Below, piece by piece: positions 1 through 64,000 of a stretch of 64,000 nucleotides of DNA. Origin of the DNA: Flaviaestuariibacter sp. GTDB taxonomy: Bacteria > Bacteroidota > Bacteroidia > Chitinophagales > Chitinophagaceae. Location of the stretch: positions 62,001-126,000 of the forward strand of contig JAOQAI010000017.1 of NCBI GenBank assembly GCA_025963645.1, written 5' to 3'. A program made the position numbers and the translations under genes. Numbering within the stretch: position 1 is the stretch's first letter; each line of letters begins with the position of its first letter. The notes under the pieces were generated by a model. It saw only the letters and a list, made by a program, of their open reading frames with translations. It made no database searches and was not told where the DNA came from.

Positions 1-975
1 GATCACCAGCTTATCGGGCTGCGTGTGCACCACGCATTTGGTGGCGTCTATCACCATCACGCTGTCGCCCGCACAGGCATTTTCCAGGTAATCTTTTTCC
101 ATATTCTCCCAGGCGCTGTTCCAGGTGCCGAGGTCGCTCCAGCCAAAGGCGGCGGGAATGACATATACGTTGTCCGCTTTTTCCATAATGCCAAAATCAA
201 TGGAGATCGTGATGCATTGGGGGTAAATGCTTTCGATCATGCCTTTTTCTTCCGGGGTGTTATACTTTTCCGCTTCGGCAGAAAACAGCTCGTGCATTTC
301 GGGCAGATACTTTTCAAACGCGGCAATGATGCGGCTTGCCTGCCACACAAAAATGCCGGCGTTCCAGAGGAAGTCCCCGCTATCTATAAAGGTTTGGGCC
401 AGTTCTTTGCCTGGCTTTTCGGTAAAGGTTTTTACCTTCGAGATTGAAGGCGCTACTTCTCCCATCTCGTGTTGAATATAGCCGTATCCCGTGTTTGGGT
501 GGCTTGGCTTAATGCCAATAGTAACCAATGCGTTCAGGTGATTGACAAAGGACAGGGCATTGGCACAAACGTCCAAAAACTTGTCGTTGTCCAATATCAG
601 GTGGTCAGCCGGCGCAATAATTAGCGATGCTTCCGGATCCTTCTGAAAAAGCTTAAAAGAGATATAAGCAATGCAGGGAGCGGTGTTCTTTCGAAAGGGC
701 TCGCCAATGATATTCTCTTCGGGTAACTCTGGCAATTGTTCTTTCACCAGTTCCATATAATCATCAGATGTTACAACGAAAATATTTTCCAGCGGCACGA
801 TAGACCGGAAGCGTTCCATTGTTTGCTGGATCAGAGTACTGCCGGCGCCCAGTATATCCAGGAACTGTTTAGGCAAATGGGTCCGGCTAACCGGCCAAAA
901 CCGGGAGCCAATACCCCCTGCCATGATGGCTATGTAGGTATGGCTATTGATATTCTTTTTCAGAAATGCGTTCAT
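1..975 (-). CDS. manC: Mannose-1-phosphate guanylyltransferase (3' end cut by window edge)
   Basis: Makes GDP-mannose from mannose-1-phosphate and GTP, a cytoplasmic step that feeds polysaccharide and lipopolysaccharide synthesis. The minus-strand frame begins with ATG at 975 and stays open to the window edge, giving 325 codons. Near the N terminus, residues 19-31 carry the nucleotidyltransferase signature AGGIGSRFWPVSR, followed by the PKQF segment; further on are an APADH segment and an FTEKP segment, both typical of this family. Family members are about 350-360 residues, so only a short C-terminal piece is missing. The start lies 5 bp after the kdsD stop, so the two are probably co-transcribed. 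A narrower substrate choice (mannose versus another hexose phosphate) is inferred from the family. Confidence 0.88.
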   Translation of the reverse strand, partial: MNAFLKKNINSHTYIAIMAGGIGSRFWPVSRTHLPKQFLDILGAGSTLIQQTMERFRSIVPLENIFVVTSDDYMELVKEQLPELPEENIIGEPFRKNTAPCIAYISFKLFQKDPEASLIIAPADHLILDNDKFLDVCANALSFVNHLNALVTIGIKPSHPNTGYGYIQHEMGEVAPSISKVKTFTEKPGKELAQTFIDSGDFLWNAGIFVWQASRIIAAFEKYLPEMHELFSAEAEKYNTPEEKGMIESIYPQCITISIDFGIMEKADNVYVIPAAFGWSDLGTWNSAWENMEKDYLENACAGDSVMVIDATKCVVHTQPDKLVI

Positions 976-980
976 AAGTG

Positions 981-1946
981 TCAGATCAATCCTTCTTTAA
1001 TCAGGTCGTGTAAGTGAATTACGCCTACATATTGTTTTCCATCGGCTACAATCAGTTGCGTGATACCATTCGTCCGCATCAAACCTAAGGCATTCACAGC
1101 CATTTCCCCCGATTCGATCGTCTTTGGGTTTTCCGTCATAATATGCCCCGCCTGAATACCCTCTAAACTATTGGCTTTCTCCAGCATGCGCCGCAGGTCA
1201 CCGTCCGTGATGACGCCTGCCAGCTCACCCGCATTATTCAGCACAGCGGTCATCCCCAGCCGTTTTTTAGTGATCTCGATGATCACCTCTTTTAGATTTT
1301 GCTCCACTGTCACTACCGGCTTTTCGTGGTTAGCACAAAGGTCGCTCACCCGCAGGTATAGCTTTTTACCTAAGGCGCCGCCGGGATGCAATTTGGCAAA
1401 GTCGGAGATCTCAAAACCCCGGTGTTCCATTAAACAGACCGCCAATGCATCACCCATGACAAGCTGTGCCGTCGTGCTGGTTGTCGGCGCGAGGTTATTG
1501 GGACAAGCTTCCTGCGTAACAGTAGTATTCAATACAAAATTTGAATGCTTTGCCAGGAAGGACTCCATATTGCCCACCATCCCGATCACGCAATTGCCAA
1601 AGTTTTTAATAAGCGGCACCAGCACTTTTATCTCCGGGCTCTCGCCACTTTTAGAGATAATGATGACCACATCATTCTGTTGTACCATCCCGAGGTCGCC
1701 ATGGATGGCGTCTGCTGCATGCAGAAAGATAGAAGGTGCGCCGGTGGAATTTAAGGTGGCTACGATCTTTTGGGCAATGATGGCACTTTTCCCAATACCG
1801 CTAACAACGATGCGTCCGGTGCAGGCCGCCAAGGTGTTGATCACTTCCTCAAACCCAGCTAATTGACCGGTCAGGTTTTGAACGGCTTCCGCTTCCATCC
1901 GGATGGTGCGCAGCGCTGCTTCTACAATGTTCGTTTCCTTTTTCAA
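981..1946 (-). CDS. kdsD: Arabinose-5-phosphate isomerase, KpsF/GutQ family
   Basis: Converts ribulose-5-phosphate to arabinose-5-phosphate, the first committed step towards KDO for lipopolysaccharide. The 321 residues contain an SIS sugar-isomerase domain (about 40-170, with the SGIGKSAIIAQK loop and the SKSGESPE phosphate-binding loop) followed by two CBS domains (about 205-320), the standard architecture and length. The codon at 1946 is TTG; a later in-frame ATG at 1898 would remove 16 residues, but the N-terminal stretch is family-like, so the TTG is preferred. It lies directly upstream of manC with a 5-bp gap. kdsB, a later enzyme of the same pathway, is at 30.9 kb. Confidence 0.9.
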   Translation of the reverse strand: MKKETNIVEAALRTIRMEAEAVQNLTGQLAGFEEVINTLAACTGRIVVSGIGKSAIIAQKIVATLNSTGAPSIFLHAADAIHGDLGMVQQNDVVIIISKSGESPEIKVLVPLIKNFGNCVIGMVGNMESFLAKHSNFVLNTTVTQEACPNNLAPTTSTTAQLVMGDALAVCLMEHRGFEISDFAKLHPGGALGKKLYLRVSDLCANHEKPVVTVEQNLKEVIIEITKKRLGMTAVLNNAGELAGVITDGDLRRMLEKANSLEGIQAGHIMTENPKTIESGEMAVNALGLMRTNGITQLIVADGKQYVGVIHLHDLIKEGLI

Positions 1947-2163
1947 GCGGTCAAAATTAGTCCTTTACTGCTATCTACGTTAGAAACCTTAGTTATAAGA
2001 GTTTTAACCTTTTGGGTGTCTGTTTCGGAGCGGTCATGCACTAAATTCGCCATCCCTTAAATTGATCTGTCGCACTTTACAGAAAACTTTCTTATCTTTT
2101 GTTCCGGTTAGATTCTGTAAAGCCTGGCCTTCCTTTTAAGTAAATTTTGAAGACGGCTCTGAA

Positions 2164-4446
2164 ATGGGCCTTAATGTGGATAAAATGAATACCGTAAAGA
2201 AAACAACAACCAAGAAAGCTGCTCCCAAAAAGACTGCCGGTTCCTCTAAATATAGTTCTGCCGACCTCCATAATTCCCTGCAAACGCAGTTTGGATTCGA
2301 TGGCTTTAAAGGCAGCCAGGAAGATATCATTCAATCCGTTTTAGCGGGCAAAGACACGTTTGTTATTATGCCCACCGGTGGCGGAAAAAGCCTTTGTTAC
2401 CAATTGCCGGCAGTTATGTTGCCAGGCGTTGCCATCGTGGTAAGCCCGCTTATCGCACTCATGAAAAACCAGGTGGACCTGGTGCGCAGCTACAGCAGCA
2501 ATGACAACGTGGCGCATTTTCTAAATTCAACGCTGACCAAAAAAGAAATCAAAGCGGTTCACGAAGACCTGCGGTCGGGTTCCACCAAGCTGCTTTATGT
2601 AGCCCCGGAAACGCTGACCAAACAGGATAATCTTGACTTTTTCCGTGGCATCAATGTTTCCTTCTTCGCGGTTGATGAAGCGCATTGTATCTCGGAATGG
2701 GGACATGATTTCCGACCTGAATACCGCCGCCTGCGCGACATGATGGACGAGATCAATGCGGAGGTGCCGGTAATTGCCCTGACGGCTACAGCCACGCCAA
2801 AAGTGCAGAGCGACATCGTTAAGAATCTCGGCTTACGTTCGCCCCAGATCTTTATGTCCTCCTTTAACCGCCCTAATCTTTATTACGAGATCCAGCCGAA
2901 GGTGCGCAAGGAAGATACGCTGAAAAGCATTGTCCGCTTTATCTCTAACAATAAAGGCAAGAGCGGGATTATTTATACTACCAACCGCAAGACAACCGAA
3001 GAACTGGCGGAGCTGCTGGTGCAAAATGGTATAAAAGCCGTAGCCTATCATGCGGGTATTGATTCTAAAATAAGGTCAGACCGCCAGGACCAGTTCCTCA
3101 ACGAGGATATGCAGGTGATTGTTGCCACTATCGCCTTTGGAATGGGTATTGACAAGCCGGACATCCGTTTTGTGATCCATTACAATATTCCCAAATCCAT
3201 CGAAAACTATTACCAGGAAACCGGACGCGCCGGACGCGACGGCATGGAGGGAAAATGCATTCTTTACTATTCGCACAAGGATGTGAGCAAGCTGGAACAC
3301 CTGATGCGCGACAAGCCCCTCAGCGAACGCGAAGTGGGTTCCCAATTGATCTCGGAAACGGTAGCGTTCGCAGAAACCGGTGTTTGCCGGCGTAAGCTGC
3401 TCATGAGCTATTTCGGTGAGGACTACGGCAATAAAGGCTGTGGGAATTGCGACAACTGTAAGCACCCGAAAGAAATGGTGGAATCGAAAGAAGACGTGGT
3501 GAAGATGCTGCAGGTGATCAAAGCACTGGATGAACGTTTTGCTACGCAATACGCCGTGAAGATCGTTCGCGGTGAATTGATCCAGCAGATCAAAATGTTC
3601 CGCCACGAAGGGCTGGAAGTATTTGGAATAGGCAAGGACAAGCCGGAGCATTTCTGGAATTCGCTGGTGCGCCAGATGCTGCTGGAAGGACTGATCAAAA
3701 AAGACATTGAAGAATATGGTGTACTGAAGATCACAAAAGCCGGTAACGACTTTATGAAAAAGCCACGCGCCTTCCAGGTAGTGTTGAGCAACCTGTTTGA
3801 AGAAGCGCAGGGCGACGATGATGAAGGCAGCGCGGAAACGACTACGTTGGCCACAGACGAAAAGCTCTTAGAAATGCTAAAGGATGTGCGCAGCCGGGAA
3901 GCGAAGAAAAAAAACCTGCCGCCGTTTGTGATTTTCTTAGAAAACTCCCTGCAGGATATGGCAACGATGTACCCGACAACCACTGCTGAATTGGAAAAAT
4001 GCCAGGGTGTGAGCAAAGGAAAGGCGTTGCGTTATGGCAAACCCTTTATCGAGGTGATTGCAGAATACGTGGAGGAAAATGGCATCGAGCGTCCGGATGA
4101 TTTTGTGATGAAAACCGTGATCGGCAAAAGCAGCCACAAAGTCCATATCATCCAGCAGGTAGATAAAAAGATACCGCTTGAAATGATCGCCAAGAATAAA
4201 GACCTAAAGCTGGATACCTTGCTGGAGGAAATGGAAACCATTGCCGCAAGCGGTACCAAGCTTAACCTCGATTATGCCATCACCGATATGCTGGATGAAT
4301 ATGAGCAGGAAGAGATCATGGAATATTTTAAAGGCTGCGAAACGTCTTCTTTAGAAGTAGCTCAACAGGAGTTGGCGGATAGCGATTATAACTGGGAGCA
4401 GTTGAAGATCATGCGTATCAAGTTCCTGGGGGTTTACGGCAATTAA
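2164..4446 (+). CDS. recQ: ATP-dependent DNA helicase RecQ
   Basis: A 3'-5' DNA helicase for recombination and fork repair. The 760 residues show Walker A TGGGKS at 71-76, a DEAH box at 171-174 within VDEAHCISEWGHDFRP, a helicase C-terminal lobe ending in QETGRAGRDG, a zinc-binding cysteine set around residues 400-440 (CRRKLL, then GCGNCDNC), an RQC winged helix and an HRDC domain near 560-640. The last about 110 residues form an extra C-terminal extension seen in Bacteroidota RecQ proteins. A second ATG seven codons downstream (2185) is an equally plausible start. The gene stands alone and ends in a likely terminator. Confidence 0.95.
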   Translation: MGLNVDKMNTVKKTTTKKAAPKKTAGSSKYSSADLHNSLQTQFGFDGFKGSQEDIIQSVLAGKDTFVIMPTGGGKSLCYQLPAVMLPGVAIVVSPLIALMKNQVDLVRSYSSNDNVAHFLNSTLTKKEIKAVHEDLRSGSTKLLYVAPETLTKQDNLDFFRGINVSFFAVDEAHCISEWGHDFRPEYRRLRDMMDEINAEVPVIALTATATPKVQSDIVKNLGLRSPQIFMSSFNRPNLYYEIQPKVRKEDTLKSIVRFISNNKGKSGIIYTTNRKTTEELAELLVQNGIKAVAYHAGIDSKIRSDRQDQFLNEDMQVIVATIAFGMGIDKPDIRFVIHYNIPKSIENYYQETGRAGRDGMEGKCILYYSHKDVSKLEHLMRDKPLSEREVGSQLISETVAFAETGVCRRKLLMSYFGEDYGNKGCGNCDNCKHPKEMVESKEDVVKMLQVIKALDERFATQYAVKIVRGELIQQIKMFRHEGLEVFGIGKDKPEHFWNSLVRQMLLEGLIKKDIEEYGVLKITKAGNDFMKKPRAFQVVLSNLFEEAQGDDDEGSAETTTLATDEKLLEMLKDVRSREAKKKNLPPFVIFLENSLQDMATMYPTTTAELEKCQGVSKGKALRYGKPFIEVIAEYVEENGIERPDDFVMKTVIGKSSHKVHIIQQVDKKIPLEMIAKNKDLKLDTLLEEMETIAASGTKLNLDYAITDMLDEYEQEEIMEYFKGCETSSLEVAQQELADSDYNWEQLKIMRIKFLGVYGN

Positions 4447-4466
4447 GTCAAACAGATAGATTGAAG

Positions 4467-4498
4467 AGGAAGGAGCTAATTAGTTTCTTCCTTTTTTT
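4467..4498 (+). terminator. Likely Rho-independent terminator of recQ
   Basis: A six-base stem (AGGAAG at 4467 pairing with CTTCCT at 4487) is followed by a run of seven T, 20 bp after the recQ stop. The stem is short and the loop of 14 bases contains a small palindrome CTAATTAG, so the call is moderate. Confidence 0.5.
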
Positions 4499-4570
4499 CT
4501 TATGGCACTCGCATAAAAGAAATTTTCAAACTCTTTCCCTGCTTTAGCTCTTTTATTCTTTTAGATTCCT

Positions 4571-4578
4571 TATTTTTG
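4571..4578 (+). promoter_or_regulatory. Candidate -7 box for tRNA-Phe
   Basis: TATTTTTG matches the Bacteroidota sigma-A -7 consensus TAnnTTTG and lies 56 bp upstream of the tRNA. No convincing TTG -33 element sits at the usual 19-21 bp spacing, so this is a candidate only. Confidence 0.35.
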
Positions 4579-4634
4579 CTGCCCGATAATTGGACATTCA
4601 ACATTCCTTGTTCGTCTGTTCATGCTTCAAGGAT

Positions 4635-4707
4635 GGTGCGGTAGCTCAGTCGGTAGAGCAAAGGACTGAAAATCCTTGTGTCGCCGGTTCGATCCCGGCC
4701 CACACCA
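4635..4707 (+). tRNA. tRNA-Phe (GAA anticodon)
   Basis: A full cloverleaf can be drawn: acceptor strands 4635-4641 and 4700-4706, D stem GCTC/GAGC, anticodon stem AAGGA/TCCTT with loop CTGAAAA (anticodon GAA), T stem GCCGG/CCGGC with loop TTCGATC, discriminator A at 4707. CCA is not encoded. The acceptor stem has one C-A mismatch at the 5:68 pair; all other stems are perfect. A strong hairpin terminator follows at once, so this is a single-tRNA transcript. Confidence 0.95.
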
Positions 4708-4708
4708 C

Positions 4709-4744
4709 GAGAAAGTCTCAGTTAATCCTGAGACTTTCTCTTTT
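4709..4744 (+). terminator. Rho-independent terminator after tRNA-Phe
   Basis: A perfect 13-bp stem (4709-4721 with 4728-4740; arm GAGAAAGTCTCAG), a 6-base loop and a TTTT tail begin two bases after the tRNA. Confidence 0.9.
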
Positions 4745-4841
4745 ATAATACTTCGTTAATACACCTCTGCCGTTAGTCAGGTTTTCCCTTTTTCAGTTTC
4801 TTTATGCTCCTAACGATTTTTTTAAACCCAAACTTTACTTC

Positions 4842-5711
4842 ATGAAAGGAACAACCGGATTCGTAATGGCGCTGATAGCTTTAAGCTTGGCCTCCTGTGT
4901 GAGCAAAAAGAAGCTCGCCGCCGAACAAGCAAAGTATGCTGAATTAAATAGCTTTTACACGCAGGTGCAAAGCGACCTCGCCAAATGCCGCGATGAAGAA
5001 CAAGCAGCCGCTCGTCGTCGTGCACAGTTGGAAGCAGACATTGATGCATTGAATAAACAAATGACATTCCTCAAAGAAAACAATAACGCGGTGCTTAACC
5101 AGTTAAAAGACCTGTCGGTTATTTCTACTTCACAAGCAGAAAGCATTCGCAAGTCGTTAGAGAACATCGGTTCAAAAGACAATTATATTCAAGAATTACA
5201 GCGCTCCCTTTCCCGCAAAGATTCGCTGAACATGGCGTTGGTGATGAATTTGAAGAGCGCCCTGAAAGATATAAACGATACCGACATTGAGATCAAAGTA
5301 GAAAAGAGTGCTGTCTATATCTCTATCTCCGACAAACTTTTGTTTAAAAGTGGTTCGTATGTAGTGAGTGATGCCGCCATGAACGTATTAGGCAAAGTGG
5401 CCACCGTACTAAACAGCAAACCTGATATTGAATTTCTAGTAGAAGGACATACCGATAACGTGCCTATTAAAGGTGGTGAATTATTGGACAATTGGGACCT
5501 GAGCACCAAGCGGGCTACTTCGGTGGTGCGCATTTTACAGAATCAATTCAAGTTGGATCCGCGCCGCATGACAGCCGGGGGGCGTGGTGAATACTTGCCG
5601 CTTCAAAGCAACGAAACAGCCGCCGGCAAGGCCGCTAACCGCCGCACCCGCATTGTTATACTGCCGCAGTTGGATCAATTCTTTAAATTGCTGGAAACAC
5701 CGCAAGGATAA
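4842..5711 (+). CDS. OmpA-family outer membrane lipoprotein
   Basis: Likely an outer-membrane lipoprotein that anchors the envelope to peptidoglycan. The 289 residues begin with a lipoprotein signal peptide (lipobox LASC, Cys about residue 19), then a charged coiled-coil region (about 25-130), then a C-terminal OmpA/MotB peptidoglycan-binding domain (about 160-285) with the hallmark EGHTDNVP, a conserved NWDLSTKRA segment and the final NRRTRIVI motif. It is monocistronic and followed by a strong terminator. The family is clear; the exact paralogue is not. Confidence 0.9.
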   Translation: MKGTTGFVMALIALSLASCVSKKKLAAEQAKYAELNSFYTQVQSDLAKCRDEEQAAARRRAQLEADIDALNKQMTFLKENNNAVLNQLKDLSVISTSQAESIRKSLENIGSKDNYIQELQRSLSRKDSLNMALVMNLKSALKDINDTDIEIKVEKSAVYISISDKLLFKSGSYVVSDAAMNVLGKVATVLNSKPDIEFLVEGHTDNVPIKGGELLDNWDLSTKRATSVVRILQNQFKLDPRRMTAGGRGEYLPLQSNETAAGKAANRRTRIVILPQLDQFFKLLETPQG

Positions 5712-5726
5712 GGCTTCTGTTTTTTT

Positions 5727-5766
5727 AAAAAGGAAAGGCTGTCTTTGCGGGCAGCCTTTCCTTTTT
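5727..5766 (+). terminator. Rho-independent terminator of the OmpA-like gene
   Basis: A 15-bp stem, AAAAAGGAAAGGCTG (5727-5741) pairing with its complement at 5752-5766, ends in a T run. It is near-symmetric (A run before, T run after), so it may also act on the minus strand, although the minus gene here runs the other way from 6193 to 5822. Confidence 0.85.
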
Positions 5767-5821
5767 ATTGCTCATACAAAATTTTACACCCCCGAATCCT
5801 AAAGTACTTTGCTCCCAAACC

Positions 5822-6193
5822 TTAAACCTCACCAGTGCGTTTCACCACCAGCAACCAATCTCCCTCCAGCGGCAAGTAGCCACACTCGTAGCAAAAGTGA
5901 TAGACATTCCCTTTTTTATTAGTGTAAGTATGCGTACTGTACTTGAATAAAAAGCCTTGCTGCAATAACCTCTCTTTTGTGGTTTTCGCCATTTCTTCTC
6001 CTCCTAAAATGGTTTCCAGAATGCGCCGGTTCTTTAGCAAGGCATTATTAATGTTTCGCACCGTCGTGTTGCTGCCCGACTTCAGCCCGTTGTTATAATT
6101 ATTGCGGCAATAGTCGTTGCAGAATTTCTTGTCGATGCGGCCATGCAGCGTCTTGGTGCAGGAAAGGCAGGTTTTGGTAGATGTTTCGGGCAT
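5822..6193 (-). CDS. Small zinc-ribbon protein of unknown function
   Basis: A 123-residue cytoplasmic protein starting MPETSTKTC. It has an N-terminal treble-clef or ribbon-like cysteine set (CLSC, then FCNDYCR about 17 residues later), a basic and Asn-rich linker, a helical middle with an EEMAKTTKERL segment, and a C-terminal beta-rich part ending in a second cysteine pair (FCYECGY). An upstream in-frame extension to 6247 exists, but the ATG at 6193 sits directly before the zinc-finger region. Proteins of this shape occur in many Chitinophagia genomes without a known role. Nucleic-acid binding is a guess from the cysteine pattern. Confidence 0.7.
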   Translation of the reverse strand: MPETSTKTCLSCTKTLHGRIDKKFCNDYCRNNYNNGLKSGSNTTVRNINNALLKNRRILETILGGEEMAKTTKERLLQQGFLFKYSTHTYTNKKGNVYHFCYECGYLPLEGDWLLVVKRTGEV

Positions 6194-6455
6194 ATTATTC
6201 CATTTAGATAATAGAAAACAGGCTTGGGCAAAGCGGCTCATACACATATTCTTCGCTATGCTACACCAAGATAATCAATTCCTTATCCGTGTGCAAACGT
6301 TTATACCCATTTCTATCCGGTAAGAAACGACTAAAAACCGACTCTCCCTTTTTGGCGCTCCCATCTTTGTCTTGTCAACCGGATGGCGCCGCCGGTAGAT
6401 TGAAATAAAATTAATCACCGCTTCTGCAATTTAACGGAAGCAAAAACGAAATGAC

Positions 6456-6800
6456 ATGTACGCACTTAAAAACAAAGTTCAACTGATTGGCAATGTAGGC
6501 AACGCCCCTGAAATCCGCACCCTGGATGGCGGTAAAAAATTAGCCCGCTTCAGCGTAGCCACCAATGAAAGCTACCGCAATCAAAAAGGCGAAAAGATAA
6601 CCGACACGCAGTGGCACAACCTCATTGCCTGGGGCAAAGTAGCCGAGATCGCAGAAAAATATATTGTCAAAGGATCGGAAGTAGCCATCGAAGGAAAGCT
6701 GGTGAACCGCAGCTATACTGATAAAGAAGGCGTGAAGAAATATGTAACGGAAGTGCAGGTGGCCGAGGTGCTGCTGCTGGGCGAAAAGGCTTCTAAATAA
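6456..6800 (+). CDS. ssb: Single-stranded DNA-binding protein
   Basis: Binds single-stranded DNA in replication and repair. The 114 residues hold the OB fold with the SSB opening (KNKVQLIGNVGNAPEIRT), a central TQWHNLIAWGK segment and an IEGKLVNRSYTDKEG strand. The protein is short: it lacks the acidic DDxxF-type C-terminal tail that recruits partners, ending instead in LLGEKASK. It may therefore be an accessory SSB rather than the main replicative one. A terminator follows. Confidence 0.92.
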   Translation: MYALKNKVQLIGNVGNAPEIRTLDGGKKLARFSVATNESYRNQKGEKITDTQWHNLIAWGKVAEIAEKYIVKGSEVAIEGKLVNRSYTDKEGVKKYVTEVQVAEVLLLGEKASK

Positions 6801-6816
6801 AACGATAAACTGCCGC

Positions 6817-6847
6817 AATGGTGATGGATAACCCATCACCATTTTTT
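6817..6847 (+). terminator. Rho-independent terminator of ssb
   Basis: An 11-bp perfect stem (AATGGTGATGG at 6817-6827 with 6833-6843), a 5-base loop and a T run, 17 bp after the ssb stop. Confidence 0.85.
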
Positions 6848-6896
6848 ATCTTTATACGAAAGCCAGGTGCGTATCAAAAGTAAAAAGACGAAGCGC

Positions 6897-6904
6897 TACT
6901 TTTG
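6897..6904 (+). promoter_or_regulatory. Candidate -7 box upstream of the PIF1-like helicase
   Basis: TACTTTTG matches TAnnTTTG, 48 bp before the ATG at 6953. It overlaps a TTG codon at 6902 that could otherwise be read as the start of the helicase frame, which argues that translation begins at 6953. No clear -33 TTG was found at the standard spacing. Confidence 0.4.
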
Positions 6905-6952
6905 ATAGAAACCCACATTGCGCCCAACTTAAAAGCCGCCTTCTTACCTACT

Positions 6953-9445
6953 ATGTTTGCCCCCGATCCTTCCAATAAAATGTTCCAGATTGCCGAAGAA
7001 TTGGTATGCGGCAGCGGTGCTACGGTTTTCCTGACCGGAAAAGCCGGTACCGGCAAAACCACTTTTTTGAAGCACGTAAAATCAGTTTGTAATAAGAACC
7101 TCGCAGTGGTAGCGCCAACTGGTGTAGCGGCTATCAATGCAGGGGGCACCACAATCCATTCTTTCTTTCAATTGCCATTTGGACCCTTCAATTATAACGA
7201 AACAGCCTCCTTTTTTGCGAAGCTAAAGATCAATAACGAACGGCGCCAGGTGTTCCGGCAATTAGAGCTGCTGATCATCGATGAGATCAGCATGGTGCGC
7301 TCCGACCTATTGGATGCGATTGATGTGGTGCTGCGGCATTTCCGGTTCCGCCACAGCGAGCCTTTTGGTGGTGTGCAGGTGCTGATGATCGGTGATATGT
7401 ACCAGCTATCCCCTGTAGTAAAAGAAGGCGAGTGGTCGCTTATTTCTAATAATTATCGCAGTCATTATTTTTTTGATAGCCGTGTGATGCAACAAGCCCC
7501 GCCGGTGCATATCGCGTTCGATAAAATTTACCGTCAGCAGGACGAGCGCTTTGTGAACCTGCTCAATCAGATACGGCATAATAACCTTGACGGCGAAAAC
7601 TGGAGCCTGCTGGAAAGCCTTTACCAGCCGCAATACCAGCGTAGTGCTGAGGATGAACACATTATTCTTACTACGCACAACGCCAAAGCCGATACCATTA
7701 ACAGTGAAGAATTGAAACGGTTGCAGGGCAAAGTCCACACCTTCAAGGCCAAAATAGAAGGTGAGTTTAGCGACCGCAACTTTCCGACCGATGAAGAACT
7801 GCTGCTGAAGGAAGGCGCCCGGGTGATGTTTATTAAAAACGATACCGAAAAAGTGCGCCGCTATTTTAACGGAAAGATCGGCGTCATTACCCGCATCTCC
7901 GGCGACGAGATCTTTGTGCAATGCAAAGGCGATGACGACGAGATAGAAGTTAAAAAAGAAACCTGGAAAAATATCCGGTATTCCGTAAACCGTTCTTCGC
8001 AACAGGTGGATGAAGACGAGCTGGGTTCTTTCACCCAATATCCTTTACGGTTGGCCTGGGCGGTTACTATTCACAAAAGCCAGGGGCTTACGTTTGATAA
8101 TGTGATCATTGATGCCGGCGCAGCCTTTGCACACGGACAGGTTTATGTGGCATTAAGTCGTTGTACCAACCTCCAAGGCATTGTGCTGTTAAGCTCGGTG
8201 CCACGCCACCGGCTGGCGAACGACAGCCGCGTCGTGCAGTTTGCTGAAACAGAAGTGGCGCAAGACAACCTGCAGGAATTATTACACCAGGCGCGGCATA
8301 ACTACCAGCAAAAAGTATTGCTCGAAGTATTTGATTTTTCTCCGCTGATCAACGACACGCAAAGTTTTATCGAAGTCTTTTTAAAAAACAATGCTGCCTT
8401 TAACGAACACCTGTTCACTCAACTGGATGGACTGGTGCAATTAATGGAAACCGCGCAAGCCGTTGCGGTAAAGTTTGGCGCTTTCATGAAGGCGAAATTC
8501 ACAGCGGCAACCTATCCGGAAGAAACGGAAGACTTGCAAGCCAAGATTCGTGGCGCCGTGGCGCATTTCAAGAAAGACCTGGCCGCTATCCGTGATTATT
8601 TTCCAACGCTTCAGGCAGAAACAGACAGTAAAATGCTGGCGAAGGAATACAACGAAGGCATTAAAAACATTTACTTGCAGGCAGCGCTAAAAGCACATTT
8701 TGTTGCCGCTTTTGCGGAAGGCTTTTCGCTGGCTCGTTACTATGCCGCCAAGCGCAGTTTTGTAGCGCCGTCATTTAGTGTGAATGCGTATGCGGGTGTG
8801 TCTACTAATGATAATGAAGCGTCCCCCCACCCGGTGCTGCACGGGCAATTGCGGCAGTTGCGCAATGAGATCTGCGACAGGCATAACCTCCCGGTGTATA
8901 TGGTGGCGTCTGGTAAAACGATTGATGAACTGGCGCTCTACCTGCCGCAAACAAAACCCGAACTGCAAAAGATCAGCGGGTTTGGAAAAGTAAATGTAGA
9001 CAAATGGGGACCACAGTTTTTAGCGGTCATACAGGAATATTGCACCGAACACCATTTGACTTCACAAATAGAAAGTAAGGTTGCCAAAAGAACCCGCAAA
9101 ACAAAAGACGAAAGCACACCGTCCACTTCGGTGAAAGAACCCACTCATAAAGTGTCGCTTGCACTTTTTCGAGAAGGCAAAACCGTTTCGGAGATCGCAA
9201 AGCAGCGTGGATTGGCGGTGAGCACTATCGAATCGCACCTGGCAGCAGCCGTAGCCGGCGGCGATATCGACCCCTTTATTTTTATCTCTGCTGAGAAGAT
9301 CAAGGCCATCTTAAAAGAAGAGCAGGTGATCAAAGAAGAAGGCATGACCGCTGCCAAAATAAAGTTGGGAGATAGCGTGTCGTATTTTGATATTAAACTG
9401 GCTGTACAATACCAAAAACGTCAAAGCGAAGGCGCAGCTTCTTAA
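6953..9445 (+). CDS. PIF1-like helicase with HRDC and HTH domains
   Basis: Probably a 5'-3' DNA helicase for genome maintenance. From the ATG at 6953 it is 830 residues. The N-terminal half is a PIF1/RecD-type AAA helicase: Walker A GKAGTGKTT near residue 35, a LLIIDEISMV Walker B, a DMYQLSPV motif, and a C-terminal WAVTIHKSQGLTFDNVIID plus ALSRC segment. The second half has an HRDC domain (LRNEICDRHNLPVYMV onwards) and, near the C terminus, a helix-turn-helix (TVSEIAKQRGLAVSTIESHL). This three-part architecture is common in Bacteroidota and is often labelled only by its HTH domain. The frame runs upstream to a TTG at 6902, but that codon lies inside a promoter-like box. Confidence 0.88.
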   Translation: MFAPDPSNKMFQIAEELVCGSGATVFLTGKAGTGKTTFLKHVKSVCNKNLAVVAPTGVAAINAGGTTIHSFFQLPFGPFNYNETASFFAKLKINNERRQVFRQLELLIIDEISMVRSDLLDAIDVVLRHFRFRHSEPFGGVQVLMIGDMYQLSPVVKEGEWSLISNNYRSHYFFDSRVMQQAPPVHIAFDKIYRQQDERFVNLLNQIRHNNLDGENWSLLESLYQPQYQRSAEDEHIILTTHNAKADTINSEELKRLQGKVHTFKAKIEGEFSDRNFPTDEELLLKEGARVMFIKNDTEKVRRYFNGKIGVITRISGDEIFVQCKGDDDEIEVKKETWKNIRYSVNRSSQQVDEDELGSFTQYPLRLAWAVTIHKSQGLTFDNVIIDAGAAFAHGQVYVALSRCTNLQGIVLLSSVPRHRLANDSRVVQFAETEVAQDNLQELLHQARHNYQQKVLLEVFDFSPLINDTQSFIEVFLKNNAAFNEHLFTQLDGLVQLMETAQAVAVKFGAFMKAKFTAATYPEETEDLQAKIRGAVAHFKKDLAAIRDYFPTLQAETDSKMLAKEYNEGIKNIYLQAALKAHFVAAFAEGFSLARYYAAKRSFVAPSFSVNAYAGVSTNDNEASPHPVLHGQLRQLRNEICDRHNLPVYMVASGKTIDELALYLPQTKPELQKISGFGKVNVDKWGPQFLAVIQEYCTEHHLTSQIESKVAKRTRKTKDESTPSTSVKEPTHKVSLALFREGKTVSEIAKQRGLAVSTIESHLAAAVAGGDIDPFIFISAEKIKAILKEEQVIKEEGMTAAKIKLGDSVSYFDIKLAVQYQKRQSEGAAS

Positions 9446-9498
9446 CAAGCGTTTGCACCCCTTGGCGCATCATTTGTGCCTTCTACAAAAAAGGGTTT

Positions 9499-10785
9499 AT
9501 GCGTCTGGATCGAATCGTTGTCTTTGTTTTATCCATTGCTATTACGGCTTGCAAAACCGGTAGCCCGGGGCTTTTTGGTAAGTCTTCGCCACATGAACAA
9601 TATGCCCGAAAGCTAACAGATGCAGGCTTGGCTTCTACCTCTTTGGGAAGCCTGTGGTTTGCGGCAGCAGAAAAAGCCTTGGCACAGCCGCAGCCTGTGA
9701 GCCTTCCCTACAAACAGCATGGTTATTTCGCTGCCGATAAACCACGTGCGGTTGGTATCAGCTTCACCGCAAGGCGGGGTGAAAAGCTATTGTTTCAACT
9801 GGAACGCAAGCCACTAAATCCTTTTCATATCTACGCTGATCTATGGCAAATGAAAACAGGAGCAAAACCAGTGCGCTTGCTTTTTGCCGACAGCACTAAA
9901 CCCGCTTTTGATTATGAAGTAGATGAAGCAGGCACTTATCTGCTTCGGCTTCAACCTGAATTATTACGCAGCGGTGAATACACCATTTCTATTTCTGTGG
10001 GACCATCACTGGGCTTTCCGGTAGCAGGCAGCGCTGCAAAGGTCGGAAGCATTTGGGGCGATGACCGCGATGGCGGCTCCCGACGTCACGACGGCATTGA
10101 TATTTTTGCCCCGAAACGTACGCCAGTCGTGGCAGCGGGGGCAGGCACAGTAGGTCGGGTAAATGAAACAGCGATTGGCGGAAAGGTAGTTTGGATGCGA
10201 CCAACAGACAAGAACATCAATTTGTACTATGCCCACTTAGATGAACAACTCGTCTCACCTGGACAGCGGGTGGAAGCGGGTGACACATTGGGATTGTTAG
10301 GCAATACGGGCAATGCCCGAACTACGCCTTCACATCTACATTTTGGTATTTATGCGACGGGGGGGCCTGTTGATCCGCTACCTTTTGTAAACCGCACGGT
10401 TAAAGAACCGACAGCAATTTCATTTAACAAGCCACTAAACAACTACTATCGTTTAAATACTGACTTAAAAGTAGCTGGACAAACGATTCCGAAAAATACT
10501 GTTGGCGTTATATCAGATGCGGGTGAAAAGCAAGTGTTTTTAGAATTGCCAGATGCAAAACTTGTACAAATACCGTCCGCCAATATTCAATCGTCTGATA
10601 ATCAAGTACTTACACTCAAATTGCATGACTCTTTAAGATTATTAGATGCTCCCTTTATAACGGCTGCTGGCAAAACAAGTTTAGAAAAAGGGGTTTCCAT
10701 AAAAGTGTTAGGCTACTTTAATGAGTTTGCTTACATACAAGCGGGTACCGAAACCGGCTGGATTCCAAAGGGAGCGCTTCGCTAA
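9499..10785 (+). CDS. M23 (LytM-type) peptidase lipoprotein
   Basis: A cell-wall-directed metallopeptidase or LytM regulator in the periplasm. The 428 residues start with a lipoprotein signal (lipobox ITAC, Cys about 18). A beta-rich domain (about 60-165) precedes the M23 domain (about 180-300), which has the zinc motif HDGIDIF (HxxxD) and the catalytic HLHFG. The C-terminal 100 residues resemble SH3-like beta domains (GWIPKGALR end). Both metal and catalytic histidines are present, so it is likely an active endopeptidase. It converges with mnmG with no intergenic base between the two stops. Confidence 0.88.
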   Translation: MRLDRIVVFVLSIAITACKTGSPGLFGKSSPHEQYARKLTDAGLASTSLGSLWFAAAEKALAQPQPVSLPYKQHGYFAADKPRAVGISFTARRGEKLLFQLERKPLNPFHIYADLWQMKTGAKPVRLLFADSTKPAFDYEVDEAGTYLLRLQPELLRSGEYTISISVGPSLGFPVAGSAAKVGSIWGDDRDGGSRRHDGIDIFAPKRTPVVAAGAGTVGRVNETAIGGKVVWMRPTDKNINLYYAHLDEQLVSPGQRVEAGDTLGLLGNTGNARTTPSHLHFGIYATGGPVDPLPFVNRTVKEPTAISFNKPLNNYYRLNTDLKVAGQTIPKNTVGVISDAGEKQVFLELPDAKLVQIPSANIQSSDNQVLTLKLHDSLRLLDAPFITAAGKTSLEKGVSIKVLGYFNEFAYIQAGTETGWIPKGALR

Positions 10786-12648
10786 CTACCGACCCATATA
10801 TACCATCAAGATTTGTACATCGCTTGGATTGATGCCGGAAATACGGCTTGCTTGACCCAGGGTTTGGGGACGAATCTTGCTCAATTTTTCACGGGCTTCA
10901 ATGCCTAATGAAACAATGCGGCGGTAGTCAAACTGTTCTGGAATAGCCAAATTCTCCATTTGACTCATACGCTGCACCAACTCTTTTTCCTTGTCAATAT
11001 AAACCTGATATTTAGTCTGAATCTCAGCTTGTTCTAAACTTTCCTTCGGGTAATTCTCCAGTGCTTCTCCTACCCCCGAAACGGCATCCATCACCGCTTT
11101 CAAGGCAACATTTGGACGAAGAATAATCTTTTCCAACTTTTGTTTTTCAGATATCACCGCACTGCTAATGCTCTCCAAAAAAGGATTAATATCTTGTATT
11201 TCTATAGAAGTGGTAGCCATATAGTGCTTAACTTCTTCTACTTCCCGGCGCTTGGTTAAAAGGTTTTGCATACGCTCTTCAGAAGCCAATCCGAGACGAT
11301 AGCTCAACTCTGTAAGCCGCAGGTCAGCATTGTCCTGACGCAGGAGCGTCCGAAACTCAGCCCGTGATGTAAACATCCGGTAAGGCTCTTCCGTTCCTTT
11401 ACTGATCAGGTCATCTATCAACACACCGATATAAGCTTCGCTTCTTTTAAGAACAAGTGCTGTTTCTCCTTTTACTTTTAGATGTGCGTTAATACCAGCC
11501 ATTAATCCCTGGCAAGCCGCTTCTTCATAGCCGGTGGTTCCATTGATCTGCCCAGCAAAGAACAGGTTCTGTAATCCTTTAGTTTCTAACGAATAATTCA
11601 GCTGTGTAGGTGGGAAATAGTCATACTCAATGGCATAACCAGGACGGAAAAAGCGAACTTTCTCAAATCCTGCTACCCGGCGAAGTGCATCATGCTGAAC
11701 TTCTTCCGGCAGCGAAGTGGAGAAGCCGTTTACATAAACCTCTACAGTGTTCCAGCCCTCGGGCTCTACGAATAGCTGGTGGCGGTCACGTTCCGAAAAG
11801 CGGCTGATTTTGTCTTCAATGCTTGGGCAATACCGCGGACCGGTGCCTTCAATTCTTCCGGCATACATAGGACTGCGATCAAAACCCGTTTTTAATGTTT
11901 CGTGAACATCCGGAGAAGTATAAGTGATCCAGCAGCTTCGTTGCTGCTTGGGCTTTGGGGTTTTCAGGTAAGAGAAACCAGTTATCTCCTCATCTCCCTT
12001 CTGTTCTTCCATTTTGGAATAGTCCAGCGAACGACCATCTACCCGTGGCGGCGTACCTGTTTTCAACCGGTCGCTTTCAAAACCTAGGGAAACCAGTTGC
12101 TCAGTGATGCCTTCCGCTGCCCGCTCAGCTACCCTACCGCCGCCTAAGCGCTTCTCTCCAATGTGTATTACGCCGTTCAAAAAAGTCCCGTTGGTAAGCA
12201 CTACTGCTTTTGCATAGATGTTATGCCCCATTCCTGTTACCACTCCTTTCGCCTTACCACCTTTCACGATCAGCTCCTTTACCATATCCTGATAAAAATC
12301 CACATTAGGCGTAGCCTCTAGCATGTCTCGCCATGTTTGAGCAAACAACATCCGGTCGTTCTGCGACCTCGGACTCCACATCGCCGGTCCTTTTGAGCGG
12401 TTCAGCATCCGAAACTGGATCATGGAAGCGTCTGATACAATACCCGAATAGCCACCCATAGCGTCCACTTCCCGCACAATTTGCCCTTTGGCGATTCCTC
12501 CCATAGCAGGGTTGCAGCTCATCTGGGCAATGGTTTGCATATTCATTGTGATCAACAGCACAGATGATCCCATATTAGCCGCTGCCGCTGCCGCTTCACA
12601 TCCAGCATGCCCTGCGCCTACCACAATCACATCATATTCCTGAAACAT
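10786..12648 (-). CDS. mnmG: tRNA uridine-34 carboxymethylaminomethyl synthesis enzyme
   Basis: With MnmE, installs the (carboxymethyl)aminomethyl group on U34 of tRNAs. The 620 residues have the FAD-binding VVGAGHAGCEAA loop at the N terminus, the CNPAMGGIAKG segment, the GTPPRVDGRSLDY region, the FAGQINGTTGYEEAA motif and the usual C-terminal helical domain. Length and motifs are standard. It lies downstream of ybeY on the same strand with a 62-bp gap that contains two parS-like palindromes. mnmG is often close to oriC in bacteria, in keeping with the origin-like region 13 kb away. Confidence 0.97.
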   Translation of the reverse strand: MFQEYDVIVVGAGHAGCEAAAAAANMGSSVLLITMNMQTIAQMSCNPAMGGIAKGQIVREVDAMGGYSGIVSDASMIQFRMLNRSKGPAMWSPRSQNDRMLFAQTWRDMLEATPNVDFYQDMVKELIVKGGKAKGVVTGMGHNIYAKAVVLTNGTFLNGVIHIGEKRLGGGRVAERAAEGITEQLVSLGFESDRLKTGTPPRVDGRSLDYSKMEEQKGDEEITGFSYLKTPKPKQQRSCWITYTSPDVHETLKTGFDRSPMYAGRIEGTGPRYCPSIEDKISRFSERDRHQLFVEPEGWNTVEVYVNGFSTSLPEEVQHDALRRVAGFEKVRFFRPGYAIEYDYFPPTQLNYSLETKGLQNLFFAGQINGTTGYEEAACQGLMAGINAHLKVKGETALVLKRSEAYIGVLIDDLISKGTEEPYRMFTSRAEFRTLLRQDNADLRLTELSYRLGLASEERMQNLLTKRREVEEVKHYMATTSIEIQDINPFLESISSAVISEKQKLEKIILRPNVALKAVMDAVSGVGEALENYPKESLEQAEIQTKYQVYIDKEKELVQRMSQMENLAIPEQFDYRRIVSLGIEAREKLSKIRPQTLGQASRISGINPSDVQILMVYMGR

Positions 12649-12669
12649 AGTTTTACAAAATTACCTTAA

Positions 12670-12685
12670 TGTTCCACGGGGAACA
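12670..12685. other. parS-like palindrome 1
   Basis: TGTTCCACGGGGAACA differs at one position from the parS form TGTTCCACGTGGAACA, a ParB/Spo0J centromere sequence. It lies between ybeY and mnmG. ParB binding is inferred from sequence likeness only. Confidence 0.5.
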
Positions 12686-12706
12686 TGTTAAAAGGATACC
12701 CACACG

Positions 12707-12722
12707 AGTTTCACGTGGAACA
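12707..12722. other. parS-like palindrome 2
   Basis: AGTTTCACGTGGAACA matches the parS consensus TGTTTCACGTGAAACA at 14 of 16 positions and keeps the central CACGTG. It overlaps the last codons and the stop of ybeY (12711) and lies 37 bp from the first site. Confidence 0.5.
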
Positions 12723-13157
12723 GAAATAGAGTCGCAAATACTCCTCTTCTTTAATACGCATGATCTTTGCCTGCTCTTTCGTCTTATCGACATAGCCCGA
12801 CAAGTGAAGGGCTCCATGAAAAACGACCCGGTGTAATTCCTTTACGAAAGATGTTTGAAAGGTTTCGGCATTTTCCCGCACCCGGTCTATGCTTATATAG
12901 ATGTCTGATAAAAGCGGTGCGCCTTTTGGCGATAACGGAAAGGTTACAATGTCTGTATAGGTGTTGTGCTTAAGGTAATCTTTGTTTATCTCCAGCAAGT
13001 AAGCATCCGTACAAAAAACATAATTGATGGCATCTACAGCAAAGCCTTCTTTCTGCAACCGTTCCAAAAGGAAAATTTTTAAACGGGTGCGGTTACGGAA
13101 AGCAAAGCTGATTTCTAAATAGTGAAACCGTATCTGGTCTATGTCTATCCGATTCAT
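12711..13157 (-). CDS. ybeY: rRNA maturation RNase YbeY
   Basis: Endoribonuclease for 16S rRNA 3'-end maturation and ribosome quality control. From ATG 13157 it is 148 residues. The metal site HRVVFHGALHLSGYVDK keeps the first histidines of the HGxLHLxGY motif, but the third histidine of the textbook motif is Asp, which is usual for Bacteroidota members as far as I recall. The TDIVTFP strand typical of the family is present. A further in-frame TTG at 13193 is less likely as a start. It heads a probable ybeY-mnmG operon. Confidence 0.92.
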   Translation of the reverse strand: MNRIDIDQIRFHYLEISFAFRNRTRLKIFLLERLQKEGFAVDAINYVFCTDAYLLEINKDYLKHNTYTDIVTFPLSPKGAPLLSDIYISIDRVRENAETFQTSFVKELHRVVFHGALHLSGYVDKTKEQAKIMRIKEEEYLRLYFCST

Positions 13158-13193
13158 GGTCCAAAGTTGAGATACTAGTGCCGGATATTGCAA

Positions 13194-13201
13194 TAGCTTT
13201 G
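13194..13201 (+). promoter_or_regulatory. Candidate -7 box for feoA-nadD
   Basis: TAGCTTTG fits TAnnTTTG and ends 16 bp before the feoA ATG. The nearest upstream TTG (13167) is 24 bp away, a little more than the usual spacing. Confidence 0.4.
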
Positions 13202-13217
13202 AACTTTAAAGACGAAT

Positions 13218-13439
13218 ATGAGGCTATCGGAACTGAAAATGGGGCAACGGGCATTAATTACTTCCTTCCATAGCTCTGAACTAGAGCTGAAATTAATGGA
13301 AATGGGTTGCCTGCCTGGCGAAGAGGTGGTGGTGGAGCAGATAGCGCCTTTAGGCGATCCTATCTCTATCAAGGTAGCTGGATACTCTTTGAGCCTTCGG
13401 AAAAACGAAGCATCGGAAATAAATGTCGAGTCTATCTAA
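13218..13439 (+). CDS. feoA: FeoA-family protein
   Basis: A 73-residue SH3-like protein (MRLSELKMGQRALITSF...) with the FeoA core: a LKLMEMGCLPGEEVVV turn, a PLGDPISIKVAGYSLSLRKNEA segment and full family length. FeoA assists ferrous iron uptake by FeoB. Here it is 9 bp upstream of nadD, and the only FeoB in the window is 4.2 kb away on the other strand. An intact stand-alone FeoA next to a NAD gene is unusual, since feoA and feoB normally form one operon. Confidence 0.9.
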   Translation: MRLSELKMGQRALITSFHSSELELKLMEMGCLPGEEVVVEQIAPLGDPISIKVAGYSLSLRKNEASEINVESI

Positions 13440-13448
13440 GCCTTCAAT

Positions 13449-14033
13449 ATGAATATCGGACTATATTTCGGCTCCTTTAACCCTATTCATATTGGACATC
13501 TAATCATTGCCAACCATATCTTAAACGAAACGGACCTGCAAAAGATATGGTTCGTGGTGTCACCTCAAAATCCATTCAAGCCCTCTTCTACCCTACTGAA
13601 CGAATATGACCGCTTGCACCTCGTGCAAAAAGCCATCGCAGCCACCGATGCTTTTAAAGCGGTGGATATAGAGTTCTCGCTTCCGAAACCCTCTTACTCA
13701 GTACATACGCTTGCTTATCTCAAGGACAAATACCCGAATTATACCTTTCACATCATTATGGGCAGCGACAGCTTTCAGAACCTGCGTCAGTGGAAGAATG
13801 CAGAAGTCATTATTGCGAATTATCCTTTGCTGGTTTACAGGCGCCCGGGCTTTGACATACTTGATGATTACGGAGCTAAGCTCCAAGTACTTCAAGCTCC
13901 GCTTCTGGAGATCTCCGCTACACATATCCGCGAATTGGTGCAGGCAGGAAAATCTATAAAATACCTGGTGCCCGAAAATGTTGAGGAAGAGATCAGTACC
14001 AACAGGTTCTTTCGAAAACCTCAGAGCAAATAG
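13449..14033 (+). CDS. nadD: Nicotinate-nucleotide adenylyltransferase
   Basis: Adenylates nicotinate mononucleotide in NAD synthesis. The 194 residues start with the nucleotidyltransferase motif [10 protein letters not shown] and end with the SATHIREL (ISxTxxR-type) motif; [14 protein letters not shown] in the middle is family-typical. It sits 9 bp after feoA, probably co-transcribed, and its 3' end overlaps that of chrA by 13 bp on the opposite strand. nadA, an earlier enzyme of the same pathway, is at 24.3 kb. Confidence 0.95.
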
Positions 14034-15259
14034 CCCAGCAACAAGCAGCAGATGACGATTATGGGAGAAATCACCTTGGTAAAACGCAAGGCCAAAAACG
14101 TAAGCCCAATAACCGCTAAGTTGATAGCACTGTTGAAACGTCCATCAAACATCGTTACGTCCTTTGCAATAAAGAGTGTCGCAGCGATCATAATTCCAAC
14201 TACTGCCGCATTGATGCCCTCCAGCGAACGATAGACAGCGGCATATTTCTTCAGGTTATTCCAGATAGGATAAAAGAAAAGCACTAGCAGCATACTTGGT
14301 AAGAAGATGGCAACGGACCCAATGATACAGCCGAGCAACTGCATCCAGAATCCTCCCCCTTTTAAAGCCATTCCTCCAGTAAAGGAACCAATCGCAAATA
14401 CTGGTCCCGGCATAGCCCGCACCATTCCAATACCGGTCATCATCTCTTCTTTATCAATATGTACCACGTTCGGATCCCGTTCCCTTACTTGCTCAGGACG
14501 AACAGAGAATTGTTCGTACATCAGCGGCATTAGCACATGCCCGCCACCAAACACCAAGCTGCCCATGCGATAGGTATTTTCAAAAAGATTAATGGGCTTG
14601 CGGTTAGGCCAGTCCCCTTTCCGTGCCGTTTCGCTCAATACGCCGGCTGCAATAAAAAGGAAAGCGAAAAGCCAGATATTGCCCCACTTGATCTTTCGCG
14701 GTTTGATCTCCCGCTGCGGAATGCGCTTCCGGCTAAGGTTTGTGATTAAACCACTTAAAACAATAAGCGCCGGGAAAATGCCGGGAAAATGGAAGAAGAA
14801 ATACGTTGCACACAAACACATAAGCATAATAGCCCACGTGATGGTATTGTTTATGGCTTTTTGAAAAACGGTCAGCGACGCATAAGCTAAGAAGCCGATC
14901 GCCATGGCTGGAATAAAACGAAATACATTGATATTCAATGACTTAGTGTCTAAATAGGGCAGTAAAAAAGATAGCGCCCCCATCAGGAGGCAGGCCGGCG
15001 TTATCCAAATAAGCAACGTAAAAATAGACAGCCAGATGCCTCCCCTCTTGTATCCGATCATTGTGAGGACCTGTGTAGAGGAAGCACCCGGCAGCAAGCT
15101 GCAAAACCCGTTGTACTCCATCAACTCGTCTTCGGAAACATAAGGCGTTTGCTTCACAAAGGTTTTCAGCATCATGGCGATATGCGCCTGCGGTCCGCCT
15201 ACGGCTGTAATGCTGTGCAAGAACACCGCTTTCAGAAAAGGAATATGGCGTAGGAGCAT
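14021..15259 (-). CDS. chrA: Chromate transporter, ChrA (CHR) family
   Basis: An inner-membrane anion carrier family linked to chromate efflux. From ATG 15259 it is 412 residues, the long (two-domain) form, with about ten to twelve hydrophobic segments and the repeated CHR signatures: [18 protein letters not shown] and [15 protein letters not shown] in the first half, and [11 protein letters not shown] with [16 protein letters not shown] in the second. A GTG codon sits directly before this ATG. Its substrate here is not known; sulphate or other anions remain possible. Confidence 0.88.
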
Positions 15260-15371
15260 CACGGCTTAAATGTAAAAAAATTAGCGGGCAACAGGCTGAC
15301 AACTTATACAAAGGGGTTTGGCATTTTAAAATATTACCACATGGACTATATTTAAGCTTTACAAAAGCCAC

Positions 15372-16706
15372 ATGAAAAAGAACATATTATTTGCTGCAAG
15401 CCTGATCGCCTGCGCAGCCGCTCATTCGCAACAACGCATTACGCCCGCTGCTATTGATGCGGTCGTCACTAAGATAGAGCAGCAGTGCATTGCCTGGCGC
15501 CGCGACTTGCACGAGCACCCCGAGCTGGGAAACCGCGAAACCCGCACCGCTAAAATCATTGCGGCACACCTGAGAAGCCTTGGTATGGAAGTGAAGGAAG
15601 GCGTGGCGAAGACAGGCGTCGTTGGTATTCTAAAAGGTGGCAAGCCCGGACCCGTGATAGGCTTGCGTGCCGACATGGATGCGCTGCCGGTTACCGAAAG
15701 AGCGCCGATTCCATTTGCCTCTAAAGCAAAAGCGCAATACAATGGACAAGAAGTGGACGTGATGCACGCTTGCGGTCACGATACGCATGTGGCGATGCTG
15801 ATGAGTGCTGCAACAGTATTATCGGGCATGAAAGCCGACTTAGCGGGAACCGTGAAATTTATTTTCCAACCCGCGGAAGAAGGTCCGCCTGCCGGCGAAG
15901 AAGGCGGTGCAGCACTGATGGTAAAAGAAGGCGTTTTAGAATCGCCTAAAGTGGATGTGATGTTCGGATTGCATATCGATGCGCAAACACCAGTAGGCCA
16001 GATTGGCTACCGCGAAGGGGGCATCATGGCCGAGTCGGACTGGTTTAGTATTAAAATAAAAGGCAAGCAAACGCATGGCGCTGAGCCTTGGTTAGGTATT
16101 GATCCGGTAGTGGTAGGAACGCAAATCATTACAGGGCTGCAAAACATAGTTAGCCGGCAAATGGAACTTACAAAAAATGCGGTGGTCATTTCTACTACTA
16201 TGTTCAAAGCGGGTGTTCGCGAAAATATTATTCCGGAAGAAGTGACCCTGGGTGGCACCATTCGCACACTTGATCGCCAGATGCGCGATGATGTGTGGGA
16301 TCGTATGGAACGCACGGTTACGAATATTGCCGAAGCATCCGGAGCAACCGCCGAACTGGTGATAGATGCCAAAACCGGGATCACTTACAATAATCCAGAA
16401 CTTACTAAAAGCATGGTACCGGCACTGATGAAAGCTACGGGCAATAAAGCAATGGTCATTGATGCGCAAACAGGCGCGGAAGATTTTTCTTTTTTTGCTG
16501 ACAAAGTGCCTTCGCTATACTTTTTTGTAGGCGGTATGCCGCCAGGGATGGATCCAAAGAAAAGTGGTCCGCATCATACTCCCGACTTCTTTATAGACGA
16601 AAGCGGGATGAAGACCGGCATTAAAGCTTTTGTTTATCTTGTTACAGATTACCTGCAGATGGCAACCGGTAAAACAGTTCCGGCAAAGAGTCCAAAATCG
16701 TTTTAA
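15372..16706 (+). CDS. Secreted M20-family amidohydrolase
   Basis: A zinc peptidase of the M20D/hippurate hydrolase type, probably periplasmic. The 444 residues begin with a signal peptide (MKKNILFAASLIACAAAHSQ). Metal and catalytic segments are visible: GLRADMDALPV, HACGHDTHVAM, QPAEEG and GAEDFSFF, plus the dimerisation domain in the middle (about residues 220-330). It would release acyl or amino acid groups from N-acylated substrates; the substrate is unknown. A beta-lactamase-fold gene follows after 4 bp, so the two probably share a transcript. Confidence 0.9.
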   Translation: MKKNILFAASLIACAAAHSQQRITPAAIDAVVTKIEQQCIAWRRDLHEHPELGNRETRTAKIIAAHLRSLGMEVKEGVAKTGVVGILKGGKPGPVIGLRADMDALPVTERAPIPFASKAKAQYNGQEVDVMHACGHDTHVAMLMSAATVLSGMKADLAGTVKFIFQPAEEGPPAGEEGGAALMVKEGVLESPKVDVMFGLHIDAQTPVGQIGYREGGIMAESDWFSIKIKGKQTHGAEPWLGIDPVVVGTQIITGLQNIVSRQMELTKNAVVISTTMFKAGVRENIIPEEVTLGGTIRTLDRQMRDDVWDRMERTVTNIAEASGATAELVIDAKTGITYNNPELTKSMVPALMKATGNKAMVIDAQTGAEDFSFFADKVPSLYFFVGGMPPGMDPKKSGPHHTPDFFIDESGMKTGIKAFVYLVTDYLQMATGKTVPAKSPKSF

Positions 16707-16710
16707 AATT

Positions 16711-17622
16711 ATGCTGCGCTGGTTATTTGTACTGCTCCTCTCTTCTTGCGTGTTGACCTCTGCTACTGCCCAGAGAAAGGATAAGCGATTACAAAAAGAA
16801 GTAGAAGCTTTGATAAAAGGCTTCGGTGGCGATATTGGCATTTACATTAAGAATTTAAAGAATGACAGAGTTGTCGCTATCAATGCTGATACGGTCTTTC
16901 CAACCGCCAGTATGGTCAAAGTACCGATACTGATTGGCGTGATGGACAAGATCAATAGGGGCGAATTATCTTACCACCAGGAATTAAAGTACCGCGACAG
17001 CTTATTGTATGCTGGTGCAGATATACTTGGTTCTTTTAAGGACACGGAACGCATCGAACTTAGCAAAGTGATGATGCTGATGCTGACGATGAGTGACAAC
17101 ACGGCGAGCCTGTGGCTGCAATCGTTGGCAGGTAAAGGCGACCGTATCAATCAATTATTAGATAGCAACGGTTTTGTTGCAACCCGTGTTAATTCACGCA
17201 CCATTGGTCGCGAAGGGGCACGAGTCATTTACGGTTGGGGGCAATCATCACCTCGTGAAATGGCAACACTTTTTGAAAAGATATATAAGGGTGATATCAT
17301 TTCAAAAGCCGCTTCCGATAAGATGCTACGACTGCTCAACCGGAACTATTTTGACATAGCTGCCGTGTCACAACTGCCGCCATATGCAACGGTGTTTACC
17401 AAGTATGGCGCAGTGAATCAAACCCGCAATGAAGTGCTGCTGGTGAAAGGCGCTAGTAGTCTTTATACCTTTTGCATCATGACGAAGAATAACAAGGATA
17501 CGACCTGGAAGAATAGTAATGAAGCCTGGGAACTGACACGGAAACTGTCGGCGTTGCTGTGGAAATATTTTGAACCGAAGGATAAGTGGAAAGCAGCAGT
17601 TGGAGCCGAAGTTTTTGATTAA
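16711..17622 (+). CDS. Secreted serine hydrolase, class A beta-lactamase fold
   Basis: A 303-residue protein with a signal peptide (MLRWLFVLLLSSCVLTSATAQ) and a class A beta-lactamase/transpeptidase-like fold. The SxxK motif is SMVK (in PTASMVKVPI), the SDN motif is present (TMSDNTASLWL), and the third element reads KYG instead of KTG. It may be a beta-lactamase relative or a peptidoglycan-processing hydrolase. The frame runs back to a TTG at 16630 inside the M20 gene, but the signal peptide fixes the start at ATG 16711, 4 bp after the M20 stop. Confidence 0.8.
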   Translation: MLRWLFVLLLSSCVLTSATAQRKDKRLQKEVEALIKGFGGDIGIYIKNLKNDRVVAINADTVFPTASMVKVPILIGVMDKINRGELSYHQELKYRDSLLYAGADILGSFKDTERIELSKVMMLMLTMSDNTASLWLQSLAGKGDRINQLLDSNGFVATRVNSRTIGREGARVIYGWGQSSPREMATLFEKIYKGDIISKAASDKMLRLLNRNYFDIAAVSQLPPYATVFTKYGAVNQTRNEVLLVKGASSLYTFCIMTKNNKDTTWKNSNEAWELTRKLSALLWKYFEPKDKWKAAVGAEVFD

Positions 17623-17645
17623 GTTAATGTCATGGCTTGGCTGTT

Positions 17646-17673
17646 CGTCATGGCTTCGTTCCTCGCCATGACG
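17646..17673. repeat. Inverted repeat between convergent genes
   Basis: CGTCATGGC and GCCATGACG frame a 10-base loop (TTCGTTCCTC) in the 59-bp gap between the convergent hydrolase and feoB genes. Nearly the same unit recurs at 56406-56428, so it belongs to a dispersed intergenic repeat family. Confidence 0.7.
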
Positions 17674-17681
17674 GAACAACC

Positions 17682-19799
17682 CTATGCCAACACCTGGTAC
17701 ACCAGCAAGCTCATTAAGTAAGCTATCCCAGTCATATACACAAACTGTATCACCGGCCATTTCCATGTCTTTGTCTCACGCTTCGTAATGGCCAATGTGC
17801 TCATGCACTGCATGGCAAATACATAAAAGATCATCAACGAAACACCGGTAGCTAATGTGAATAATTGACTGCCGTCTGCCTTCTTAGCCGCTCGCAATTT
17901 GTCCCGCAGCTTCAATCCTTCGTCATCATCACCCACACTATATAAGGTGGCCATTGTGCCCACAAATACTTCCCTTGCGGCAAACGACGTAATGAGCGAA
18001 ATGCCAATGCGCCAGTCATATCCTAGCGGACGAATCGCCGGTTCTATCGCATGACCGGCTATACCGGCAAACGATGCTTCGAGTTTGTTCATCCGGTACT
18101 CGCTTTCAATTTGGTCAGAAGGCTTGGTACCCGCAGCCTTGGCTTCTGCATACGTTTTTTCTACGGCATTCATTCGACCTGTCGGACCAAAGGAACTAAG
18201 CGCCCAAAGCAGCAGGCTAATGATCATGATGATCTTCCCGGCATCCGTGATAAAGATGCGGGCCTTGCCTACCATCGTTTGCAGCACATTGTTCCAACGT
18301 GGCGCCCGGTAAGTAGGCAATTCTAAAATGAAAAAGCTTTTCTCCTTTATGTGTATAAACCACTTGGCGATATAAGAAACCAGCAGTGCCATGATTAATC
18401 CCAACAGGTAAAGACCCATCATCACTAACCCCTGCACCGATACAAAGCCTAACAAATACGTGTTTGGAATCACCAACCCAATAAGGATAACATACACGGG
18501 CAACCGTGCCGAGCAACTGATAAGCGGTGTTACTAAAATGGTCAGCAATCTTTCCTTGCGGTTCTCGATAGCACGGGCGCTCATGATGGCAGGAACCGCA
18601 CAGGCAAAGCCACTGATGAGTGGCATCACGCTTTTACCATTGAGTCCAACGCTGCGCATCAACCGGTCGGTGAGGAAAGAGATACGAGCCATATAGCCCG
18701 TGTCTTCCAATAATGTGATCAAACCAAACAGGATCATGATCTGCGGCACAAAAACCAAGATGCCCCCAAGACCGGCAATAACGCCATTGATTAATAAGTC
18801 GCTCCACCAGGCTTCCGCTAAATTATTCGATAGCCAGCCGCTGGTGGTGGAGAAAAGCGTCTCGATCCAATCCATCGGGTATTGCGCCAAAAAGAAGACC
18901 GATTGAAAAAGCAGGAATAAGACGCCCAATAAAATCAGGTAACCCCAGCGACGGTGTAGCAGCACATTATCCAACTTGTCGGTGAAGAGTGTCTTCTGCA
19001 AAGGGTCCGGCTCCGACACCGCTACTTGCATTAAGTGCTTGATGCGGGTATAGCGCTGCAGTATCTCGGTTGCCTGTGTCTTCGTATGATTGAAGGAATA
19101 TGTTTGCTCAATGGCTTCGATAGAAGCATTCTGCGAAGCGCTCAACTCAAACTCTTCGTGGTTGATCAGATAATGGATTGCACCATAATCGCTTACTTGC
19201 GGAAAGAGACGTTGCAGATCGGCAATGGGCGAACTCGCCAGGGCTTTGTTATCTATAAAGTCCCGGGGCGGAATTTTATAGAGATTAGATGCTGTTAGTT
19301 CTATTGCCCGCTTTAATTCTTTAACCCCTTTCCCTTTGCGTGGATTCACCGCCACCACCGGCACACCCAGCTCGCGTTCCAGTTCCGGGATATTGATGCC
19401 AATGCCTTTCTTCTTGGCAAGATCCGCCATCGTTAGCGCTAATACTACAGGCTTCTTCAGGTCAATGATCTGCGTACAGAAAAGCAGGTTGCGCTTGAGG
19501 TTGCTGGCATCTACCACCACGACAAACACATCGGCCTTAATGTCCTTGTCCTGCCCGATCAATACCCGGTAGCTTACCCACTCGTCGAGGCGTTTTGGAT
19601 AAAGGCTATAGGTACCGGGAAGATCAATAATATTGGCTATGCCACCTTCAGACAAAGTCGTGAAGCCGGTCTTTTTATCCATCGTCACGCCCGGAAAATT
19701 ACCCACCTGCTGATTCAGCCCGGTTAGGCAATTAAACAGCGAACTCTTGCCACTGTTCGGGTTTCCTACTAAAGCGATATGTACGGTTTGTTCGGCCAC
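17682..19799 (-). CDS. feoB: Ferrous iron transport protein B
   Basis: The GTP-gated inner-membrane Fe(II) transporter. The 705 residues have an N-terminal G domain (GNPNSGKSSLFNCLTG near residue 12, then VGNFPGVT, DLPGTYSL and a TMAD base-recognition motif) and a C-terminal membrane domain of about ten segments with the gate motifs GFACAVPAIMSAR and SCSARLPVYV. The start is GTG at 19799; no in-frame ATG precedes the G1 loop. No FeoA domain is fused and no feoA lies beside it; feoA is at 13.2 kb. Confidence 0.95.
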   Translation of the reverse strand: MAEQTVHIALVGNPNSGKSSLFNCLTGLNQQVGNFPGVTMDKKTGFTTLSEGGIANIIDLPGTYSLYPKRLDEWVSYRVLIGQDKDIKADVFVVVVDASNLKRNLLFCTQIIDLKKPVVLALTMADLAKKKGIGINIPELERELGVPVVAVNPRKGKGVKELKRAIELTASNLYKIPPRDFIDNKALASSPIADLQRLFPQVSDYGAIHYLINHEEFELSASQNASIEAIEQTYSFNHTKTQATEILQRYTRIKHLMQVAVSEPDPLQKTLFTDKLDNVLLHRRWGYLILLGVLFLLFQSVFFLAQYPMDWIETLFSTTSGWLSNNLAEAWWSDLLINGVIAGLGGILVFVPQIMILFGLITLLEDTGYMARISFLTDRLMRSVGLNGKSVMPLISGFACAVPAIMSARAIENRKERLLTILVTPLISCSARLPVYVILIGLVIPNTYLLGFVSVQGLVMMGLYLLGLIMALLVSYIAKWFIHIKEKSFFILELPTYRAPRWNNVLQTMVGKARIFITDAGKIIMIISLLLWALSSFGPTGRMNAVEKTYAEAKAAGTKPSDQIESEYRMNKLEASFAGIAGHAIEPAIRPLGYDWRIGISLITSFAAREVFVGTMATLYSVGDDDEGLKLRDKLRAAKKADGSQLFTLATGVSLMIFYVFAMQCMSTLAITKRETKTWKWPVIQFVYMTGIAYLMSLLVYQVLA

Positions 19800-19911
19800 G
19801 TTTGCGGCCGCAAAGGTAACCCAGCCTTATCCCCCGCCCTTACGAGATGCGGAGTTTTACAAAAAGGTTAAGGAAAATCCTGCAATCAAAAAAATAGAAT
19901 TATAGTCTATA

Positions 19912-21627
19912 ATGGTGATTGAAGTAAATACTTTTGTTCTCTATTCACCCCTCAAATTTCCGGCTGTGGCGTATCGTGTATTTAACCTCGTGCTTTTACT
20001 GGTAGCCCTCTCGTCAGCGGCACAAAAAATCAAGAAAGAAGACAAGCTACTACTGGATAACCTGAAAACACATATTGGGTACCTCTCCAATGACAAGCTG
20101 GAAGGCCGCCGCACCGGTACGGAAGGTGAACGCTTAGCCGCGCTTTACATCAGCGGGTTATTTCAATCAATAGGACTTCAACCAAAGGGCACCGATAACT
20201 ATTATCAAACTTTTGAGATTAGCGAGGGACGGCAGGTGAATCCTTCGACGCATTTGTATATAGATGAAACCGGGTTAGTGCAAGGCAAGGATTTCTTTCC
20301 ACTGACCTTTAGCGGCAACGGCTCTGTAACGGCGCTTTCCTCTCTATCCCTGCAAGAGACACAAACGCCCTGGTTCCTGGATCTGAAAGAACTGCTGGAA
20401 GCCAATAAGGACAATCCACATTTTGACATACCGGATGCCGTACGCACCAAAGTGGCTAAGATGCAAGGGAAGGGAGCCAACGCGGTATTTGTTTACAATA
20501 CATCTACTATAAAAGACAACCTGGCATTTTCCGGAAAAGAAAAAGTGGAGACCCTACCGATACCCGTGGTGTATCTATCTACCGAAATGGTGAAGAAATA
20601 TCTTGCGGATGAAACCGCTTCACTGGACATTAAACTGAAAACAGATATAGGGCTGAAGGTGCGTAAGGGGATGAACGTGGTGGGCTATATCAACAACGGG
20701 GCAGCTAACACCGTTGTTTTGGGTGCTCATTTCGATCACCTGGGCTGGGGCGAGGATAATAATTCGCTGCACCGTACCGGTCCGGCGGCACTGCACAATG
20801 GCGCGGATGACAATGCCAGCGGCACGGCTGCTGTGATAGAAATAGCCCGTTTGCTGAAAGCCTCAAAATTCAATGGCAACAATTACCTGTTCATTGCCTT
20901 TTCGGGCGAAGAGCTGGGACTTTACGGTTCTAAATATTTTGTAGAGAACCCGACCATTGATCTTTCCATAGTGAATTACATGATTAACCTGGATATGGTG
21001 GGTCGCCTGAATGAAACCTCGCCAACGATAACGGTGGGTGGGTTTAGCACTACGCCAACCTGGGCACAGTTGTATGCCCTCACAGGCAAGAAAAAGCTAT
21101 ATGCAGAAAACCTGCTTTACCGCTACGATAGCAGTGGCACCGGTCCCTCCGACCATACTTCCTTTTACAACAAAGGCATCCCGGTACTTTTTTATTTTAC
21201 CGGTCTGCACAGCGACTATCACCGCCCTTCAGATGACGCGGATCGTATCAACTATTCAGGAGAAGCCACTATCATCAAGCATATACTAAGTGTGATTGAG
21301 AACGTAAATAAGAGTAAGGAGAAATTACCCTTTTCCAAGACGCGGGAAATGCAGTTGGGCACTTCGGCCCGGTTCAGCGTGACGATGGGGATAATGCCGG
21401 ACTATACTTATGGCGGTGCCGGTGTGCGGGTGGATGGCGTGAGCGAAGGGCGACCTGCCCAGAAGGCGGGTTTGCGAACAGGTGACGTGGTGACTGCCCT
21501 TGGCGAGCATAAAGTAGGTTCGGTCGAAAGCTATATGCAGGTGCTCGGAAAGTTTAAAAAGGGTGATAAGACTGCGGTAACTTACATCCGCGACAAGCAA
21601 TCGATCACTACCACTGTTGAATTTTAA
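19912..21627 (+). CDS. M28-family peptidase with PDZ domain
   Basis: A periplasmic zinc aminopeptidase-like enzyme of 571 residues. The N terminus has a hydrophobic export segment (FNLVLLLVALSSAAQ); an in-frame GTG at 19966 would give a more usual signal peptide. A PA-type insert (about 140-230) lies inside the M28 catalytic part: GAHFDHLGWG, HNGADDNASGTAAV, FSGEELGLYGS, NLDMVGRL and SDHTSFY supply the metal and catalytic residues. A C-terminal PDZ domain (about 480-570) includes GRPAQKAGLRTGDVV. The IPExxxVDY gene follows after 17 bp. Confidence 0.9.
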   Translation: MVIEVNTFVLYSPLKFPAVAYRVFNLVLLLVALSSAAQKIKKEDKLLLDNLKTHIGYLSNDKLEGRRTGTEGERLAALYISGLFQSIGLQPKGTDNYYQTFEISEGRQVNPSTHLYIDETGLVQGKDFFPLTFSGNGSVTALSSLSLQETQTPWFLDLKELLEANKDNPHFDIPDAVRTKVAKMQGKGANAVFVYNTSTIKDNLAFSGKEKVETLPIPVVYLSTEMVKKYLADETASLDIKLKTDIGLKVRKGMNVVGYINNGAANTVVLGAHFDHLGWGEDNNSLHRTGPAALHNGADDNASGTAAVIEIARLLKASKFNGNNYLFIAFSGEELGLYGSKYFVENPTIDLSIVNYMINLDMVGRLNETSPTITVGGFSTTPTWAQLYALTGKKKLYAENLLYRYDSSGTGPSDHTSFYNKGIPVLFYFTGLHSDYHRPSDDADRINYSGEATIIKHILSVIENVNKSKEKLPFSKTREMQLGTSARFSVTMGIMPDYTYGGAGVRVDGVSEGRPAQKAGLRTGDVVTALGEHKVGSVESYMQVLGKFKKGDKTAVTYIRDKQSITTTVEF

Positions 21628-21644
21628 CGCCATAAACAACCGCC

Positions 21645-22079
21645 ATGAAACTCTCACTTGATTCCACTGCGCTTACCGATGGTTTCTTTGAAGAGACCCG
21701 CCTGCTGGGCATTATGGCACCTATGAAGGATTATCTTTTCTGCTGGCAACTGAACAACTTGCTAGGTGTTGATTTCCGCATTAATAATGAGATCGAGATC
21801 CAGCTGACTAAGAAAGGTCGCAACTACTTTTTTGCGGTGTATGAATACCCGGAAGCACATACCTGCCTGACCCACTATCTCTATAACAACCAATTTGACG
21901 GCGAATACCTGCTGCCTGAATTCAAGCATCTTGATTTTTTGTGGCTGCTAAAAGGCGATGAGGTGGAAGATGGCCGCATCCAGGAGCTGGTTCATTCGGT
22001 GAAGGATATTAAGGGGGTGCAACTCGTGTCGGAACTGACGAATGAGAAGATTAAGCACAAGGAGCACTTGGTGTTTTAG
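21645..22079 (+). CDS. IPExxxVDY family protein
   Basis: A 144-residue cytoplasmic protein of a family found in Bacteroidota and named for an N-terminal motif; here the motif region reads LLGIMAPMKDYLFCW. No enzyme motif is visible and its role is unknown. It starts 17 bp after the M28 peptidase and converges with the nucleotidyltransferase, leaving 5 bp between the two. Confidence 0.75.
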   Translation: MKLSLDSTALTDGFFEETRLLGIMAPMKDYLFCWQLNNLLGVDFRINNEIEIQLTKKGRNYFFAVYEYPEAHTCLTHYLYNNQFDGEYLLPEFKHLDFLWLLKGDEVEDGRIQELVHSVKDIKGVQLVSELTNEKIKHKEHLVF

Positions 22080-22084
22080 AAACG

Positions 22085-22579
22085 CTATTGGTCTTTGTTC
22101 AATTTTTCAATATCCCCGATATCTTTATTCCGCCCGCTTTTCTTCTTTGAAAGAAGTAAATCCGCAAGCCCGATAATTGAAATCTCAATATCATGAACAA
22201 CTGAAATTTCTCTTTGTTTATAATGCATGCTAAATCTATCAAGGCCAATTATAGAAGGCAGGAAATCAAGCGTAAATGAATCAAACTCATACCGGAAAAA
22301 AGACCGAAGCGGCTCAGGTGTTTTCTCTTCCCGAAATCGGGAAACATCTTGACCCAGATCTTCAAGCGCATCCAATAATTTAAAATAGTTTTCGTAGCTT
22401 GGGTTATACCAAATATCCAGATCTTCTTTTTCAAGCTGTTTGCCATCAATAGTAGTTGACGGCCGGTAATATCCATAAAAAGCCACAGCCGTTCCGCCAA
22501 CAATCATATATTGAACAGAACGAACATGGAGTGCCTTACATACAAGTAAAAGGTTATGAAAAGATTGGTCAGCGGCCAT
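22085..22579 (-). CDS. Nucleotidyltransferase-fold protein (AbiEii/DUF6036-like)
   Basis: A 164-residue protein with a minimal nucleotidyltransferase core: VGGTAVAFYGYYRPST followed by KEDLDIWY, i.e. the GG...R...DLDIW pattern of AbiEii-type and DUF6036 proteins. The second acidic position may be FDSFTLDFLP. Such proteins are often the enzyme half of two-gene toxin-antitoxin or defence modules, but also occur as orphans. The ATG at 22579 shares one base with the stop of a 54-residue ORF just upstream, so the pair is translationally coupled; an in-frame GTG directly before it is an alternative start. Confidence 0.65.
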   Translation of the reverse strand: MAADQSFHNLLLVCKALHVRSVQYMIVGGTAVAFYGYYRPSTTIDGKQLEKEDLDIWYNPSYENYFKLLDALEDLGQDVSRFREEKTPEPLRSFFRYEFDSFTLDFLPSIIGLDRFSMHYKQREISVVHDIEISIIGLADLLLSKKKSGRNKDIGDIEKLNKDQ

Positions 22580-22743
22580 CACTTAAGCCTTTTATCCTCT
22601 TTATCTTTCCGGACTACATTATTCTTCAATAAACTAATAAAGTCTTTGAATGTTTGCTGATTTGCCAATTTTGGCAGCGGCTTCCCTTTATAAGTACTTG
22701 CTTTTAGTTCACTAAAGTTCCTGAAGTGCTCTAAATGATTCAT
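22579..22743 (-). CDS. 54-residue protein coupled to the nucleotidyltransferase
   Basis: An open frame starting MNHLEHFRNFSELKAST and ending in a very basic tail (VVRKDKEDKRLK). Its TGA overlaps the downstream ATG by one base (TGATG), a strong sign that it is a real gene co-translated with the nucleotidyltransferase. It is hydrophilic and helical with no recognised domain. It could be an antitoxin-like partner; that is inference from the arrangement only. Confidence 0.55.
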   Translation of the reverse strand: MNHLEHFRNFSELKASTYKGKPLPKLANQQTFKDFISLLKNNVVRKDKEDKRLK

Positions 22744-22799
22744 TTTATTTCTTAGTATTTATTCGTCAATTAAAGCTATAACATTGGCCTGAATCTTAG

Positions 22800-23015
22800 C
22801 CAAAGCATTTTTTTTATTTAAATTTACAGCTAATTGGCAATGAAAAACAAAGTGCGGTTTTGGTTTCTTCTCAGGTTTCTTTGACAGATAAGCCATTAAA
22901 AATCCCCTCTCCTTCCTAATATTCCCAACTAGGTAATCTGGAGCTTAAAGAACTGGAGTGGGAATTCAGTGCAGAAACACTTAAGAAAAAAATTTATAAC
23001 TGTAAAGCTATCCCT
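22800..23015 (+). pseudogene. Possible degraded coding remnant in front of DUF983
   Basis: In frame with the DUF983 gene, the upstream codons read as plausible protein (SSQVSLTDKPLKIPSPS, TAA at 22917, then GNLELKELEWEFSAETLKK) with no other stop between 22800 and 23015 and no start codon. It may be a decayed gene end or chance. The rest of the 272-bp gap holds nothing I recognise. Confidence 0.2.
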
Positions 23016-23477
23016 ATGTGTGCTACTACCCGTGATGTGAAACCGAATTTTATAATAAGTCTATTGCAATCGAAATGCACCCGTTGCCGCAGAGGCAATA
23101 TGTTCCAGGTGAAGAATCCTTACCGGCTAAAAACCACCATGCGGATGCATGACACCTGCCCCGTGTGCGGACAACCCCTGGATATGGAACCGGGTTTTTA
23201 TTATGGCACCAATATGATCAGCTATGCGCTGGCAGTGCTTATCTGCGTGGTTACCTTTTTCCTGTGGTGGGCTATCATTGGTTTCTCGCTCAGTGATTCG
23301 CGTTTCTTCTGGTGGATCGGCATCAACGCGTTTTTGCTGATTGCACTGCAGCCGCCTCTGATGCGCATCTCCCGCACGGTGTGGCTGGCGTTCTTTGTAA
23401 AGTATAGCCCGAACTGGGACAAGGGCGATATCGTGAGCCGGTATAATGTGAATAAGGAGCATCAGAATAACTGGTAG
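23016..23477 (+). CDS. DUF983 membrane protein
   Basis: A 153-residue inner-membrane protein. It has an N-terminal zinc-ribbon pair (CTRCRRGNMF and CPVCGQPLDMEPGFYYGTNM), two transmembrane segments (about 70-92 and 100-120) and a cytoplasmic C terminus, matching DUF983. The GFYYG segment is family-typical. The function is unknown. Confidence 0.85.
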   Translation: MCATTRDVKPNFIISLLQSKCTRCRRGNMFQVKNPYRLKTTMRMHDTCPVCGQPLDMEPGFYYGTNMISYALAVLICVVTFFLWWAIIGFSLSDSRFFWWIGINAFLLIALQPPLMRISRTVWLAFFVKYSPNWDKGDIVSRYNVNKEHQNNW

Positions 23478-23480
23478 TGT

Positions 23481-23534
23481 TCTTTATCCCGGCTGTTTTC
23501 ATTCTAATGTTGCATAGAACAGTCGGGATAGAGA
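23481..23534. repeat. Imperfect hairpin after DUF983
   Basis: Two 17-base arms (23481-23497 and 23518-23534), differing at two positions that still allow G-T pairs, enclose 20 bases. There is no T tail, so it is at best a weak terminator or an mRNA 3'-end structure. Confidence 0.5.
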
Positions 23535-23595
23535 ATGAACCCATTGTCGTTGATATATTTACTTAATAGCTGTAGTTTTTAAACTTATTTTGTTT

Positions 23596-24249
23596 ATGAC
23601 AAGACGACAAAGAGCCTATCTTTTAATGGTGCTTCATTCACTTACAAACAGTGTTAGACAAGCGAGACTGAATACTGAAATGAAACATTTTGGTCTTTCA
23701 GACGATGAATTACAAACAGAACTTGCAAATGTTGAAAGTACATTTAATAATGGCATTTGCAATCTCAATACAAACCAATTAAATAATATACTTGCACAGG
23801 TCCATAACAACGGAGTAATCATTGAAAATATCAGAAGACGTTTAGAATTCTATGAAATAAACAGCGATTACCACGAAAATATCATACGATTCTTTCAAGA
23901 TTATGCACAAACTGACGAACCGATTGACGTTGGAAGTTTAGATACTGAATTTCGTGGAGTTCAGGTTGCATCAAGAGATAATTTCAACACAATCATTAAT
24001 CAAGGCTGGACAGGAGATTGGGATCTGAATCCTGATAATATTACCCCTAGAAGAGTGCAAGTCGCATCTATGAATGAAAATGGAACATTTCCCCGTGGTT
24101 TCTATCTTAATGCAGATATAATAGACATTCAACCAATTCAATATTCTGATAAAATAAGGTATAGGTTGTTTATCTCAGATCCAGTAATAATAAACACTGG
24201 AAACCGTAATGTAAAATTTATAGCCCAACCTGTACGATATATCAGATAG
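23596..24249 (+). CDS. AT-rich orphan protein of unknown function
   Basis: A 217-residue hydrophilic protein starting MTRRQRAYLLMVLHSLTN; a TTG two codons upstream is not needed. The N-terminal half looks helical and Asn-rich (LNTEMKHFGLSDDELQTELANVESTF), the C-terminal half beta-rich (residues about 120-217), perhaps a small binding domain. No motif is recognised. Base composition and codon use (many AAT, ATA, TTA) are clearly more AT-rich than the neighbours, suggesting recent acquisition. It stands alone and converges with nadA. Confidence 0.6.
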   Translation: MTRRQRAYLLMVLHSLTNSVRQARLNTEMKHFGLSDDELQTELANVESTFNNGICNLNTNQLNNILAQVHNNGVIIENIRRRLEFYEINSDYHENIIRFFQDYAQTDEPIDVGSLDTEFRGVQVASRDNFNTIINQGWTGDWDLNPDNITPRRVQVASMNENGTFPRGFYLNADIIDIQPIQYSDKIRYRLFISDPVIINTGNRNVKFIAQPVRYIR

Positions 24250-24290
24250 AAATAGGTCAAAATAGCTGCATGGCTAAACTCTCCTTATCC

Positions 24291-25304
24291 CTAAATCAAC
24301 CCCACCTTCTTACTGATCTCCAGCATCCTGTCCAATGAACCTTTAGCCTGCAGGCGAAGCGTTTCGTCCATAATTATCTCCGGTTGCTCGTATTTCATGC
24401 ACAGGTACACCTTCTCCAGCGTATTGCGCTTCATGTGTGGACAATCGTTACAAGCGCAATGATTATCGGGTGGTGCGGGTATAAGCGTTTTACCCGGAGC
24501 TTGCTTTTGCATCTGGTGAAGGATGCCGGCTTCGGTGGCTACAATAAATTCCTGGTTGGGGGTATTCTTCACATAGGCGAGTAGCTGGGTGGTAGATCCT
24601 ACAAAATCGGATATGCGCAGGATCGGTTCCTCACACTCCGGGTGCGAGATCAGCTTAGCCTGCGGGTGACGCACCTGCAACCTGGTGATCTTTTCTAAAC
24701 TAAATATTTCGTGCACCATGCAGGCGCCGTTCCAAAGCAGCATATCACGACCGGTTTCGCGGTTGATCCAGCCACCGAGGTTCTTGTCCGGCGCAAAGAT
24801 GATCTTCTGCTCTTTCGGGAAGCTTTCCACAATGGCTTTTGCATTGGAGGACGTGCAGATCACATCGGTCAATGCCTTGATGCCGGCGCTACAGTTGATA
24901 TAAGAAATGACTATGTGATCCGGGTGCTGCTCCTTGAACTTTTGAAAGAGCGGTGGGGGACAGCTCTCGCTAAGCGAACAACCTGCCTTAAAATCGGGGA
25001 TAACGACCTTCTTGCCCGGGTTTAGGATCTTGGCAGTCTCCGCCATGAAGTGCACCCCGGCAAAAACGATCATATCGGCGTTTGTCTTTGCCGCCTTTTC
25101 CGCCAGCCCTAAACTGTCACCAATAAAATCAGCAATGTCCTGTATGTCCGGCTCCTGGTATAGGTGCGCCAGTATCACGGCGTTCTTTTCCTTCTTCAGC
25201 TTTTCTATTTCCGCAAACAGGTCCAGGGTTGGATCAATGGCGCGGTCAAGAAATCCTTTTTCTAAAATCTCGTTTTGTTCGGCTATCAACATTTCCCCTT
25301 GCAT
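24291..25304 (-). CDS. nadA: Quinolinate synthase
   Basis: Condenses iminoaspartate and dihydroxyacetone phosphate to quinolinate, the first dedicated NAD ring precursor, using a [4Fe-4S] cluster. The 337 residues carry the family segments [41 protein letters not shown], a SHPECEEP motif, [13 protein letters not shown] and [12 protein letters not shown], which supply the cluster cysteines. No nadB or nadC is beside it. Its promoter must lie in the origin-like region that starts directly upstream. Confidence 0.96.
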
Positions 25305-25683
25305 ATAATAACTACTAATATTCTATATAATTATAAAAGAAAACCTACTACTATTAGGGCTGTGAATTAGTGGATAATGCACGACCGCTTTTTACTGACT
25401 GCAAATTTGATGCAGTTATTCACATAAAGTTTCCGGTTTTGCACAACGAAGTTATTGAAGGGTGGCGGAGCGCCGCTCATTTTCCACAGCGTTGTGGATT
25501 TCAGTCTGTGAAAAAATTTGATTTACATGGTAGATTTTCACTTTGTGAATTTCCTGCGGATAAATGAGGGATAATGCACAGGAAAAATTTTGCCGGCGTT
25601 GCCGGATTTCTTATTGACCATTCGTCCACGTTTCACTTCACCGTTCCACAAGGGTTATTCACATTCTTTTTTCGTAATTCACA
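25300..25683. other. oriC: Probable chromosomal replication origin (oriC)
   Basis: The 559-bp gap between divergent nadA and the PpiD-like gene is dense in DnaA-box-like 9-mers. Perfect TTATTCACA occurs at 25416-25424 and 25655-25663. One-mismatch versions of TTATnCACA occur at 25361-25369 (minus), 25369-25377 (minus, TTATCCACT), 25437-25445, 25480-25488 (TTTTCCACA), 25507-25515 (minus), 25555-25563 (minus), 25572-25580 and 25675-25683. Read on the minus strand, the first box is followed by GCCC, then TAATAGTAGTAG (25345-25356) and then an AT-only tract (25303-25340): the DnaA box, GC cluster, DnaA-trio and AT-rich order of a basal unwinding system. dnaN is 8 kb away. From 25684 to 25799 I see nothing further. 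Confidence 0.75.
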
Positions 25684-25799
25684 CCCTTTTGGGGAAACCG
25701 ATTACCTGTCCGGCAGCACATGGGATATTGTATTCTGTTAAAGGTGGGCAACCTGTCCTGAAAGCTTTAAAATATAGGGTTTTAGCCGTTTTCCACCGA

Positions 25800-25829
25800 T
25801 TGTTAATAAGTTCAATTCCCCTAAATTTG
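25800..25829 (+). promoter_or_regulatory. Promoter of the PpiD-like gene
   Basis: A TTG -33 element (25800-25802) and a TAAATTTG -7 box (25822-25829) are separated by 19 bp, the Bacteroidota sigma-A arrangement, 34 bp before the ATG. Confidence 0.65.
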
Positions 25830-25863
25830 CCCACTGTTTTAAAATAAAACCGAAACTTCACCT

Positions 25864-28020
25864 ATGTCAGTTATTCAAAGTATCAGGGACAAGTATGCTC
25901 GTATCGCTGTTATTGCCATTGGCGTGTCCCTTGTTGGTTTCATCCTGATGGATGCCTTCACCGGCCGCAGCAATATGTTTGAAGGCGGCGCCGATGAAAT
26001 AGGCGTGATCAATGGAAAGGAGATCAAGCCTGCTGATTTCGAAGCCAAAGTGAAAGCAGAGGAAGCGGCCAGCCAACAGCAAGGTTATACAGGTGATGCC
26101 GCCCGCCAGCAAGCCATTGAAGGTGTTTGGAACCAGGAAGTAACACAAACCCTGCTGGAAGAACAGTATGAGCAACTGGGACTGACCGTTAGTGCTAAAG
26201 AAGTGAATGATTACCTGTTTGGAGCCAACCCGCCCGCAAATTTGAAACAACAGTTTATTGATTCTGCTACGGGTCAATACAATGCCCAGGCAGCTCAGCA
26301 AAGAATAAACCAGATGAAAAGGGGAACTGCTGAAGAGCGTAACCAGCTAGCAATGTTTGTAGATGCTATAAAAGAGGAGCGCCGTCAAGCAAAATACACC
26401 TCCCTTTTTGCGAACACGCTTTACTTTCCGAAATGGTTGGTGGAAAAGCAAACCGCTGATAATAACCTGATCTCCAAAGTGGCGTATGTAAGTGTGCCTT
26501 ACGGTAACGATACCACTATTAAAGTAACCGACAACGAGATCAAGGAATATATCAATGCCCGTAAAAAAGAGTTCGAGCAGAAGAACGAGACACGTTCTAT
26601 CAGCTACGTCGTTTTCAATGCCGGCGCCTCTGCCGCGGATAGCGCTGCCGCAAGACAAGCCCTCCTGAGCCTGAAGCCTGCGTTTGACAGCACAAAAGAT
26701 TACGAATCTTTCTTAGCGCAGAACAATAGCGCCATGAGCTTCTACAATGGCTATATTTCTAAGAACGCTATGCAACAGCCGAATAAAGAGGCGATCTTAA
26801 GCGCACCGGTGGGTGTTACTTACGGTCCTTACCTGGATGGCGGACAGCGTCCCGTTTATGCTATGTCAAAGATCATTGATATGAGAACGTTACCAGATAC
26901 CGCCAAGGTGCGACATATCCTCATCTCTACCAGCCAGCGTAATCCGCAAACCGGGCAGATGACACCTATACGAGATGATGCTTCTGCCAAAGCCTTAGCC
27001 GATAGCGTGTACCGCTTATTGCAAAGTGGCAAGAGCTTCGACAGCCTGGTAGCTACCTTCTCCGAAGACCCGGGCAGCAAAGACAAAGGCGGTGTGTATG
27101 AAAATATCTCTACCGGGCAAATGACGGCAGCTTTCAATGATTTCGCATTCACGAACCCGGTTGGAAAGACAGGCATTGTGCCGACAGAGTTTGGTTACCA
27201 TATCATGGAAGTGTTATCGCAAAAAGGTTCTTCACCGGCGTATAAGATCGCTTATTTCGCCCGCCCGGTAGAAGCCAGCGATGAGACCGATAACACTGCC
27301 AGCAATGCTGCCAGCCAGTTTGCGGCTGATGCCAAAAACCTCGAAGCCTTTAATGCGCAGGTGGATAAATTAAGAGGGAGAGGCATCAATAAAATGACGG
27401 CAACCGATATAGCTGAGAACGGTTATAACATTGAGGGCCTGGGCGCTTCCAGGGCTCTTGTAAAAGAGGTTTTCAATGCGGATAAAGGCGATGTGTTGGC
27501 GCCACAGCGTATAGGCGAAGCTTATGTAGTAGCTGCCGTTACGGATGTGACACCTGCGGGTGTGCAAAGCGTGGCTTCTGCCAGAAGCACCGTTGAGCCG
27601 GTAATAAGAAACAAGAAAAAAGCGGCGCAGATAAAACAAAACCTGGGTACCATCACTACGCTGGAAGCTGCGTCTGCGAAAGTGGGTCAACCGATCCAAA
27701 CCGCTGATAGCTTAACGTTCAATGGCTCGAACCAGGCACTGGGCTTTGAGTCACGTGTGGTAGGTGCTTCTTTCAATCCGGCAAATAAGGGTAAAGTAGT
27801 TCCGGAAGCGATTGAAGGGCAAGCCGGCGTGTATGTGCTCCGGGTAGATGCCATCAGCGCTTTACCGGCAACGAGCGGTAACACCGCCGAGCAGCAAAAG
27901 GTAATGCAAATACAAGCCCGTCAAACCTTCATGAGCCAGATGCAAAGCGGTAACAACCCGATCATCGAGGCGTTGAAATCCTCTGCCAAGATCAAGGACA
28001 ACCGCTCTAAATTCTATTAA
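25864..28020 (+). CDS. Periplasmic peptidyl-prolyl isomerase, PpiD/SurA type
   Basis: A membrane-anchored foldase for outer-membrane and periplasmic proteins. The 718 residues have one N-terminal transmembrane helix (about 13-31), a SurA-like chaperone region (about 45-330) and a parvulin PPIC domain starting near residue 345 (KVRHILISTS, then FDSLVATFSEDPGSKDKGG and EFGYHIMEV). A second, degenerate parvulin-like region may lie at about 500-650. Length and layout match Bacteroidota PpiD proteins. It has its own promoter and terminator. Confidence 0.92.
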   Translation: MSVIQSIRDKYARIAVIAIGVSLVGFILMDAFTGRSNMFEGGADEIGVINGKEIKPADFEAKVKAEEAASQQQGYTGDAARQQAIEGVWNQEVTQTLLEEQYEQLGLTVSAKEVNDYLFGANPPANLKQQFIDSATGQYNAQAAQQRINQMKRGTAEERNQLAMFVDAIKEERRQAKYTSLFANTLYFPKWLVEKQTADNNLISKVAYVSVPYGNDTTIKVTDNEIKEYINARKKEFEQKNETRSISYVVFNAGASAADSAAARQALLSLKPAFDSTKDYESFLAQNNSAMSFYNGYISKNAMQQPNKEAILSAPVGVTYGPYLDGGQRPVYAMSKIIDMRTLPDTAKVRHILISTSQRNPQTGQMTPIRDDASAKALADSVYRLLQSGKSFDSLVATFSEDPGSKDKGGVYENISTGQMTAAFNDFAFTNPVGKTGIVPTEFGYHIMEVLSQKGSSPAYKIAYFARPVEASDETDNTASNAASQFAADAKNLEAFNAQVDKLRGRGINKMTATDIAENGYNIEGLGASRALVKEVFNADKGDVLAPQRIGEAYVVAAVTDVTPAGVQSVASARSTVEPVIRNKKKAAQIKQNLGTITTLEAASAKVGQPIQTADSLTFNGSNQALGFESRVVGASFNPANKGKVVPEAIEGQAGVYVLRVDAISALPATSGNTAEQQKVMQIQARQTFMSQMQSGNNPIIEALKSSAKIKDNRSKFY

Positions 28021-28039
28021 TCCCATTGTAGATTATACC

Positions 28040-28068
28040 AAAGCCACTCCCAAAAGAGTGGCTTTTTT
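28040..28068 (+). terminator. Rho-independent terminator of the PpiD-like gene
   Basis: A 10-bp perfect stem (AAAGCCACTC at 28040-28049 with 28056-28065) and T run, 20 bp after the stop. Confidence 0.88.
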
Positions 28069-28097
28069 GTTGCCATTTCCGTAACAGGGAAAGCGCC

Positions 28098-28105
28098 TAA
28101 TTTTG
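28098..28105 (+). promoter_or_regulatory. Candidate -7 box for the DUF2480 gene
   Basis: TAATTTTG fits TAnnTTTG and ends 4 bp before the ATG at 28110, implying a nearly leaderless mRNA. No -33 TTG is found at 19-21 bp. Confidence 0.4.
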
Positions 28106-28109
28106 CCGT

Positions 28110-28616
28110 ATGAGCGAGTTGATCATTAATAAGGTGGCAAACAGTGGACTGATGACCCTGGACCTGGAGCAGTTTTTACCAACCGCGCCGATCACTACCT
28201 ATGATCTGAAGGACAACCTTTTCATGGGATTGATCCTCAAAGAAAAAGATTTTCGCGAAGCGTTAAAAGCAGCCGATTGGACTGCTTACGGAGATAAATA
28301 TGTAGCCATTACCTGCAGCGTAGATGCGGTGATACCGGTATGGGCGTATATGCTCCTGACCTCTTATTTGCAACCGGTTGCCAAAGAAGTTTACCTCGGA
28401 TCGGAAGCAGATCTATACAAACATATTGTTTTGAAAAATATAGAAGCAATTGATAAAGAAACCTATGCCGAACAACGCGTGGTAGTAAAGGGCTGCGGGG
28501 AAATTGCTATTGATGCGTATGCGTATACAGCTATCACAGCTACCTTGTTGCCGGTAGTGAAAAGTGTGATGTATGGCGAGCCTTGCAGCACGGTGCCGGT
28601 GTATAAAAAGAAGTAA
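28110..28616 (+). CDS. DUF2480 family protein
   Basis: A 168-residue cytoplasmic protein that matches the Bacteroidota family DUF2480 in length and in segments such as NKVANSGLMTLDLEQFLP, CSVDAVIPVWAYMLL and VVVKGCGEIAIDAYAY. The function is unknown. Its stop codon abuts a dispersed repeat, and it converges with corA. Confidence 0.8.
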   Translation: MSELIINKVANSGLMTLDLEQFLPTAPITTYDLKDNLFMGLILKEKDFREALKAADWTAYGDKYVAITCSVDAVIPVWAYMLLTSYLQPVAKEVYLGSEADLYKHIVLKNIEAIDKETYAEQRVVVKGCGEIAIDAYAYTAITATLLPVVKSVMYGEPCSTVPVYKKK

Positions 28617-28647
28617 ACCCCCTGTCCCCCTGAAGGGGGAACTTAGG
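28616..28647. repeat. Dispersed C/G-run palindrome, copy A
   Basis: CCCCC/GGGGG arms with the flanking CCTAAGTTCC and ACAGGGGG blocks, directly after the DUF2480 stop. The same unit occurs inverted at 28841-28868 and inside the SDR gene at 48714-48744. The 250-bp gap 28617-28866 otherwise holds no gene. Confidence 0.75.
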
Positions 28648-28840
28648 TGAATCAGACCTTTTTTCTCAATGAGTTCTAAAGAAAAACGACTTATTTGTTA
28701 GTCACCTATATTTTTCTATTGAGCTTCCGTTGCGTCGCACTCTTGTACTACAGGAAGCTATTGAGCGTTGTGCAAACTGCTAACTGTCTCTGCAAACTTT
28801 AAATTTAAGAATGATTGCTATGAAAATGCGTCTCCGAGCG

Positions 28841-28868
28841 AAGTTCCCGCTTAGGGGGACAGGGGGTT
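28841..28868. repeat. Dispersed C/G-run palindrome, copy B
   Basis: The inverted counterpart of copy A. Its outer end GGGGGTT overlaps the corA stop codon (28867-28869), so the repeat supplies two bases of the stop. Confidence 0.75.
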
Positions 28869-29979
28869 AAAACCAACCCCTTCGCTTAAACGCGATCAGC
28901 ATCGCTATCGGAACAAAAAGCATTAAGCCTACGGCGCTATAAAAGCCCCACTCATTATGGGCGGTGGGGATGACATCAAAGTTCATCCCGAAGATGCCGC
29001 CGATCACCGTAGCCGGCGCCATGAGGCAGGTTACGATCGCCATCACCTTCATCACTTCGTTCATGCGCAGGTTCACGTTGTTCAGGTACAGGTCCTGCAT
29101 GCTCAACATCATATCGCGGTAGTTTTCGCTAAGGTCATACGCCTGAATAATGTGATCGTATACATCCTTAAAATACTTGGTGGTGCGTTCATCCAGCAAT
29201 TCGCTTTCGCTGCGAATGATGCCGCTGACCAGGTCACGTACCGGCGCAATATTTCGCTTTAATACAATCAGCTCCTTTCGGAGGTTATTGATCTTGGCCA
29301 TGGCCACCGTACTGGTGTTGCGGATCACCTCTTCTTCCAGGGCTTCCATCTTGTTACCCAGCTTTTCCATCACCAGGTAATAGCTGTCCACGATCATATC
29401 CAGCAGGGAGTAGCAGAGATAATCGGCGCCCCGCTGGCGCAGCTTGGTATTGGATAACTTCAGCCGTTCCCGAATAGGATTGAATACATCACGCTCGGGG
29501 TCTTCCTGGAAGGTGATCACGAAATCTTTACCCAGAACAATGCTGATCTGCTCCACCTCCACGCTGCCGGTCTTCTCGTCAAAATAGAGCATATTGAGCA
29601 GGCAGTACAATACGCCATCCACTTCGTCCATTTTCGGCCGCTGGTGACGGCTGACGATATCTTCTGCCAATAGCTGGTGAATACCAAAATGCTCGCACAC
29701 CTCCTCCACATCACCCTTCCGGATGCCGTCAATATTGATCCACGAGATCATGCCGTTATCGCGGCAAGGGAAGATGGCATGAACATTCTCGTAGTTCGTT
29801 TCTTCCGCCTTTGCTTCGTTGTAATTAAAGACCGACACGGCGATCTTCTCCGGTTCTTTCCGGGGTTGTTCCACCGTGGGATTGATGTTCAGGATCTGCC
29901 GGGTGCGCCCCGTATGAAAGAGAGCGGAGGGCAACAGGTAGCGCAGGTATCGTTCGGGCCTCATCCGGGAGCGTTTCAT
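28867..29979 (-). CDS. corA: Magnesium/cobalt transporter CorA
   Basis: A pentameric inner-membrane Mg2+ (Co2+) channel. The 370 residues have the large cytoplasmic N-terminal domain, a long helix region and two C-terminal transmembrane segments joined by the signature GMN (in GGIFGMNFDV), ending in a basic tail (FKRRGWF). The periplasmic loop after GMN reads IPTAHNEWG, compatible with the MPEL-like position. The start is ATG 29979, chosen because the 42-bp tandem array begins 36 bp upstream. Confidence 0.95.
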   Translation of the reverse strand: MKRSRMRPERYLRYLLPSALFHTGRTRQILNINPTVEQPRKEPEKIAVSVFNYNEAKAEETNYENVHAIFPCRDNGMISWINIDGIRKGDVEEVCEHFGIHQLLAEDIVSRHQRPKMDEVDGVLYCLLNMLYFDEKTGSVEVEQISIVLGKDFVITFQEDPERDVFNPIRERLKLSNTKLRQRGADYLCYSLLDMIVDSYYLVMEKLGNKMEALEEEVIRNTSTVAMAKINNLRKELIVLKRNIAPVRDLVSGIIRSESELLDERTTKYFKDVYDHIIQAYDLSENYRDMMLSMQDLYLNNVNLRMNEVMKVMAIVTCLMAPATVIGGIFGMNFDVIPTAHNEWGFYSAVGLMLFVPIAMLIAFKRRGWF

Positions 29980-30015
29980 GCGGCTAACTTAATGCGAAAC
30001 GGGCAGGCGGCCATA

Positions 30016-30240
30016 TTTCAAATATTGAAATTGGGCTGGCAGACAGCGGAAGGCCGGTTTCAAAAAATGAAAGGGGGGTAGCGGTGCCTGCAAGGGCGGC
30101 TTCAGATTTTGAAATAGGGTTCCCGGTGTCCGTAAGGGGGGTTTCATTTTTTGAAATAGGGCTCACGGAGAGCGAAAGGGTGGTTTCATTTTTTGAAGGC
30201 GGGTTAACAGAAGTCGCCAGGGCTATTTCAAAAATTGAAT
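30016..30240. repeat. 42-bp tandem array with palindromic cores
   Basis: Six cores of the form TTTCAnnnnnTGAAA start at 30016, 30058, 30100, 30142, 30184 and 30226, an exact 42-bp period. The 27-bp segments between cores are G-rich and only loosely alike. One minus-strand frame stays open through the array as 14-residue units (such as SKNETPLTDTGNPI) but only from a TTG codon. It lies just upstream of corA. The rest of 29980-30337 shows nothing recognisable. Confidence 0.9.
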
Positions 30241-30337
30241 AAAAGTCATCAAAAGGAGAAAACCCTTCCAACTATTTGGACAATGGCTCTCGAAGTGCGG
30301 AAGACTTCTTCTAAAATCTAGAGAGATGCCAGCCGTA

Positions 30338-30871
30338 CTATCTGGTTTCATTCAGATAATGATGAATAGCAGAAAGTGCCTCAATACAATGTTTATTCCA
30401 ATGATAGTCGAAATCAAACTTCAATCTCCAAATAATATTTTCTTTGGCAGCTACATCGTCAGTATCAAAAATCACTATTGCTCGTTTCAGGTCTTTGTAA
30501 ATGTCACCCAAATCATCTACTAAATCTCCAGTGCCTGTTTCTGCCAAATTCTTCATGTCAACTGGATTAAGTACAACCCAGTAATATGAAAAAGGAACTC
30601 TTCCGCCTATAGATTTTAGAATTGTCTTCATGACATTTTCATCGATATTGCTTTCGAAGTCTTTGTTACTCTCTGAGCGAATGGAAGGCAAGTGTCTGGC
30701 CAAAGAATAAAGCTATACAAGATGCACCTCTGTCACTCGTAAGAAATCTATTTCCGTCAAATTACTTTCCGTCTCTATGAAATTGCAATAGTTCTTAGCT
30801 GCATTCAAAAAGTCAGAAAACCGGTTCTCTTTAAAGGTTTCTTCTACTAATATTTCTTGAGAGGTTGTCAC
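30338..30871 (-). pseudogene. DUF5063-like gene interrupted by an in-frame TAG
   Basis: One continuous minus-strand frame runs from GTG 30871 (VTTSQEILVEETFKENRFSDF) to the stop at 30338, broken only by TAG at 30713-30715. Both sides read as one protein: TEIDFLRVTEVHLV before and LYSLARHLPSIRSE after. The C-terminal part (DLGDIYKDLKRAI, WRLKFDFDYHWNKHCIEAL) resembles DUF5063. With the stop read through it would be 177 residues. It starts 25 bp after the kdsB stop. It is either a fresh nonsense mutation, a sequencing error, or a readthrough case; a short product from a TTG at 30703 is less likely. Confidence 0.65.
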
Positions 30872-30896
30872 ATTTAAGTATTGCTTGTAAAAGTGT

Positions 30897-31616
30897 TTAT
30901 GGTAGTAAAGCCTGCGCCTTCTCCAAATCTTCCGGCGTATTAATATCCACCCCGATTGGCTCTGTCAATGCCATGCGTAGCGGAATGCCATGCTCTAAAA
31001 ACCGCAGGCATTCGATCTTCTCTGCATTCTCCAGCACGGTGATCGGCCATTGTACAAATTGCTGCAAGGCTGCTTTTCGAAACGCATAAACACCTATATG
31101 CCGGTAGTGTGTGATGATCATTTCCTTATTGCGCGGAAACGGGATAACGCTGCGGCTGAAGAGCAGGGAATTGCCGCTGCGATCCACCACCACTTTTACC
31201 ACGTTGGGGTTGTGCAATTCGCTTTCCTCCGAGATAATATCCATCAGCGAAGCCACCCGCACCGCCGGATCGTCAAACAGTTCGATCAACCGGCTGAGTG
31301 CTTCTTTATTAATAAAAGGGGTATCGCCCTGCACATTGATCACGACGTCAAAATCAAGGTCCTGCACGGCTTCGGCAATGCGGTCGGTGCCGCTTTCATG
31401 ATCGCTACGGGTCATGGCAACAGCGCCGCCAATGCTTTCTATTTCCTGTTGAATCGCATCGCTGTCTGTTGCCACAATGACGTCGCTAAAAAGCCCGGTA
31501 GCTTTTGTAGCAGCATAAGTGGTAGCGATGACGGTCTTATCGCCCAGCAGCTGCAACAGCTTGCCGGGGAAACGGGAAGCCGCATAGCGGGCGGGTATCA
31601 CAGCGAGGATCTTCAT
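30897..31616 (-). CDS. kdsB: 3-deoxy-manno-octulosonate cytidylyltransferase
   Basis: Activates KDO as CMP-KDO for lipid A core assembly. From ATG 31616 it is 239 residues, standard length. Motifs: IPARYAASRFPGKLL at the N terminus, ATDSDAIQQEI, MTRSDHESGTDRIAEA and VINVQGDTPFI, all diagnostic of KdsB. The frame extends upstream to 31697 without a convincing start. The DUF5063-like gene follows at 25 bp. Together with kdsD at 1-2 kb it shows that the organism makes KDO-containing lipopolysaccharide. Confidence 0.97.
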   Translation of the reverse strand: MKILAVIPARYAASRFPGKLLQLLGDKTVIATTYAATKATGLFSDVIVATDSDAIQQEIESIGGAVAMTRSDHESGTDRIAEAVQDLDFDVVINVQGDTPFINKEALSRLIELFDDPAVRVASLMDIISEESELHNPNVVKVVVDRSGNSLLFSRSVIPFPRNKEMIITHYRHIGVYAFRKAALQQFVQWPITVLENAEKIECLRFLEHGIPLRMALTEPIGVDINTPEDLEKAQALLP

Positions 31617-31635
31617 GCCTGCGAAGATAATCGGC

Positions 31636-31920
31636 TTAGCGTTCGATGCGCTTATCAAACCATAGTGTTCCGAAAGGAAAAAAGGCGGCGATGCCACCCG
31701 TGATCATTTTGCCCCACGACCACTTGAGCAGCAGCTTCGCCAACAGTAAATGAATGCAATAAAGGATGAATAATATGCCGTGTATCCACCCGACATATTT
31801 TACCGGCAGCAGTTGGCCCCAGATATATTTGAGCGGCATGGCGATAAAGAGCAGTAAGAGCCAGGAAATAGCTTCGGCATAGCCTAACCAGCGCAGGCGT
31901 TTGATGGTGGGGTGTGGCAT
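31636..31920 (-). CDS. DUF3817 small membrane protein
   Basis: A 94-residue protein with three transmembrane helices (about 12-28, 42-60, 68-86) and the DUF3817 pattern (RWLGYAEAISWLLLL, MPLKY, WIHGILFILYCIHLL). It is an inner-membrane protein of unknown role, 19 bp upstream of kdsB and in the same orientation. Confidence 0.85.
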   Translation of the reverse strand: MPHPTIKRLRWLGYAEAISWLLLLFIAMPLKYIWGQLLPVKYVGWIHGILFILYCIHLLLAKLLLKWSWGKMITGGIAAFFPFGTLWFDKRIER

Positions 31921-31969
31921 GGGAAGCGAAGATAGTGTGCAGATAGGCGGATATGCAAATGAGTGGATC

Positions 31970-32794
31970 TTAATTCAATTTACCAAAGGGCTTGCGCAGC
32001 AGCATCACAAAATTCTCATCCTGCTCGTTCGGGTAATGCTTATCGATGCCGTAGCGGATCTGCGAAGGTTCCAGTTTTCGGAAGGTTCCTAACAGTCGGT
32101 CCCATATAGAAAGCACCGCGCCATAATTACTATCGGTATAAGGCTGCTGCCAGTGGTGATGCACTTTGTGCATATTGGGCGACACAAGCACCCAGCTTAA
32201 CGCATTATCCAGCCGGCGTGGCAGGGAGATGTTAGCATGGGTGAAAGCAACCGTTATGATCAATACTGTTTGAAAGATCATTACGGCATACATGGGCGCA
32301 CCGGAAAGCAGGATGCCGGCAAAAAAGAACAGTCCACGCAAAACACTTTCTATGGGGTGATGCCGCAAGCCGGTCGTTACATCCACATTATTATCGGCAT
32401 GGTGCACCAGGTGAAACCGCCACAACAGCTTCAGTTTATGTTCGGTGACATGCACCAGCCAGCCGCCAAAGAAATCCAGCACTAAAAAAGAAATGAGGAT
32501 CGTACCTAACACAGATGCACCGGTCCAATGAACAATACCAAAACCAGTGCGGCGGCACCCGTCAGAGATCAAGACAATAATAATGGCGAGAAAGGTATGA
32601 ATGACCAGGTGCATCGCTGTAAAGCCCAGGTTTACAGAGGCGTGGCGCAGCTTGTTCTTTTTGTATTGTGGCTGAATAAGCGGTATAGCGCCTTCAATGA
32701 TCCAGAAGATCAATAGCCCGCCAACCAAAAAAGCCATTCTTTCCAATGGACGTTTTTCGAGGTCGCTAAAGTATTCGATAAGGGCTTGCCACAT
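31970..32794 (-). CDS. Sterol desaturase / fatty acid hydroxylase family protein
   Basis: An integral membrane di-iron oxygenase of 274 residues. The three histidine boxes are visible: HVTEHKLKLLWRFHLVHH (HxxxH and HxxHH), RHHPIES, and the C-terminal NMHKVHHHW with a later TDSNYG motif. About four to five membrane segments surround them. The likely reaction is hydroxylation or desaturation of a lipid; the substrate (fatty acid, carotenoid, other) is unknown. Confidence 0.88.
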   Translation of the reverse strand: MWQALIEYFSDLEKRPLERMAFLVGGLLIFWIIEGAIPLIQPQYKKNKLRHASVNLGFTAMHLVIHTFLAIIIVLISDGCRRTGFGIVHWTGASVLGTILISFLVLDFFGGWLVHVTEHKLKLLWRFHLVHHADNNVDVTTGLRHHPIESVLRGLFFFAGILLSGAPMYAVMIFQTVLIITVAFTHANISLPRRLDNALSWVLVSPNMHKVHHHWQQPYTDSNYGAVLSIWDRLLGTFRKLEPSQIRYGIDKHYPNEQDENFVMLLRKPFGKLN

Positions 32795-32803
32795 GGTTTA
32801 AAG

Positions 32804-33022
32804 TTAGTCCGAAGAATTAGAAGCCAACAGTTCTTTAGCCGTTTCCAGGTCCGACTCCGCCACCATTAGTTTAATGCCGCCTAACGCGTTATTCAGAAAC
32901 GGAGTGATCGTCATGGAGTTTTCATCCTTCAACCAGCACCGAATGCCCGCTTCTTCCAACTGCCCCCTCAGCATGTGGGCGTCCATATAATTGGAAAAGG
33001 ATTGTAACTGTACAAAATTCAT
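32804..33022 (-). CDS. DUF2007 small protein
   Basis: A 72-residue alpha/beta protein with the DUF2007 layout (YMDAHMLRGQLEEAGIRCWLKDE, then GGIKLMVAESDLETAKELL). The fold resembles small regulatory domains of the PII/ACT type. It starts 9 bp upstream of the desaturase-family gene on the same strand and probably shares its transcript. Confidence 0.8.
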   Translation of the reverse strand: MNFVQLQSFSNYMDAHMLRGQLEEAGIRCWLKDENSMTITPFLNNALGGIKLMVAESDLETAKELLASNSSD

Positions 33023-33038
33023 AGGGGGAAGATACGAA

Positions 33039-33228
33039 GCCTCACCCTAACCCTCTCCTGCGGAGCAGGAGAGGGTACAGCGCACGGGAGGCCAACTTAT
33101 ATGACTATAACCAAAAGCCCTGACATTAAAATTGTCAGGGCTTTTTCTATTCAGTATTGCAAACTGCACTATCCGGGTCTGTGCGGTGGCAGTTCCTTCT
33201 CCTGCGAGGAGAGGGCTAGGGTGAGGTT
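33039..33228. repeat. Paired inverted repeats between dnaN and DUF2007
   Basis: CCTCACCCTAACCCTCTCCT at 33040 is matched in inverse by AGGAGAGGGCTAGGGTGAGG ending at 33226, flush with the dnaN stop at 33229. Each end also has its own small palindrome (CTCCTGC/GCAGGAG in the first). It looks like a paired REP/BIME-type element with a terminator in the middle. Confidence 0.75.
33113..33146 (-). terminator. Rho-independent terminator of dnaN
   Basis: A 13-bp perfect stem (AAAAGCCCTGACA at 33113-33125 with 33133-33145) with A and T runs on either side, so it can work in both directions; the transcript arriving here is dnaN's, on the minus strand. Confidence 0.8.
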
Positions 33229-34344
33229 TTACTGATTCAGCATCAGCGGCATCACCAGCATCAGCAGGTCCTCGTTTTCTTCCACTTCGGTCGGACGAAG
33301 AATACCTGCCTTCGTTGGCGTGGACAATTCAATCCGCACCTCTTCCCCATCCGATGCATTCAGCATTTCGATCAGGAAGCGGGCATTGAAAGCGATCGTC
33401 AGGTCTTCGCCGTCGTACTGGCATTTCATGCGTTCCGCGCCTTCAAAAGAAAAGTCAACGTCCTGTGCCTGTAAGCCTAACTCACTACCGCTGATATTCA
33501 GTGCAACCTGGTTGGTACTTTTATTGGAGAAGACGCTCACCCGGCGCAAGGCGCTTTGGAACTGCGACTTGCTCACCAATAATTTATAAGGATTGTCAGC
33601 CGGGATCACCACTTTATAATCCGGGAACCGGGCATCAATGAGGCGACAGCTCAGTTGCGTGGTGCCATGCTTTACAAACAGGTGATTGCTGTTATAGTTG
33701 ATGGTCAGCTCGTCTTCATTATCAGGCAGCGCCGATTTTAAAAGGTTGAGGGGCTTGCGCGGCACAATGAAGGAATCATTCTGCGGGCAGCTCACATCGG
33801 TTCTTTTAAAACGAACCAGGCGGTGCGCATCCGTAGCAACGAATTGAATATAATCCTTGTTCAGTTCAAAGAAAACACCGGTCATTGCCGGGCGCAGGTC
33901 ATCATTGCTTACAGCAAATAAGGTTTTATTGATAGCCGTGACCAACGCGGATGAAGGCATGGTAAAGGAAGTGGTATCATCCGCAACCGGCGCCTTTGGA
34001 AAATTGTCCGGGTTCTCGCCCATCACTTTGTACTTACCATTATCGCTGGTGATCTCGATGCCAAAGTTCTTATCAATAGAGAAGGTCAGCGGCTGGTCAG
34101 CAATATTCTTTAGAGAGTCCAATAAGATCTTAGCGGGAATGCAAACCCGGCCCACCTCTTTGGCTTCTACATCCAATTGTATCCGCATCACCGTCTCCAG
34201 GTCGGTTGCCACTACGGTCAGCTTGCTGTTCTCCACTTCAAAGAGAAAATCTTCCAGTATCGGGAGCACCGTATTGGCATTGATGACACCCGATATTTGT
34301 TGCAGTTGTTTAAGCAGTTGAGAAGAAGAAACAATAAATTTCAT
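33229..34344 (-). CDS. dnaN: DNA polymerase III beta sliding clamp
   Basis: The replicative processivity clamp. From ATG 34344 it is 371 residues starting MKFIVSSSQLLKQLQQI, with three repeated clamp domains (about 1-125, 126-250, 251-371), the LPILEDFLFEV segment and the C-terminal VMPLMLNQ ending typical of Bacteroidota clamps. A GTG 12 codons upstream is in frame but not needed. It is not beside dnaA or recF; it lies about 8 kb from the origin-like region. Confidence 0.97.
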   Translation of the reverse strand: MKFIVSSSQLLKQLQQISGVINANTVLPILEDFLFEVENSKLTVVATDLETVMRIQLDVEAKEVGRVCIPAKILLDSLKNIADQPLTFSIDKNFGIEITSDNGKYKVMGENPDNFPKAPVADDTTSFTMPSSALVTAINKTLFAVSNDDLRPAMTGVFFELNKDYIQFVATDAHRLVRFKRTDVSCPQNDSFIVPRKPLNLLKSALPDNEDELTINYNSNHLFVKHGTTQLSCRLIDARFPDYKVVIPADNPYKLLVSKSQFQSALRRVSVFSNKSTNQVALNISGSELGLQAQDVDFSFEGAERMKCQYDGEDLTIAFNARFLIEMLNASDGEEVRIELSTPTKAGILRPTEVEENEDLLMLVMPLMLNQ

Positions 34345-34626
34345 GTTGTCTGTTTTGTCTTTAATAAGCACCGAAAGCACTACGCTAAAACCACCCGAAG
34401 CGTCTCTTCGTTAATAGGATCACCGGCAATCGGGCGTGGGGCGAAACTAAGCAAAAATTATCTTCATTTTAAGGGAATTCATTCGCATAGGACAGATGAG
34501 CTGCATCGTGTATTCCAAAAAGATAGCCTTATTTTGGTGCCCCGGTGCGGCCCTTTTTTTGAAGCGATGGTAAGAGCCGTGCCGAACGCAGCCGAAGGGG
34601 GTTTGCTAAAACAAGGATTGGAATTT

Positions 34627-35949
34627 ATGCCGGAAACGATTTTCAGCTGGAAGAGAAAAAAGGAAGTAGAGAATGGCGTACCCCTGGTACGTTTTGGGCG
34701 CTATTCGGATAATAACAAGCCGGTTGAAAAAGTAGAAAAATGGAATGTAGCTGAAACCCTCTTCAAAGAGAAAGCCTATCACAAAAGCATCGCGGTTTTT
34801 TTCGACTACCTCGGCGATGAATGGGCGGAGAATGTTAGCCATCAAGCCACCGAAACCGGCGGCACTTTTATCTTCTACCAAGGCTCCAAGATTATTCGTG
34901 GTTTTTACAACGATAAGACCATGGAGGCAGAAGTGGCGCTTGCCGAAATGCCGGCCCCAAGTGTGCCGGTGATGCGCCGGCTGCTCGAAATGAACTTTAG
35001 CCTTTATTACACCCGCTATGCACTGAACGGCGATAAGCTGTGCATGATGTTCGAAAGCGATATTGAAACCGCCAATCCCAGCAAGCTTTATTACGGATTA
35101 AAAGAATTGGCGACTAAAGCCGATAAACAGGACGATCTTTTGGTACAGGATTTTACCTCCTTGTTGCCGGTTGATACGGAACATGTGGCAGAGATCCCAT
35201 TGGCGGAAAAAGAGGTGAAGTATAGCTTCATGCAACAGTGGATACAGTCCACGCTGGACCTTGTGGAGACCGTTGATGCCGATAAATTTTCCGGCGGCAT
35301 TGCTTATATCTTGCTGGCCCTGGCTTACCGAATTGACTTCCTGGTAGTGCCGGAAGGCAAGCTGCTCCTGAACCTTGAAAAGATCGTGGATATTTATTTC
35401 CGCAAGGACGACCGGCAGGTTTCGGAAAAGAACGGGGAGATGATCGAAGAGTTTATGAAGCTGCAGGCCCGCAGCAAAGAAGAGATCTTTCCGTACCTGT
35501 TCCGCTCCCGCTATACTTTTTCCATTGTGATGCCGCAGGCGCATAAAACGGTTGCCGATGCTATTTACAATGCCAACCAGAACATTGCCTGGTATAAGGA
35601 GAACAAACATTTCGAGATCGCAGCGCTTATTTCGGAATACGGGATCGCATATTGTCAATATTCTTACAGCTTGCCCCGACCCATCACCGATCTCTTCCAG
35701 TTGTTCATGATGATCAATTACCCGGACTATTTCGCAGCGCTGGGCATTCCTACCGATTATTACAACAAAGAGAAAGACGAGTTCAATAAAGAATCTATCC
35801 TTGCGGCTATTGAAGAAATACAGGAAGGCTGGCGCAGCAAATATCCCGAACTGAAAATGCGGGAGGACAAGCTGCTGTTTGATGGTCGTATGGCGTTCAA
35901 TCAGTCGTTTACGAGTGAAGTCGAATTCCTTAACCTCGAAACCAAGTAA
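34627..35949 (+). CDS. Uncharacterised protein with YbjN-like region
   Basis: A hydrophilic cytoplasmic protein of 440 residues from ATG 34627 (MPETIFSWKRKKEVENG). The frame is open much further upstream, over dnaN on the other strand; ATG 34567 is an alternative start. The middle (FYQGSKIIRGFYNDKTMEAEVALAEMP, then VPVMRRLLEMNFSLYYTRYALNGDKLCMM) resembles a YbjN or type III chaperone-like fold, and the C-terminal half is helical. No enzyme motif is seen. Downstream, past a GxxExxY insertion, the protease gene ends in a similar YbjN-like domain (LPAETAQIKPLYKFLLEQNYGMD), which suggests a functional link. Confidence 0.6.
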   Translation: MPETIFSWKRKKEVENGVPLVRFGRYSDNNKPVEKVEKWNVAETLFKEKAYHKSIAVFFDYLGDEWAENVSHQATETGGTFIFYQGSKIIRGFYNDKTMEAEVALAEMPAPSVPVMRRLLEMNFSLYYTRYALNGDKLCMMFESDIETANPSKLYYGLKELATKADKQDDLLVQDFTSLLPVDTEHVAEIPLAEKEVKYSFMQQWIQSTLDLVETVDADKFSGGIAYILLALAYRIDFLVVPEGKLLLNLEKIVDIYFRKDDRQVSEKNGEMIEEFMKLQARSKEEIFPYLFRSRYTFSIVMPQAHKTVADAIYNANQNIAWYKENKHFEIAALISEYGIAYCQYSYSLPRPITDLFQLFMMINYPDYFAALGIPTDYYNKEKDEFNKESILAAIEEIQEGWRSKYPELKMREDKLLFDGRMAFNQSFTSEVEFLNLETK

Positions 35950-36423
35950 CCGCGGATTTGAGGATTAGTGAGATTAATTTGATTTTATGAAGGAGTCAAA
36001 TTTGAAATATGGCGACCTGACACAGAAGATCATCGGCTGTGCTATGAAGGTGCATAGCAGGATGAAGAATGGCTATATAGAAAGAGTTTATCAAAAATGC
36101 ATGGCAATAGAACTGCAAAAAGCAGGAGTGCTATACAAAGAAGAAATAGATATGCCCATCTTTTATGATGATAAAATAGTAGGCAGGCGCCGTGCCGATT
36201 TCATCGTAGATGAAAAAGTAGTGATAGAAATAAAAGCGATCACGAATTTAGAAAATGAACACATTGCGCAAGCCTTGAATTATTTAGAGACAAGCGGCTT
36301 AGAGATTTGTCTTCTCATCAATTTCGGATCAAAAAGCCTTCAGTTTAAGAGGCTGATAAATGAGAACAAAAGCCTTGCATTAAAACATCCTATAAATCCA
36401 ATAAATCCCTAAATCCGCGGTTA
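35947..36423. mobile_element. GxxExxY cassette bounded by terminal inverted repeats
   Basis: The 13-base sequence TAACCGCGGATTT starts at 35947, and its exact inverse AAATCCGCGGTTA ends at 36423. Similarity continues inward, more loosely, for about 25 bases on both sides. The left end supplies the stop codon of the upstream gene; the right end shares its last A with the ATG of the protease gene. The only gene inside is the GxxExxY gene. The same termini occur at 56240-56465 without that gene. No transposase is present. Confidence 0.55.
35987..36412 (+). CDS. GxxExxY protein (PD-(D/E)XK-like)
   Basis: A 141-residue protein with the naming motif GYIERVYQ (GxxExxY), then YKEEIDMPIFYDDKIVGRRRADFIVDEKVVIEIKAI, a typical D...ExK nuclease-like core (ADFIVD, IEIKA), then HIAQALNYLETSGLEICLLINFG. 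The family is widespread and often multicopy in Bacteroidota, with no known function. The last residues (HPINPINP) are encoded by the right-hand terminal repeat. Confidence 0.85.
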   Translation: MKESNLKYGDLTQKIIGCAMKVHSRMKNGYIERVYQKCMAIELQKAGVLYKEEIDMPIFYDDKIVGRRRADFIVDEKVVIEIKAITNLENEHIAQALNYLETSGLEICLLINFGSKSLQFKRLINENKSLALKHPINPINP

Positions 36424-37526
36424 TGGAAACCCAGCAGATCATAGAATTATACCGGCCGGCTATTATCCAGATAGCTACGCAAACCAGCACCGGTACCGGT
36501 TTTTATATAAAAGAATTTGACCTGGTTGTTACTAACGAACACGTTATCGGAAAGAATGCCGAGGTAACGATCGCAGGGCGCTTTTTTGAGCGCCGGTTAG
36601 CAAGGGTTTGGTACACCGACAAAAAGCACGACCTCGCCTTTTTACAACCACCGGAAGGCGCCCAGTTGCCCGAGATCAAATTGGGTCAATACGAAGATGT
36701 AAAAGACGGTGGCGTGGTAGTGGCGATTGGTCACCCGTTCGGGTTGAATTATACGGCTACCCAAGGTGTGATCTCCAAGGCGGATCGCATACGGGATGGT
36801 ATCAAATATATCCAGATAGATGCGGCGATCAATCCCGGTAATAGCGGCGGGCCATTGGTAAGCAAAAGTGGCGAAGTGATTGGCGTGAATTCGTTTATCA
36901 TTCGCGGTGGCGACAACCTGGGTTTTGCCTTGCCGGTAAGTTATTTGCGGGAAGCCTTAAAGCTTTATACACCTTACCGTGGCGAGCCCTCTACCCGCTG
37001 CCATAGCTGCGATACCCTGGTCACTGCTTCCAATATAGACTCTACCAAGTACTGCCCGTTCTGCGGCACGGAAGTAAAGCTGCCGCAAATGCCGGAGAAA
37101 GAAAGCAAGCCCGTAGGTGTTGCCAAAACGGTGGAAGAAATATTGAAAGATTTAGGCAAGGATGTAAAGCTTACCCGCGATGGTCATAATAACTGGACGG
37201 TAAAGGAAGGCTCTGCCAAGATCAAGATCAACTACAACTCGGAAAACTTTTTTGTATCGGGTGATGCTTATCTCTGCACACTCCCGGCTGAAACCGCGCA
37301 GATAAAACCACTTTATAAATTCCTGCTGGAGCAAAACTACGGGATGGACAGCCTCGTGCTGAGTTGCGTTAAGCAAAGCATTGTGCTTTCCTGCATTATG
37401 TACGACCTGGATATGACCCGCGAAGCCGGGGTGGATATGCTTCGTGACCTTTTTCAAAAGGCCGATTATTATGATCAACTGCTGGAAAAGCAATTCGGTT
37501 GCCGTGAACTGTTGGAAGAAGTGTAG
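36423..37526 (+). CDS. Trypsin-like protease fused to zinc ribbon and YbjN-like domain
   Basis: A 367-residue protein without signal peptide or PDZ domain, so probably cytoplasmic. The first half is an S1C (HtrA/DegP-type) protease with an intact triad: His in VVTNEHVIG (about residue 39), Asp in KKHDLAFL (about 74) and Ser in NPGNSGGPL (about 143). A zinc ribbon follows (CHSC ... CPFCG, about 197-220), then a YbjN-like C-terminal domain (about 245-360). This domain order is unlike classical DegP. recX follows 2 bp after the stop. Confidence 0.8.
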   Translation: METQQIIELYRPAIIQIATQTSTGTGFYIKEFDLVVTNEHVIGKNAEVTIAGRFFERRLARVWYTDKKHDLAFLQPPEGAQLPEIKLGQYEDVKDGGVVVAIGHPFGLNYTATQGVISKADRIRDGIKYIQIDAAINPGNSGGPLVSKSGEVIGVNSFIIRGGDNLGFALPVSYLREALKLYTPYRGEPSTRCHSCDTLVTASNIDSTKYCPFCGTEVKLPQMPEKESKPVGVAKTVEEILKDLGKDVKLTRDGHNNWTVKEGSAKIKINYNSENFFVSGDAYLCTLPAETAQIKPLYKFLLEQNYGMDSLVLSCVKQSIVLSCIMYDLDMTREAGVDMLRDLFQKADYYDQLLEKQFGCRELLEEV

Positions 37527-37528
37527 CC

Positions 37529-38002
37529 ATGCAAAAAAAGTATTTATCTAAAGAGCAAGCCATCCAAAAATTGCGGCAATACTGTGCCTACCAGGAGCGC
37601 AGCCATTCGGAAGTCGTTCAAAAGCTGTGGGATCTTGGCGTATATAAATCCGAACATGACGAGATTATTTCCTCGCTGATAGAAGACGATTACCTGAATG
37701 AGAGCCGATTCGCCGAAGCCTTTGCGGGCGGCAAGTTTCGCATGAAGGATTGGGGCCGTAAAAAGATCTATTATGCGCTGAAGGAAAAGAAGGTGAGCGA
37801 ATACAATATCAAGCAGGCGATGAAATGCATTGATGAAGAAGCTTACCGAAAGACCCTGCAGGAACTGGGCGAGAAGCGCTATGCTTCCTTAAAAGGGGAA
37901 CAATACCTGGTGCGCAAAAAGAAAACGCAGGATTACCTTTTGCTGAAAGGCTTTGAAATGGAATTGGTAACCGCCCTGTTAAAGGCGCTTACTGAAAAAT
38001 AA
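37529..38002 (+). CDS. recX: Regulatory protein RecX
   Basis: Modulates RecA filaments. The 157 residues have the RecX three-helix repeats: LRQYCAYQERSHSEVVQKLWDLG, then LIEDDYLNESRFAEAFAGGKFRMKDWGRKKIYYALKEKKV, then a C-terminal repeat ending in DYLLLKGFEMELV. It starts 2 bp after the protease fusion gene; recA is not in the window. Confidence 0.93.
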   Translation: MQKKYLSKEQAIQKLRQYCAYQERSHSEVVQKLWDLGVYKSEHDEIISSLIEDDYLNESRFAEAFAGGKFRMKDWGRKKIYYALKEKKVSEYNIKQAMKCIDEEAYRKTLQELGEKRYASLKGEQYLVRKKKTQDYLLLKGFEMELVTALLKALTEK

Positions 38003-38101
38003 AACCAATCATTGCCGACCATAGACGAGCCGTGCTTTCCATCAAATAAAATTTTTCATTGTCCGCATAGTCGTTACCTTAAGCCTCACAAATAAACGGC
38101 T

Positions 38102-40909
38102 ATGCGCAAACCACTGCTTCTCTGCCTGCTGGCAGCCTCTCTCATCACTACTGTAGCAAATACTCAAACAAAAAAGAACCTGGCGCCTGATGACTACCGC
38201 AAGTGGCAAACGCTAGGCGTGACGGACCTTTCACCAAATGGTGAATGGGTAGCATACCAGGTGACGGTGCAGGAAGACAACGACACCTTGTATCTCACTA
38301 ATCGCAACACGAATAAGGCTTACAAACTGGAGTTCGCTTCGGCACCCGAGTTTTCACGAGACAACCAATGGATCGCTTACCGCATTGGTGTTCCGTTCAA
38401 GGAAGCCGAAAAGCTGCGGGAAGGGAGCAAGCCCGTTGAATATAAAATGGGGCTTCTGAATTTAACTACTGGTAAAAAGGAAGAAGTAAAAAACATCAAC
38501 CGCTTCGGCTTTTCCCGCAACGGAAAATTCTTGGCAGCCTACCTGGCGCCACCAAAAGAAAGCAAGGATAAAGGTGCGGTGCTGTTGGTAAAGAATCTCT
38601 CTGATGGTACAACGAGAACGATTGGAAACGTCACCGAATATGCTTTCAATAAAAAAAGCGATTACCTGGCTTACATCGTAGAGTCAGCAAACACTGCGGG
38701 CAATTCCATCGAACTGTTCCAGTTGAATAGCGGCAACCTGAAAGTATTAGCCAGCGATACCGCCCGCTTCTCCAAACTTACCTGGCAGAAAGAAGGCGAT
38801 GGACTGGCATTCTTTAAAGCTTATCGCAAGGACCGCTACGAAGAAGACAACGCGGTAGTGTATAGCTATACCAATATCTACAAAGCGCCAACGCTTAAAA
38901 TATTCGATCCTGAAACGGCCACTGATTTTCCAAAGGGCAACCGCATTTTCACCGGCTCCAACTTAGGCCTGAGCGATGATATGAGCACCGCTTTCTTTGG
39001 ACTAAAGCCCTGGACCTATAACGAACTGGCCAAGAAGGAAGACCGCCGCCCGGGTGATAGCTTAACCAAAGCCGATACGGCTCGCATCGATTCCACAAGA
39101 GCCATCATTGCGGCAAAGAAAGGCGCGTCAACCGAAAAGCTGGCAGGTGTGGAAGTATGGCATTGGAAAGACCCGGAGATCCAGCCGCGCCAAAAGATCA
39201 CGCTGGGACAAGACACGATATTGAGTGCCCTGAGCGCCTGGAGTATTGACAACAACCGCTTCTTCCGGCTCACTACCGACGAAGCGCCGCTGGCACAACT
39301 AACCGGCAACCAGAAATACGCCGTGGTTTATACCAATAAAAAATACAAGCCCGCCTTTAAAGAAGATTTTGCCGATGCGCATTTAGTGAATATCAGAACC
39401 GGCGAAAGCAAGCTGGCCTTTGAAAAGGTGCTGACCGGTTTCAATACTTTCCCGAGCAGCTCACCAGACGGAAAATATTTGCTGTACTTCAAAGACAAAC
39501 ATTGGTGGTCGTATAATATGGCAACCGGCCAAAACACTAACCTCACTGTGAACATCAAGTCCGACTTCTGGGATGTGCGCGACGATCACCCGGCTTCGCG
39601 TCCGGCAGTGGGTTCAGGTGGCTGGCTGAAAGGCGACAAGGAAGTGTTGCTCTATGATGAATACGATGTCTGGGCGGTAAAGCCCGATGGCAAAGGGGCT
39701 CGCAAATTAACGAACGGGAAAGACGCCGAAGTGCGCTACCGCGTTACGCGTACCGATTTTGAAGAGCGCTATATTGACGACAGTCAGCCGCTGCACTTCT
39801 CTATGTACGGCGATAAAACAAAGAAATACGGTTATGCCAAATTGGAAAAAGGCAAGCTGGAACCGCTAGTCTTTGAAGACATGATGATCAACCGCTTGGT
39901 AAAAGCAAAAGATGCCAATAGCTTCCTGTATGTAAAGCAGGACTATGATAAGTCGCCTTCGCTGTATGTGACCAATAATTTCTCCGATGCCAAACAGGTA
40001 GCGACCACCAACCCGCAGCAGGCGAACTATTATTGGGGTAAGAGCCAGTTGATCACCTACACCAATAAAGATGGTAAGAAGCTACAAGGTGCTCTTTTCT
40101 ACCCGGCTAACTACGAGCCCGGCAAGAAATACCCGATGATCACTTATATCTACGAGGAGCTGTCCAGCACTGTGCATGGCTACACTTCTCCTAACCAGCG
40201 CGGCGCTTACAACACCACCAACTTTACTACCAATGGTTATTTCGTGTTCCGCCCGGATATTGTTTACAAAACAAACGATCCTGGCATTAGCGCGGTAGAC
40301 TGCGTAGTGCCGGCTGTAGAAGAAGTATTGAAAACAGGCATGATTGACAAGGACAAATTAGGATTGATGGGGCATAGCTGGGGCGCTTACCAAACCTCTT
40401 TCATCATCACGCAAACGCCGATGTTCAAGGCCGCTGTTGCCGGTGCACCATTGACGAATTTGATCTCCATGAGCAACTCTATTTACTGGAATACCGGCAC
40501 ACCGGACGCCAAGATATTCGAGACAAGCCAGGGACGTTTCGATGGTCCGTGGTACGAGAGAATGGAAGCCCACATGCGCAACTCGCCCATGTACCAGGCC
40601 GCCAATATTAAGACGCCGTTGCTGGTAGCTTTCGGGGATAAAGACGGCGCCGTGGATTGGCACCAGGGCATTGAAATGTACAGCACGATGCGCCGCATGC
40701 AGAAGCCGCATATCATGCTGGTGTATGCCGACGAGAACCACGGACTGGCTAAAAAAGAAAACCAGATTGATTACCAAAAGCGGCAGAAAGAATACTTTGA
40801 TCATTACCTATTGGGAAAACCGGCGGAACGCTGGATCACGGAGGGCATGAGCCAGCAGGAAAAAGCGAAACAAACACCGGCAACGCCAGCGGGTGTGCGG
40901 ACGTTTTGA
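38102..40909 (+). CDS. Secreted S9-family prolyl oligopeptidase-like peptidase
   Basis: A periplasmic or exported serine peptidase of 935 residues. The signal peptide is MRKPLLLCLLAASLITTVANTQ. A long beta-propeller region (about 30-640) precedes the alpha/beta-hydrolase domain with nucleophile GHSWGAYQ, catalytic Asp in FGDKDGAVDW and His in DENHGLAKKEN. It is longer than dipeptidyl peptidase IV relatives because of inserts in the propeller (about 305-345). It is likely a dipeptidyl or oligopeptidase in protein scavenging. It is monocistronic. Confidence 0.92.
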   Translation: MRKPLLLCLLAASLITTVANTQTKKNLAPDDYRKWQTLGVTDLSPNGEWVAYQVTVQEDNDTLYLTNRNTNKAYKLEFASAPEFSRDNQWIAYRIGVPFKEAEKLREGSKPVEYKMGLLNLTTGKKEEVKNINRFGFSRNGKFLAAYLAPPKESKDKGAVLLVKNLSDGTTRTIGNVTEYAFNKKSDYLAYIVESANTAGNSIELFQLNSGNLKVLASDTARFSKLTWQKEGDGLAFFKAYRKDRYEEDNAVVYSYTNIYKAPTLKIFDPETATDFPKGNRIFTGSNLGLSDDMSTAFFGLKPWTYNELAKKEDRRPGDSLTKADTARIDSTRAIIAAKKGASTEKLAGVEVWHWKDPEIQPRQKITLGQDTILSALSAWSIDNNRFFRLTTDEAPLAQLTGNQKYAVVYTNKKYKPAFKEDFADAHLVNIRTGESKLAFEKVLTGFNTFPSSSPDGKYLLYFKDKHWWSYNMATGQNTNLTVNIKSDFWDVRDDHPASRPAVGSGGWLKGDKEVLLYDEYDVWAVKPDGKGARKLTNGKDAEVRYRVTRTDFEERYIDDSQPLHFSMYGDKTKKYGYAKLEKGKLEPLVFEDMMINRLVKAKDANSFLYVKQDYDKSPSLYVTNNFSDAKQVATTNPQQANYYWGKSQLITYTNKDGKKLQGALFYPANYEPGKKYPMITYIYEELSSTVHGYTSPNQRGAYNTTNFTTNGYFVFRPDIVYKTNDPGISAVDCVVPAVEEVLKTGMIDKDKLGLMGHSWGAYQTSFIITQTPMFKAAVAGAPLTNLISMSNSIYWNTGTPDAKIFETSQGRFDGPWYERMEAHMRNSPMYQAANIKTPLLVAFGDKDGAVDWHQGIEMYSTMRRMQKPHIMLVYADENHGLAKKENQIDYQKRQKEYFDHYLLGKPAERWITEGMSQQEKAKQTPATPAGVRTF

Positions 40910-41015
40910 TTCTCACGTCAGGATTTTATCAGTAGAGACAGGGTTGGTCGAAAATAGCGGCCAACTCTGCCTTATGGCATGATTATTACCGCAATAGCGG
41001 GGAAGCACTTTCCAA

Positions 41016-41405
41016 TTGAAAACGATTCTTATCATCTTGTTCCTTGTTATCTCTACTGCCTATGGTCAGGGAAACGTAACATCCAACAAAGAAGAGGAGC
41101 TGATCGAGTATTTCGCTGACCTCGACCTCGAATCTTTTGAAGGAAAAACAGCAGAAAGCTTTCTGCGTTCCCTAAAGCCTGCGTATAAGAAATTCAGTAT
41201 GGCGCCTTCCCGAAATCATTTATACCGCGGTGTGCTCGTCTTCACCTATGATTACGGTATTGAAGTAGAGATCTACCTCGATGAATTCAGGTTTGCCAAC
41301 CCGAATGGCATTTGCCGTAAACGAAACAGGGGCTTGGCAGGGAAAGAGATCATCAGCACCATACAGGTCCACAATGGGATTGCCTGCATTCAGGGCTGCA
41401 CGTAA
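41016..41405 (+). CDS. Small secreted protein of unknown function
   Basis: A 129-residue exported protein. The start is a TTG codon (41016), required because it gives a full signal peptide (MKTILIILFLVISTAYGQ). The mature part is acidic at its N terminus, has no known domain, and ends in a cysteine pair (GIACIQGCT). It converges with the lipoprotein gene, with 8 bp between them. Confidence 0.6.
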   Translation: MKTILIILFLVISTAYGQGNVTSNKEEELIEYFADLDLESFEGKTAESFLRSLKPAYKKFSMAPSRNHLYRGVLVFTYDYGIEVEIYLDEFRFANPNGICRKRNRGLAGKEIISTIQVHNGIACIQGCT

Positions 41406-41413
41406 CAGCGCCC

Positions 41414-42247
41414 CTACTTACTGATCTTATCTGCCATTAGCTTCAAAAACGCACCATATTCTTCCGTATAGGTCTTTCCCGATGGATATTGCTTGCTTAA
41501 GCTACTGATCGTGGTTTCCAGTAATTCGTAAGCCGTGTTCGCGTCGGCTTCGTTATAGAACAACTCGCGGAACGAGGTTTTGATGGAAGTGCTCATGCCT
41601 AATCCATGCGCATAGTATTCAAAAGGCAAGTGCACACGGGTAGGTGAAAAGTAATTGGCCTTACCACTGATGGTTGCAAAATAGGCTCCATAAAAAGAGA
41701 GCATCGAGGCTAATCGTTTTTTCAGATCGGAAACCGTTTCCTGGGCCACCGGTTTCCTGCGCCAGCCATTCATGGCGGAATCAAAAAGGGGAAAGCCGGC
41801 GTGGTCCTCATCAATCTTTTCCAGGTACCACGTCACTTTTATGCGCTCATCTTCCAGCGGCAGGTATTGCACCAGTTGCATTCGTCCCCTGGCTATGCGC
41901 CGCACTGTTGCAATGAAAGGGTTAAATCCATTGCCGCCGCCACTTATGCGCAGGGAGCTGTCTCTTTTCAAAGCCCACTTACCTGTCATTGTCATAGCAC
42001 TATCCATATCTTTAAATGCGCCATTCGCATCAAAGGAGATCAGTTTCAAACCAAAAAGATTCACCAGCGAATCCTGGTAGCGGCCATATACTTCCTGTTG
42101 GTGTGGTGTCTTTAAAGTGTGTTTTGGATAAGCAATGAGCCAATTGCCTACGATCAACTCCGGTAAGCCCGCTTTCTTTTCCGGACCCGTGCAGGCACAC
42201 AAAATGATAAAGCAGGAAAGAGCGACGAGTGTTTTTAAAGAAGGCAT
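41414..42247 (-). CDS. Lipoprotein of unknown function
   Basis: A 277-residue protein with a lipobox (LCAC, Cys about 19), so an outer- or inner-membrane lipoprotein. The first part (about 30-150) resembles lipocalin-type domains found in many Bacteroidota lipoproteins (VGNWLIAYP, SFDANGAFKDM, MTGKWALKRDSSLRI). The second part is helical and unknown. It is downstream of the restriction-modification pair on the same strand, after 41 bp. Confidence 0.65.
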   Translation of the reverse strand: MPSLKTLVALSCFIILCACTGPEKKAGLPELIVGNWLIAYPKHTLKTPHQQEVYGRYQDSLVNLFGLKLISFDANGAFKDMDSAMTMTGKWALKRDSSLRISGGGNGFNPFIATVRRIARGRMQLVQYLPLEDERIKVTWYLEKIDEDHAGFPLFDSAMNGWRRKPVAQETVSDLKKRLASMLSFYGAYFATISGKANYFSPTRVHLPFEYYAHGLGMSTSIKTSFRELFYNEADANTAYELLETTISSLSKQYPSGKTYTEEYGAFLKLMADKISK

Positions 42248-42288
42248 GAGTAGAATGATAGTTGGCTTTGGTTAGATATAATACTGAT

Positions 42289-43113
42289 TTAATGATTCCT
42301 TATGCGGGACGCTATATCATAATTAGCGATCAATAATTCTTTGCCTAACACCGAGGCATTATTACCACTGTTGGTCATGCCGTATTGCAGCTCCCATTCC
42401 ACCTGGTAAAAATCCTTGTACAGGTTTTTAATGTAGGCGCAGTTGTCATAGGTCACCAGCCATTGGTGCGCCGAGGCCTGCAAGGTTTGAAAGAGAAGCG
42501 CATGATCGAACCCGGTGTGCAGGATGCCTTTCTTACCATAGAGCTTCGATTTGGTGGCGGAATAGTAAGGGGGATCTAAAAAGAGCAATACATCCTGGCC
42601 GGGCTCATTTATGAGAAAAGAATAATCCTCGCAAAAGAATTGGATCGGCTGAATGAGAGGAGCCGTTTCCCAAAGCCGGTCAATGGAGGACTGTGTGAAC
42701 CGTCCTTCAAAAGAAGCTTCCGAATAGCCGCCGGCATCTACTACGCCGGAAAACGTAATGCGGTTCAATACATAAAAATCAATAGCCCTTTCCAATTCCG
42801 ATAGTTCATTATTACGGCGTGCTACAATCTCAATAAAGAGTTGCTTGCCGGCATCATAGCCATCATAAATGGCTTGCACACCCTGCACCAACGCTTCCGT
42901 ATTATTTCGAAGCTGTGTCCAGAAGCAGTACAATTCATAATTCAGGTCCGAAGCCTTGTATGTTTTGCCGGGGAGCTGTTGCAGGCAATAAAAAGAGAAA
43001 GAACCGCCGCCAAAAAACACTTCCCGCAGTTCATTAAAAGGAGGCAGGAAGTCCTTCAGAAACTTCATGCCTCTTGATTTGCCGCCGGGATAGCGCAACG
43101 GGCTTTTCTTCAT
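42289..43113 (-). CDS. Dam-type adenine-N6 DNA methyltransferase
   Basis: Methylates adenine in DNA, most likely as the protecting half of a restriction system. The 274 residues have the alpha-class order: N-terminal SPLRYPGGKSR, SAM-binding VFFGGGSFSF (FxGxG type), a target-recognition middle region, and the catalytic LDPPYYS. This is the Dam/DpnM lineage, but the recognition site cannot be read from sequence. It begins 6 bp after the stop of the likely endonuclease gene. Confidence 0.88.
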   Translation of the reverse strand: MKKSPLRYPGGKSRGMKFLKDFLPPFNELREVFFGGGSFSFYCLQQLPGKTYKASDLNYELYCFWTQLRNNTEALVQGVQAIYDGYDAGKQLFIEIVARRNNELSELERAIDFYVLNRITFSGVVDAGGYSEASFEGRFTQSSIDRLWETAPLIQPIQFFCEDYSFLINEPGQDVLLFLDPPYYSATKSKLYGKKGILHTGFDHALLFQTLQASAHQWLVTYDNCAYIKNLYKDFYQVEWELQYGMTNSGNNASVLGKELLIANYDIASRIRNH

Positions 43114-43119
43114 AACCTC

Positions 43120-43701
43120 TTATTCATTAGGCGGTGAAGATAACCGAATTAAGGAATGCTGAATAAGAGGTAAGCCGCTTTCATAAACCACCTTTTTAGA
43201 ACCTTTCAGGTGCGCCAGCTTTGGCTCGCCAAATACCAGTTCGCTTATTTGGTAAGGTGGATAAACGGTGAACTGGTATGGATGTTCATCATCAAACAAT
43301 ACAAAGCAAACCCACGCCTGAGGCTTGTCTAAAATAGTGTCGCGGCGGGTCGTTCCGCTCTGAAAGGTCCAAGACTTACCATATTTAACAGCGGATGATT
43401 GCGACTGTGTTTTCACTGCCAGCTCAATGCCATTCACCAGCAGGTCGGCTTCCCATGATTTTTCGACCCCTTCATAAATAACATAGTCGGGGCCTTCCAC
43501 TCTGGCATAGGTCTGCAGCACTTTTTTCGCCGCCTCTTCACCCAGCTTCGATATAAAATGATCCTGCTGGATCTTAACCCTGAACGATTGATTGCTGTCT
43601 GAATAATCTGTCGTGTCCACTACTTTCTCCGCAAACCTTTTGGCACGGATCACTTCATCCACGTCCAGCTCTATAGTTTGTAAGTTTTGGTAGAAACGCA
43701 T
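43120..43701 (-). CDS. Probable type II restriction endonuclease
   Basis: A 193-residue protein, start ATG 43701 (MRFYQNLQTIELDVDEV); an in-frame upstream extension over a repeat is ignored. A nuclease-like core is visible: SWEADLLVNGIELAVKTQ, i.e. an acidic residue, then a strand with Glu and Lys, then KYGKSWTFQSG. The Glu sits four residues before the Lys, not two as in the textbook ExK, so the catalytic set is provisional. Its position directly before a Dam-type methyltransferase (6-bp gap) is the main argument. Another nuclease role is possible. Confidence 0.55.
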   Translation of the reverse strand: MRFYQNLQTIELDVDEVIRAKRFAEKVVDTTDYSDSNQSFRVKIQQDHFISKLGEEAAKKVLQTYARVEGPDYVIYEGVEKSWEADLLVNGIELAVKTQSQSSAVKYGKSWTFQSGTTRRDTILDKPQAWVCFVLFDDEHPYQFTVYPPYQISELVFGEPKLAHLKGSKKVVYESGLPLIQHSLIRLSSPPNE

Positions 43702-43731
43702 GTAATTATAAAGATAAGAAGCCCACCCAAA

Positions 43732-43860
43732 CCCTCCCGGTGGGAGGGCTTCGCAACCGCACAATGGCCAGCTTGGCATAGTGAATGCAGATTTCACAGT
43801 CACGTTGAAAAGCGGGCCGGGTGCCTGGGTCTCTCCCCACCGGGGCGAGCCGGAGGGGCT
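43732..43860. repeat. C/G-run palindromes upstream of the endonuclease gene
   Basis: CCCTCCCGGTGGGAGGG at 43732-43748 is a near-perfect palindrome, and a related unit (CTCCCCACCGGGGCGAG, then GGAGGGGCTT) lies at 43832-43860. They fill the divergent space between the endonuclease and aldo/keto reductase genes. Confidence 0.6.
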
Positions 43861-43861
43861 T

Positions 43862-43869
43862 TATTTTTG
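43862..43869 (+). promoter_or_regulatory. Candidate -7 box for the aldo/keto reductase
   Basis: TATTTTTG fits TAnnTTTG and ends 5 bp before the ATG, which would make the mRNA nearly leaderless. No -33 TTG is seen in the G-rich repeat just upstream. Confidence 0.4.
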
Positions 43870-43874
43870 TAGTT

Positions 43875-44858
43875 ATGGAATACAGGAGAATGGGAAAAAG
43901 CGGGTTGCAACTCAGTGTACTATCCTACGGCAGCTGGGTTACTTTTCACAAGCAGATAGGCGATGGTCCGGCAGAGGAACTAATGAGCATGGCTTACGAT
44001 GCCGGCATCAATTTTTTCGACAATGCAGAAGTGTATGCGCTGGGTGAAAGCGAACGTCTGATGGGACGGGTGCTGAAGAAAAAAGGCTGGGACCGCACGT
44101 CCTATGTGGTCAGCAGTAAAGCCTTCTTTGGCTCCCGCGGCAAGGAGAACAAGCCCAACCAAAGCGGCCTTAGCCGCAAGCATTTGACCGAGGCTTGTCA
44201 TGAAGCTTTACAACGCCTGCAGCTCGATTACCTCGACCTTTATTTCTGCCACCGCCCCGATCCCGCTGTGCCGATTGAAGAAGTAGTGCTCACGATGAAC
44301 ACGCTCATCCAGCAAGGTAAGATCCTGTACTGGGGCACTTCCGAATGGAGTGGTGCGGAAATACTGGAAGCAGACCGCATTGCGAAGGAGTATCGTCTTA
44401 TCGGGCCATCGGTGGAGCAGCCGCAATACAATTTATTGGAGCGCCATAAAGTGGAGACTGATTTTCTTGAGGCCTTTAAAACAGTCGGCATCGGCACCAC
44501 CATCTGGAGCCCCCTGGCGTCAGGGCTTTTAACCGGCAAATACAACAATGGCATCCCCGAAGGCACCCGCCTTTCCCTCGAAGGATTCGACTGGCTGAAG
44601 GATGGATTGATCGTGGAAGAGAAGCTGGCAAAGGTGCGTCAGTTGGGCGAGATCGCAGCAAGCCTTGATACCTCGCTGGCTACGCTTTCTATTGCCTGGT
44701 GCATTAAAAACCCGAATGTAACGACGGCTATCCTGGGCGCTACCAAGCGGGAGCAATTGGAAGAAAATCTGAAAGCGCTGGATGTATTGCCGAAGCTGAC
44801 GGAGGAAGTGATGGAGAGGATAGAGAAAGTATTATCGTCGTTCTTGAGACAAGTATAA
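43875..44858 (+). CDS. Aldo/keto reductase, Kv-beta-like subgroup
   Basis: A cytoplasmic NADPH-dependent oxidoreductase of 327 residues from ATG 43875. It has the TIM-barrel AKR signatures: [20 protein letters not shown] (catalytic Asp and Tyr), [28 protein letters not shown] and the C-terminal [19 protein letters not shown]. The sequence is closest to the AKR6/AKR14-like group named for voltage-gated potassium channel beta subunits. The substrate is unknown. Confidence 0.9.
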
Positions 44859-44917
44859 AAATTTGTTGGATGAAATATTTCTGAAGATGAGCTCTATGTA
44901 ATTCTAAAAATCTATTC

Positions 44918-44925
44918 TAAATTTG
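44918..44925 (+). promoter_or_regulatory. Candidate -7 box for the split secreted gene
   Basis: TAAATTTG fits TAnnTTTG, 34 bp before the ATG at 44960. No TTG lies at 19-21 bp upstream. Confidence 0.35.
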
Positions 44926-44959
44926 GTTTGACATTATTTTTTAACAACCAAATTTTTTT

Positions 44960-45544
44960 ATGAGAAAAAGTGTAATTAAATGGGGATGTCTACTTTCCGT
45001 GTTTGTTATCTCCATTACCGCAAAAGCAGCTGAACCTGCAATTTCTGTTAATCCCTATGCCTTATCCCCAGCCGCAGCTGGGAATTGTTTTGCAGAGGGT
45101 ATTTCGGATAAACTTGCTGCAGATTCCAGGTTTATGGAACTGGTCTAACTCGAAATCTCCTTTCAAAAAGGGGTTCGCTCTTTATCTGCAGAAGATAAGA
45201 AAACATTTTTGACCGCATTGAACGCGAAAGACATTACCACGATGTTGAAGCTGTTCACCAAATATGGTATTGATTGTAAAGCTTATGCTTTAACAAGAAC
45301 GGCTTTACTAAAAGCGCTTGATAAGGATTATGAATTAAACAAAAAAAGTGACAATGACAAGGCAGCGATTTTTAAATCTGCCGTAAGCAAATTAACACCA
45401 CCTGATTTTGCGGATTGTTTGAATGAATGGGCGCTGGGATCAATATTGTGTGATACATTGTTTTATGGTGACGATAATGGCATGTTGATTTGCTTTTCCC
45501 TTGTAATGGCATCTTATCTCGCCTGCATTGCATCTTTACCGTGA
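44960..45544 (+). pseudogene. Secreted protein gene split by an in-frame TAA
   Basis: A signal-peptide start (MRKSVIKWGCLLSVFVISITAKA) leads to TAA at 45146-45148; the same frame then continues without another stop (LEISFQKGVRSLSAEDKKTF onwards) to 45544. Together they make 195 codons, stop codons included. The second part is too coherent (DITTMLKLFTKYGIDCKAYALTR, then WALGSILCDTLF) to be chance. The product would be exported; no family is recognised. It is either a recent nonsense mutation, a base-call error, or readthrough. The 62-residue first part alone might still be secreted. Confidence 0.65.
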
Positions 45545-45547
45545 CAT

Positions 45548-45594
45548 GAAGTTAATATCCGGTTTGTAGTGACAACAAACCGGATATTAACTTC
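45548..45594. repeat. Perfect 20-bp hairpin
   Basis: GAAGTTAATATCCGGTTTGT (45548-45567) and its exact complement (45575-45594) enclose a 7-base loop. It lies between the split gene and the next lipoprotein gene. There is no T run, so it may be a terminator-like structure or a leader hairpin of the following operon. Confidence 0.85.
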
Positions 45595-45607
45595 AAAACT
45601 TTTGATT

Positions 45608-46177
45608 ATGAAATCTTGGATACTTCTAATCACTATTTTTTTTTCCGTAGCCTGTAAATCACCTCAACTTACTCAATCCAGCGCAAATCCTGTATCTACC
45701 AGAAAAGAAGAAAAAGCTGATATGGATTCCCTGTATATTGTACATTCCTTGCCTATATCCGTCTCTCACTCTACTAATTTCAAGCAAACTGCTATACACG
45801 ATTCTTTAGTTGTCTTTTTAAAGGAGAGAAAATATAAACCTCTCGATGAAGAGGCTTTTAAACAATTGTTAGGAGCAAAGATGATGGAAACCAGCTTGGC
45901 GGCTAATCAGGAACGTGCGAAAGAAATGCTTCAAAAAATGAAAACGGAAGAAGATTATTTCCGTTTGCTCGAGTCTACGCCTCCCTACTTACAACTGGTA
46001 CAATTATCTTTCTTGAAAAACGACGCTGGACTGAATAGCATAAACGTCAGGAGAATAAATATGCCGCAGGCACGTAAATCGCGTAACTGGGTCTTTACCT
46101 ACCCGGATTCGGAGCCTGCCGGCCAGGTAGCTTCCCACATATTGGATTCCCTAATCAAAACAAAAAGAGCACAATGA
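45608..46177 (+). CDS. Lipoprotein of unknown function
   Basis: A 189-residue lipoprotein: MKSWILLITIFFSVACKS has a clear lipobox (SVAC), which fixes the start at 45608 despite a longer open frame. The mature part is charged and mostly helical (HDSLVVFLKERKYKPLDEEAFKQLL, then a Lys/Glu-rich helix), with a short C-terminal beta stretch. No family is recognised. Its last four bases overlap the next gene (ATGA), so the two are co-translated. Confidence 0.65.
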   Translation: MKSWILLITIFFSVACKSPQLTQSSANPVSTRKEEKADMDSLYIVHSLPISVSHSTNFKQTAIHDSLVVFLKERKYKPLDEEAFKQLLGAKMMETSLAANQERAKEMLQKMKTEEDYFRLLESTPPYLQLVQLSFLKNDAGLNSINVRRINMPQARKSRNWVFTYPDSEPAGQVASHILDSLIKTKRAQ

Positions 46178-46599
46178 TAAGGTTGTTGGTTCTGCTACTT
46201 CTTTCCTCACCGGTATTTGGGCAAACGGCTGACACTGTGCTAAGAAAATATGACCAGGCGTTTCTTTACCGCTACGGTTCGTCTTTTATGAAAGGCGGCA
46301 CTAAATTATCGTTTGGGAATTTAGAAGATGAATTTACCCCTAGTTCGCTTTCCTTTGATTTATACAGGAAATCAAAAAATAATAAAACGATCAGCACTGT
46401 GCTGCGACTGGTGTCCCTTGCTGCTATTTATGGAGTGGTGAGAGGCGCACGGAACAATAACACGAATCTTTCCTACGGGGTTTTAGCGGGTCAGCTTGCC
46501 GCAGCCCTCGGCAGCCAGTATTTTCATAACAAAGCGACGATAGAACTTGACCGGGCTATTCAAATTCGAAACCGGGAGCTATTGTTTCCGGGCAGATGA
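46174..46599 (+). CDS. Small exported membrane-associated protein
   Basis: A 141-residue protein with a signal peptide (MIRLLVLLLLSSPVFGQ) and a Gly/Ala-rich hydrophobic region (about 75-115; GVVRGARNNN, then SYGVLAGQLAAALGSQ) that could form a membrane hairpin. It is coupled to the preceding lipoprotein by a 4-bp ATGA overlap. No known domain. The two probably form one envelope complex. Confidence 0.65.
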   Translation: MIRLLVLLLLSSPVFGQTADTVLRKYDQAFLYRYGSSFMKGGTKLSFGNLEDEFTPSSLSFDLYRKSKNNKTISTVLRLVSLAAIYGVVRGARNNNTNLSYGVLAGQLAAALGSQYFHNKATIELDRAIQIRNRELLFPGR

Positions 46600-46646
46600 T
46601 CCTCTCTTTTCCTCCCAGCCGAGTAGTTACCTGCAACCTCACCTTC

Positions 46647-46680
46647 GAAAATAGAAAACTTATACGGAAATTCGGCAGTG
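46647..46680. repeat. GAAAATAG repeat, copy 1
   Basis: A 34-base unit beginning GAAAATAGAAAACTTA and ending TTCGGCAGTG. Related copies lie at 48245-48278 and 48561-48594, on the other side of the amidohydrolase gene. The surrounding 243-bp gap (46600-46842) holds no convincing gene. Confidence 0.55.
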
Positions 46681-46842
46681 CCTTATCGTCAATTTTACTT
46701 CTCTTCATGTCCGCCCAGGGTCTTCCCTGCAAAGCCTTGTGCGGTAGCCGAGACCCCGGGCTGCACTATCGGACAGCTATCGATCTGCTTCTCTAGCGAG
46801 TTGCATTAGTATGGTTTACACATACCCTACAGCTTCCACACT

Positions 46843-48162
46843 TTACTTCTGCAATCCTGCTTGCCCCAAATAAACCTTCCCACTTTTCATCACAAACCGC
46901 GTGTTAAGCAGCGCCTGTATGTTTCGGTCCAAGTCACTATCAACGGCTATAATATCAGCCAGGTACCCCGCCTTCAACCTTCCTATGTAGTCACTCCAGT
47001 TCAGCTGCTTGCTGGCATTGATGGTGGCGAATTGTAAGACCTGTGGGATGGTAGTCCCTAATTCATAATAGCTGATAAGGGCTCTTTTTGATGGTTCGGC
47101 AAAGGGCAGTTTGAAATCAATATAATCATCGGACCCGGCCGCAATCGTTACGCCTCGTTTGATAGCTCTTTGCAGCTGTTCGCCAGAGGCTTTCTGGTAA
47201 GCCATCAAATTTGCGGCAAAATTTTTATCATCTGGGTAAGCTAGCTTGCCCCATTGCATACAGGTAACGCTATCGAGATAGGTGGGTACTAACATCACGC
47301 CCCGTTTAGCCATCAAGGTAAGCGTAGTGTCATCGATCTGGTAGCCATGTTCTATACCGCCTCCAATAACAGCGTCGTAAACAGCCCTATTGTCGGTAGC
47401 ATGAGCCGTTACCCTGATGCCGTAGCGATGCGCTTCCTGCACAATCGCCTTTATTTCAGCAACGCTTAGCCGGGTTACGTTAGGTGTATTGTTGGCGTAG
47501 ATCTTTATCACATCAGCACCCTGCGTCACGTTCTCCCGTACTGCCTGGATAGCATCTTCTGCGCCGGTCACAATTCTATATTCGTCGTTTACAAGACTAC
47601 GGTGCTTATAGATCAAACCGGGAAGCTGCCCGCCCTCGGTTGATAAGCCCTGTCCCGCACACCGCATGCGCGGTCCGGGCACCAATCCTTCATTGATCGC
47701 TTTCCGTAAAGCAATATCACCGAATTGCCCGGAATTTCCCAGGTCCTGAACAGATGTGATACCGGCTTCCAGGTAAGCCTTTGCCCGTGCGGCGCCATAA
47801 ATGGCCCGGTACGAATCGCCTTCCATCGTGAGTAGTTTCGCCAGGTCCATTCCGGCAAACTCGTTGCCGGGATGCAACACTTCTTTATACAACAGGTGCG
47901 TATGCGCATCGATCAACCCGGGCAGTACTGTATAGTTAGAAAGGTCAATTAAGACATATTCCTTCTTTTCGGTTTCGCTTACTTCCTTGTCCGGTTTTAC
48001 CGCTTCAATCTTATTGGCATTCACCAGTATGGAAAGCCCCGTTTTAAATTGCCCGGACTCGCTATCGAAAAGTTTGCCTGCCTTGATCAGATATTTTTGG
48101 CTCTGTTGCGCCTGCAGGGAAATAGATAGAAATAGGAATAAAAGGAAACGTAAATACTTCAT
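46843..48162 (-). CDS. Secreted amidohydrolase (imidazolonepropionase-like)
   Basis: A metal-dependent hydrolase of 439 residues with a signal peptide (MKYLRFLLFLFLSISLQAQ). The amidohydrolase core shows DAHTHLL (first metal pair), GADVIKIYAN (region of the bridging Lys), the histidine segments VTAHATDN and IEHGYQIDD, and the final Asp in AAGSDDYID. It probably acts as a periplasmic dipeptidase or on another amide; the substrate is not known. Confidence 0.9.
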   Translation of the reverse strand: MKYLRFLLFLFLSISLQAQQSQKYLIKAGKLFDSESGQFKTGLSILVNANKIEAVKPDKEVSETEKKEYVLIDLSNYTVLPGLIDAHTHLLYKEVLHPGNEFAGMDLAKLLTMEGDSYRAIYGAARAKAYLEAGITSVQDLGNSGQFGDIALRKAINEGLVPGPRMRCAGQGLSTEGGQLPGLIYKHRSLVNDEYRIVTGAEDAIQAVRENVTQGADVIKIYANNTPNVTRLSVAEIKAIVQEAHRYGIRVTAHATDNRAVYDAVIGGGIEHGYQIDDTTLTLMAKRGVMLVPTYLDSVTCMQWGKLAYPDDKNFAANLMAYQKASGEQLQRAIKRGVTIAAGSDDYIDFKLPFAEPSKRALISYYELGTTIPQVLQFATINASKQLNWSDYIGRLKAGYLADIIAVDSDLDRNIQALLNTRFVMKSGKVYLGQAGLQK

Positions 48163-48244
48163 TAATAGGAGTTGTTTTGGTTGTTAATGCTTAGTAATGC
48201 TGGCGGTCTATTATCCTGACAGGGTTGCCAATAGCCGACCATCC

Positions 48245-48278
48245 GAAAATAGGAAACTTACGCAAGAACTCGGCGATG
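48245..48278. repeat. GAAAATAG repeat, copy 2
   Basis: GAAAATAGGAAACTTACGC followed by AAGAACTCGGCGATG; a close relative of copies 1 and 3. Confidence 0.55.
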
Positions 48279-48560
48279 AACCAACTGTCTTACTGAAATC
48301 ACTTTACATAATTGGTAGTAACTACGTGCATGCTCCCACCATACTCCCTACATACGCCCTACTTGATGCGTTGGAGTGCGTCAAAAACTACATTATGTTA
48401 AATAGAGCAAACCATTCTTATAGTTCCTTACCGTTCCGTTCAGTGCCTTCTTGTTCCCTACACATCCTTAGAGTGCCTTACAGGGAAATATCACCCGCCT
48501 GCCATCTTATCATTGCAGTCGCTGTTTCGTTCACGGTCAAGTGCTCACTACGGGCAGCTA

Positions 48561-48594
48561 GAAAATAGGAGACCTATGCAGCAACTCGGCTATG
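48561..48594. repeat. GAAAATAG repeat, copy 3
   Basis: GAAAATAGGAGACCTATGC followed by AGCAACTCGGCTATG, about 90 bp before the SDR gene. Confidence 0.55.
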
Positions 48595-48684
48595 TGCCTA
48601 TTTCGCACAATGCTTGAATAGGCTGCTCTCCCTACAAACCCCTAACTTCAAACCCCAAACTCAAAACTTAAACCGTTCTAACGC

Positions 48685-49545
48685 ATGACCGAACAGAATA
48701 AAGACCACAACGACCTAAGTTCCCCCACCGGGGGACAGGGGGCTGTCTTCATCACCGGCGGCAGCCGCGGCATTGGCAAAGCCATTGCCCTGCGCTTCGC
48801 AAGGGAAGGTGCCAACATCGTCATCGCCGCCAAGACCGCCGACCCGAATCCCAAGCTCGAAGGCACCATCTACACCGCCGCCAAAGAGATAGAAGCCGCC
48901 GGTGGCAAGTGTTTGCCGCTACAGGTAGACATTCGCTACGAAGAGCAGATTGCGGCTGCGGTAGCAGAAGCGGTAAAAGCTTTTGGCGGCATCAATGTAT
49001 TGGTCAATAATGCTTCCGCCATCAATCTTTCGCCTACCGAAAAGCTGGAAGCTAAGCGCTTTGATCTTATGCAGGGCATCAATGTTCGCGGCACTTTTCT
49101 TATGTCGCAGGCTTGTATTCCGTATTTAAAAAAGGGCATCAATCCACACATACTAAACCTATCGCCGCCACTGGATATGAACCCAAAGTGGTTTCGCGAT
49201 CATACGGCTTATACGATGAGCAAGTATGGCATGAGCATGGTGGTGCTGGGACTGGCAGAGGAATTAAAACCTTATGGCATTGCGGCCAATGCTTTATGGC
49301 CAAAGACAACGATCGCAACAGCAGCTGTACAAAACCTGTTGGGTGGGGATTACCTCATTCAGCGCAGCCGCAAGCCGGAGATCGTTGCCGAAGCGGCTTA
49401 TGCGATTCTGTCCAAGCCCTCAACAGAATGCACCGGTAACTTTTTTATTGATGAAGACGTGTTGCGGGGTGAAGGCGTCACCGACTTTTCGCAGTATGTT
49501 GTTAATGGCGATAACCCGCTGCAAAATGACTTGTTCATTGATTAG
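48685..49545 (+). CDS. Short-chain dehydrogenase, HSDL2-like
   Basis: An NAD(P)-dependent oxidoreductase of 286 residues. The Rossmann loop is TGGSRGIGKAIA (24-35), followed by NNASAINL and the catalytic YTMSKYG. As in HSDL2-type proteins the catalytic-serine region reads LNLSPPL, and the long AAKTADPNPKLEGTIYTAAKEIEAAGG insert is present. Residues 10-20 (DLSSPTGGQGA) are encoded by a dispersed C/G palindrome, so the N terminus is atypical. The substrate may be an acyl-CoA or other carbonyl compound; this is inference. Confidence 0.88.
   Translation: MTEQNKDHNDLSSPTGGQGAVFITGGSRGIGKAIALRFAREGANIVIAAKTADPNPKLEGTIYTAAKEIEAAGGKCLPLQVDIRYEEQIAAAVAEAVKAFGGINVLVNNASAINLSPTEKLEAKRFDLMQGINVRGTFLMSQACIPYLKKGINPHILNLSPPLDMNPKWFRDHTAYTMSKYGMSMVVLGLAEELKPYGIAANALWPKTTIATAAVQNLLGGDYLIQRSRKPEIVAEAAYAILSKPSTECTGNFFIDEDVLRGEGVTDFSQYVVNGDNPLQNDLFID
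48714..48744. repeat. Dispersed C/G-run palindrome inside a coding sequence
   Basis: CCTAAGTTCCCCC, ACC, GGGGGACAGGGGG: the same unit as at 28616-28647 and 28841-28868, here inside codons 10-20 of the SDR gene. Confidence 0.8.
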
Positions 49546-49578
49546 AGTCCTGTCATCTATGAAAAACCTGAGTGGCGG

Positions 49579-50454
49579 TTATATGATCTTGTAATTATTA
49601 TGATCAAAAGGCCGCTTGCCTGTAAGTGCTTCTATTAAGTTCTTAAACCGCTCCTTTGGTTTCAGCTTGTTGTAAGTAAGGTCGTATTCAAACTTCCAGT
49701 TGATGGCGTCAATGCGGGCTTGCATCACTGCCGGGTGTGTGCCGGTAAATTTTTCCAGGGCGTCTATTTCAAAATAATCAAAGTCGCCTGTAAAGCCCGT
49801 TTGCGGTGCTGGCGCAGCTTCATCACCGTGATAGTAGCTATCTAAATTCGTTTGCTTCTCCTTCATGGCTTTGGGTTCCCGCACCCAACCGTAATGGTGC
49901 ATAAACGCATTCAGGGGCTTCACCCGCAGCTTCTCATTGTCTCCCTTCCGGAAGCCCTGTGCATCTTTGTATGAGTAGATGCTCTTATCGTTTTTAATGA
50001 TGCGGATCTCGTTCTTATACCAACGCGATGAAGCACCTACATAATCAAACGATCCATAGAAGTGAAGGTATTTTAAGAGAAGCCCGTCCACTTCCTTAGC
50101 GTCCTTCCACCACTCCATCGCTTCCCGTATCTCCGGGTAGCCGGCTTCATGCAACACCTCGTCGCCTTGTATATAAATGCACCAGTCGGAGTCAGCAGGT
50201 ATAGGGGCAAACGCTTTATCCGTTTCGGCTGCCAACACCCGCCCACCTTGCTTAAGGCTATTATCCCAAACGGTATCAATGATGCGGATCTTGCCGGGAT
50301 CGATAGACGCTACCAGCTCCCTGGTGCCATCATCGCCATCACCAACCGCCACCACTACCTCGTCGCAAAGCGGCAGGATGGACCGCACCGCTTCAGCAAT
50401 AGGATACTGAAACTTCACAGCATTCTTGATAAAGGAAAAACCGGTGACTTTCAT
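49579..50454 (-). CDS. Glycosyltransferase-like protein, family 2 type (copy 1)
   Basis: A 291-residue cytoplasmic protein with a GT-A-like N terminus: VTGFSFIKNAVKFQYPIAEAVRSILPLCDEVVVAVG, then DWCIYIQGDEVLHEAGY, which gives a QGDE acidic motif in place of DxD. The middle (WYKNEIRIIKNDKSIYSYKDAQGFRKG) is strongly conserved with the neighbouring copy. Such proteins add sugars to envelope glycans; donor and acceptor are unknown. It is a tandem paralogue of the gene at 50577-51464. Confidence 0.75.
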   Translation of the reverse strand: MKVTGFSFIKNAVKFQYPIAEAVRSILPLCDEVVVAVGDGDDGTRELVASIDPGKIRIIDTVWDNSLKQGGRVLAAETDKAFAPIPADSDWCIYIQGDEVLHEAGYPEIREAMEWWKDAKEVDGLLLKYLHFYGSFDYVGASSRWYKNEIRIIKNDKSIYSYKDAQGFRKGDNEKLRVKPLNAFMHHYGWVREPKAMKEKQTNLDSYYHGDEAAPAPQTGFTGDFDYFEIDALEKFTGTHPAVMQARIDAINWKFEYDLTYNKLKPKERFKNLIEALTGKRPFDHNNYKII

Positions 50455-50576
50455 GAGACAAGTTTAAAGTATAAGGTTTAAAGTATAAAAGTGTGTGCTG
50501 CGTTCGGCGATAGTTGCGCACCTTAAACCTTAAACCCTTCAACGCTATAATCAACCTTTTCTTCTTCGCCGAAAAC
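50455..50576. repeat. Duplicated spacer, copy 1
   Basis: Begins with GTTTAAAGTATAAGG-like units and ends with CCTTAAACC...CAACGC-like units; the spacer after the next paralogue (51465-51558) has the same order. The two ends are roughly inverse of each other. Confidence 0.5.
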
Positions 50577-51464
50577 TTAAATGATCTTGTAGTTCTGGTA
50601 ATCAAAGGGTCGCCTGCCGGTTAGTTTTTCTACCAGGTTTTTGAAGTGGTCTTTTAGCTTTAGTTTGTTTTTAGAAAGATCATACGCAAAGGTCCAGTCC
50701 GCTTTCGAGATCCGTTCCTGCATCACCGCGGGATGTGTGCCCTTATACACCGCCAGCGCATTGACCAACGAAAAAGCAAAGTCGTCTGGAACAGCAATAT
50801 GGTCAACCGCCCCGATAGATTCCATAGTGCCTTCCTTTTCATGGTTGATCAGGTCTTTCACCATGAACTTTGCCTTCATTACCTTAGGGTCCTGCACCCA
50901 CCCGTAATGATGGATATAGGCATTTACGGGCTTTACATTTAGCTTCTGATTATCACCCTTCCGGAAGCCCTGCGCATCGCGATAAGAGTAGATGCTTTTG
51001 TTATTGCGCACCACACGTATTTCGTGGCGGTACCAATGCCCTTCCGCGCCTATATATTCATAGGAACCAAAAAAGTGGCGGTATTTAAAAAGCAATCCAT
51101 CCACCCGCTTGTCGTCTTTCCATCGCTCCATCGCCGTACGTAGTTCTTCATAACCAGCCTCATGCAATACTTCATCTCCCTGGATATAAATACACCAGTC
51201 GCTGTCTGCCGCAATGCTCTTAAATGCTTTATCTGTTTCGGAAGCCAGCACCACGCCCCCTTTTTTCAGCGATTCGTCCCATACCGTATCTATAATTCGC
51301 ACCTTCGGACTGATAGCCTCCACAAGGGCACGGGTTTCATCTTCGGAATTGCCAACTGCTACGACTACCTCATCGCAAAGTGGTAGAATAGACCGGATGG
51401 CCTCAACGATAGGGTACTGAAATTTAATTGCGTTTCTTATGAATGAAAAGCCGGTTACTTTCAT
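50577..51464 (-). CDS. Glycosyltransferase-like protein, family 2 type (copy 2)
   Basis: A 295-residue tandem paralogue of the preceding protein, very similar over the whole N-terminal 200 residues (VTGFSFIRNAIKFQYPIVEAIRSILPLCDEVVVAVG; SDWCIYIQGDEVLHEAGY; RVVRNNKSIYSYRDAQGFRKGDN) and in the last 50. The divergent part is about 205-245. The order on the strand is lysS, copy 2, copy 1. Divergent middles suggest that the copies use different acceptors. Confidence 0.75.
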   Translation of the reverse strand: MKVTGFSFIRNAIKFQYPIVEAIRSILPLCDEVVVAVGNSEDETRALVEAISPKVRIIDTVWDESLKKGGVVLASETDKAFKSIAADSDWCIYIQGDEVLHEAGYEELRTAMERWKDDKRVDGLLFKYRHFFGSYEYIGAEGHWYRHEIRVVRNNKSIYSYRDAQGFRKGDNQKLNVKPVNAYIHHYGWVQDPKVMKAKFMVKDLINHEKEGTMESIGAVDHIAVPDDFAFSLVNALAVYKGTHPAVMQERISKADWTFAYDLSKNKLKLKDHFKNLVEKLTGRRPFDYQNYKII

Positions 51465-51558
51465 GAATGGAGTTTAAGGTTTAAAGTATAAGGTATAAGG
51501 TTTGTGCAAAGGACTGCTCTTCACATTAAACTTTCAACCTTAAACCTTCAACGCAGAG
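51465..51558. repeat. Duplicated spacer, copy 2
   Basis: Shares with 50455-50576 the GTTTAAAGTATAAGG-type start and the CTTAAACCTTCAACGC-type end; lies between lysS and the second glycosyltransferase gene. Confidence 0.5.
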
Positions 51559-53088
51559 TCAACCTTTTTCTTCTTCGCTCTCCCATTTCTCCGGACGCAT
51601 TTGCGGGAACAGCAATACATCCTGGATAGAAGCCTGGTCGGTGAGCAACATACAAAGACGGTCGATACCGATACCGATACCAGCGGTTGGCGGCATTCCG
51701 TATTCGAGTGCCCGCAGGAAATCATAATCAATGAACATGGCTTCATCATCACCACGCTCCATTAATTTCACCTGCTCTTCAAAGCGTTCCCGCTGGTCAA
51801 TGGGATCATTCAACTCGGTATAGGAGTTAGCGATTTCCTTCCCATTGATGATCAATTCAAAACGCTCTACCAGTCCCTGTTTGCTGCGGTGCTTCTTCGT
51901 CAGCGGGCTCATTTCTACCGGGTAGTCAATAATGAAAGTGGGCTGCACATAATGGTGCTCGCAGCGGCCGCCAAATATCTCATCCACCAGTTTACCCTTG
52001 CCAATATTCGGCGCTACATCAATACCTAGTTTGCTGCATACTTCCCGCAAGCCGGCTTCATCCATGGCGCTTATATCAAAGCCTGTATGTTCTAGAATGG
52101 CATCGTAAATAGAGATGCGCTTGAAAGGTGCTTTGAAAGAAATGGTTTTATCACCCACGGTTAATTCTTCACTGCCTGTTACATCGATTGCTGCTTTTTC
52201 CAACAAACGTTCCGTGACATTCATCATCCACAAGTAATCTTTATACGCAGTATAAAATTCAAGGATCGTAAACTCGGGGTTATGCGTCCGGTCCATGCCC
52301 TCGTTGCGGAAGTCGCGGCTGAATTCATATACCCAGTCAAAGCCGCCAACAATGAGCCGCTTCAGGTATAATTCATTGGCGATGCGCAGGTAGAAAGGCA
52401 CATCCAGTGCGTTATGGTGCGTAATAAACGGACGTGCCGTGGCACCGCCCGGAATGCTTTGCAGCACCGGTGTATCCACTTCCAGTGCCCCGTGGCTATT
52501 CAGGAATTCGCGAATAGAATTTATAAGCTTGGTTCGTTTTACAAAGGTTTCTTTCACCGATGGATTGATCACCAGGTCCGCATAGCGCTGACGGTATTTG
52601 AACTCGGGATCGGTCACCGCGTCGAAGGTTTGTCCTTCGGCCTCTTTCACTACCGGCAGCGGACGCAGTGCTTTTCCCAGGAAGGTCAGTTCTTTCACAT
52701 GCACGGATATTTCACCCATTTTGGTGCGAAATACAAAGCCTTTGATACCAATGAAATCACCAATATCCAATAGCTTTTTCCAGACGATATCGTATTGCGT
52801 CGTGTCCTCGCCTCTTGCCAGGTCGTCCTTGCGTACATAGATCTGGATACGTCCTTGCGAATCCTGCAGCACCGCGAATGAGGCCTTGCCCATATCCCGC
52901 ATGCTCATGATGCGGCCGGCCAGGCACACTTCTTTAAAGTCCTCAATAGTTTCGTCGGTAAAAGTATTTTTTATCGCATTGGAATAGTTATTGACCGGGT
53001 AAAGCGGTGCCGGGTACGGGTCAATTCCCATCCGCTGCAGTTCCGCCATTTTCTCTCTCCTGATGATCTCTTGCTCCGATAGCTGCAT
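51559..53088 (-). CDS. lysS: Lysyl-tRNA synthetase, class II
   Basis: Charges tRNA-Lys. The 509 residues have an N-terminal OB-fold (about 55-150, AGRIMSMRDMGKASFAVLQD), then class II motifs: motif 2 in FRNEGMDRTHNPEFTILEFY, and motif 3 in MPPTAGIGIGIDRLCMLL. Length and ending (DVLLFPQMRPE) are standard. Confidence 0.97.
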   Translation of the reverse strand: MQLSEQEIIRREKMAELQRMGIDPYPAPLYPVNNYSNAIKNTFTDETIEDFKEVCLAGRIMSMRDMGKASFAVLQDSQGRIQIYVRKDDLARGEDTTQYDIVWKKLLDIGDFIGIKGFVFRTKMGEISVHVKELTFLGKALRPLPVVKEAEGQTFDAVTDPEFKYRQRYADLVINPSVKETFVKRTKLINSIREFLNSHGALEVDTPVLQSIPGGATARPFITHHNALDVPFYLRIANELYLKRLIVGGFDWVYEFSRDFRNEGMDRTHNPEFTILEFYTAYKDYLWMMNVTERLLEKAAIDVTGSEELTVGDKTISFKAPFKRISIYDAILEHTGFDISAMDEAGLREVCSKLGIDVAPNIGKGKLVDEIFGGRCEHHYVQPTFIIDYPVEMSPLTKKHRSKQGLVERFELIINGKEIANSYTELNDPIDQRERFEEQVKLMERGDDEAMFIDYDFLRALEYGMPPTAGIGIGIDRLCMLLTDQASIQDVLLFPQMRPEKWESEEEKG

Positions 53089-53186
53089 AATCTGTTGCTT
53101 GAAGGCGCAAAACTAAGTCTTGACGCCGAATTATCTCCCGCTGCCTTTCTGGCCCTCTTTTTGAAAAGAGTACCAAAAATTGAGAC

Positions 53187-53906
53187 ATGCTAAAATATTT
53201 CCTGACCGCCGCCATCACCCTTGCCAGTTTCTCTTCCTGCGACACATTATCTAAGCTGCCCGGTGGTTTGGGAAGCATTGCCGGTATCACCGAAAGCGAA
53301 GCTGCGGAAGGCTTGCGGCAGGCACTAGACCAGGGCGTCGGGCGAGGTATAGGTTTTTTGAATGTGAAGGATGGTTTCTTTGGTAACCAGGCTTATAAAT
53401 TATTCCTGCCGGAAGAAGCGCTGAAGATTGAGCGTACGCTTCGCGATTTGGGCATGGGTGGCGTAGTGGATCGTGCCATCCTCCAAATAAACCGGGGCGC
53501 TGAAGATGCAGTAGGATATGCACGTCCCATTTTTGTCAATGCCTTACGGCAGATGACCATCTCAGATGCTATTGGCATCGTTCGTGGTGGCAGCAGTTCG
53601 GCTACCGATTATTTCCGCCAGAAAACAACGCAGCAATTAACGAATGCTTTCTCACCGATCATTAAAGAATCACTGGATAAATTCAGCGCCACCAAGTATT
53701 ATGGCGATATGGTGAATACATACAACGCGTTTCCTACCACGCGTCAGAAGCTGAACCCTGATCTTACTTCTTATGTTGTAGGAAGAGCAGTAAATGCACT
53801 CTTTGATCAGATCGCAAAAGAAGAAGCGAATATCCGTACGAATGCAGCGGCTCGTACTACGGATGTTTTGAAGAAGGTGTTTGGGTATGCGGCGAGAGGG
53901 TATTAA
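53187..53906 (+). CDS. DUF4197 lipoprotein
   Basis: A 239-residue lipoprotein (lipobox FSSC, Cys about 18). The mature protein matches DUF4197: GLRQALDQGVGRGI, LPEEALKIERTLRDLGMG, RGAEDAVGYARPIFVNALRQMTISDAIGIVRGG and YVVGRAVNALFDQIAKEE. Found in many Gram-negative bacteria; function unknown. It converges with the Uma2 gene. Confidence 0.88.
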   Translation: MLKYFLTAAITLASFSSCDTLSKLPGGLGSIAGITESEAAEGLRQALDQGVGRGIGFLNVKDGFFGNQAYKLFLPEEALKIERTLRDLGMGGVVDRAILQINRGAEDAVGYARPIFVNALRQMTISDAIGIVRGGSSSATDYFRQKTTQQLTNAFSPIIKESLDKFSATKYYGDMVNTYNAFPTTRQKLNPDLTSYVVGRAVNALFDQIAKEEANIRTNAAARTTDVLKKVFGYAARGY

Positions 53907-53923
53907 TACCTGGTTATAGCTTT

Positions 53924-54466
53924 CTATTCCCAGATGTCATTGAAGGTGATAGCAAATCCACAGATAGATAAAGTAAAATCGAATGGATGCAATTGATCTA
54001 CGTTCATTCTTTCGTACTTCCCCTCCCTGTTAATCTTATACACTTCAACAATTCTTTTTTCAACATCGATGATCAGGTAATAAGGAATTTTTTCAGCTTC
54101 GTAAAAAGTGAATTTGGTGTTGCGATCTTTAATTAGTGTTGCCGGGGATAAAATTTCAACCACTACTTCCGGAGGAAAATCAAGAAAGCTTTTTTCAATG
54201 GGCTTGCATAAAATCAAAAGGTCAGGATTAAAAACGGTTTCCTCCGTTATCTTATAATCAATAGGTTGATATACCTGACAGCCACATCCTGCCTTCTTTA
54301 TAGCTGATCTAAACTCACTGTGTAAGTTACCGGCAACCCTCTGATGTTCCGGACGCGGTGCGGGACTCATCGCAAATGGAATCCCTTCAATCAATTCCCA
54401 CTGTCCTTCCCAGTTGCAATAATCATCATAGGTATAACACGGCAATAATTTATAAGCGGAACTCAT
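53924..54466 (-). CDS. Uma2-family endonuclease-like protein (DUF820)
   Basis: A 180-residue protein of the Uma2 family with a PD-(D/E)XK-like core: NPDLLILC, then PPEVVVEILSPATLIKDRNTKFTFYE and IPYYLIID. These proteins are multicopy in cyanobacteria and Bacteroidota, and their substrates are unknown. It starts 9 bp after the flavin reductase stop on the same strand. Confidence 0.88.
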   Translation of the reverse strand: MSSAYKLLPCYTYDDYCNWEGQWELIEGIPFAMSPAPRPEHQRVAGNLHSEFRSAIKKAGCGCQVYQPIDYKITEETVFNPDLLILCKPIEKSFLDFPPEVVVEILSPATLIKDRNTKFTFYEAEKIPYYLIIDVEKRIVEVYKINREGKYERMNVDQLHPFDFTLSICGFAITFNDIWE

Positions 54467-54475
54467 ACCCTAAAA

Positions 54476-55366
54476 TTACAAATTCGTTTCCAAACTAAGC
54501 AGGACCTGCCACGCAGCAGCCACTTTCCCTTCTCCCAATAATTTAGCGGCATAGCGGTGTAATTCGCCTTCCATATCGGCCGGGTTCAGCGAATAGTATT
54601 GTACAATATTTTTTAGGTGGTCATCTTCAAAACTTGCATCAATAACCGGCTTGTCATGCACATTGGCCAATTGTCCTAAATGATTACCTGTCAATATCTT
54701 GCTAAAACGAATGCTTTCGGGTAAGGCATCAATGCCAATGCCTAATTGCGTGTTTGGCTTTTCCACTTTGAATAACGCTTCCGGCGCTGTGCGGCAATAC
54801 CAGTCACCACCAAGACGTGCCACCAGGTCAAGCTTTGTTTGATCGAGCTTGCCAGCTTCATCCAACAGGTCATCCGCAATATGAATGCGCAGCACTTCGC
54901 AGATCACCAATTGCCCGGCACCGGGTGTTTCGCCAAGCGATTTTATTTCAACCACCTTACACTCCATCTTTGCCTTGCTTTCCGCCACCATCGGCGGACG
55001 CACCAGCGTAGCAGCTTCTTTAGTAAAACCCGCTTTCAGGAATTCATCCGCGCCTTTTGGATACTCGCAACTGGCTAATGAAGTTTGCTGCACCATTGCA
55101 TAATCTACAATATTGATCACCACCTCCGGCACTGCGATCACATTTTGCAGCGTATGCTTGGTTGTATTATCCCGCACCCGCCTTGCCGGGGAAAAAATAA
55201 CAATGGGTGGGTTGGAGGAGAACAGGTTAAAAAAGCTAAAGGGGCTCAGGTTGACGTTTCCGGCGGCATCAATAGTAGATGCAAAGCAAATAGGACGGGG
55301 CGCTACCAGGTGTTGTAAATAATATTGCTTGTCGGCAGGCTTAAGCTCGGCTAAATCAAAAATCAT
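54476..55366 (-). CDS. Flavin reductase-like FMN-binding protein
   Basis: A 296-residue flavoprotein from ATG 55366. The N-terminal flavin-reductase domain (about 15-200) has the split-barrel FMN signature: LVAPRPICFASTIDAAGNVNLSPFSFFNLFSSNPPIVIFSP and later KMECKVVEIKSLG. The C-terminal 90 residues are helical and unknown. The reaction is probably NAD(P)H-dependent flavin reduction or an FMN-based reductase. Uma2 follows. Confidence 0.85.
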   Translation of the reverse strand: MIFDLAELKPADKQYYLQHLVAPRPICFASTIDAAGNVNLSPFSFFNLFSSNPPIVIFSPARRVRDNTTKHTLQNVIAVPEVVINIVDYAMVQQTSLASCEYPKGADEFLKAGFTKEAATLVRPPMVAESKAKMECKVVEIKSLGETPGAGQLVICEVLRIHIADDLLDEAGKLDQTKLDLVARLGGDWYCRTAPEALFKVEKPNTQLGIGIDALPESIRFSKILTGNHLGQLANVHDKPVIDASFEDDHLKNIVQYYSLNPADMEGELHRYAAKLLGEGKVAAAWQVLLSLETNL

Positions 55367-55528
55367 AGATGGCAAAGTTGGGTAAAAGCTTTCGTAAACA
55401 AAAGACTGCCTTTCAACCACTCATTTTACCACTTGTCTCAAAAAAGAAATGGCGCTGTAACATCTGCCTCGTAGTTTCGTTCTACGAAGGAATTCGTTAA
55501 ATCAAAAAAAACCATAAAACCATTTTGT

Positions 55529-56239
55529 ATGAGACAGATCGTAGCCGCTTCCGCCATTACATTATTATTCAATACCGTTGCCTTTGCACAGAAACAGGAA
55601 ACACTGGAAGGCAATGGAAACATTGTTACCCGTAATATGCCGGTGAGTTCCTTTGATGCCCTGAAGGCAAGCGGCGTATATGAATTGAAATTATCGCAAG
55701 GAACAACTGAGAGTGTAAAAATTGAAGCCGATGAAAACCTGCAGGAATATTTCACTGTAAAGAACGAAGGCTCCAGGCTGGTGATCGACATGAAGAAATT
55801 AAAGAACGTAAACCTGAAAGGCAACAAGACAAGGCTGAAAGTTTATGTGACTTTCAAAAGCCTGAAGTCGCTTGACCTGAGCACGGTTGGCAATGTACGT
55901 TCTGATGAAAGCCTGTCGTTTGATGATATCAAAGTTTCCAATCAGAGCGTAGGCAATGTGGACCTGAAGTTTACGGCCAACAAGGTTTCCCTTGACAACC
56001 AAAGTGTAGGTAACGTGACACTTGCGGGAAAGGCCACTACTGCCGTTTTCAGAAACGAGGGTGTCGGAAATTTAAAAGCGGGCGACTTTGCCGTGCAAAC
56101 CCTTGACATTCGCAACACTGGGGTGGGCAATGCAGAAGTGAATGCTGAAAAAGAATTAAAAGTAGAAGATAGCTTTCTTGGCAAAGTGAAGAACAAAGGC
56201 GCCGCGCCAATGAAGAAGAAAAACAGGGAAGTCATCTGA
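55529..56239 (+). CDS. Exported GIN-domain protein (DUF2807)
   Basis: A 236-residue exported protein with signal peptide MRQIVAASAITLLFNTVAFAQ. The mature part is a GIN/DUF2807 beta-helix-like domain (FDALKASGVYELKLSQG, then a ladder of VGN-type repeats: SVGNVDLKF, SVGNVTLAG, GVGNLKAGD, GVGNAEVNA). It is common in Bacteroidota and likely cell-surface or periplasmic; function unknown. It ends KKKNREVI with TGA next to a dispersed repeat. Confidence 0.85.
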   Translation: MRQIVAASAITLLFNTVAFAQKQETLEGNGNIVTRNMPVSSFDALKASGVYELKLSQGTTESVKIEADENLQEYFTVKNEGSRLVIDMKKLKNVNLKGNKTRLKVYVTFKSLKSLDLSTVGNVRSDESLSFDDIKVSNQSVGNVDLKFTANKVSLDNQSVGNVTLAGKATTAVFRNEGVGNLKAGDFAVQTLDIRNTGVGNAEVNAEKELKVEDSFLGKVKNKGAAPMKKKNREVI

Positions 56240-56465
56240 ACCACGGATTAAAGGATTTAGATATTAACAGGACAGCAGAAAGCCTTCGAAGTATTCGGAG
56301 GCTTTCTGCTGCAAGCGTCATTGCGAACGCCTCGCGAAGCAAACTCGTTGACGCGGAGACGGACTTAAAAAATTCAATGCGGGAAGGCTGTCTTTATCGC
56401 TCGAGATGGCTTCGTTCCTCGCATGACGTAAACCCTTTAATCCTATTCATCCAAATCCGCGGTTA
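56240..56465. repeat. Composite intergenic repeat with the GxxExxY-cassette termini
   Basis: The left end (ACCACGGATTAAAGGATT, from 56240) and the right end (AAATCCGCGGTTA, 56453-56465) match the two ends of the 35947-36423 cassette. Inside are a 13-bp hairpin, a unit starting GTCATTGCGAACGCCTCGCG and a copy of the ATGGCTTCGTTCCTCGC repeat (56406-56428), also seen at 17646-17673. The right terminal TTA is the FAH gene's stop codon. No gene is inside. Confidence 0.7.
56273..56311 (+). terminator. Terminator-like hairpin after the DUF2807 gene
   Basis: CAGCAGAAAGCCT (56273-56285) pairs with 56299-56311 over 13 bases around a 13-base loop. There is no T run after the stem, so it is a weak terminator by the standard rule. 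Confidence 0.5.
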
Positions 56466-57467
56466 TTTTTTTCGCTTTAGAATACTCCAATCCGTTTCCT
56501 CCATCACAATCGTATTGCTCAACAACCCCAGTCCTTCCACTTCCATCTCCACCACATCACCATCCTGCAGCCATTGTTCTGGATAATCAGGGTTGTTCAG
56601 TTTTCCAGTGCCGTTCAATTCTAAAAAACAACCGGTGCCTACCGTACCGCTGCCGATCACATCGCCGGGATGCAGGTCCACACCATACGAGGCACGCTCT
56701 ACTAATTCGGCGAAGGTCCAATCCATATCGCCGAGGCTGCCGCGGCTTACTTCTACCCCATTCACCCGGCACACCATGGGCAAGTTCCAATTCTTGCCGA
56801 TGTGTCCTTCTTTCGCGGGGATCTCGTATTCCTCCAATTCATCCAGCGTCACGAGCCACGGACCAATGGTGGTCGCGAAATCTTTTCCTTTTGCCGGTCC
56901 CAGGTTCAGCAGCATTTCTTCCATCTGCAGGCGGCGGGCACTCAGGTCGTTCATGATCATGAGTCCGCCAATGTATTCGTCTGCTTCTTCTGCCTTTATG
57001 TTACGACCGCCTTTGCAGACCACGATGGCGACCTCCAGTTCAAAATCCAGCTTCTCAAAATGATCGGGCATGCAACGTACTTCACCGGGGCCGCTGATGC
57101 TGTTATGGTTGGTGAAATAGAAAATAGGGTACTGGTCAAACTCGGGTATCATATCTACTTTACGGTTGCGCCTGGCTGCGGCCACATGTTGCCGAAACGC
57201 ATAGCCATCGCGGCAGGAGGTGGGCGCTGGCACTGGCGCCAAAAGCTGCACTAAATCAGTGGAAATACCTCTATTGGCAGCAATGCGGCCTTCTTCAATC
57301 ATCTCTACCCCTTTTTGCGCTACCGGAAATACTTCTTCCCAGTATCCTAAAAACATACTCATCGTATTGGGCATGTCGGGATGCAAGGTTTCCATATCAT
57401 AAATATGATCGTTCACTAAAACACCTAGGTGATCTTGTCCGTCTTTGATATAAGAAACGAGTTTCAT
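56463..57467 (-). CDS. Fumarylacetoacetate hydrolase family protein
   Basis: A 334-residue cytoplasmic metal-dependent hydrolase. FAH signatures: FYFTNHNSISGPGEVRCMPDHFEKLDFELEVAIVVCKGG (metal ligands in the ELE region), YIGGLMIMNDLSAR, KGKDFATTIGPWLVT, and PGDVIGSGTVGTGCFLELNG. The family cleaves C-C bonds of 2-oxo acids or acylpyruvates in aromatic breakdown. No neighbouring catabolic genes name the substrate. Its stop codon lies in the terminal repeat. Confidence 0.9.
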   Translation of the reverse strand: MKLVSYIKDGQDHLGVLVNDHIYDMETLHPDMPNTMSMFLGYWEEVFPVAQKGVEMIEEGRIAANRGISTDLVQLLAPVPAPTSCRDGYAFRQHVAAARRNRKVDMIPEFDQYPIFYFTNHNSISGPGEVRCMPDHFEKLDFELEVAIVVCKGGRNIKAEEADEYIGGLMIMNDLSARRLQMEEMLLNLGPAKGKDFATTIGPWLVTLDELEEYEIPAKEGHIGKNWNLPMVCRVNGVEVSRGSLGDMDWTFAELVERASYGVDLHPGDVIGSGTVGTGCFLELNGTGKLNNPDYPEQWLQDGDVVEMEVEGLGLLSNTIVMEETDWSILKRKK

Positions 57468-57600
57468 TTCGCTGATTTTAAGGTTTGTACTGAAGGCGGC
57501 TAAGGTAACCGAATATTTTGCATTTCGTTTTGGTGAAAAAGGGGCAAGTTTGTGTTTGAACCATTAAGCAGCCAAGAATGTTAAGTGGCACAAAGCGTTT

Positions 57601-58281
57601 ATGAAGTTTCCAAAACTATCCCGCACCGAAATCATTGTACTGGTAATCGTTGCCATTTCAATCCTTATAGGATTTGCACTGGTATTCACAGATATAAAGT
57701 TGTTTGAAAGCTACATCGCGGAAGATGGCATTGTGGAATGGCTGACAGTGCTGGGTTTGCTATTAGGGTCTGCCACTTGTTTTCGCCGTGTTGTCAATTT
57801 ACGTCGTACGAGATCCCTGTTTTTTTTATTCGCCCTTTTTTTGATGGGTGCTATTTTATTCTTTGGCGCCGGGGAAGAAATTTCCTGGGGGCAACGGCTA
57901 TTGGGCATTCAAAGCCCGGACTACTTTAAAGAAAACAATGCGCAGGGCGAGACCAATATTCATAACCTGATCATAGGTGGCCAAAAGTTAAACCGCATCA
58001 TTTTCACCATTGTATTGGCTATTGCTTTGTGCGTTTATATTGTAGTGATTCCCTTTCTATACAGACGTAAACAGTGGATGCGCCGAACGGTTGATTATTT
58101 TGGCATTCCACTTCCGCAACCTTACCAGATCATTGCTTTCCTTGCCATGTTTGCCTTGGTGCAATTGATTCCGCACATGGGAAAGCGGGACGAGATATCG
58201 GAAGAAGGCACAGCCTTGCTGTTGTTTTTGATCATTGCGTTCCCACTGAACAAGCAAACTTTTATTTCGAAGAATGCTTAA
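57601..58281 (+). CDS. Membrane protein with GEEISWGQR motif
   Basis: A 226-residue inner-membrane protein with about six hydrophobic segments (13-31, 47-60, 73-90, 133-153, 177-195, 203-217). Conserved polar motifs lie at segment ends: EDGIVEWLT, GAGEEISWGQRLLG and NAQGETNIHNL. The motif set is shared by a widespread family of uncharacterised membrane proteins. Conserved Glu, Gln and His suggest an enzyme or carrier; nothing more can be said. It stands alone. Confidence 0.7.
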   Translation: MKFPKLSRTEIIVLVIVAISILIGFALVFTDIKLFESYIAEDGIVEWLTVLGLLLGSATCFRRVVNLRRTRSLFFLFALFLMGAILFFGAGEEISWGQRLLGIQSPDYFKENNAQGETNIHNLIIGGQKLNRIIFTIVLAIALCVYIVVIPFLYRRKQWMRRTVDYFGIPLPQPYQIIAFLAMFALVQLIPHMGKRDEISEEGTALLLFLIIAFPLNKQTFISKNA

Positions 58282-58388
58282 GAAAGTATAGAGAGAACTC
58301 TTCAAGATCAGCCATACAAATTTTCTATTACGTAAAAATCCTGCTTGGAGAACAGCGATTCAGTACTAACTTTAGACACACTCAAATC

Positions 58389-60350
58389 ATGTTCGTGTCT
58401 GTCGCGTACCTATATCGTAAAACATTGTACCGGTTAGTTGCATGTATTATGCTTACTGTTATCGGTACTGTTATGATCATAAGTCCATGTACCGCCCAAT
58501 GCCCCCCGAATATTGATTTTGAAAACGGCACTTTCGATGGGTGGACCTGTTACGTAGGATCGGTGGCGGCAGTGGGTGGGCAGAATGTTTTTTCGCTAAG
58601 CTCCTCCGGTGGACCTGTTTTAGGCAGGCATACCCTATTTACGTCAGGCACCGGCGAAACAGATCCTTACGGAGGCTTCCCGGTAAGCTGTCCGAATGGA
58701 AGCGGACGCTCGGTGCGTTTAGGAAACGATGATGGCGGTGGGCAGGCGGAAGGTATTTCCTATGAGTTTACCATTCCTGCTGGCCGAAACGAATATTCAC
58801 TAATTTATCATTACGCCGTGGTCTTTCAGGACCCCCGCCACCAGATATACGAGCAGCCCCGAATGCAAACAGAGATCACCAATGTAACAGATGGCGTTAC
58901 CATCGAATGCTCTTCGTTTAGCTTTACGCCCTACGGCACTCCGCTACCAGGTTTTTTTGAATCATCGGTGGTAAGAGATTCTACGGCAGTATGGTGCAAA
59001 AACTGGTCAGCGGTTTCTATTAACCTGGATAACCTTGCCGGCAAAACCATCCGCCTCTTTTTCAGGACCGGCGATTGTACCTTCCGGCGTCATTTTGGGT
59101 ATGCTTATATTGATGTGAACTCTGAATGCAGCAGTGTATTTACCGGGGCTACTTATTGCAATGATGACACGCTGGTAAATCTTACGGCGCCTTTTGGCTA
59201 CCAAAGCTATCGCTGGTTCAATAATAATTTTACCCAGCAATTGGGTACGGAGCAAACACTAACCATTAATCCGGCGCCACCTTCCGGCACCGTTGTGGCC
59301 GTAGAAGTGGTTCCTTATAATGGATATGGATGCCTTGATACCTTGTATGCAAGGCTTATAGATACTTTGAAGATCACGGCTAATGCAGGCCCTGATGTAC
59401 TTTATTGTACAGCGCCGGTATCGCTTGGCGCTAATCCCAAACCTGGGGAGGTCTACGCCTGGTCGCCACCGGCGCATCTATCCGATCCTTTCATATCAAA
59501 CCCACAAGCCAGTCCTGATTCTACTATAGAATATGTGCTGGCCGTTCGTCATGATGGAGGCGGGTGTTTGGATACGGATACGGTATTAGTACGCTCCTTT
59601 CCCATTGATACTGATATTGGCATAACCGGAAAGCCGGCTTTTTGCCAGGGTACTGGAGACAGCGCTGTGCTGACCGTAGCACCTACTGACAGCATCCAAT
59701 GGTTCCGAAACGGCGTACCCATTCCGGGGGCACATGCTACCAGTTATAAGGTGAACGCCTCGGGCTCCTACCATGCCTTGCTTTTTAACCAGGTTGGTTG
59801 TAGTCTTGAAACAGGCAAAAAAGAAATTTTTATTGACAAAGCAAAACCCGGTATCCGTTATCCGGTTCACTATGCAGCTATTGATGTGCCCGCTACCTTA
59901 AATGCCCGCCCCATAGGCGATACGATTTTATGGAGGCCTCCCCTAAATCTAAATAATGCCGAGGTATTTCGGCCGGTTTTTCTGGGTAATGCGGATCGGG
60001 AATACACTTTAAAAATAACAACCGCTGTAGGTTGCGTTACCATTGATACGCAGCTGGTGAAAACCATGAAGCAGGCCGATATTTATGTGCCCACCGCTTT
60101 CACGCCAAATGGTGATGGACGTAACGACCAGCTAAAACCAATATTGGCCGGTATTAAGGAACTTCGGTTCTTCCGCATTTATAACCGCTGGGGTCAATTG
60201 CTATTTCAAACGGCATTACCTAACAAGGGTTGGGATGGTAGGCTGCAAGGCTATGACCAGGCAACACAGGTGGTGGTTTGGGTGGCAGAAGCCATTGGTG
60301 ATGATGGAAGGACCTATTCCAGAAAGGGCACCACTGTAGTGGTGCGTTAG
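58389..60350 (+). CDS. Secreted protein with T9SS type B sorting domain
   Basis: A large exported protein (653 residues) with an N-terminal hydrophobic export segment (about 20-36, ending CTAQ), a first carbohydrate-binding-like or lectin-like beta domain (DFENGTFDGWTCYVG onwards), several Ig/PKD-like repeats (about 280-560), and a C-terminal type B sorting domain of about 90 residues (VPTAFTPNGDGRNDQL ... FRIYNRWGQLLFQT ... GWDGRLQG). This domain directs secretion by the type IX system and surface attachment, as in gliding-associated proteins. The ligand is unknown. Confidence 0.88.
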   Translation: MFVSVAYLYRKTLYRLVACIMLTVIGTVMIISPCTAQCPPNIDFENGTFDGWTCYVGSVAAVGGQNVFSLSSSGGPVLGRHTLFTSGTGETDPYGGFPVSCPNGSGRSVRLGNDDGGGQAEGISYEFTIPAGRNEYSLIYHYAVVFQDPRHQIYEQPRMQTEITNVTDGVTIECSSFSFTPYGTPLPGFFESSVVRDSTAVWCKNWSAVSINLDNLAGKTIRLFFRTGDCTFRRHFGYAYIDVNSECSSVFTGATYCNDDTLVNLTAPFGYQSYRWFNNNFTQQLGTEQTLTINPAPPSGTVVAVEVVPYNGYGCLDTLYARLIDTLKITANAGPDVLYCTAPVSLGANPKPGEVYAWSPPAHLSDPFISNPQASPDSTIEYVLAVRHDGGGCLDTDTVLVRSFPIDTDIGITGKPAFCQGTGDSAVLTVAPTDSIQWFRNGVPIPGAHATSYKVNASGSYHALLFNQVGCSLETGKKEIFIDKAKPGIRYPVHYAAIDVPATLNARPIGDTILWRPPLNLNNAEVFRPVFLGNADREYTLKITTAVGCVTIDTQLVKTMKQADIYVPTAFTPNGDGRNDQLKPILAGIKELRFFRIYNRWGQLLFQTALPNKGWDGRLQGYDQATQVVVWVAEAIGDDGRTYSRKGTTVVVR

Positions 60351-60403
60351 CTTCGTTTTTATAGCTTTGGCATCTCAGTAACGGAGGATCAACTTATCTA
60401 ATA

Positions 60404-61717
60404 ATGAATCGGAGCTATTATATCTCGTTAGGAGTGTGCCTTTTATTGAATATTGCTGTTGGATTTAAAAATGCTACAGCCCAGCCTCGTACGGATGCGT
60501 TTCTTAAAACCCTTTTAGAGGGTAATAAGGACTCCTTGTTTCGGGAGGTGTTGAGAAACCCTGATCGTTACCGGCTGCAAGTAATTTATACCCGCATTGA
60601 CCGCGACAAAACAAACAAACCCTCCTTCACGCATTATTATTTTAACTACGACCCCTCCCTTTATTTTAATCCGGCATCAATGGTAAAGCTGCCACTGGCG
60701 GTGCTGGCTTTGGAGAAATTGAATGGCTTAAAGGGTAAAGGAATCAATAAGTATACGACGCTGCTTATTGACAGCAGTCAGTCGTGGCAGCATCCTCTTT
60801 ACAGGGACACGAGTGCTTTAACGGGCCAACCTTCCATTGCTCACTTTATAAAGCGGGCTTTGCTCATCAGCGAGAACGATCCTTATAACCGGCTCTATCA
60901 ATTTATTGGGCAACAAGGCATTAACCGCAGCCTGCACCAAAAGGGCTATACAGAAAGCCGCATCACACGCCAGTTTTTGGGTCTAACGCCCGAGCAGAAC
61001 CGGCATACGAATGCGATGCGGTTTGTGAACAAGCAAGGCGAAACCCTTTACTACCAACCACCAGCCTACAATACCGACTCTTTTGATTTTAGCAGGACCA
61101 TCAAACTGGGCAAAGCCCATTGGAACTCCAGGGACAGCCTAATCAATGAACCTTTTGATTTTACGGCGCACAACAACCTGTCTTTACAAACCCTGCAACA
61201 GGTATTGCAATCGGTGTTATTCCCGCAATCGTTGCCGCTAAAACGGCGCTTTAACCTGTCTCCTGATGACTACAATTTCCTGAAACAATACTTATCTCAA
61301 TTTCCCGCTGAAACACCCGATCCGAAATATGATACGGCGAAATTCTATGACAGTTATGTAAAGTTTTTCTTCGCAGATTCGACCCGCCGACTACCAGAGG
61401 GAGTAAGGGTGTTTAATAAAGTGGGCTGGGCGTATGGCTTTGCAACGGATGTGTCTTACATAGCGGATTTTGGCAATGGGGTGGAATATATGCTGGCGGC
61501 TACAATTTATGTGAATAAAGATGAAACATTGAACGACGGCAAATACGAATACGAAACGGTCAGCCAACCTTTTCTTTACCAGCTTGGACAAACCATCTAC
61601 CGGCATGAAAAGGGTCGGAAACGGGTGTATAAACCAAACCTGTCTGCGTTTAAAATCCGTTACGAAAAGCGCGACCCGGCAGATAAAAGGGCGCCCTTAG
61701 CGGAAGTAGATAATTAA
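60404..61717 (+). CDS. Secreted serine hydrolase, class A beta-lactamase fold
   Basis: A 437-residue protein with a signal peptide (MNRSYYISLGVCLLLNIAVGF, then ATAQ). The SxxK motif is in PASMVKLPLAV, and SEN (ISENDPYNRLYQF) replaces SDN. A long insert (about 190-330) separates these from a possible third motif at VFNKVGWAYG. It is longer than true beta-lactamases; it may act on peptidoglycan or another substrate. It lies between the T9SS cargo and the L,D-transpeptidase. Confidence 0.75.
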   Translation: MNRSYYISLGVCLLLNIAVGFKNATAQPRTDAFLKTLLEGNKDSLFREVLRNPDRYRLQVIYTRIDRDKTNKPSFTHYYFNYDPSLYFNPASMVKLPLAVLALEKLNGLKGKGINKYTTLLIDSSQSWQHPLYRDTSALTGQPSIAHFIKRALLISENDPYNRLYQFIGQQGINRSLHQKGYTESRITRQFLGLTPEQNRHTNAMRFVNKQGETLYYQPPAYNTDSFDFSRTIKLGKAHWNSRDSLINEPFDFTAHNNLSLQTLQQVLQSVLFPQSLPLKRRFNLSPDDYNFLKQYLSQFPAETPDPKYDTAKFYDSYVKFFFADSTRRLPEGVRVFNKVGWAYGFATDVSYIADFGNGVEYMLAATIYVNKDETLNDGKYEYETVSQPFLYQLGQTIYRHEKGRKRVYKPNLSAFKIRYEKRDPADKRAPLAEVDN

Positions 61718-61821
61718 GATTTCAGTAAAGGCTGTTTATTGGTCCCTTTTAAAAAGGTCCGGTTCTTGTTTTACCCACTATGATTCCCCACTGTTGAGGA
61801 AGCGATTGAAAAACGTGTAGT

Positions 61822-62946
61822 ATGGTAACAACAGTTTTGCGGAAGAGTATTCCCCTCTTCCTGTCCGTCACTCTTGCCCTTGGCTTTACGGCCCCGGTGC
61901 ATAGCACTGAGCCCCCTACAACCGCTACTGTACATCCGCAGGTGCCACTTTTAGAGCAGGAATTATCCCGCTACCAGCAAATAGAGAAGCAGGGTGGCTG
62001 GGGCACCATTAAGTTACCGAAGAAGTTTTTACAGCAAGGTGAATCCGGTCCTGCCGTTACGGCCCTGAAGACGCGGCTGGTAGCCAGCGGTGAATTTCGC
62101 TCCGAAGACCGCTCACCGGAATTTACACCTGAACTTTCTGAAGCGGTGCGAAAAGCCCAGGAACGCTTCGGCTATAAACCCAATGGCGTGGTGGATGCCC
62201 CGCTGGTAAAGGCATTGAACGTGCCGGTTAGCAAACGCATTGCCCAACTGGAAGTGAACCTGGAGCGCCTGATGGTTACACCGGCGCCTACTAGCGGTAC
62301 CCGCTTGGTTGCCAATATACCTGAGTATAAACTGCATGTATATGAAGGTGACCGGCTGGTATTTGATATGGCCATAGTGGTTGGTTCCGAAAGCAATAAG
62401 ACGGTGATCTTTAATGACGAGATGAAAACGGTTGTGTTCTCGCCTTATTGGAATGTGCCGCCGAGCATTGTAAAGAACGAGATATTGCCGGCTATGCGTG
62501 GCAACCGCGAGTACCTGTGGCGCAACCGCTATGTGCAGACCGGGGAAGAGAATGGGTTGCCCGTGATACGCCAGTTGCCTGGTGCCAAGAACTCGCTGGG
62601 GAAGGTGAAATTTGTCTTCCCGAACAGCCATAATATTTATTTCCATGATACGCCGGCCAAGTCGCTCTTTAGTTTGAATAAGCGGGCTTTTAGCCACGGC
62701 TGTATTCGATTAAGTGAGCCGGCTAAGTTGGCGGAATACCTGCTGCGCAATAGCAAGGAGTGGACGCCTGCCCGCATTAAAGCGGCTATGGATGGCGGCA
62801 AGGAAACGGTGGTGGCACTTGACTGGGCGGTGCCGGTTTCCATTACTTATTTTACCACCTGGGTAGACGATAAGGGGCTGACGCATTTCCGGGATGACGT
62901 GTACGGAAAAGATGCGGCAGATGCACGGATGCTGGCAGGGAGGTAG
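61822..62946 (+). CDS. L,D-transpeptidase (YkuD domain)
   Basis: A periplasmic peptidoglycan cross-linking enzyme. The 374 residues have a signal peptide, a peptidoglycan-binding-like region (about 70-135, LPKKFLQQGESGPAVTALKTRL) and a YkuD domain (about 165-340) with the catalytic FSHGCIRLS motif (Cys and His) and the upstream NIYFHDTP histidine. A short extra C-terminal segment follows. It could form 3-3 cross-links or attach lipoproteins to the wall. Confidence 0.93.
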   Translation: MVTTVLRKSIPLFLSVTLALGFTAPVHSTEPPTTATVHPQVPLLEQELSRYQQIEKQGGWGTIKLPKKFLQQGESGPAVTALKTRLVASGEFRSEDRSPEFTPELSEAVRKAQERFGYKPNGVVDAPLVKALNVPVSKRIAQLEVNLERLMVTPAPTSGTRLVANIPEYKLHVYEGDRLVFDMAIVVGSESNKTVIFNDEMKTVVFSPYWNVPPSIVKNEILPAMRGNREYLWRNRYVQTGEENGLPVIRQLPGAKNSLGKVKFVFPNSHNIYFHDTPAKSLFSLNKRAFSHGCIRLSEPAKLAEYLLRNSKEWTPARIKAAMDGGKETVVALDWAVPVSITYFTTWVDDKGLTHFRDDVYGKDAADARMLAGR

Positions 62947-63062
62947 ATGCTATAGTTGACTGATTAATATGTTGATAGGTGAATGGGGTGGAGAAAGCAT
63001 CATGGCAATAGGCTGCTGTGGTGCGATTATTATAGCAAGTAGTGCTTACCAAATAAACAATT

Positions 63063-63470
63063 ATGAAAGCACTTTTTACCCGCACCGCATTTCTCCTCTT
63101 TTCTTTTGGACTGTTTTTGCCGGAAGTAAATGCCAGCTTAATTCCGAAAGCACCTCCAACAGAAACACCTGATGCGGCTACCGTGAGGGAAGCCATGAAA
63201 TCCTTCACCAGCTTAAGCGCCAAAGAAAAGAAGGCAAAGCTTAAGGAAGTAAAGAAAGCGCTAAAGACTTTTAAAGCGCAGAAGAAAGCACAAAAAGCCC
63301 CGGTTGCCAGCACCGTGTTGCAAGTGATCTTTGCTATTCTTATTCCACCATTAGGCGTTTATCTGCACGAAGGTGAGATCAACAAGCGCTTTTGGATCTG
63401 CCTTTTGCTTACGCTTTTATTCTTTGTTCCGGGAATGATCTACGCCTTAGTAGTCGTACTGGGAGACTAA
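63063..63470 (+). CDS. YqaE/Pmp3-family membrane protein with leader
   Basis: A 135-residue protein with an N-terminal export signal (MKALFTRTAFLLFSFGLFLPEVNAS), a Lys/Ala-rich helix (about 48-80) and a C-terminal Pmp3/YqaE module (about 85-135) with two membrane segments (VLQVIFAILIPPLGVYL and FWICLLLTLLFFVPGMIYAL). Classical Pmp3 proteins are only about 50 residues and lack the leader; this long form is seen in Bacteroidota. Role unknown, possibly in envelope stress. Confidence 0.85.
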   Translation: MKALFTRTAFLLFSFGLFLPEVNASLIPKAPPTETPDAATVREAMKSFTSLSAKEKKAKLKEVKKALKTFKAQKKAQKAPVASTVLQVIFAILIPPLGVYLHEGEINKRFWICLLLTLLFFVPGMIYALVVVLGD

Positions 63471-63491
63471 TACAATTCATTTTGTTATGGC

Positions 63492-63517
63492 AAAGCCCCC
63501 ATTTGGGGGCTTTTTTT
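63492..63517 (+). terminator. Rho-independent terminator of the YqaE gene
   Basis: A 9-bp stem AAAGCCCCC (63492-63500) with GGGGGCTTT (63505-63513), a 4-base loop and a T run. Confidence 0.9.
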
Positions 63518-63551
63518 ATGATATACCGAAACACGGAAGCATGCTGAAACA

Positions 63552-63577
63552 AAAACGGCAACCGAAGCTGCCGTTTT
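63552..63577 (-). terminator. Rho-independent terminator of the right-edge gene
   Basis: AAAACGGCA (63552-63560) pairs with TGCCGTTTT (63569-63577); read on the minus strand the stem ends in a T run, 21 bp after the stop at 63598. It may work in both directions. Confidence 0.75.
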
Positions 63578-63597
63578 CTATATATCAAGATGGATCA

Positions 63598-64000
63598 TTA
63601 ATCAACTGAGCGCCCCGGCCGGCGGCTGTCTGCTTCATCCCGCAATCCCTGTTCCCTGCTGCGGCGGATAGCTTCATCGTCGGCACTGCTGCCTTCGGGT
63701 GTGTAGGCTTGCGGTCCTGTCGCCTCATCACGGGTTATCTGGCGGTCAGAAGAAGTACTGTGGTTGCTTTTCTCCTCTTCCTTTCGTGACCGGTTTTTTA
63801 GCAGGTTATCGTTATTGAAATGCTCGTGATCGTAAAAAGGCGCACTGCTGTGCGCTTCATCGGTGCCAATGGCCGTATGGCTTCTTCCGAATACGGTGCT
63901 GATATCCATCTCGGCTTTTGGACCAAGGTGGTCTTTTTCATACCGTGGCAAAGCCCGTAACTGGAACGGCGTAACCTGGGGCAGCACTACGCTGTCGTGT
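63598..64000 (-). CDS. Hydrophilic disordered protein, 5' end beyond the window
   Basis: The minus-strand frame is open from the window edge to the stop at 63598 (133 codons visible). The sequence is polar and low in hydrophobics: ALPRYEKDHLGPKAEMDIS, then SRKEEEKSNHSTSSDRQITRDEA, ending DEADSRRPGRSVD. It looks like an unstructured tail. A GTG at 63987 could start a 129-residue protein, but the frame continues to the edge, so a longer gene is more likely. No family recognised. Confidence 0.5.
   Translation of the reverse strand, partial: HDSVVLPQVTPFQLRALPRYEKDHLGPKAEMDISTVFGRSHTAIGTDEAHSSAPFYDHEHFNNDNLLKNRSRKEEEKSNHSTSSDRQITRDEATGPQAYTPEGSSADDEAIRRSREQGLRDEADSRRPGRSVD

Follow-up and report, generated by a model that had tools for sequence, protein, structure and literature searches.

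The intergenic gap at positions 25305-25863 of the window is very probably the chromosomal origin of replication (oriC) of this Chitinophagaceae bacterium, a site at which DnaA would bind and open the strands by analogy with characterized origins. The window, the whole stretch of 64,000 nucleotides that was analyzed, corresponds to bases 62001-126000 of contig C21 in an assembly of 2.57 Mb, comprising 21 contigs and 63% complete. The oriC assignment was already made in the original prediction and is now supported by a cluster of DnaA boxes, the part order of a basal unwinding system (BUS), recurrence of the site at nadA, and GC skew in three of five sampled relatives. The candidate gap had been described as lying between divergent nadA and PpiD-like genes, and domain searches bore out both identities and orientations:

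24291-25304 (start 25304 or 25292), minus strand: nadA, quinolinate synthase (TIGR00550, 380 bits; PF02445)
25864-28020, plus strand: PpiD-like peptidyl-prolyl isomerase (SurA_N_2 and Rotamase_3 domains)

Among the best 80 of 574 confirmed named nadA loci, the closest belongs to a Flavisolibacter MAG (NadA identity of 87%). Niabella, Terrimonas, Chitinophaga, and Niastella, all members of the Chitinophagaceae, are among the named isolates that come next by NadA match. Elsewhere in the window, the GC content drops to 0.388 at 22001-24000, compared to about 0.47 across most of the window, and this segment is possibly acquired DNA. The domain scan returned only a sub-threshold DUF983 match for the ORF at 23016-23477 and no match for the ORF at 23590-24249. 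The sole tRNA detected in the window by ARAGORN is a tRNA-Phe (gaa) at 4635-4708.

The segment from 25361 to 25683 (323 bp) contains ten TTATNCACA-like boxes spread over both strands. Two are perfect (25416 and 25655), and eight carry one mismatch (25361 and 25369, both on the minus strand; 25437; 25480; 25507 and 25555, both on the minus strand; 25572; and 25675). The predicted tally of two perfect and eight one-mismatch boxes in both orientations is therefore correct against TTATNCACA but not against the strict TTATTCACA, for which only three one-mismatch boxes accompany the two perfect ones. Nevertheless, none of 2,000 dinucleotide shuffles of the segment reached this strict count. The second-densest 323-bp span of the window holds three boxes, and a Poisson model (lambda of 0.30, from the other 59 boxes in the window) gives a probability of about 1e-12, uncorrected for the number of spans, for ten or more in a single span. 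Chance clustering is ruled out by these shuffles together with the Poisson estimate. Across the whole window, 69 TTATNCACA-like boxes were counted, compared to 56.7 expected, and 69 was reached in 6 of 100 shuffles. As the overall count is hardly enriched, the unusual feature is how tightly these ten boxes cluster. Besides a tandem pair described below, the cluster consists of the following boxes, all identified by sequence match:

25416-25424, plus strand: DnaA box TTATTCACA, perfect
25437-25445, plus strand: DnaA box TTTTGCACA, one mismatch
25480-25488, plus strand: DnaA box TTTTCCACA, one mismatch
25507-25515, minus strand: DnaA box TTTTTCACA, one mismatch
25555-25563, minus strand: DnaA box TTATCCGCA, one mismatch
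25572-25580, plus strand: DnaA box TAATGCACA, one mismatch
25655-25663, plus strand: DnaA box TTATTCACA, perfect
25675-25683, plus strand: DnaA box TAATTCACA, one mismatch

Read along the minus strand from 25377 to 25305, the gap presents tandem boxes TTATCCACT and TAATTCACA, which have one base in common, followed by GCCC, the trios TAATAGTAGTAG, and an AT-rich tract. As judged from the sequence, this part order matches that of the published BUS, a feature absent from the original prediction. The individual elements are as follows:

25344-25377, minus strand: whole unwinding module, 34 columns (50.1 bits in a motif model that includes the window's own module)
25369-25377, minus strand: DnaA box TTATCCACT, first of the tandem pair, one mismatch (counterpart in relatives)
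25361-25369, minus strand: DnaA box TAATTCACA, second of the tandem pair, one mismatch (counterpart in relatives)
25357-25360, minus strand: GC patch GCCC between the box pair and the trios (from the sequence)
25345-25356, minus strand: DnaA-trios TAA TAG TAG TAG (pattern found once in the window; equivalents in 16 of 16 nadA-linked loci)
25305-25343, no strand assigned: AT-rich candidate DNA unwinding element (from composition only, as the 40-bp windows with the highest AT content in the 64 kb)

Under the criterion of the BUS survey (PMC8287927), three or more NAN trios must lie no farther than 16 bp from a DnaA box; a tandem box pair is the commonest arrangement there, and the spacing of the trios from the better box peaks at 10 to 13 bp. 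Here, four trios are located 4 bp from one box and 12 bp from the better one, the latter spacer falling inside that peak. Positions 25305-25346 are 86% AT and head the 40-bp AT ranking for the 64 kb. The tract had been called AT-only at its nadA end; it is indeed AT-rich, to the window maximum, but is AT-only for just one run of 15 bases. It abuts nadA because that gene starts at 25304 or 25292. The motif model finds a single module in the window and contig C21, and the exact short pattern occurs once in the assembly.

Lack of conservation of the gap in related species had been named as a result that would speak against an origin. Instead, the gap and its module recur beside nadA in Chitinophagaceae relatives. 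Among 30 loci examined, the module is located upstream of nadA in all 16 where NadA and the PpiD gene lie no more than 1.5 kb apart (15 relatives plus the window). The other 14 have no NadA upstream of the PpiD gene, and 13 of these show at most two boxes per 350 bp at that place. Only L028 (from G071) departs from this, lacking a NadA match yet keeping the module at the PpiD gene. All 14 complete or few-contig relatives have the module upstream of nadA, 12 with the exact trio pattern and two (G103 and G109) with variants recognized by eye.

A short module pattern matched 100 of 117 family genomes, with no match in the remaining 17, and its placement was followed in 150 listed hits from 80 of the 100 matching genomes. 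Since this pattern also matches by chance, as seen from a reversed control that was not empty, placement is what counts. Among the matches listed, 84 of 150 fall elsewhere than at nadA or the PpiD gene. Per genome, the module was placed at one of these genes in 66 of 80 (62 at nadA and four at the PpiD gene) and at neither in 14. The nadA-side matches listed lie 25 to 182 bp from the NadA match, 61 of 62 on nadA's strand; the opposite-strand match in G005 may be due to chance. In 14 genomes, G005 being one of them and again among the matches listed, the module is at nadA with no PpiD gene within 1.5 kb. The latter gene is about 3 kb away in five of them, 11 to 106 kb away in five, and at the far end of the contig numbering (G112) or on another contig (three) in the other four. 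Conversely, nine of the 117 genomes have no NadA match, and four of these carry the module at the PpiD gene; of the other five, three have listed matches only elsewhere and two have no pattern match. The nadA-only and PpiD-only placements indicate that the module can outlast the loss of either neighbor, though not always.

A motif model of the module was built from 24 nadA-linked or complete-relative rows, including the window's own. It excludes loci L017, L026, L053, and L058 (the last two without the exact trio pattern) and the second copy from each of G004 and G083. On the best 80 of 574 confirmed named nadA loci, some of which may share genomes with training rows, 51 scored at least 23.6 bits and 29 scored 4.0 bits or less, compared to a control maximum of -0.4. 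In the densest 350 bp, one-mismatch boxes average 6.4 upstream of nadA and 0.8 at the other locus end for the 51 high-scoring loci, and 2.3 and 0.5, respectively, for the 29 low-scoring loci. For the window's module, whose own row is in the model, the score of 50.1 bits contrasts with 0.8 for the next site in the window and 6.2 on contig C21. Across 2.12 Mb of sampled relatives, a single high score was obtained (52.3), corresponding to the G021 module, and the next was 17.0.

The low-scoring loci include Pedobacter, Pseudopedobacter, Mucilaginibacter, and Daejeonella, presumably all Sphingobacteriaceae, in which a diverged block such as AACACACTAATAAACAATAG is located 63 to 136 bp upstream of nadA, in the place that the module occupies in the Chitinophagaceae. 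This block was found at 17 of the 29 low-scoring loci (L284, L287-L289, L292-L297, L301, L302, L306, L309, L310, L314, and L315) and at none of 29 control ends, using a pattern written after viewing those loci. It may mark the origin of this sister family.

The motif TAnnTTTG, the Bacteroidota -7 promoter element, is given for B. fragilis and F. johnsoniae in PMC7366714. On nadA's strand, 32 of the 51 high-scoring loci carry an exact TAnnTTTG between 8 and 60 bases upstream of the module, compared to 2.25 expected from mononucleotide shuffles, and in 29 of those 32 it is 21 to 30 bases from the module. The window has a candidate of the same kind:

25402-25409, minus strand: CAAATTTG, TAnnTTTG with one mismatch, a possible promoter for nadA, positioned 32 bases upstream of the unwinding module

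This position of the motif implies that RNA polymerase transcribing nadA probably passes through the unwinding module. Such transcription fits an alternative in which the cluster titrates DnaA or has a regulatory role, comparable to datA and DARS, the DnaA-titrating or regulatory sites of E. coli, or forms a nadA promoter under DnaA control, and replication truly starts at another site. Box clusters can indeed regulate promoters. However, titration requires neither trios nor an AT tract, and in four of the nine genomes without a NadA match the module is still found at the PpiD gene, where TAnnTTTG is absent from all four loci (L065, L068, L070, and L071, from G071, G055, G016, and G111, respectively). 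The other five of these genomes, with the module at neither gene, are neutral in this respect. Given also the skew switch at or near the module in three relatives, described below, we consider a titration or promoter site unlikely. A riboswitch or other RNA element in the leader of nadA would likewise account for a conserved block in what is probably a transcribed leader, but a search of Rfam with the part of the window from 20 to 32 kb gave no match in the gap and one sub-threshold match outside it. Moreover, the block fits DnaA boxes and trios and is kept in four genomes without a NadA match, leaving this explanation scarcely credible. A riboswitch or pure nadA regulation as the sole function was rejected because the module stays at the PpiD gene in four of nine genomes without a NadA match. 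The favored reading remains a chromosomal origin next to nadA.

GC skew, proposed earlier as a check on the origin, was sampled in five single-contig relatives (G021, G115, G109, G004, and G083), each covered by 20 stretches of 20 kb. Possible origins were placed on a grid of 10-kb steps, with the terminus opposite, and scored against the module position. In G021, the mean skew equals +0.056 to the right and -0.076 to the left of the module (p 0.0002). The switch falls between 0.51 and 0.68 Mb in the coarse samples, and a finer 80-kb stretch puts the local cumulative minimum at 637.5 to 640.0 kb, within about 3 kb of the module at 640.2 kb. The corresponding values are +0.056 and -0.035 for G115 (p 0.0003) and +0.045 and -0.030 for G109 (p 0.0002); in each of these three genomes, about 5% of grid positions fit as well as the module. 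The best-fitting interval in G109 is 76 kb from the module, a distance smaller than the sample spacing of 140 kb. G004, a complete genome of the same genus, has weak skew (p 0.076); 25% of grid positions do equally well there, and the best origin is 661 kb away. In G083, 35% of positions are as good as the module, and neither of these two genomes offers usable skew. Third-position GC skew agrees in G021, G115, and G109 but not in G004 and G083, and none of the five shows significant gene-strand bias. The check thus came out positive in three of five complete relatives, with a sign switch at or near the module, but not on the window's own contig: GC and AT skew across contig C21 and the window are weak and irregular, with no switch at the site, in an assembly of 21 contigs that is 63% complete. 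Consequently, skew supports the homologous site in relatives and not the site in its own genome directly. Beyond the window, bases 160001-180000 of contig C21 (G000) display a strong local skew (GC, -0.097; AT, -0.092) unlike their surroundings.

The origin was also predicted to have no dnaA beside it, and this proved right. The dnaA gene of the genome itself is on another contig (G000:C1), where it encodes a 477-amino-acid DnaA (6e-60), and in the five sampled relatives dnaA lies 0.4 to 1.8 Mb from the module. In G021, it is found at G021:C1:2539354, 1.44 Mb from the module out of a possible maximum of 1.67 Mb on a 3.34-Mb chromosome, and is nearer to the presumed terminus than to the origin. 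Predictions of origins usually assume adjacency to dnaA by default, as described in PMC10225481, which would favor an origin at dnaA with a secondary cluster at nadA. Skew in G083 leans the same way, with a difference of +0.015 at dnaA and +0.007 at the module, neither being prominent. However, no module was present at any of 15 dnaA loci searched over 1.5 kb on each side (one shorter, at a contig end), the best score being 1.3 bits, and these loci have at most four one-mismatch boxes per 330 bp. At dnaA, the skew difference has the wrong sign in G021 (-0.080), G115 (-0.042), and G004 (-0.004), and in G109 it is smaller than at the module (+0.056 versus +0.075). In addition, a Prevotella genome paper, citing DoriC, states that Bacteroidetes oriC are commonly far from dnaA (PMC4755523). 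An origin at dnaA is therefore very improbable, and the nadA-side gap is retained as the probable chromosomal origin.

At this origin, DnaA made elsewhere on the chromosome would load on the ten-box array and anchor at the tandem pair (25377-25361), from which a filament could extend on the single-stranded trios (25356-25345). The AT-rich tract (25343-25305) would then open toward nadA, allowing the helicase to load and two forks to leave. This picture of DnaA assembly, strand opening, and helicase loading is drawn from studies of B. subtilis and other species, including the Gram-negative cases assayed in PMC8287927.

E. coli-type oriC consists of a box array plus an AT-rich element. It is similarly not located at dnaA, lying in the gidA-mioC gap according to the text of PMC10225481, and its neighbors differ from those found here. 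The B. subtilis BUS, as presented in PMC8287927, shares with the module its tandem DnaA boxes, short GC-rich spacer, NAN trios, and AT-rich tract in the same order. It differs in that the module here sits beside nadA, has tandem boxes that share one base (centers 8 bp apart), and is known from its sequence. Within the Bacteroidota, the predicted origins of Prevotella intermedia (PMC4755523) and Elizabethkingia meningoseptica (PMC8994065) are also away from dnaA. Both belong to other orders and are Ori-Finder predictions from DnaA boxes and skew, and the origin passages of the two papers name no neighboring genes and mention no trio module. Origins predicted by DoriC and Ori-Finder draw on the same types of evidence, namely, boxes, asymmetry, and neighboring genes, as outlined in PMC10225481. 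The present probable origin is of the known DnaA/BUS kind, and its distance from dnaA is of a sort already reported as common in Bacteroidetes (PMC4755523). Among the matches listed from open-licence PMC text, none places an origin at nadA, although a computed entry for a nadA-side origin may exist in DoriC or in supplementary tables. The gene is absent from PMC4755523, and in PMC8994065 and PMC7111523 the string "nada" is confined to the names of authors. In the main text of the BUS survey (PMC8287927), no Bacteroidota DnaA is among the assayed proteins and the word "Bacteroidetes" is absent, although its supplements may include the phylum.

Origins distant from dnaA are easily misplaced when dnaA serves as the default marker. 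In the Chitinophagaceae, the 34-column nadA motif offers a landmark when chromosomes are rotated, growth rates are estimated from metagenomes, or replicating plasmids are built, and the nadA-side module provides a test of the trio mechanism in the Bacteroidota. A more speculative idea, which we regard as possible but rather doubtful, is that the module lies inside the transcribed nadA leader, with a conserved promoter motif 20 to 30 bases upstream directing RNA polymerase across the box pair, trios, and AT tract. DnaA assembly and nadA transcription would then either exclude or help each other and tie NAD synthesis to replication initiation across the Chitinophagaceae, in an arrangement that, as the diverged block at nadA in the Sphingobacteriaceae suggests, would predate the split of the two families.
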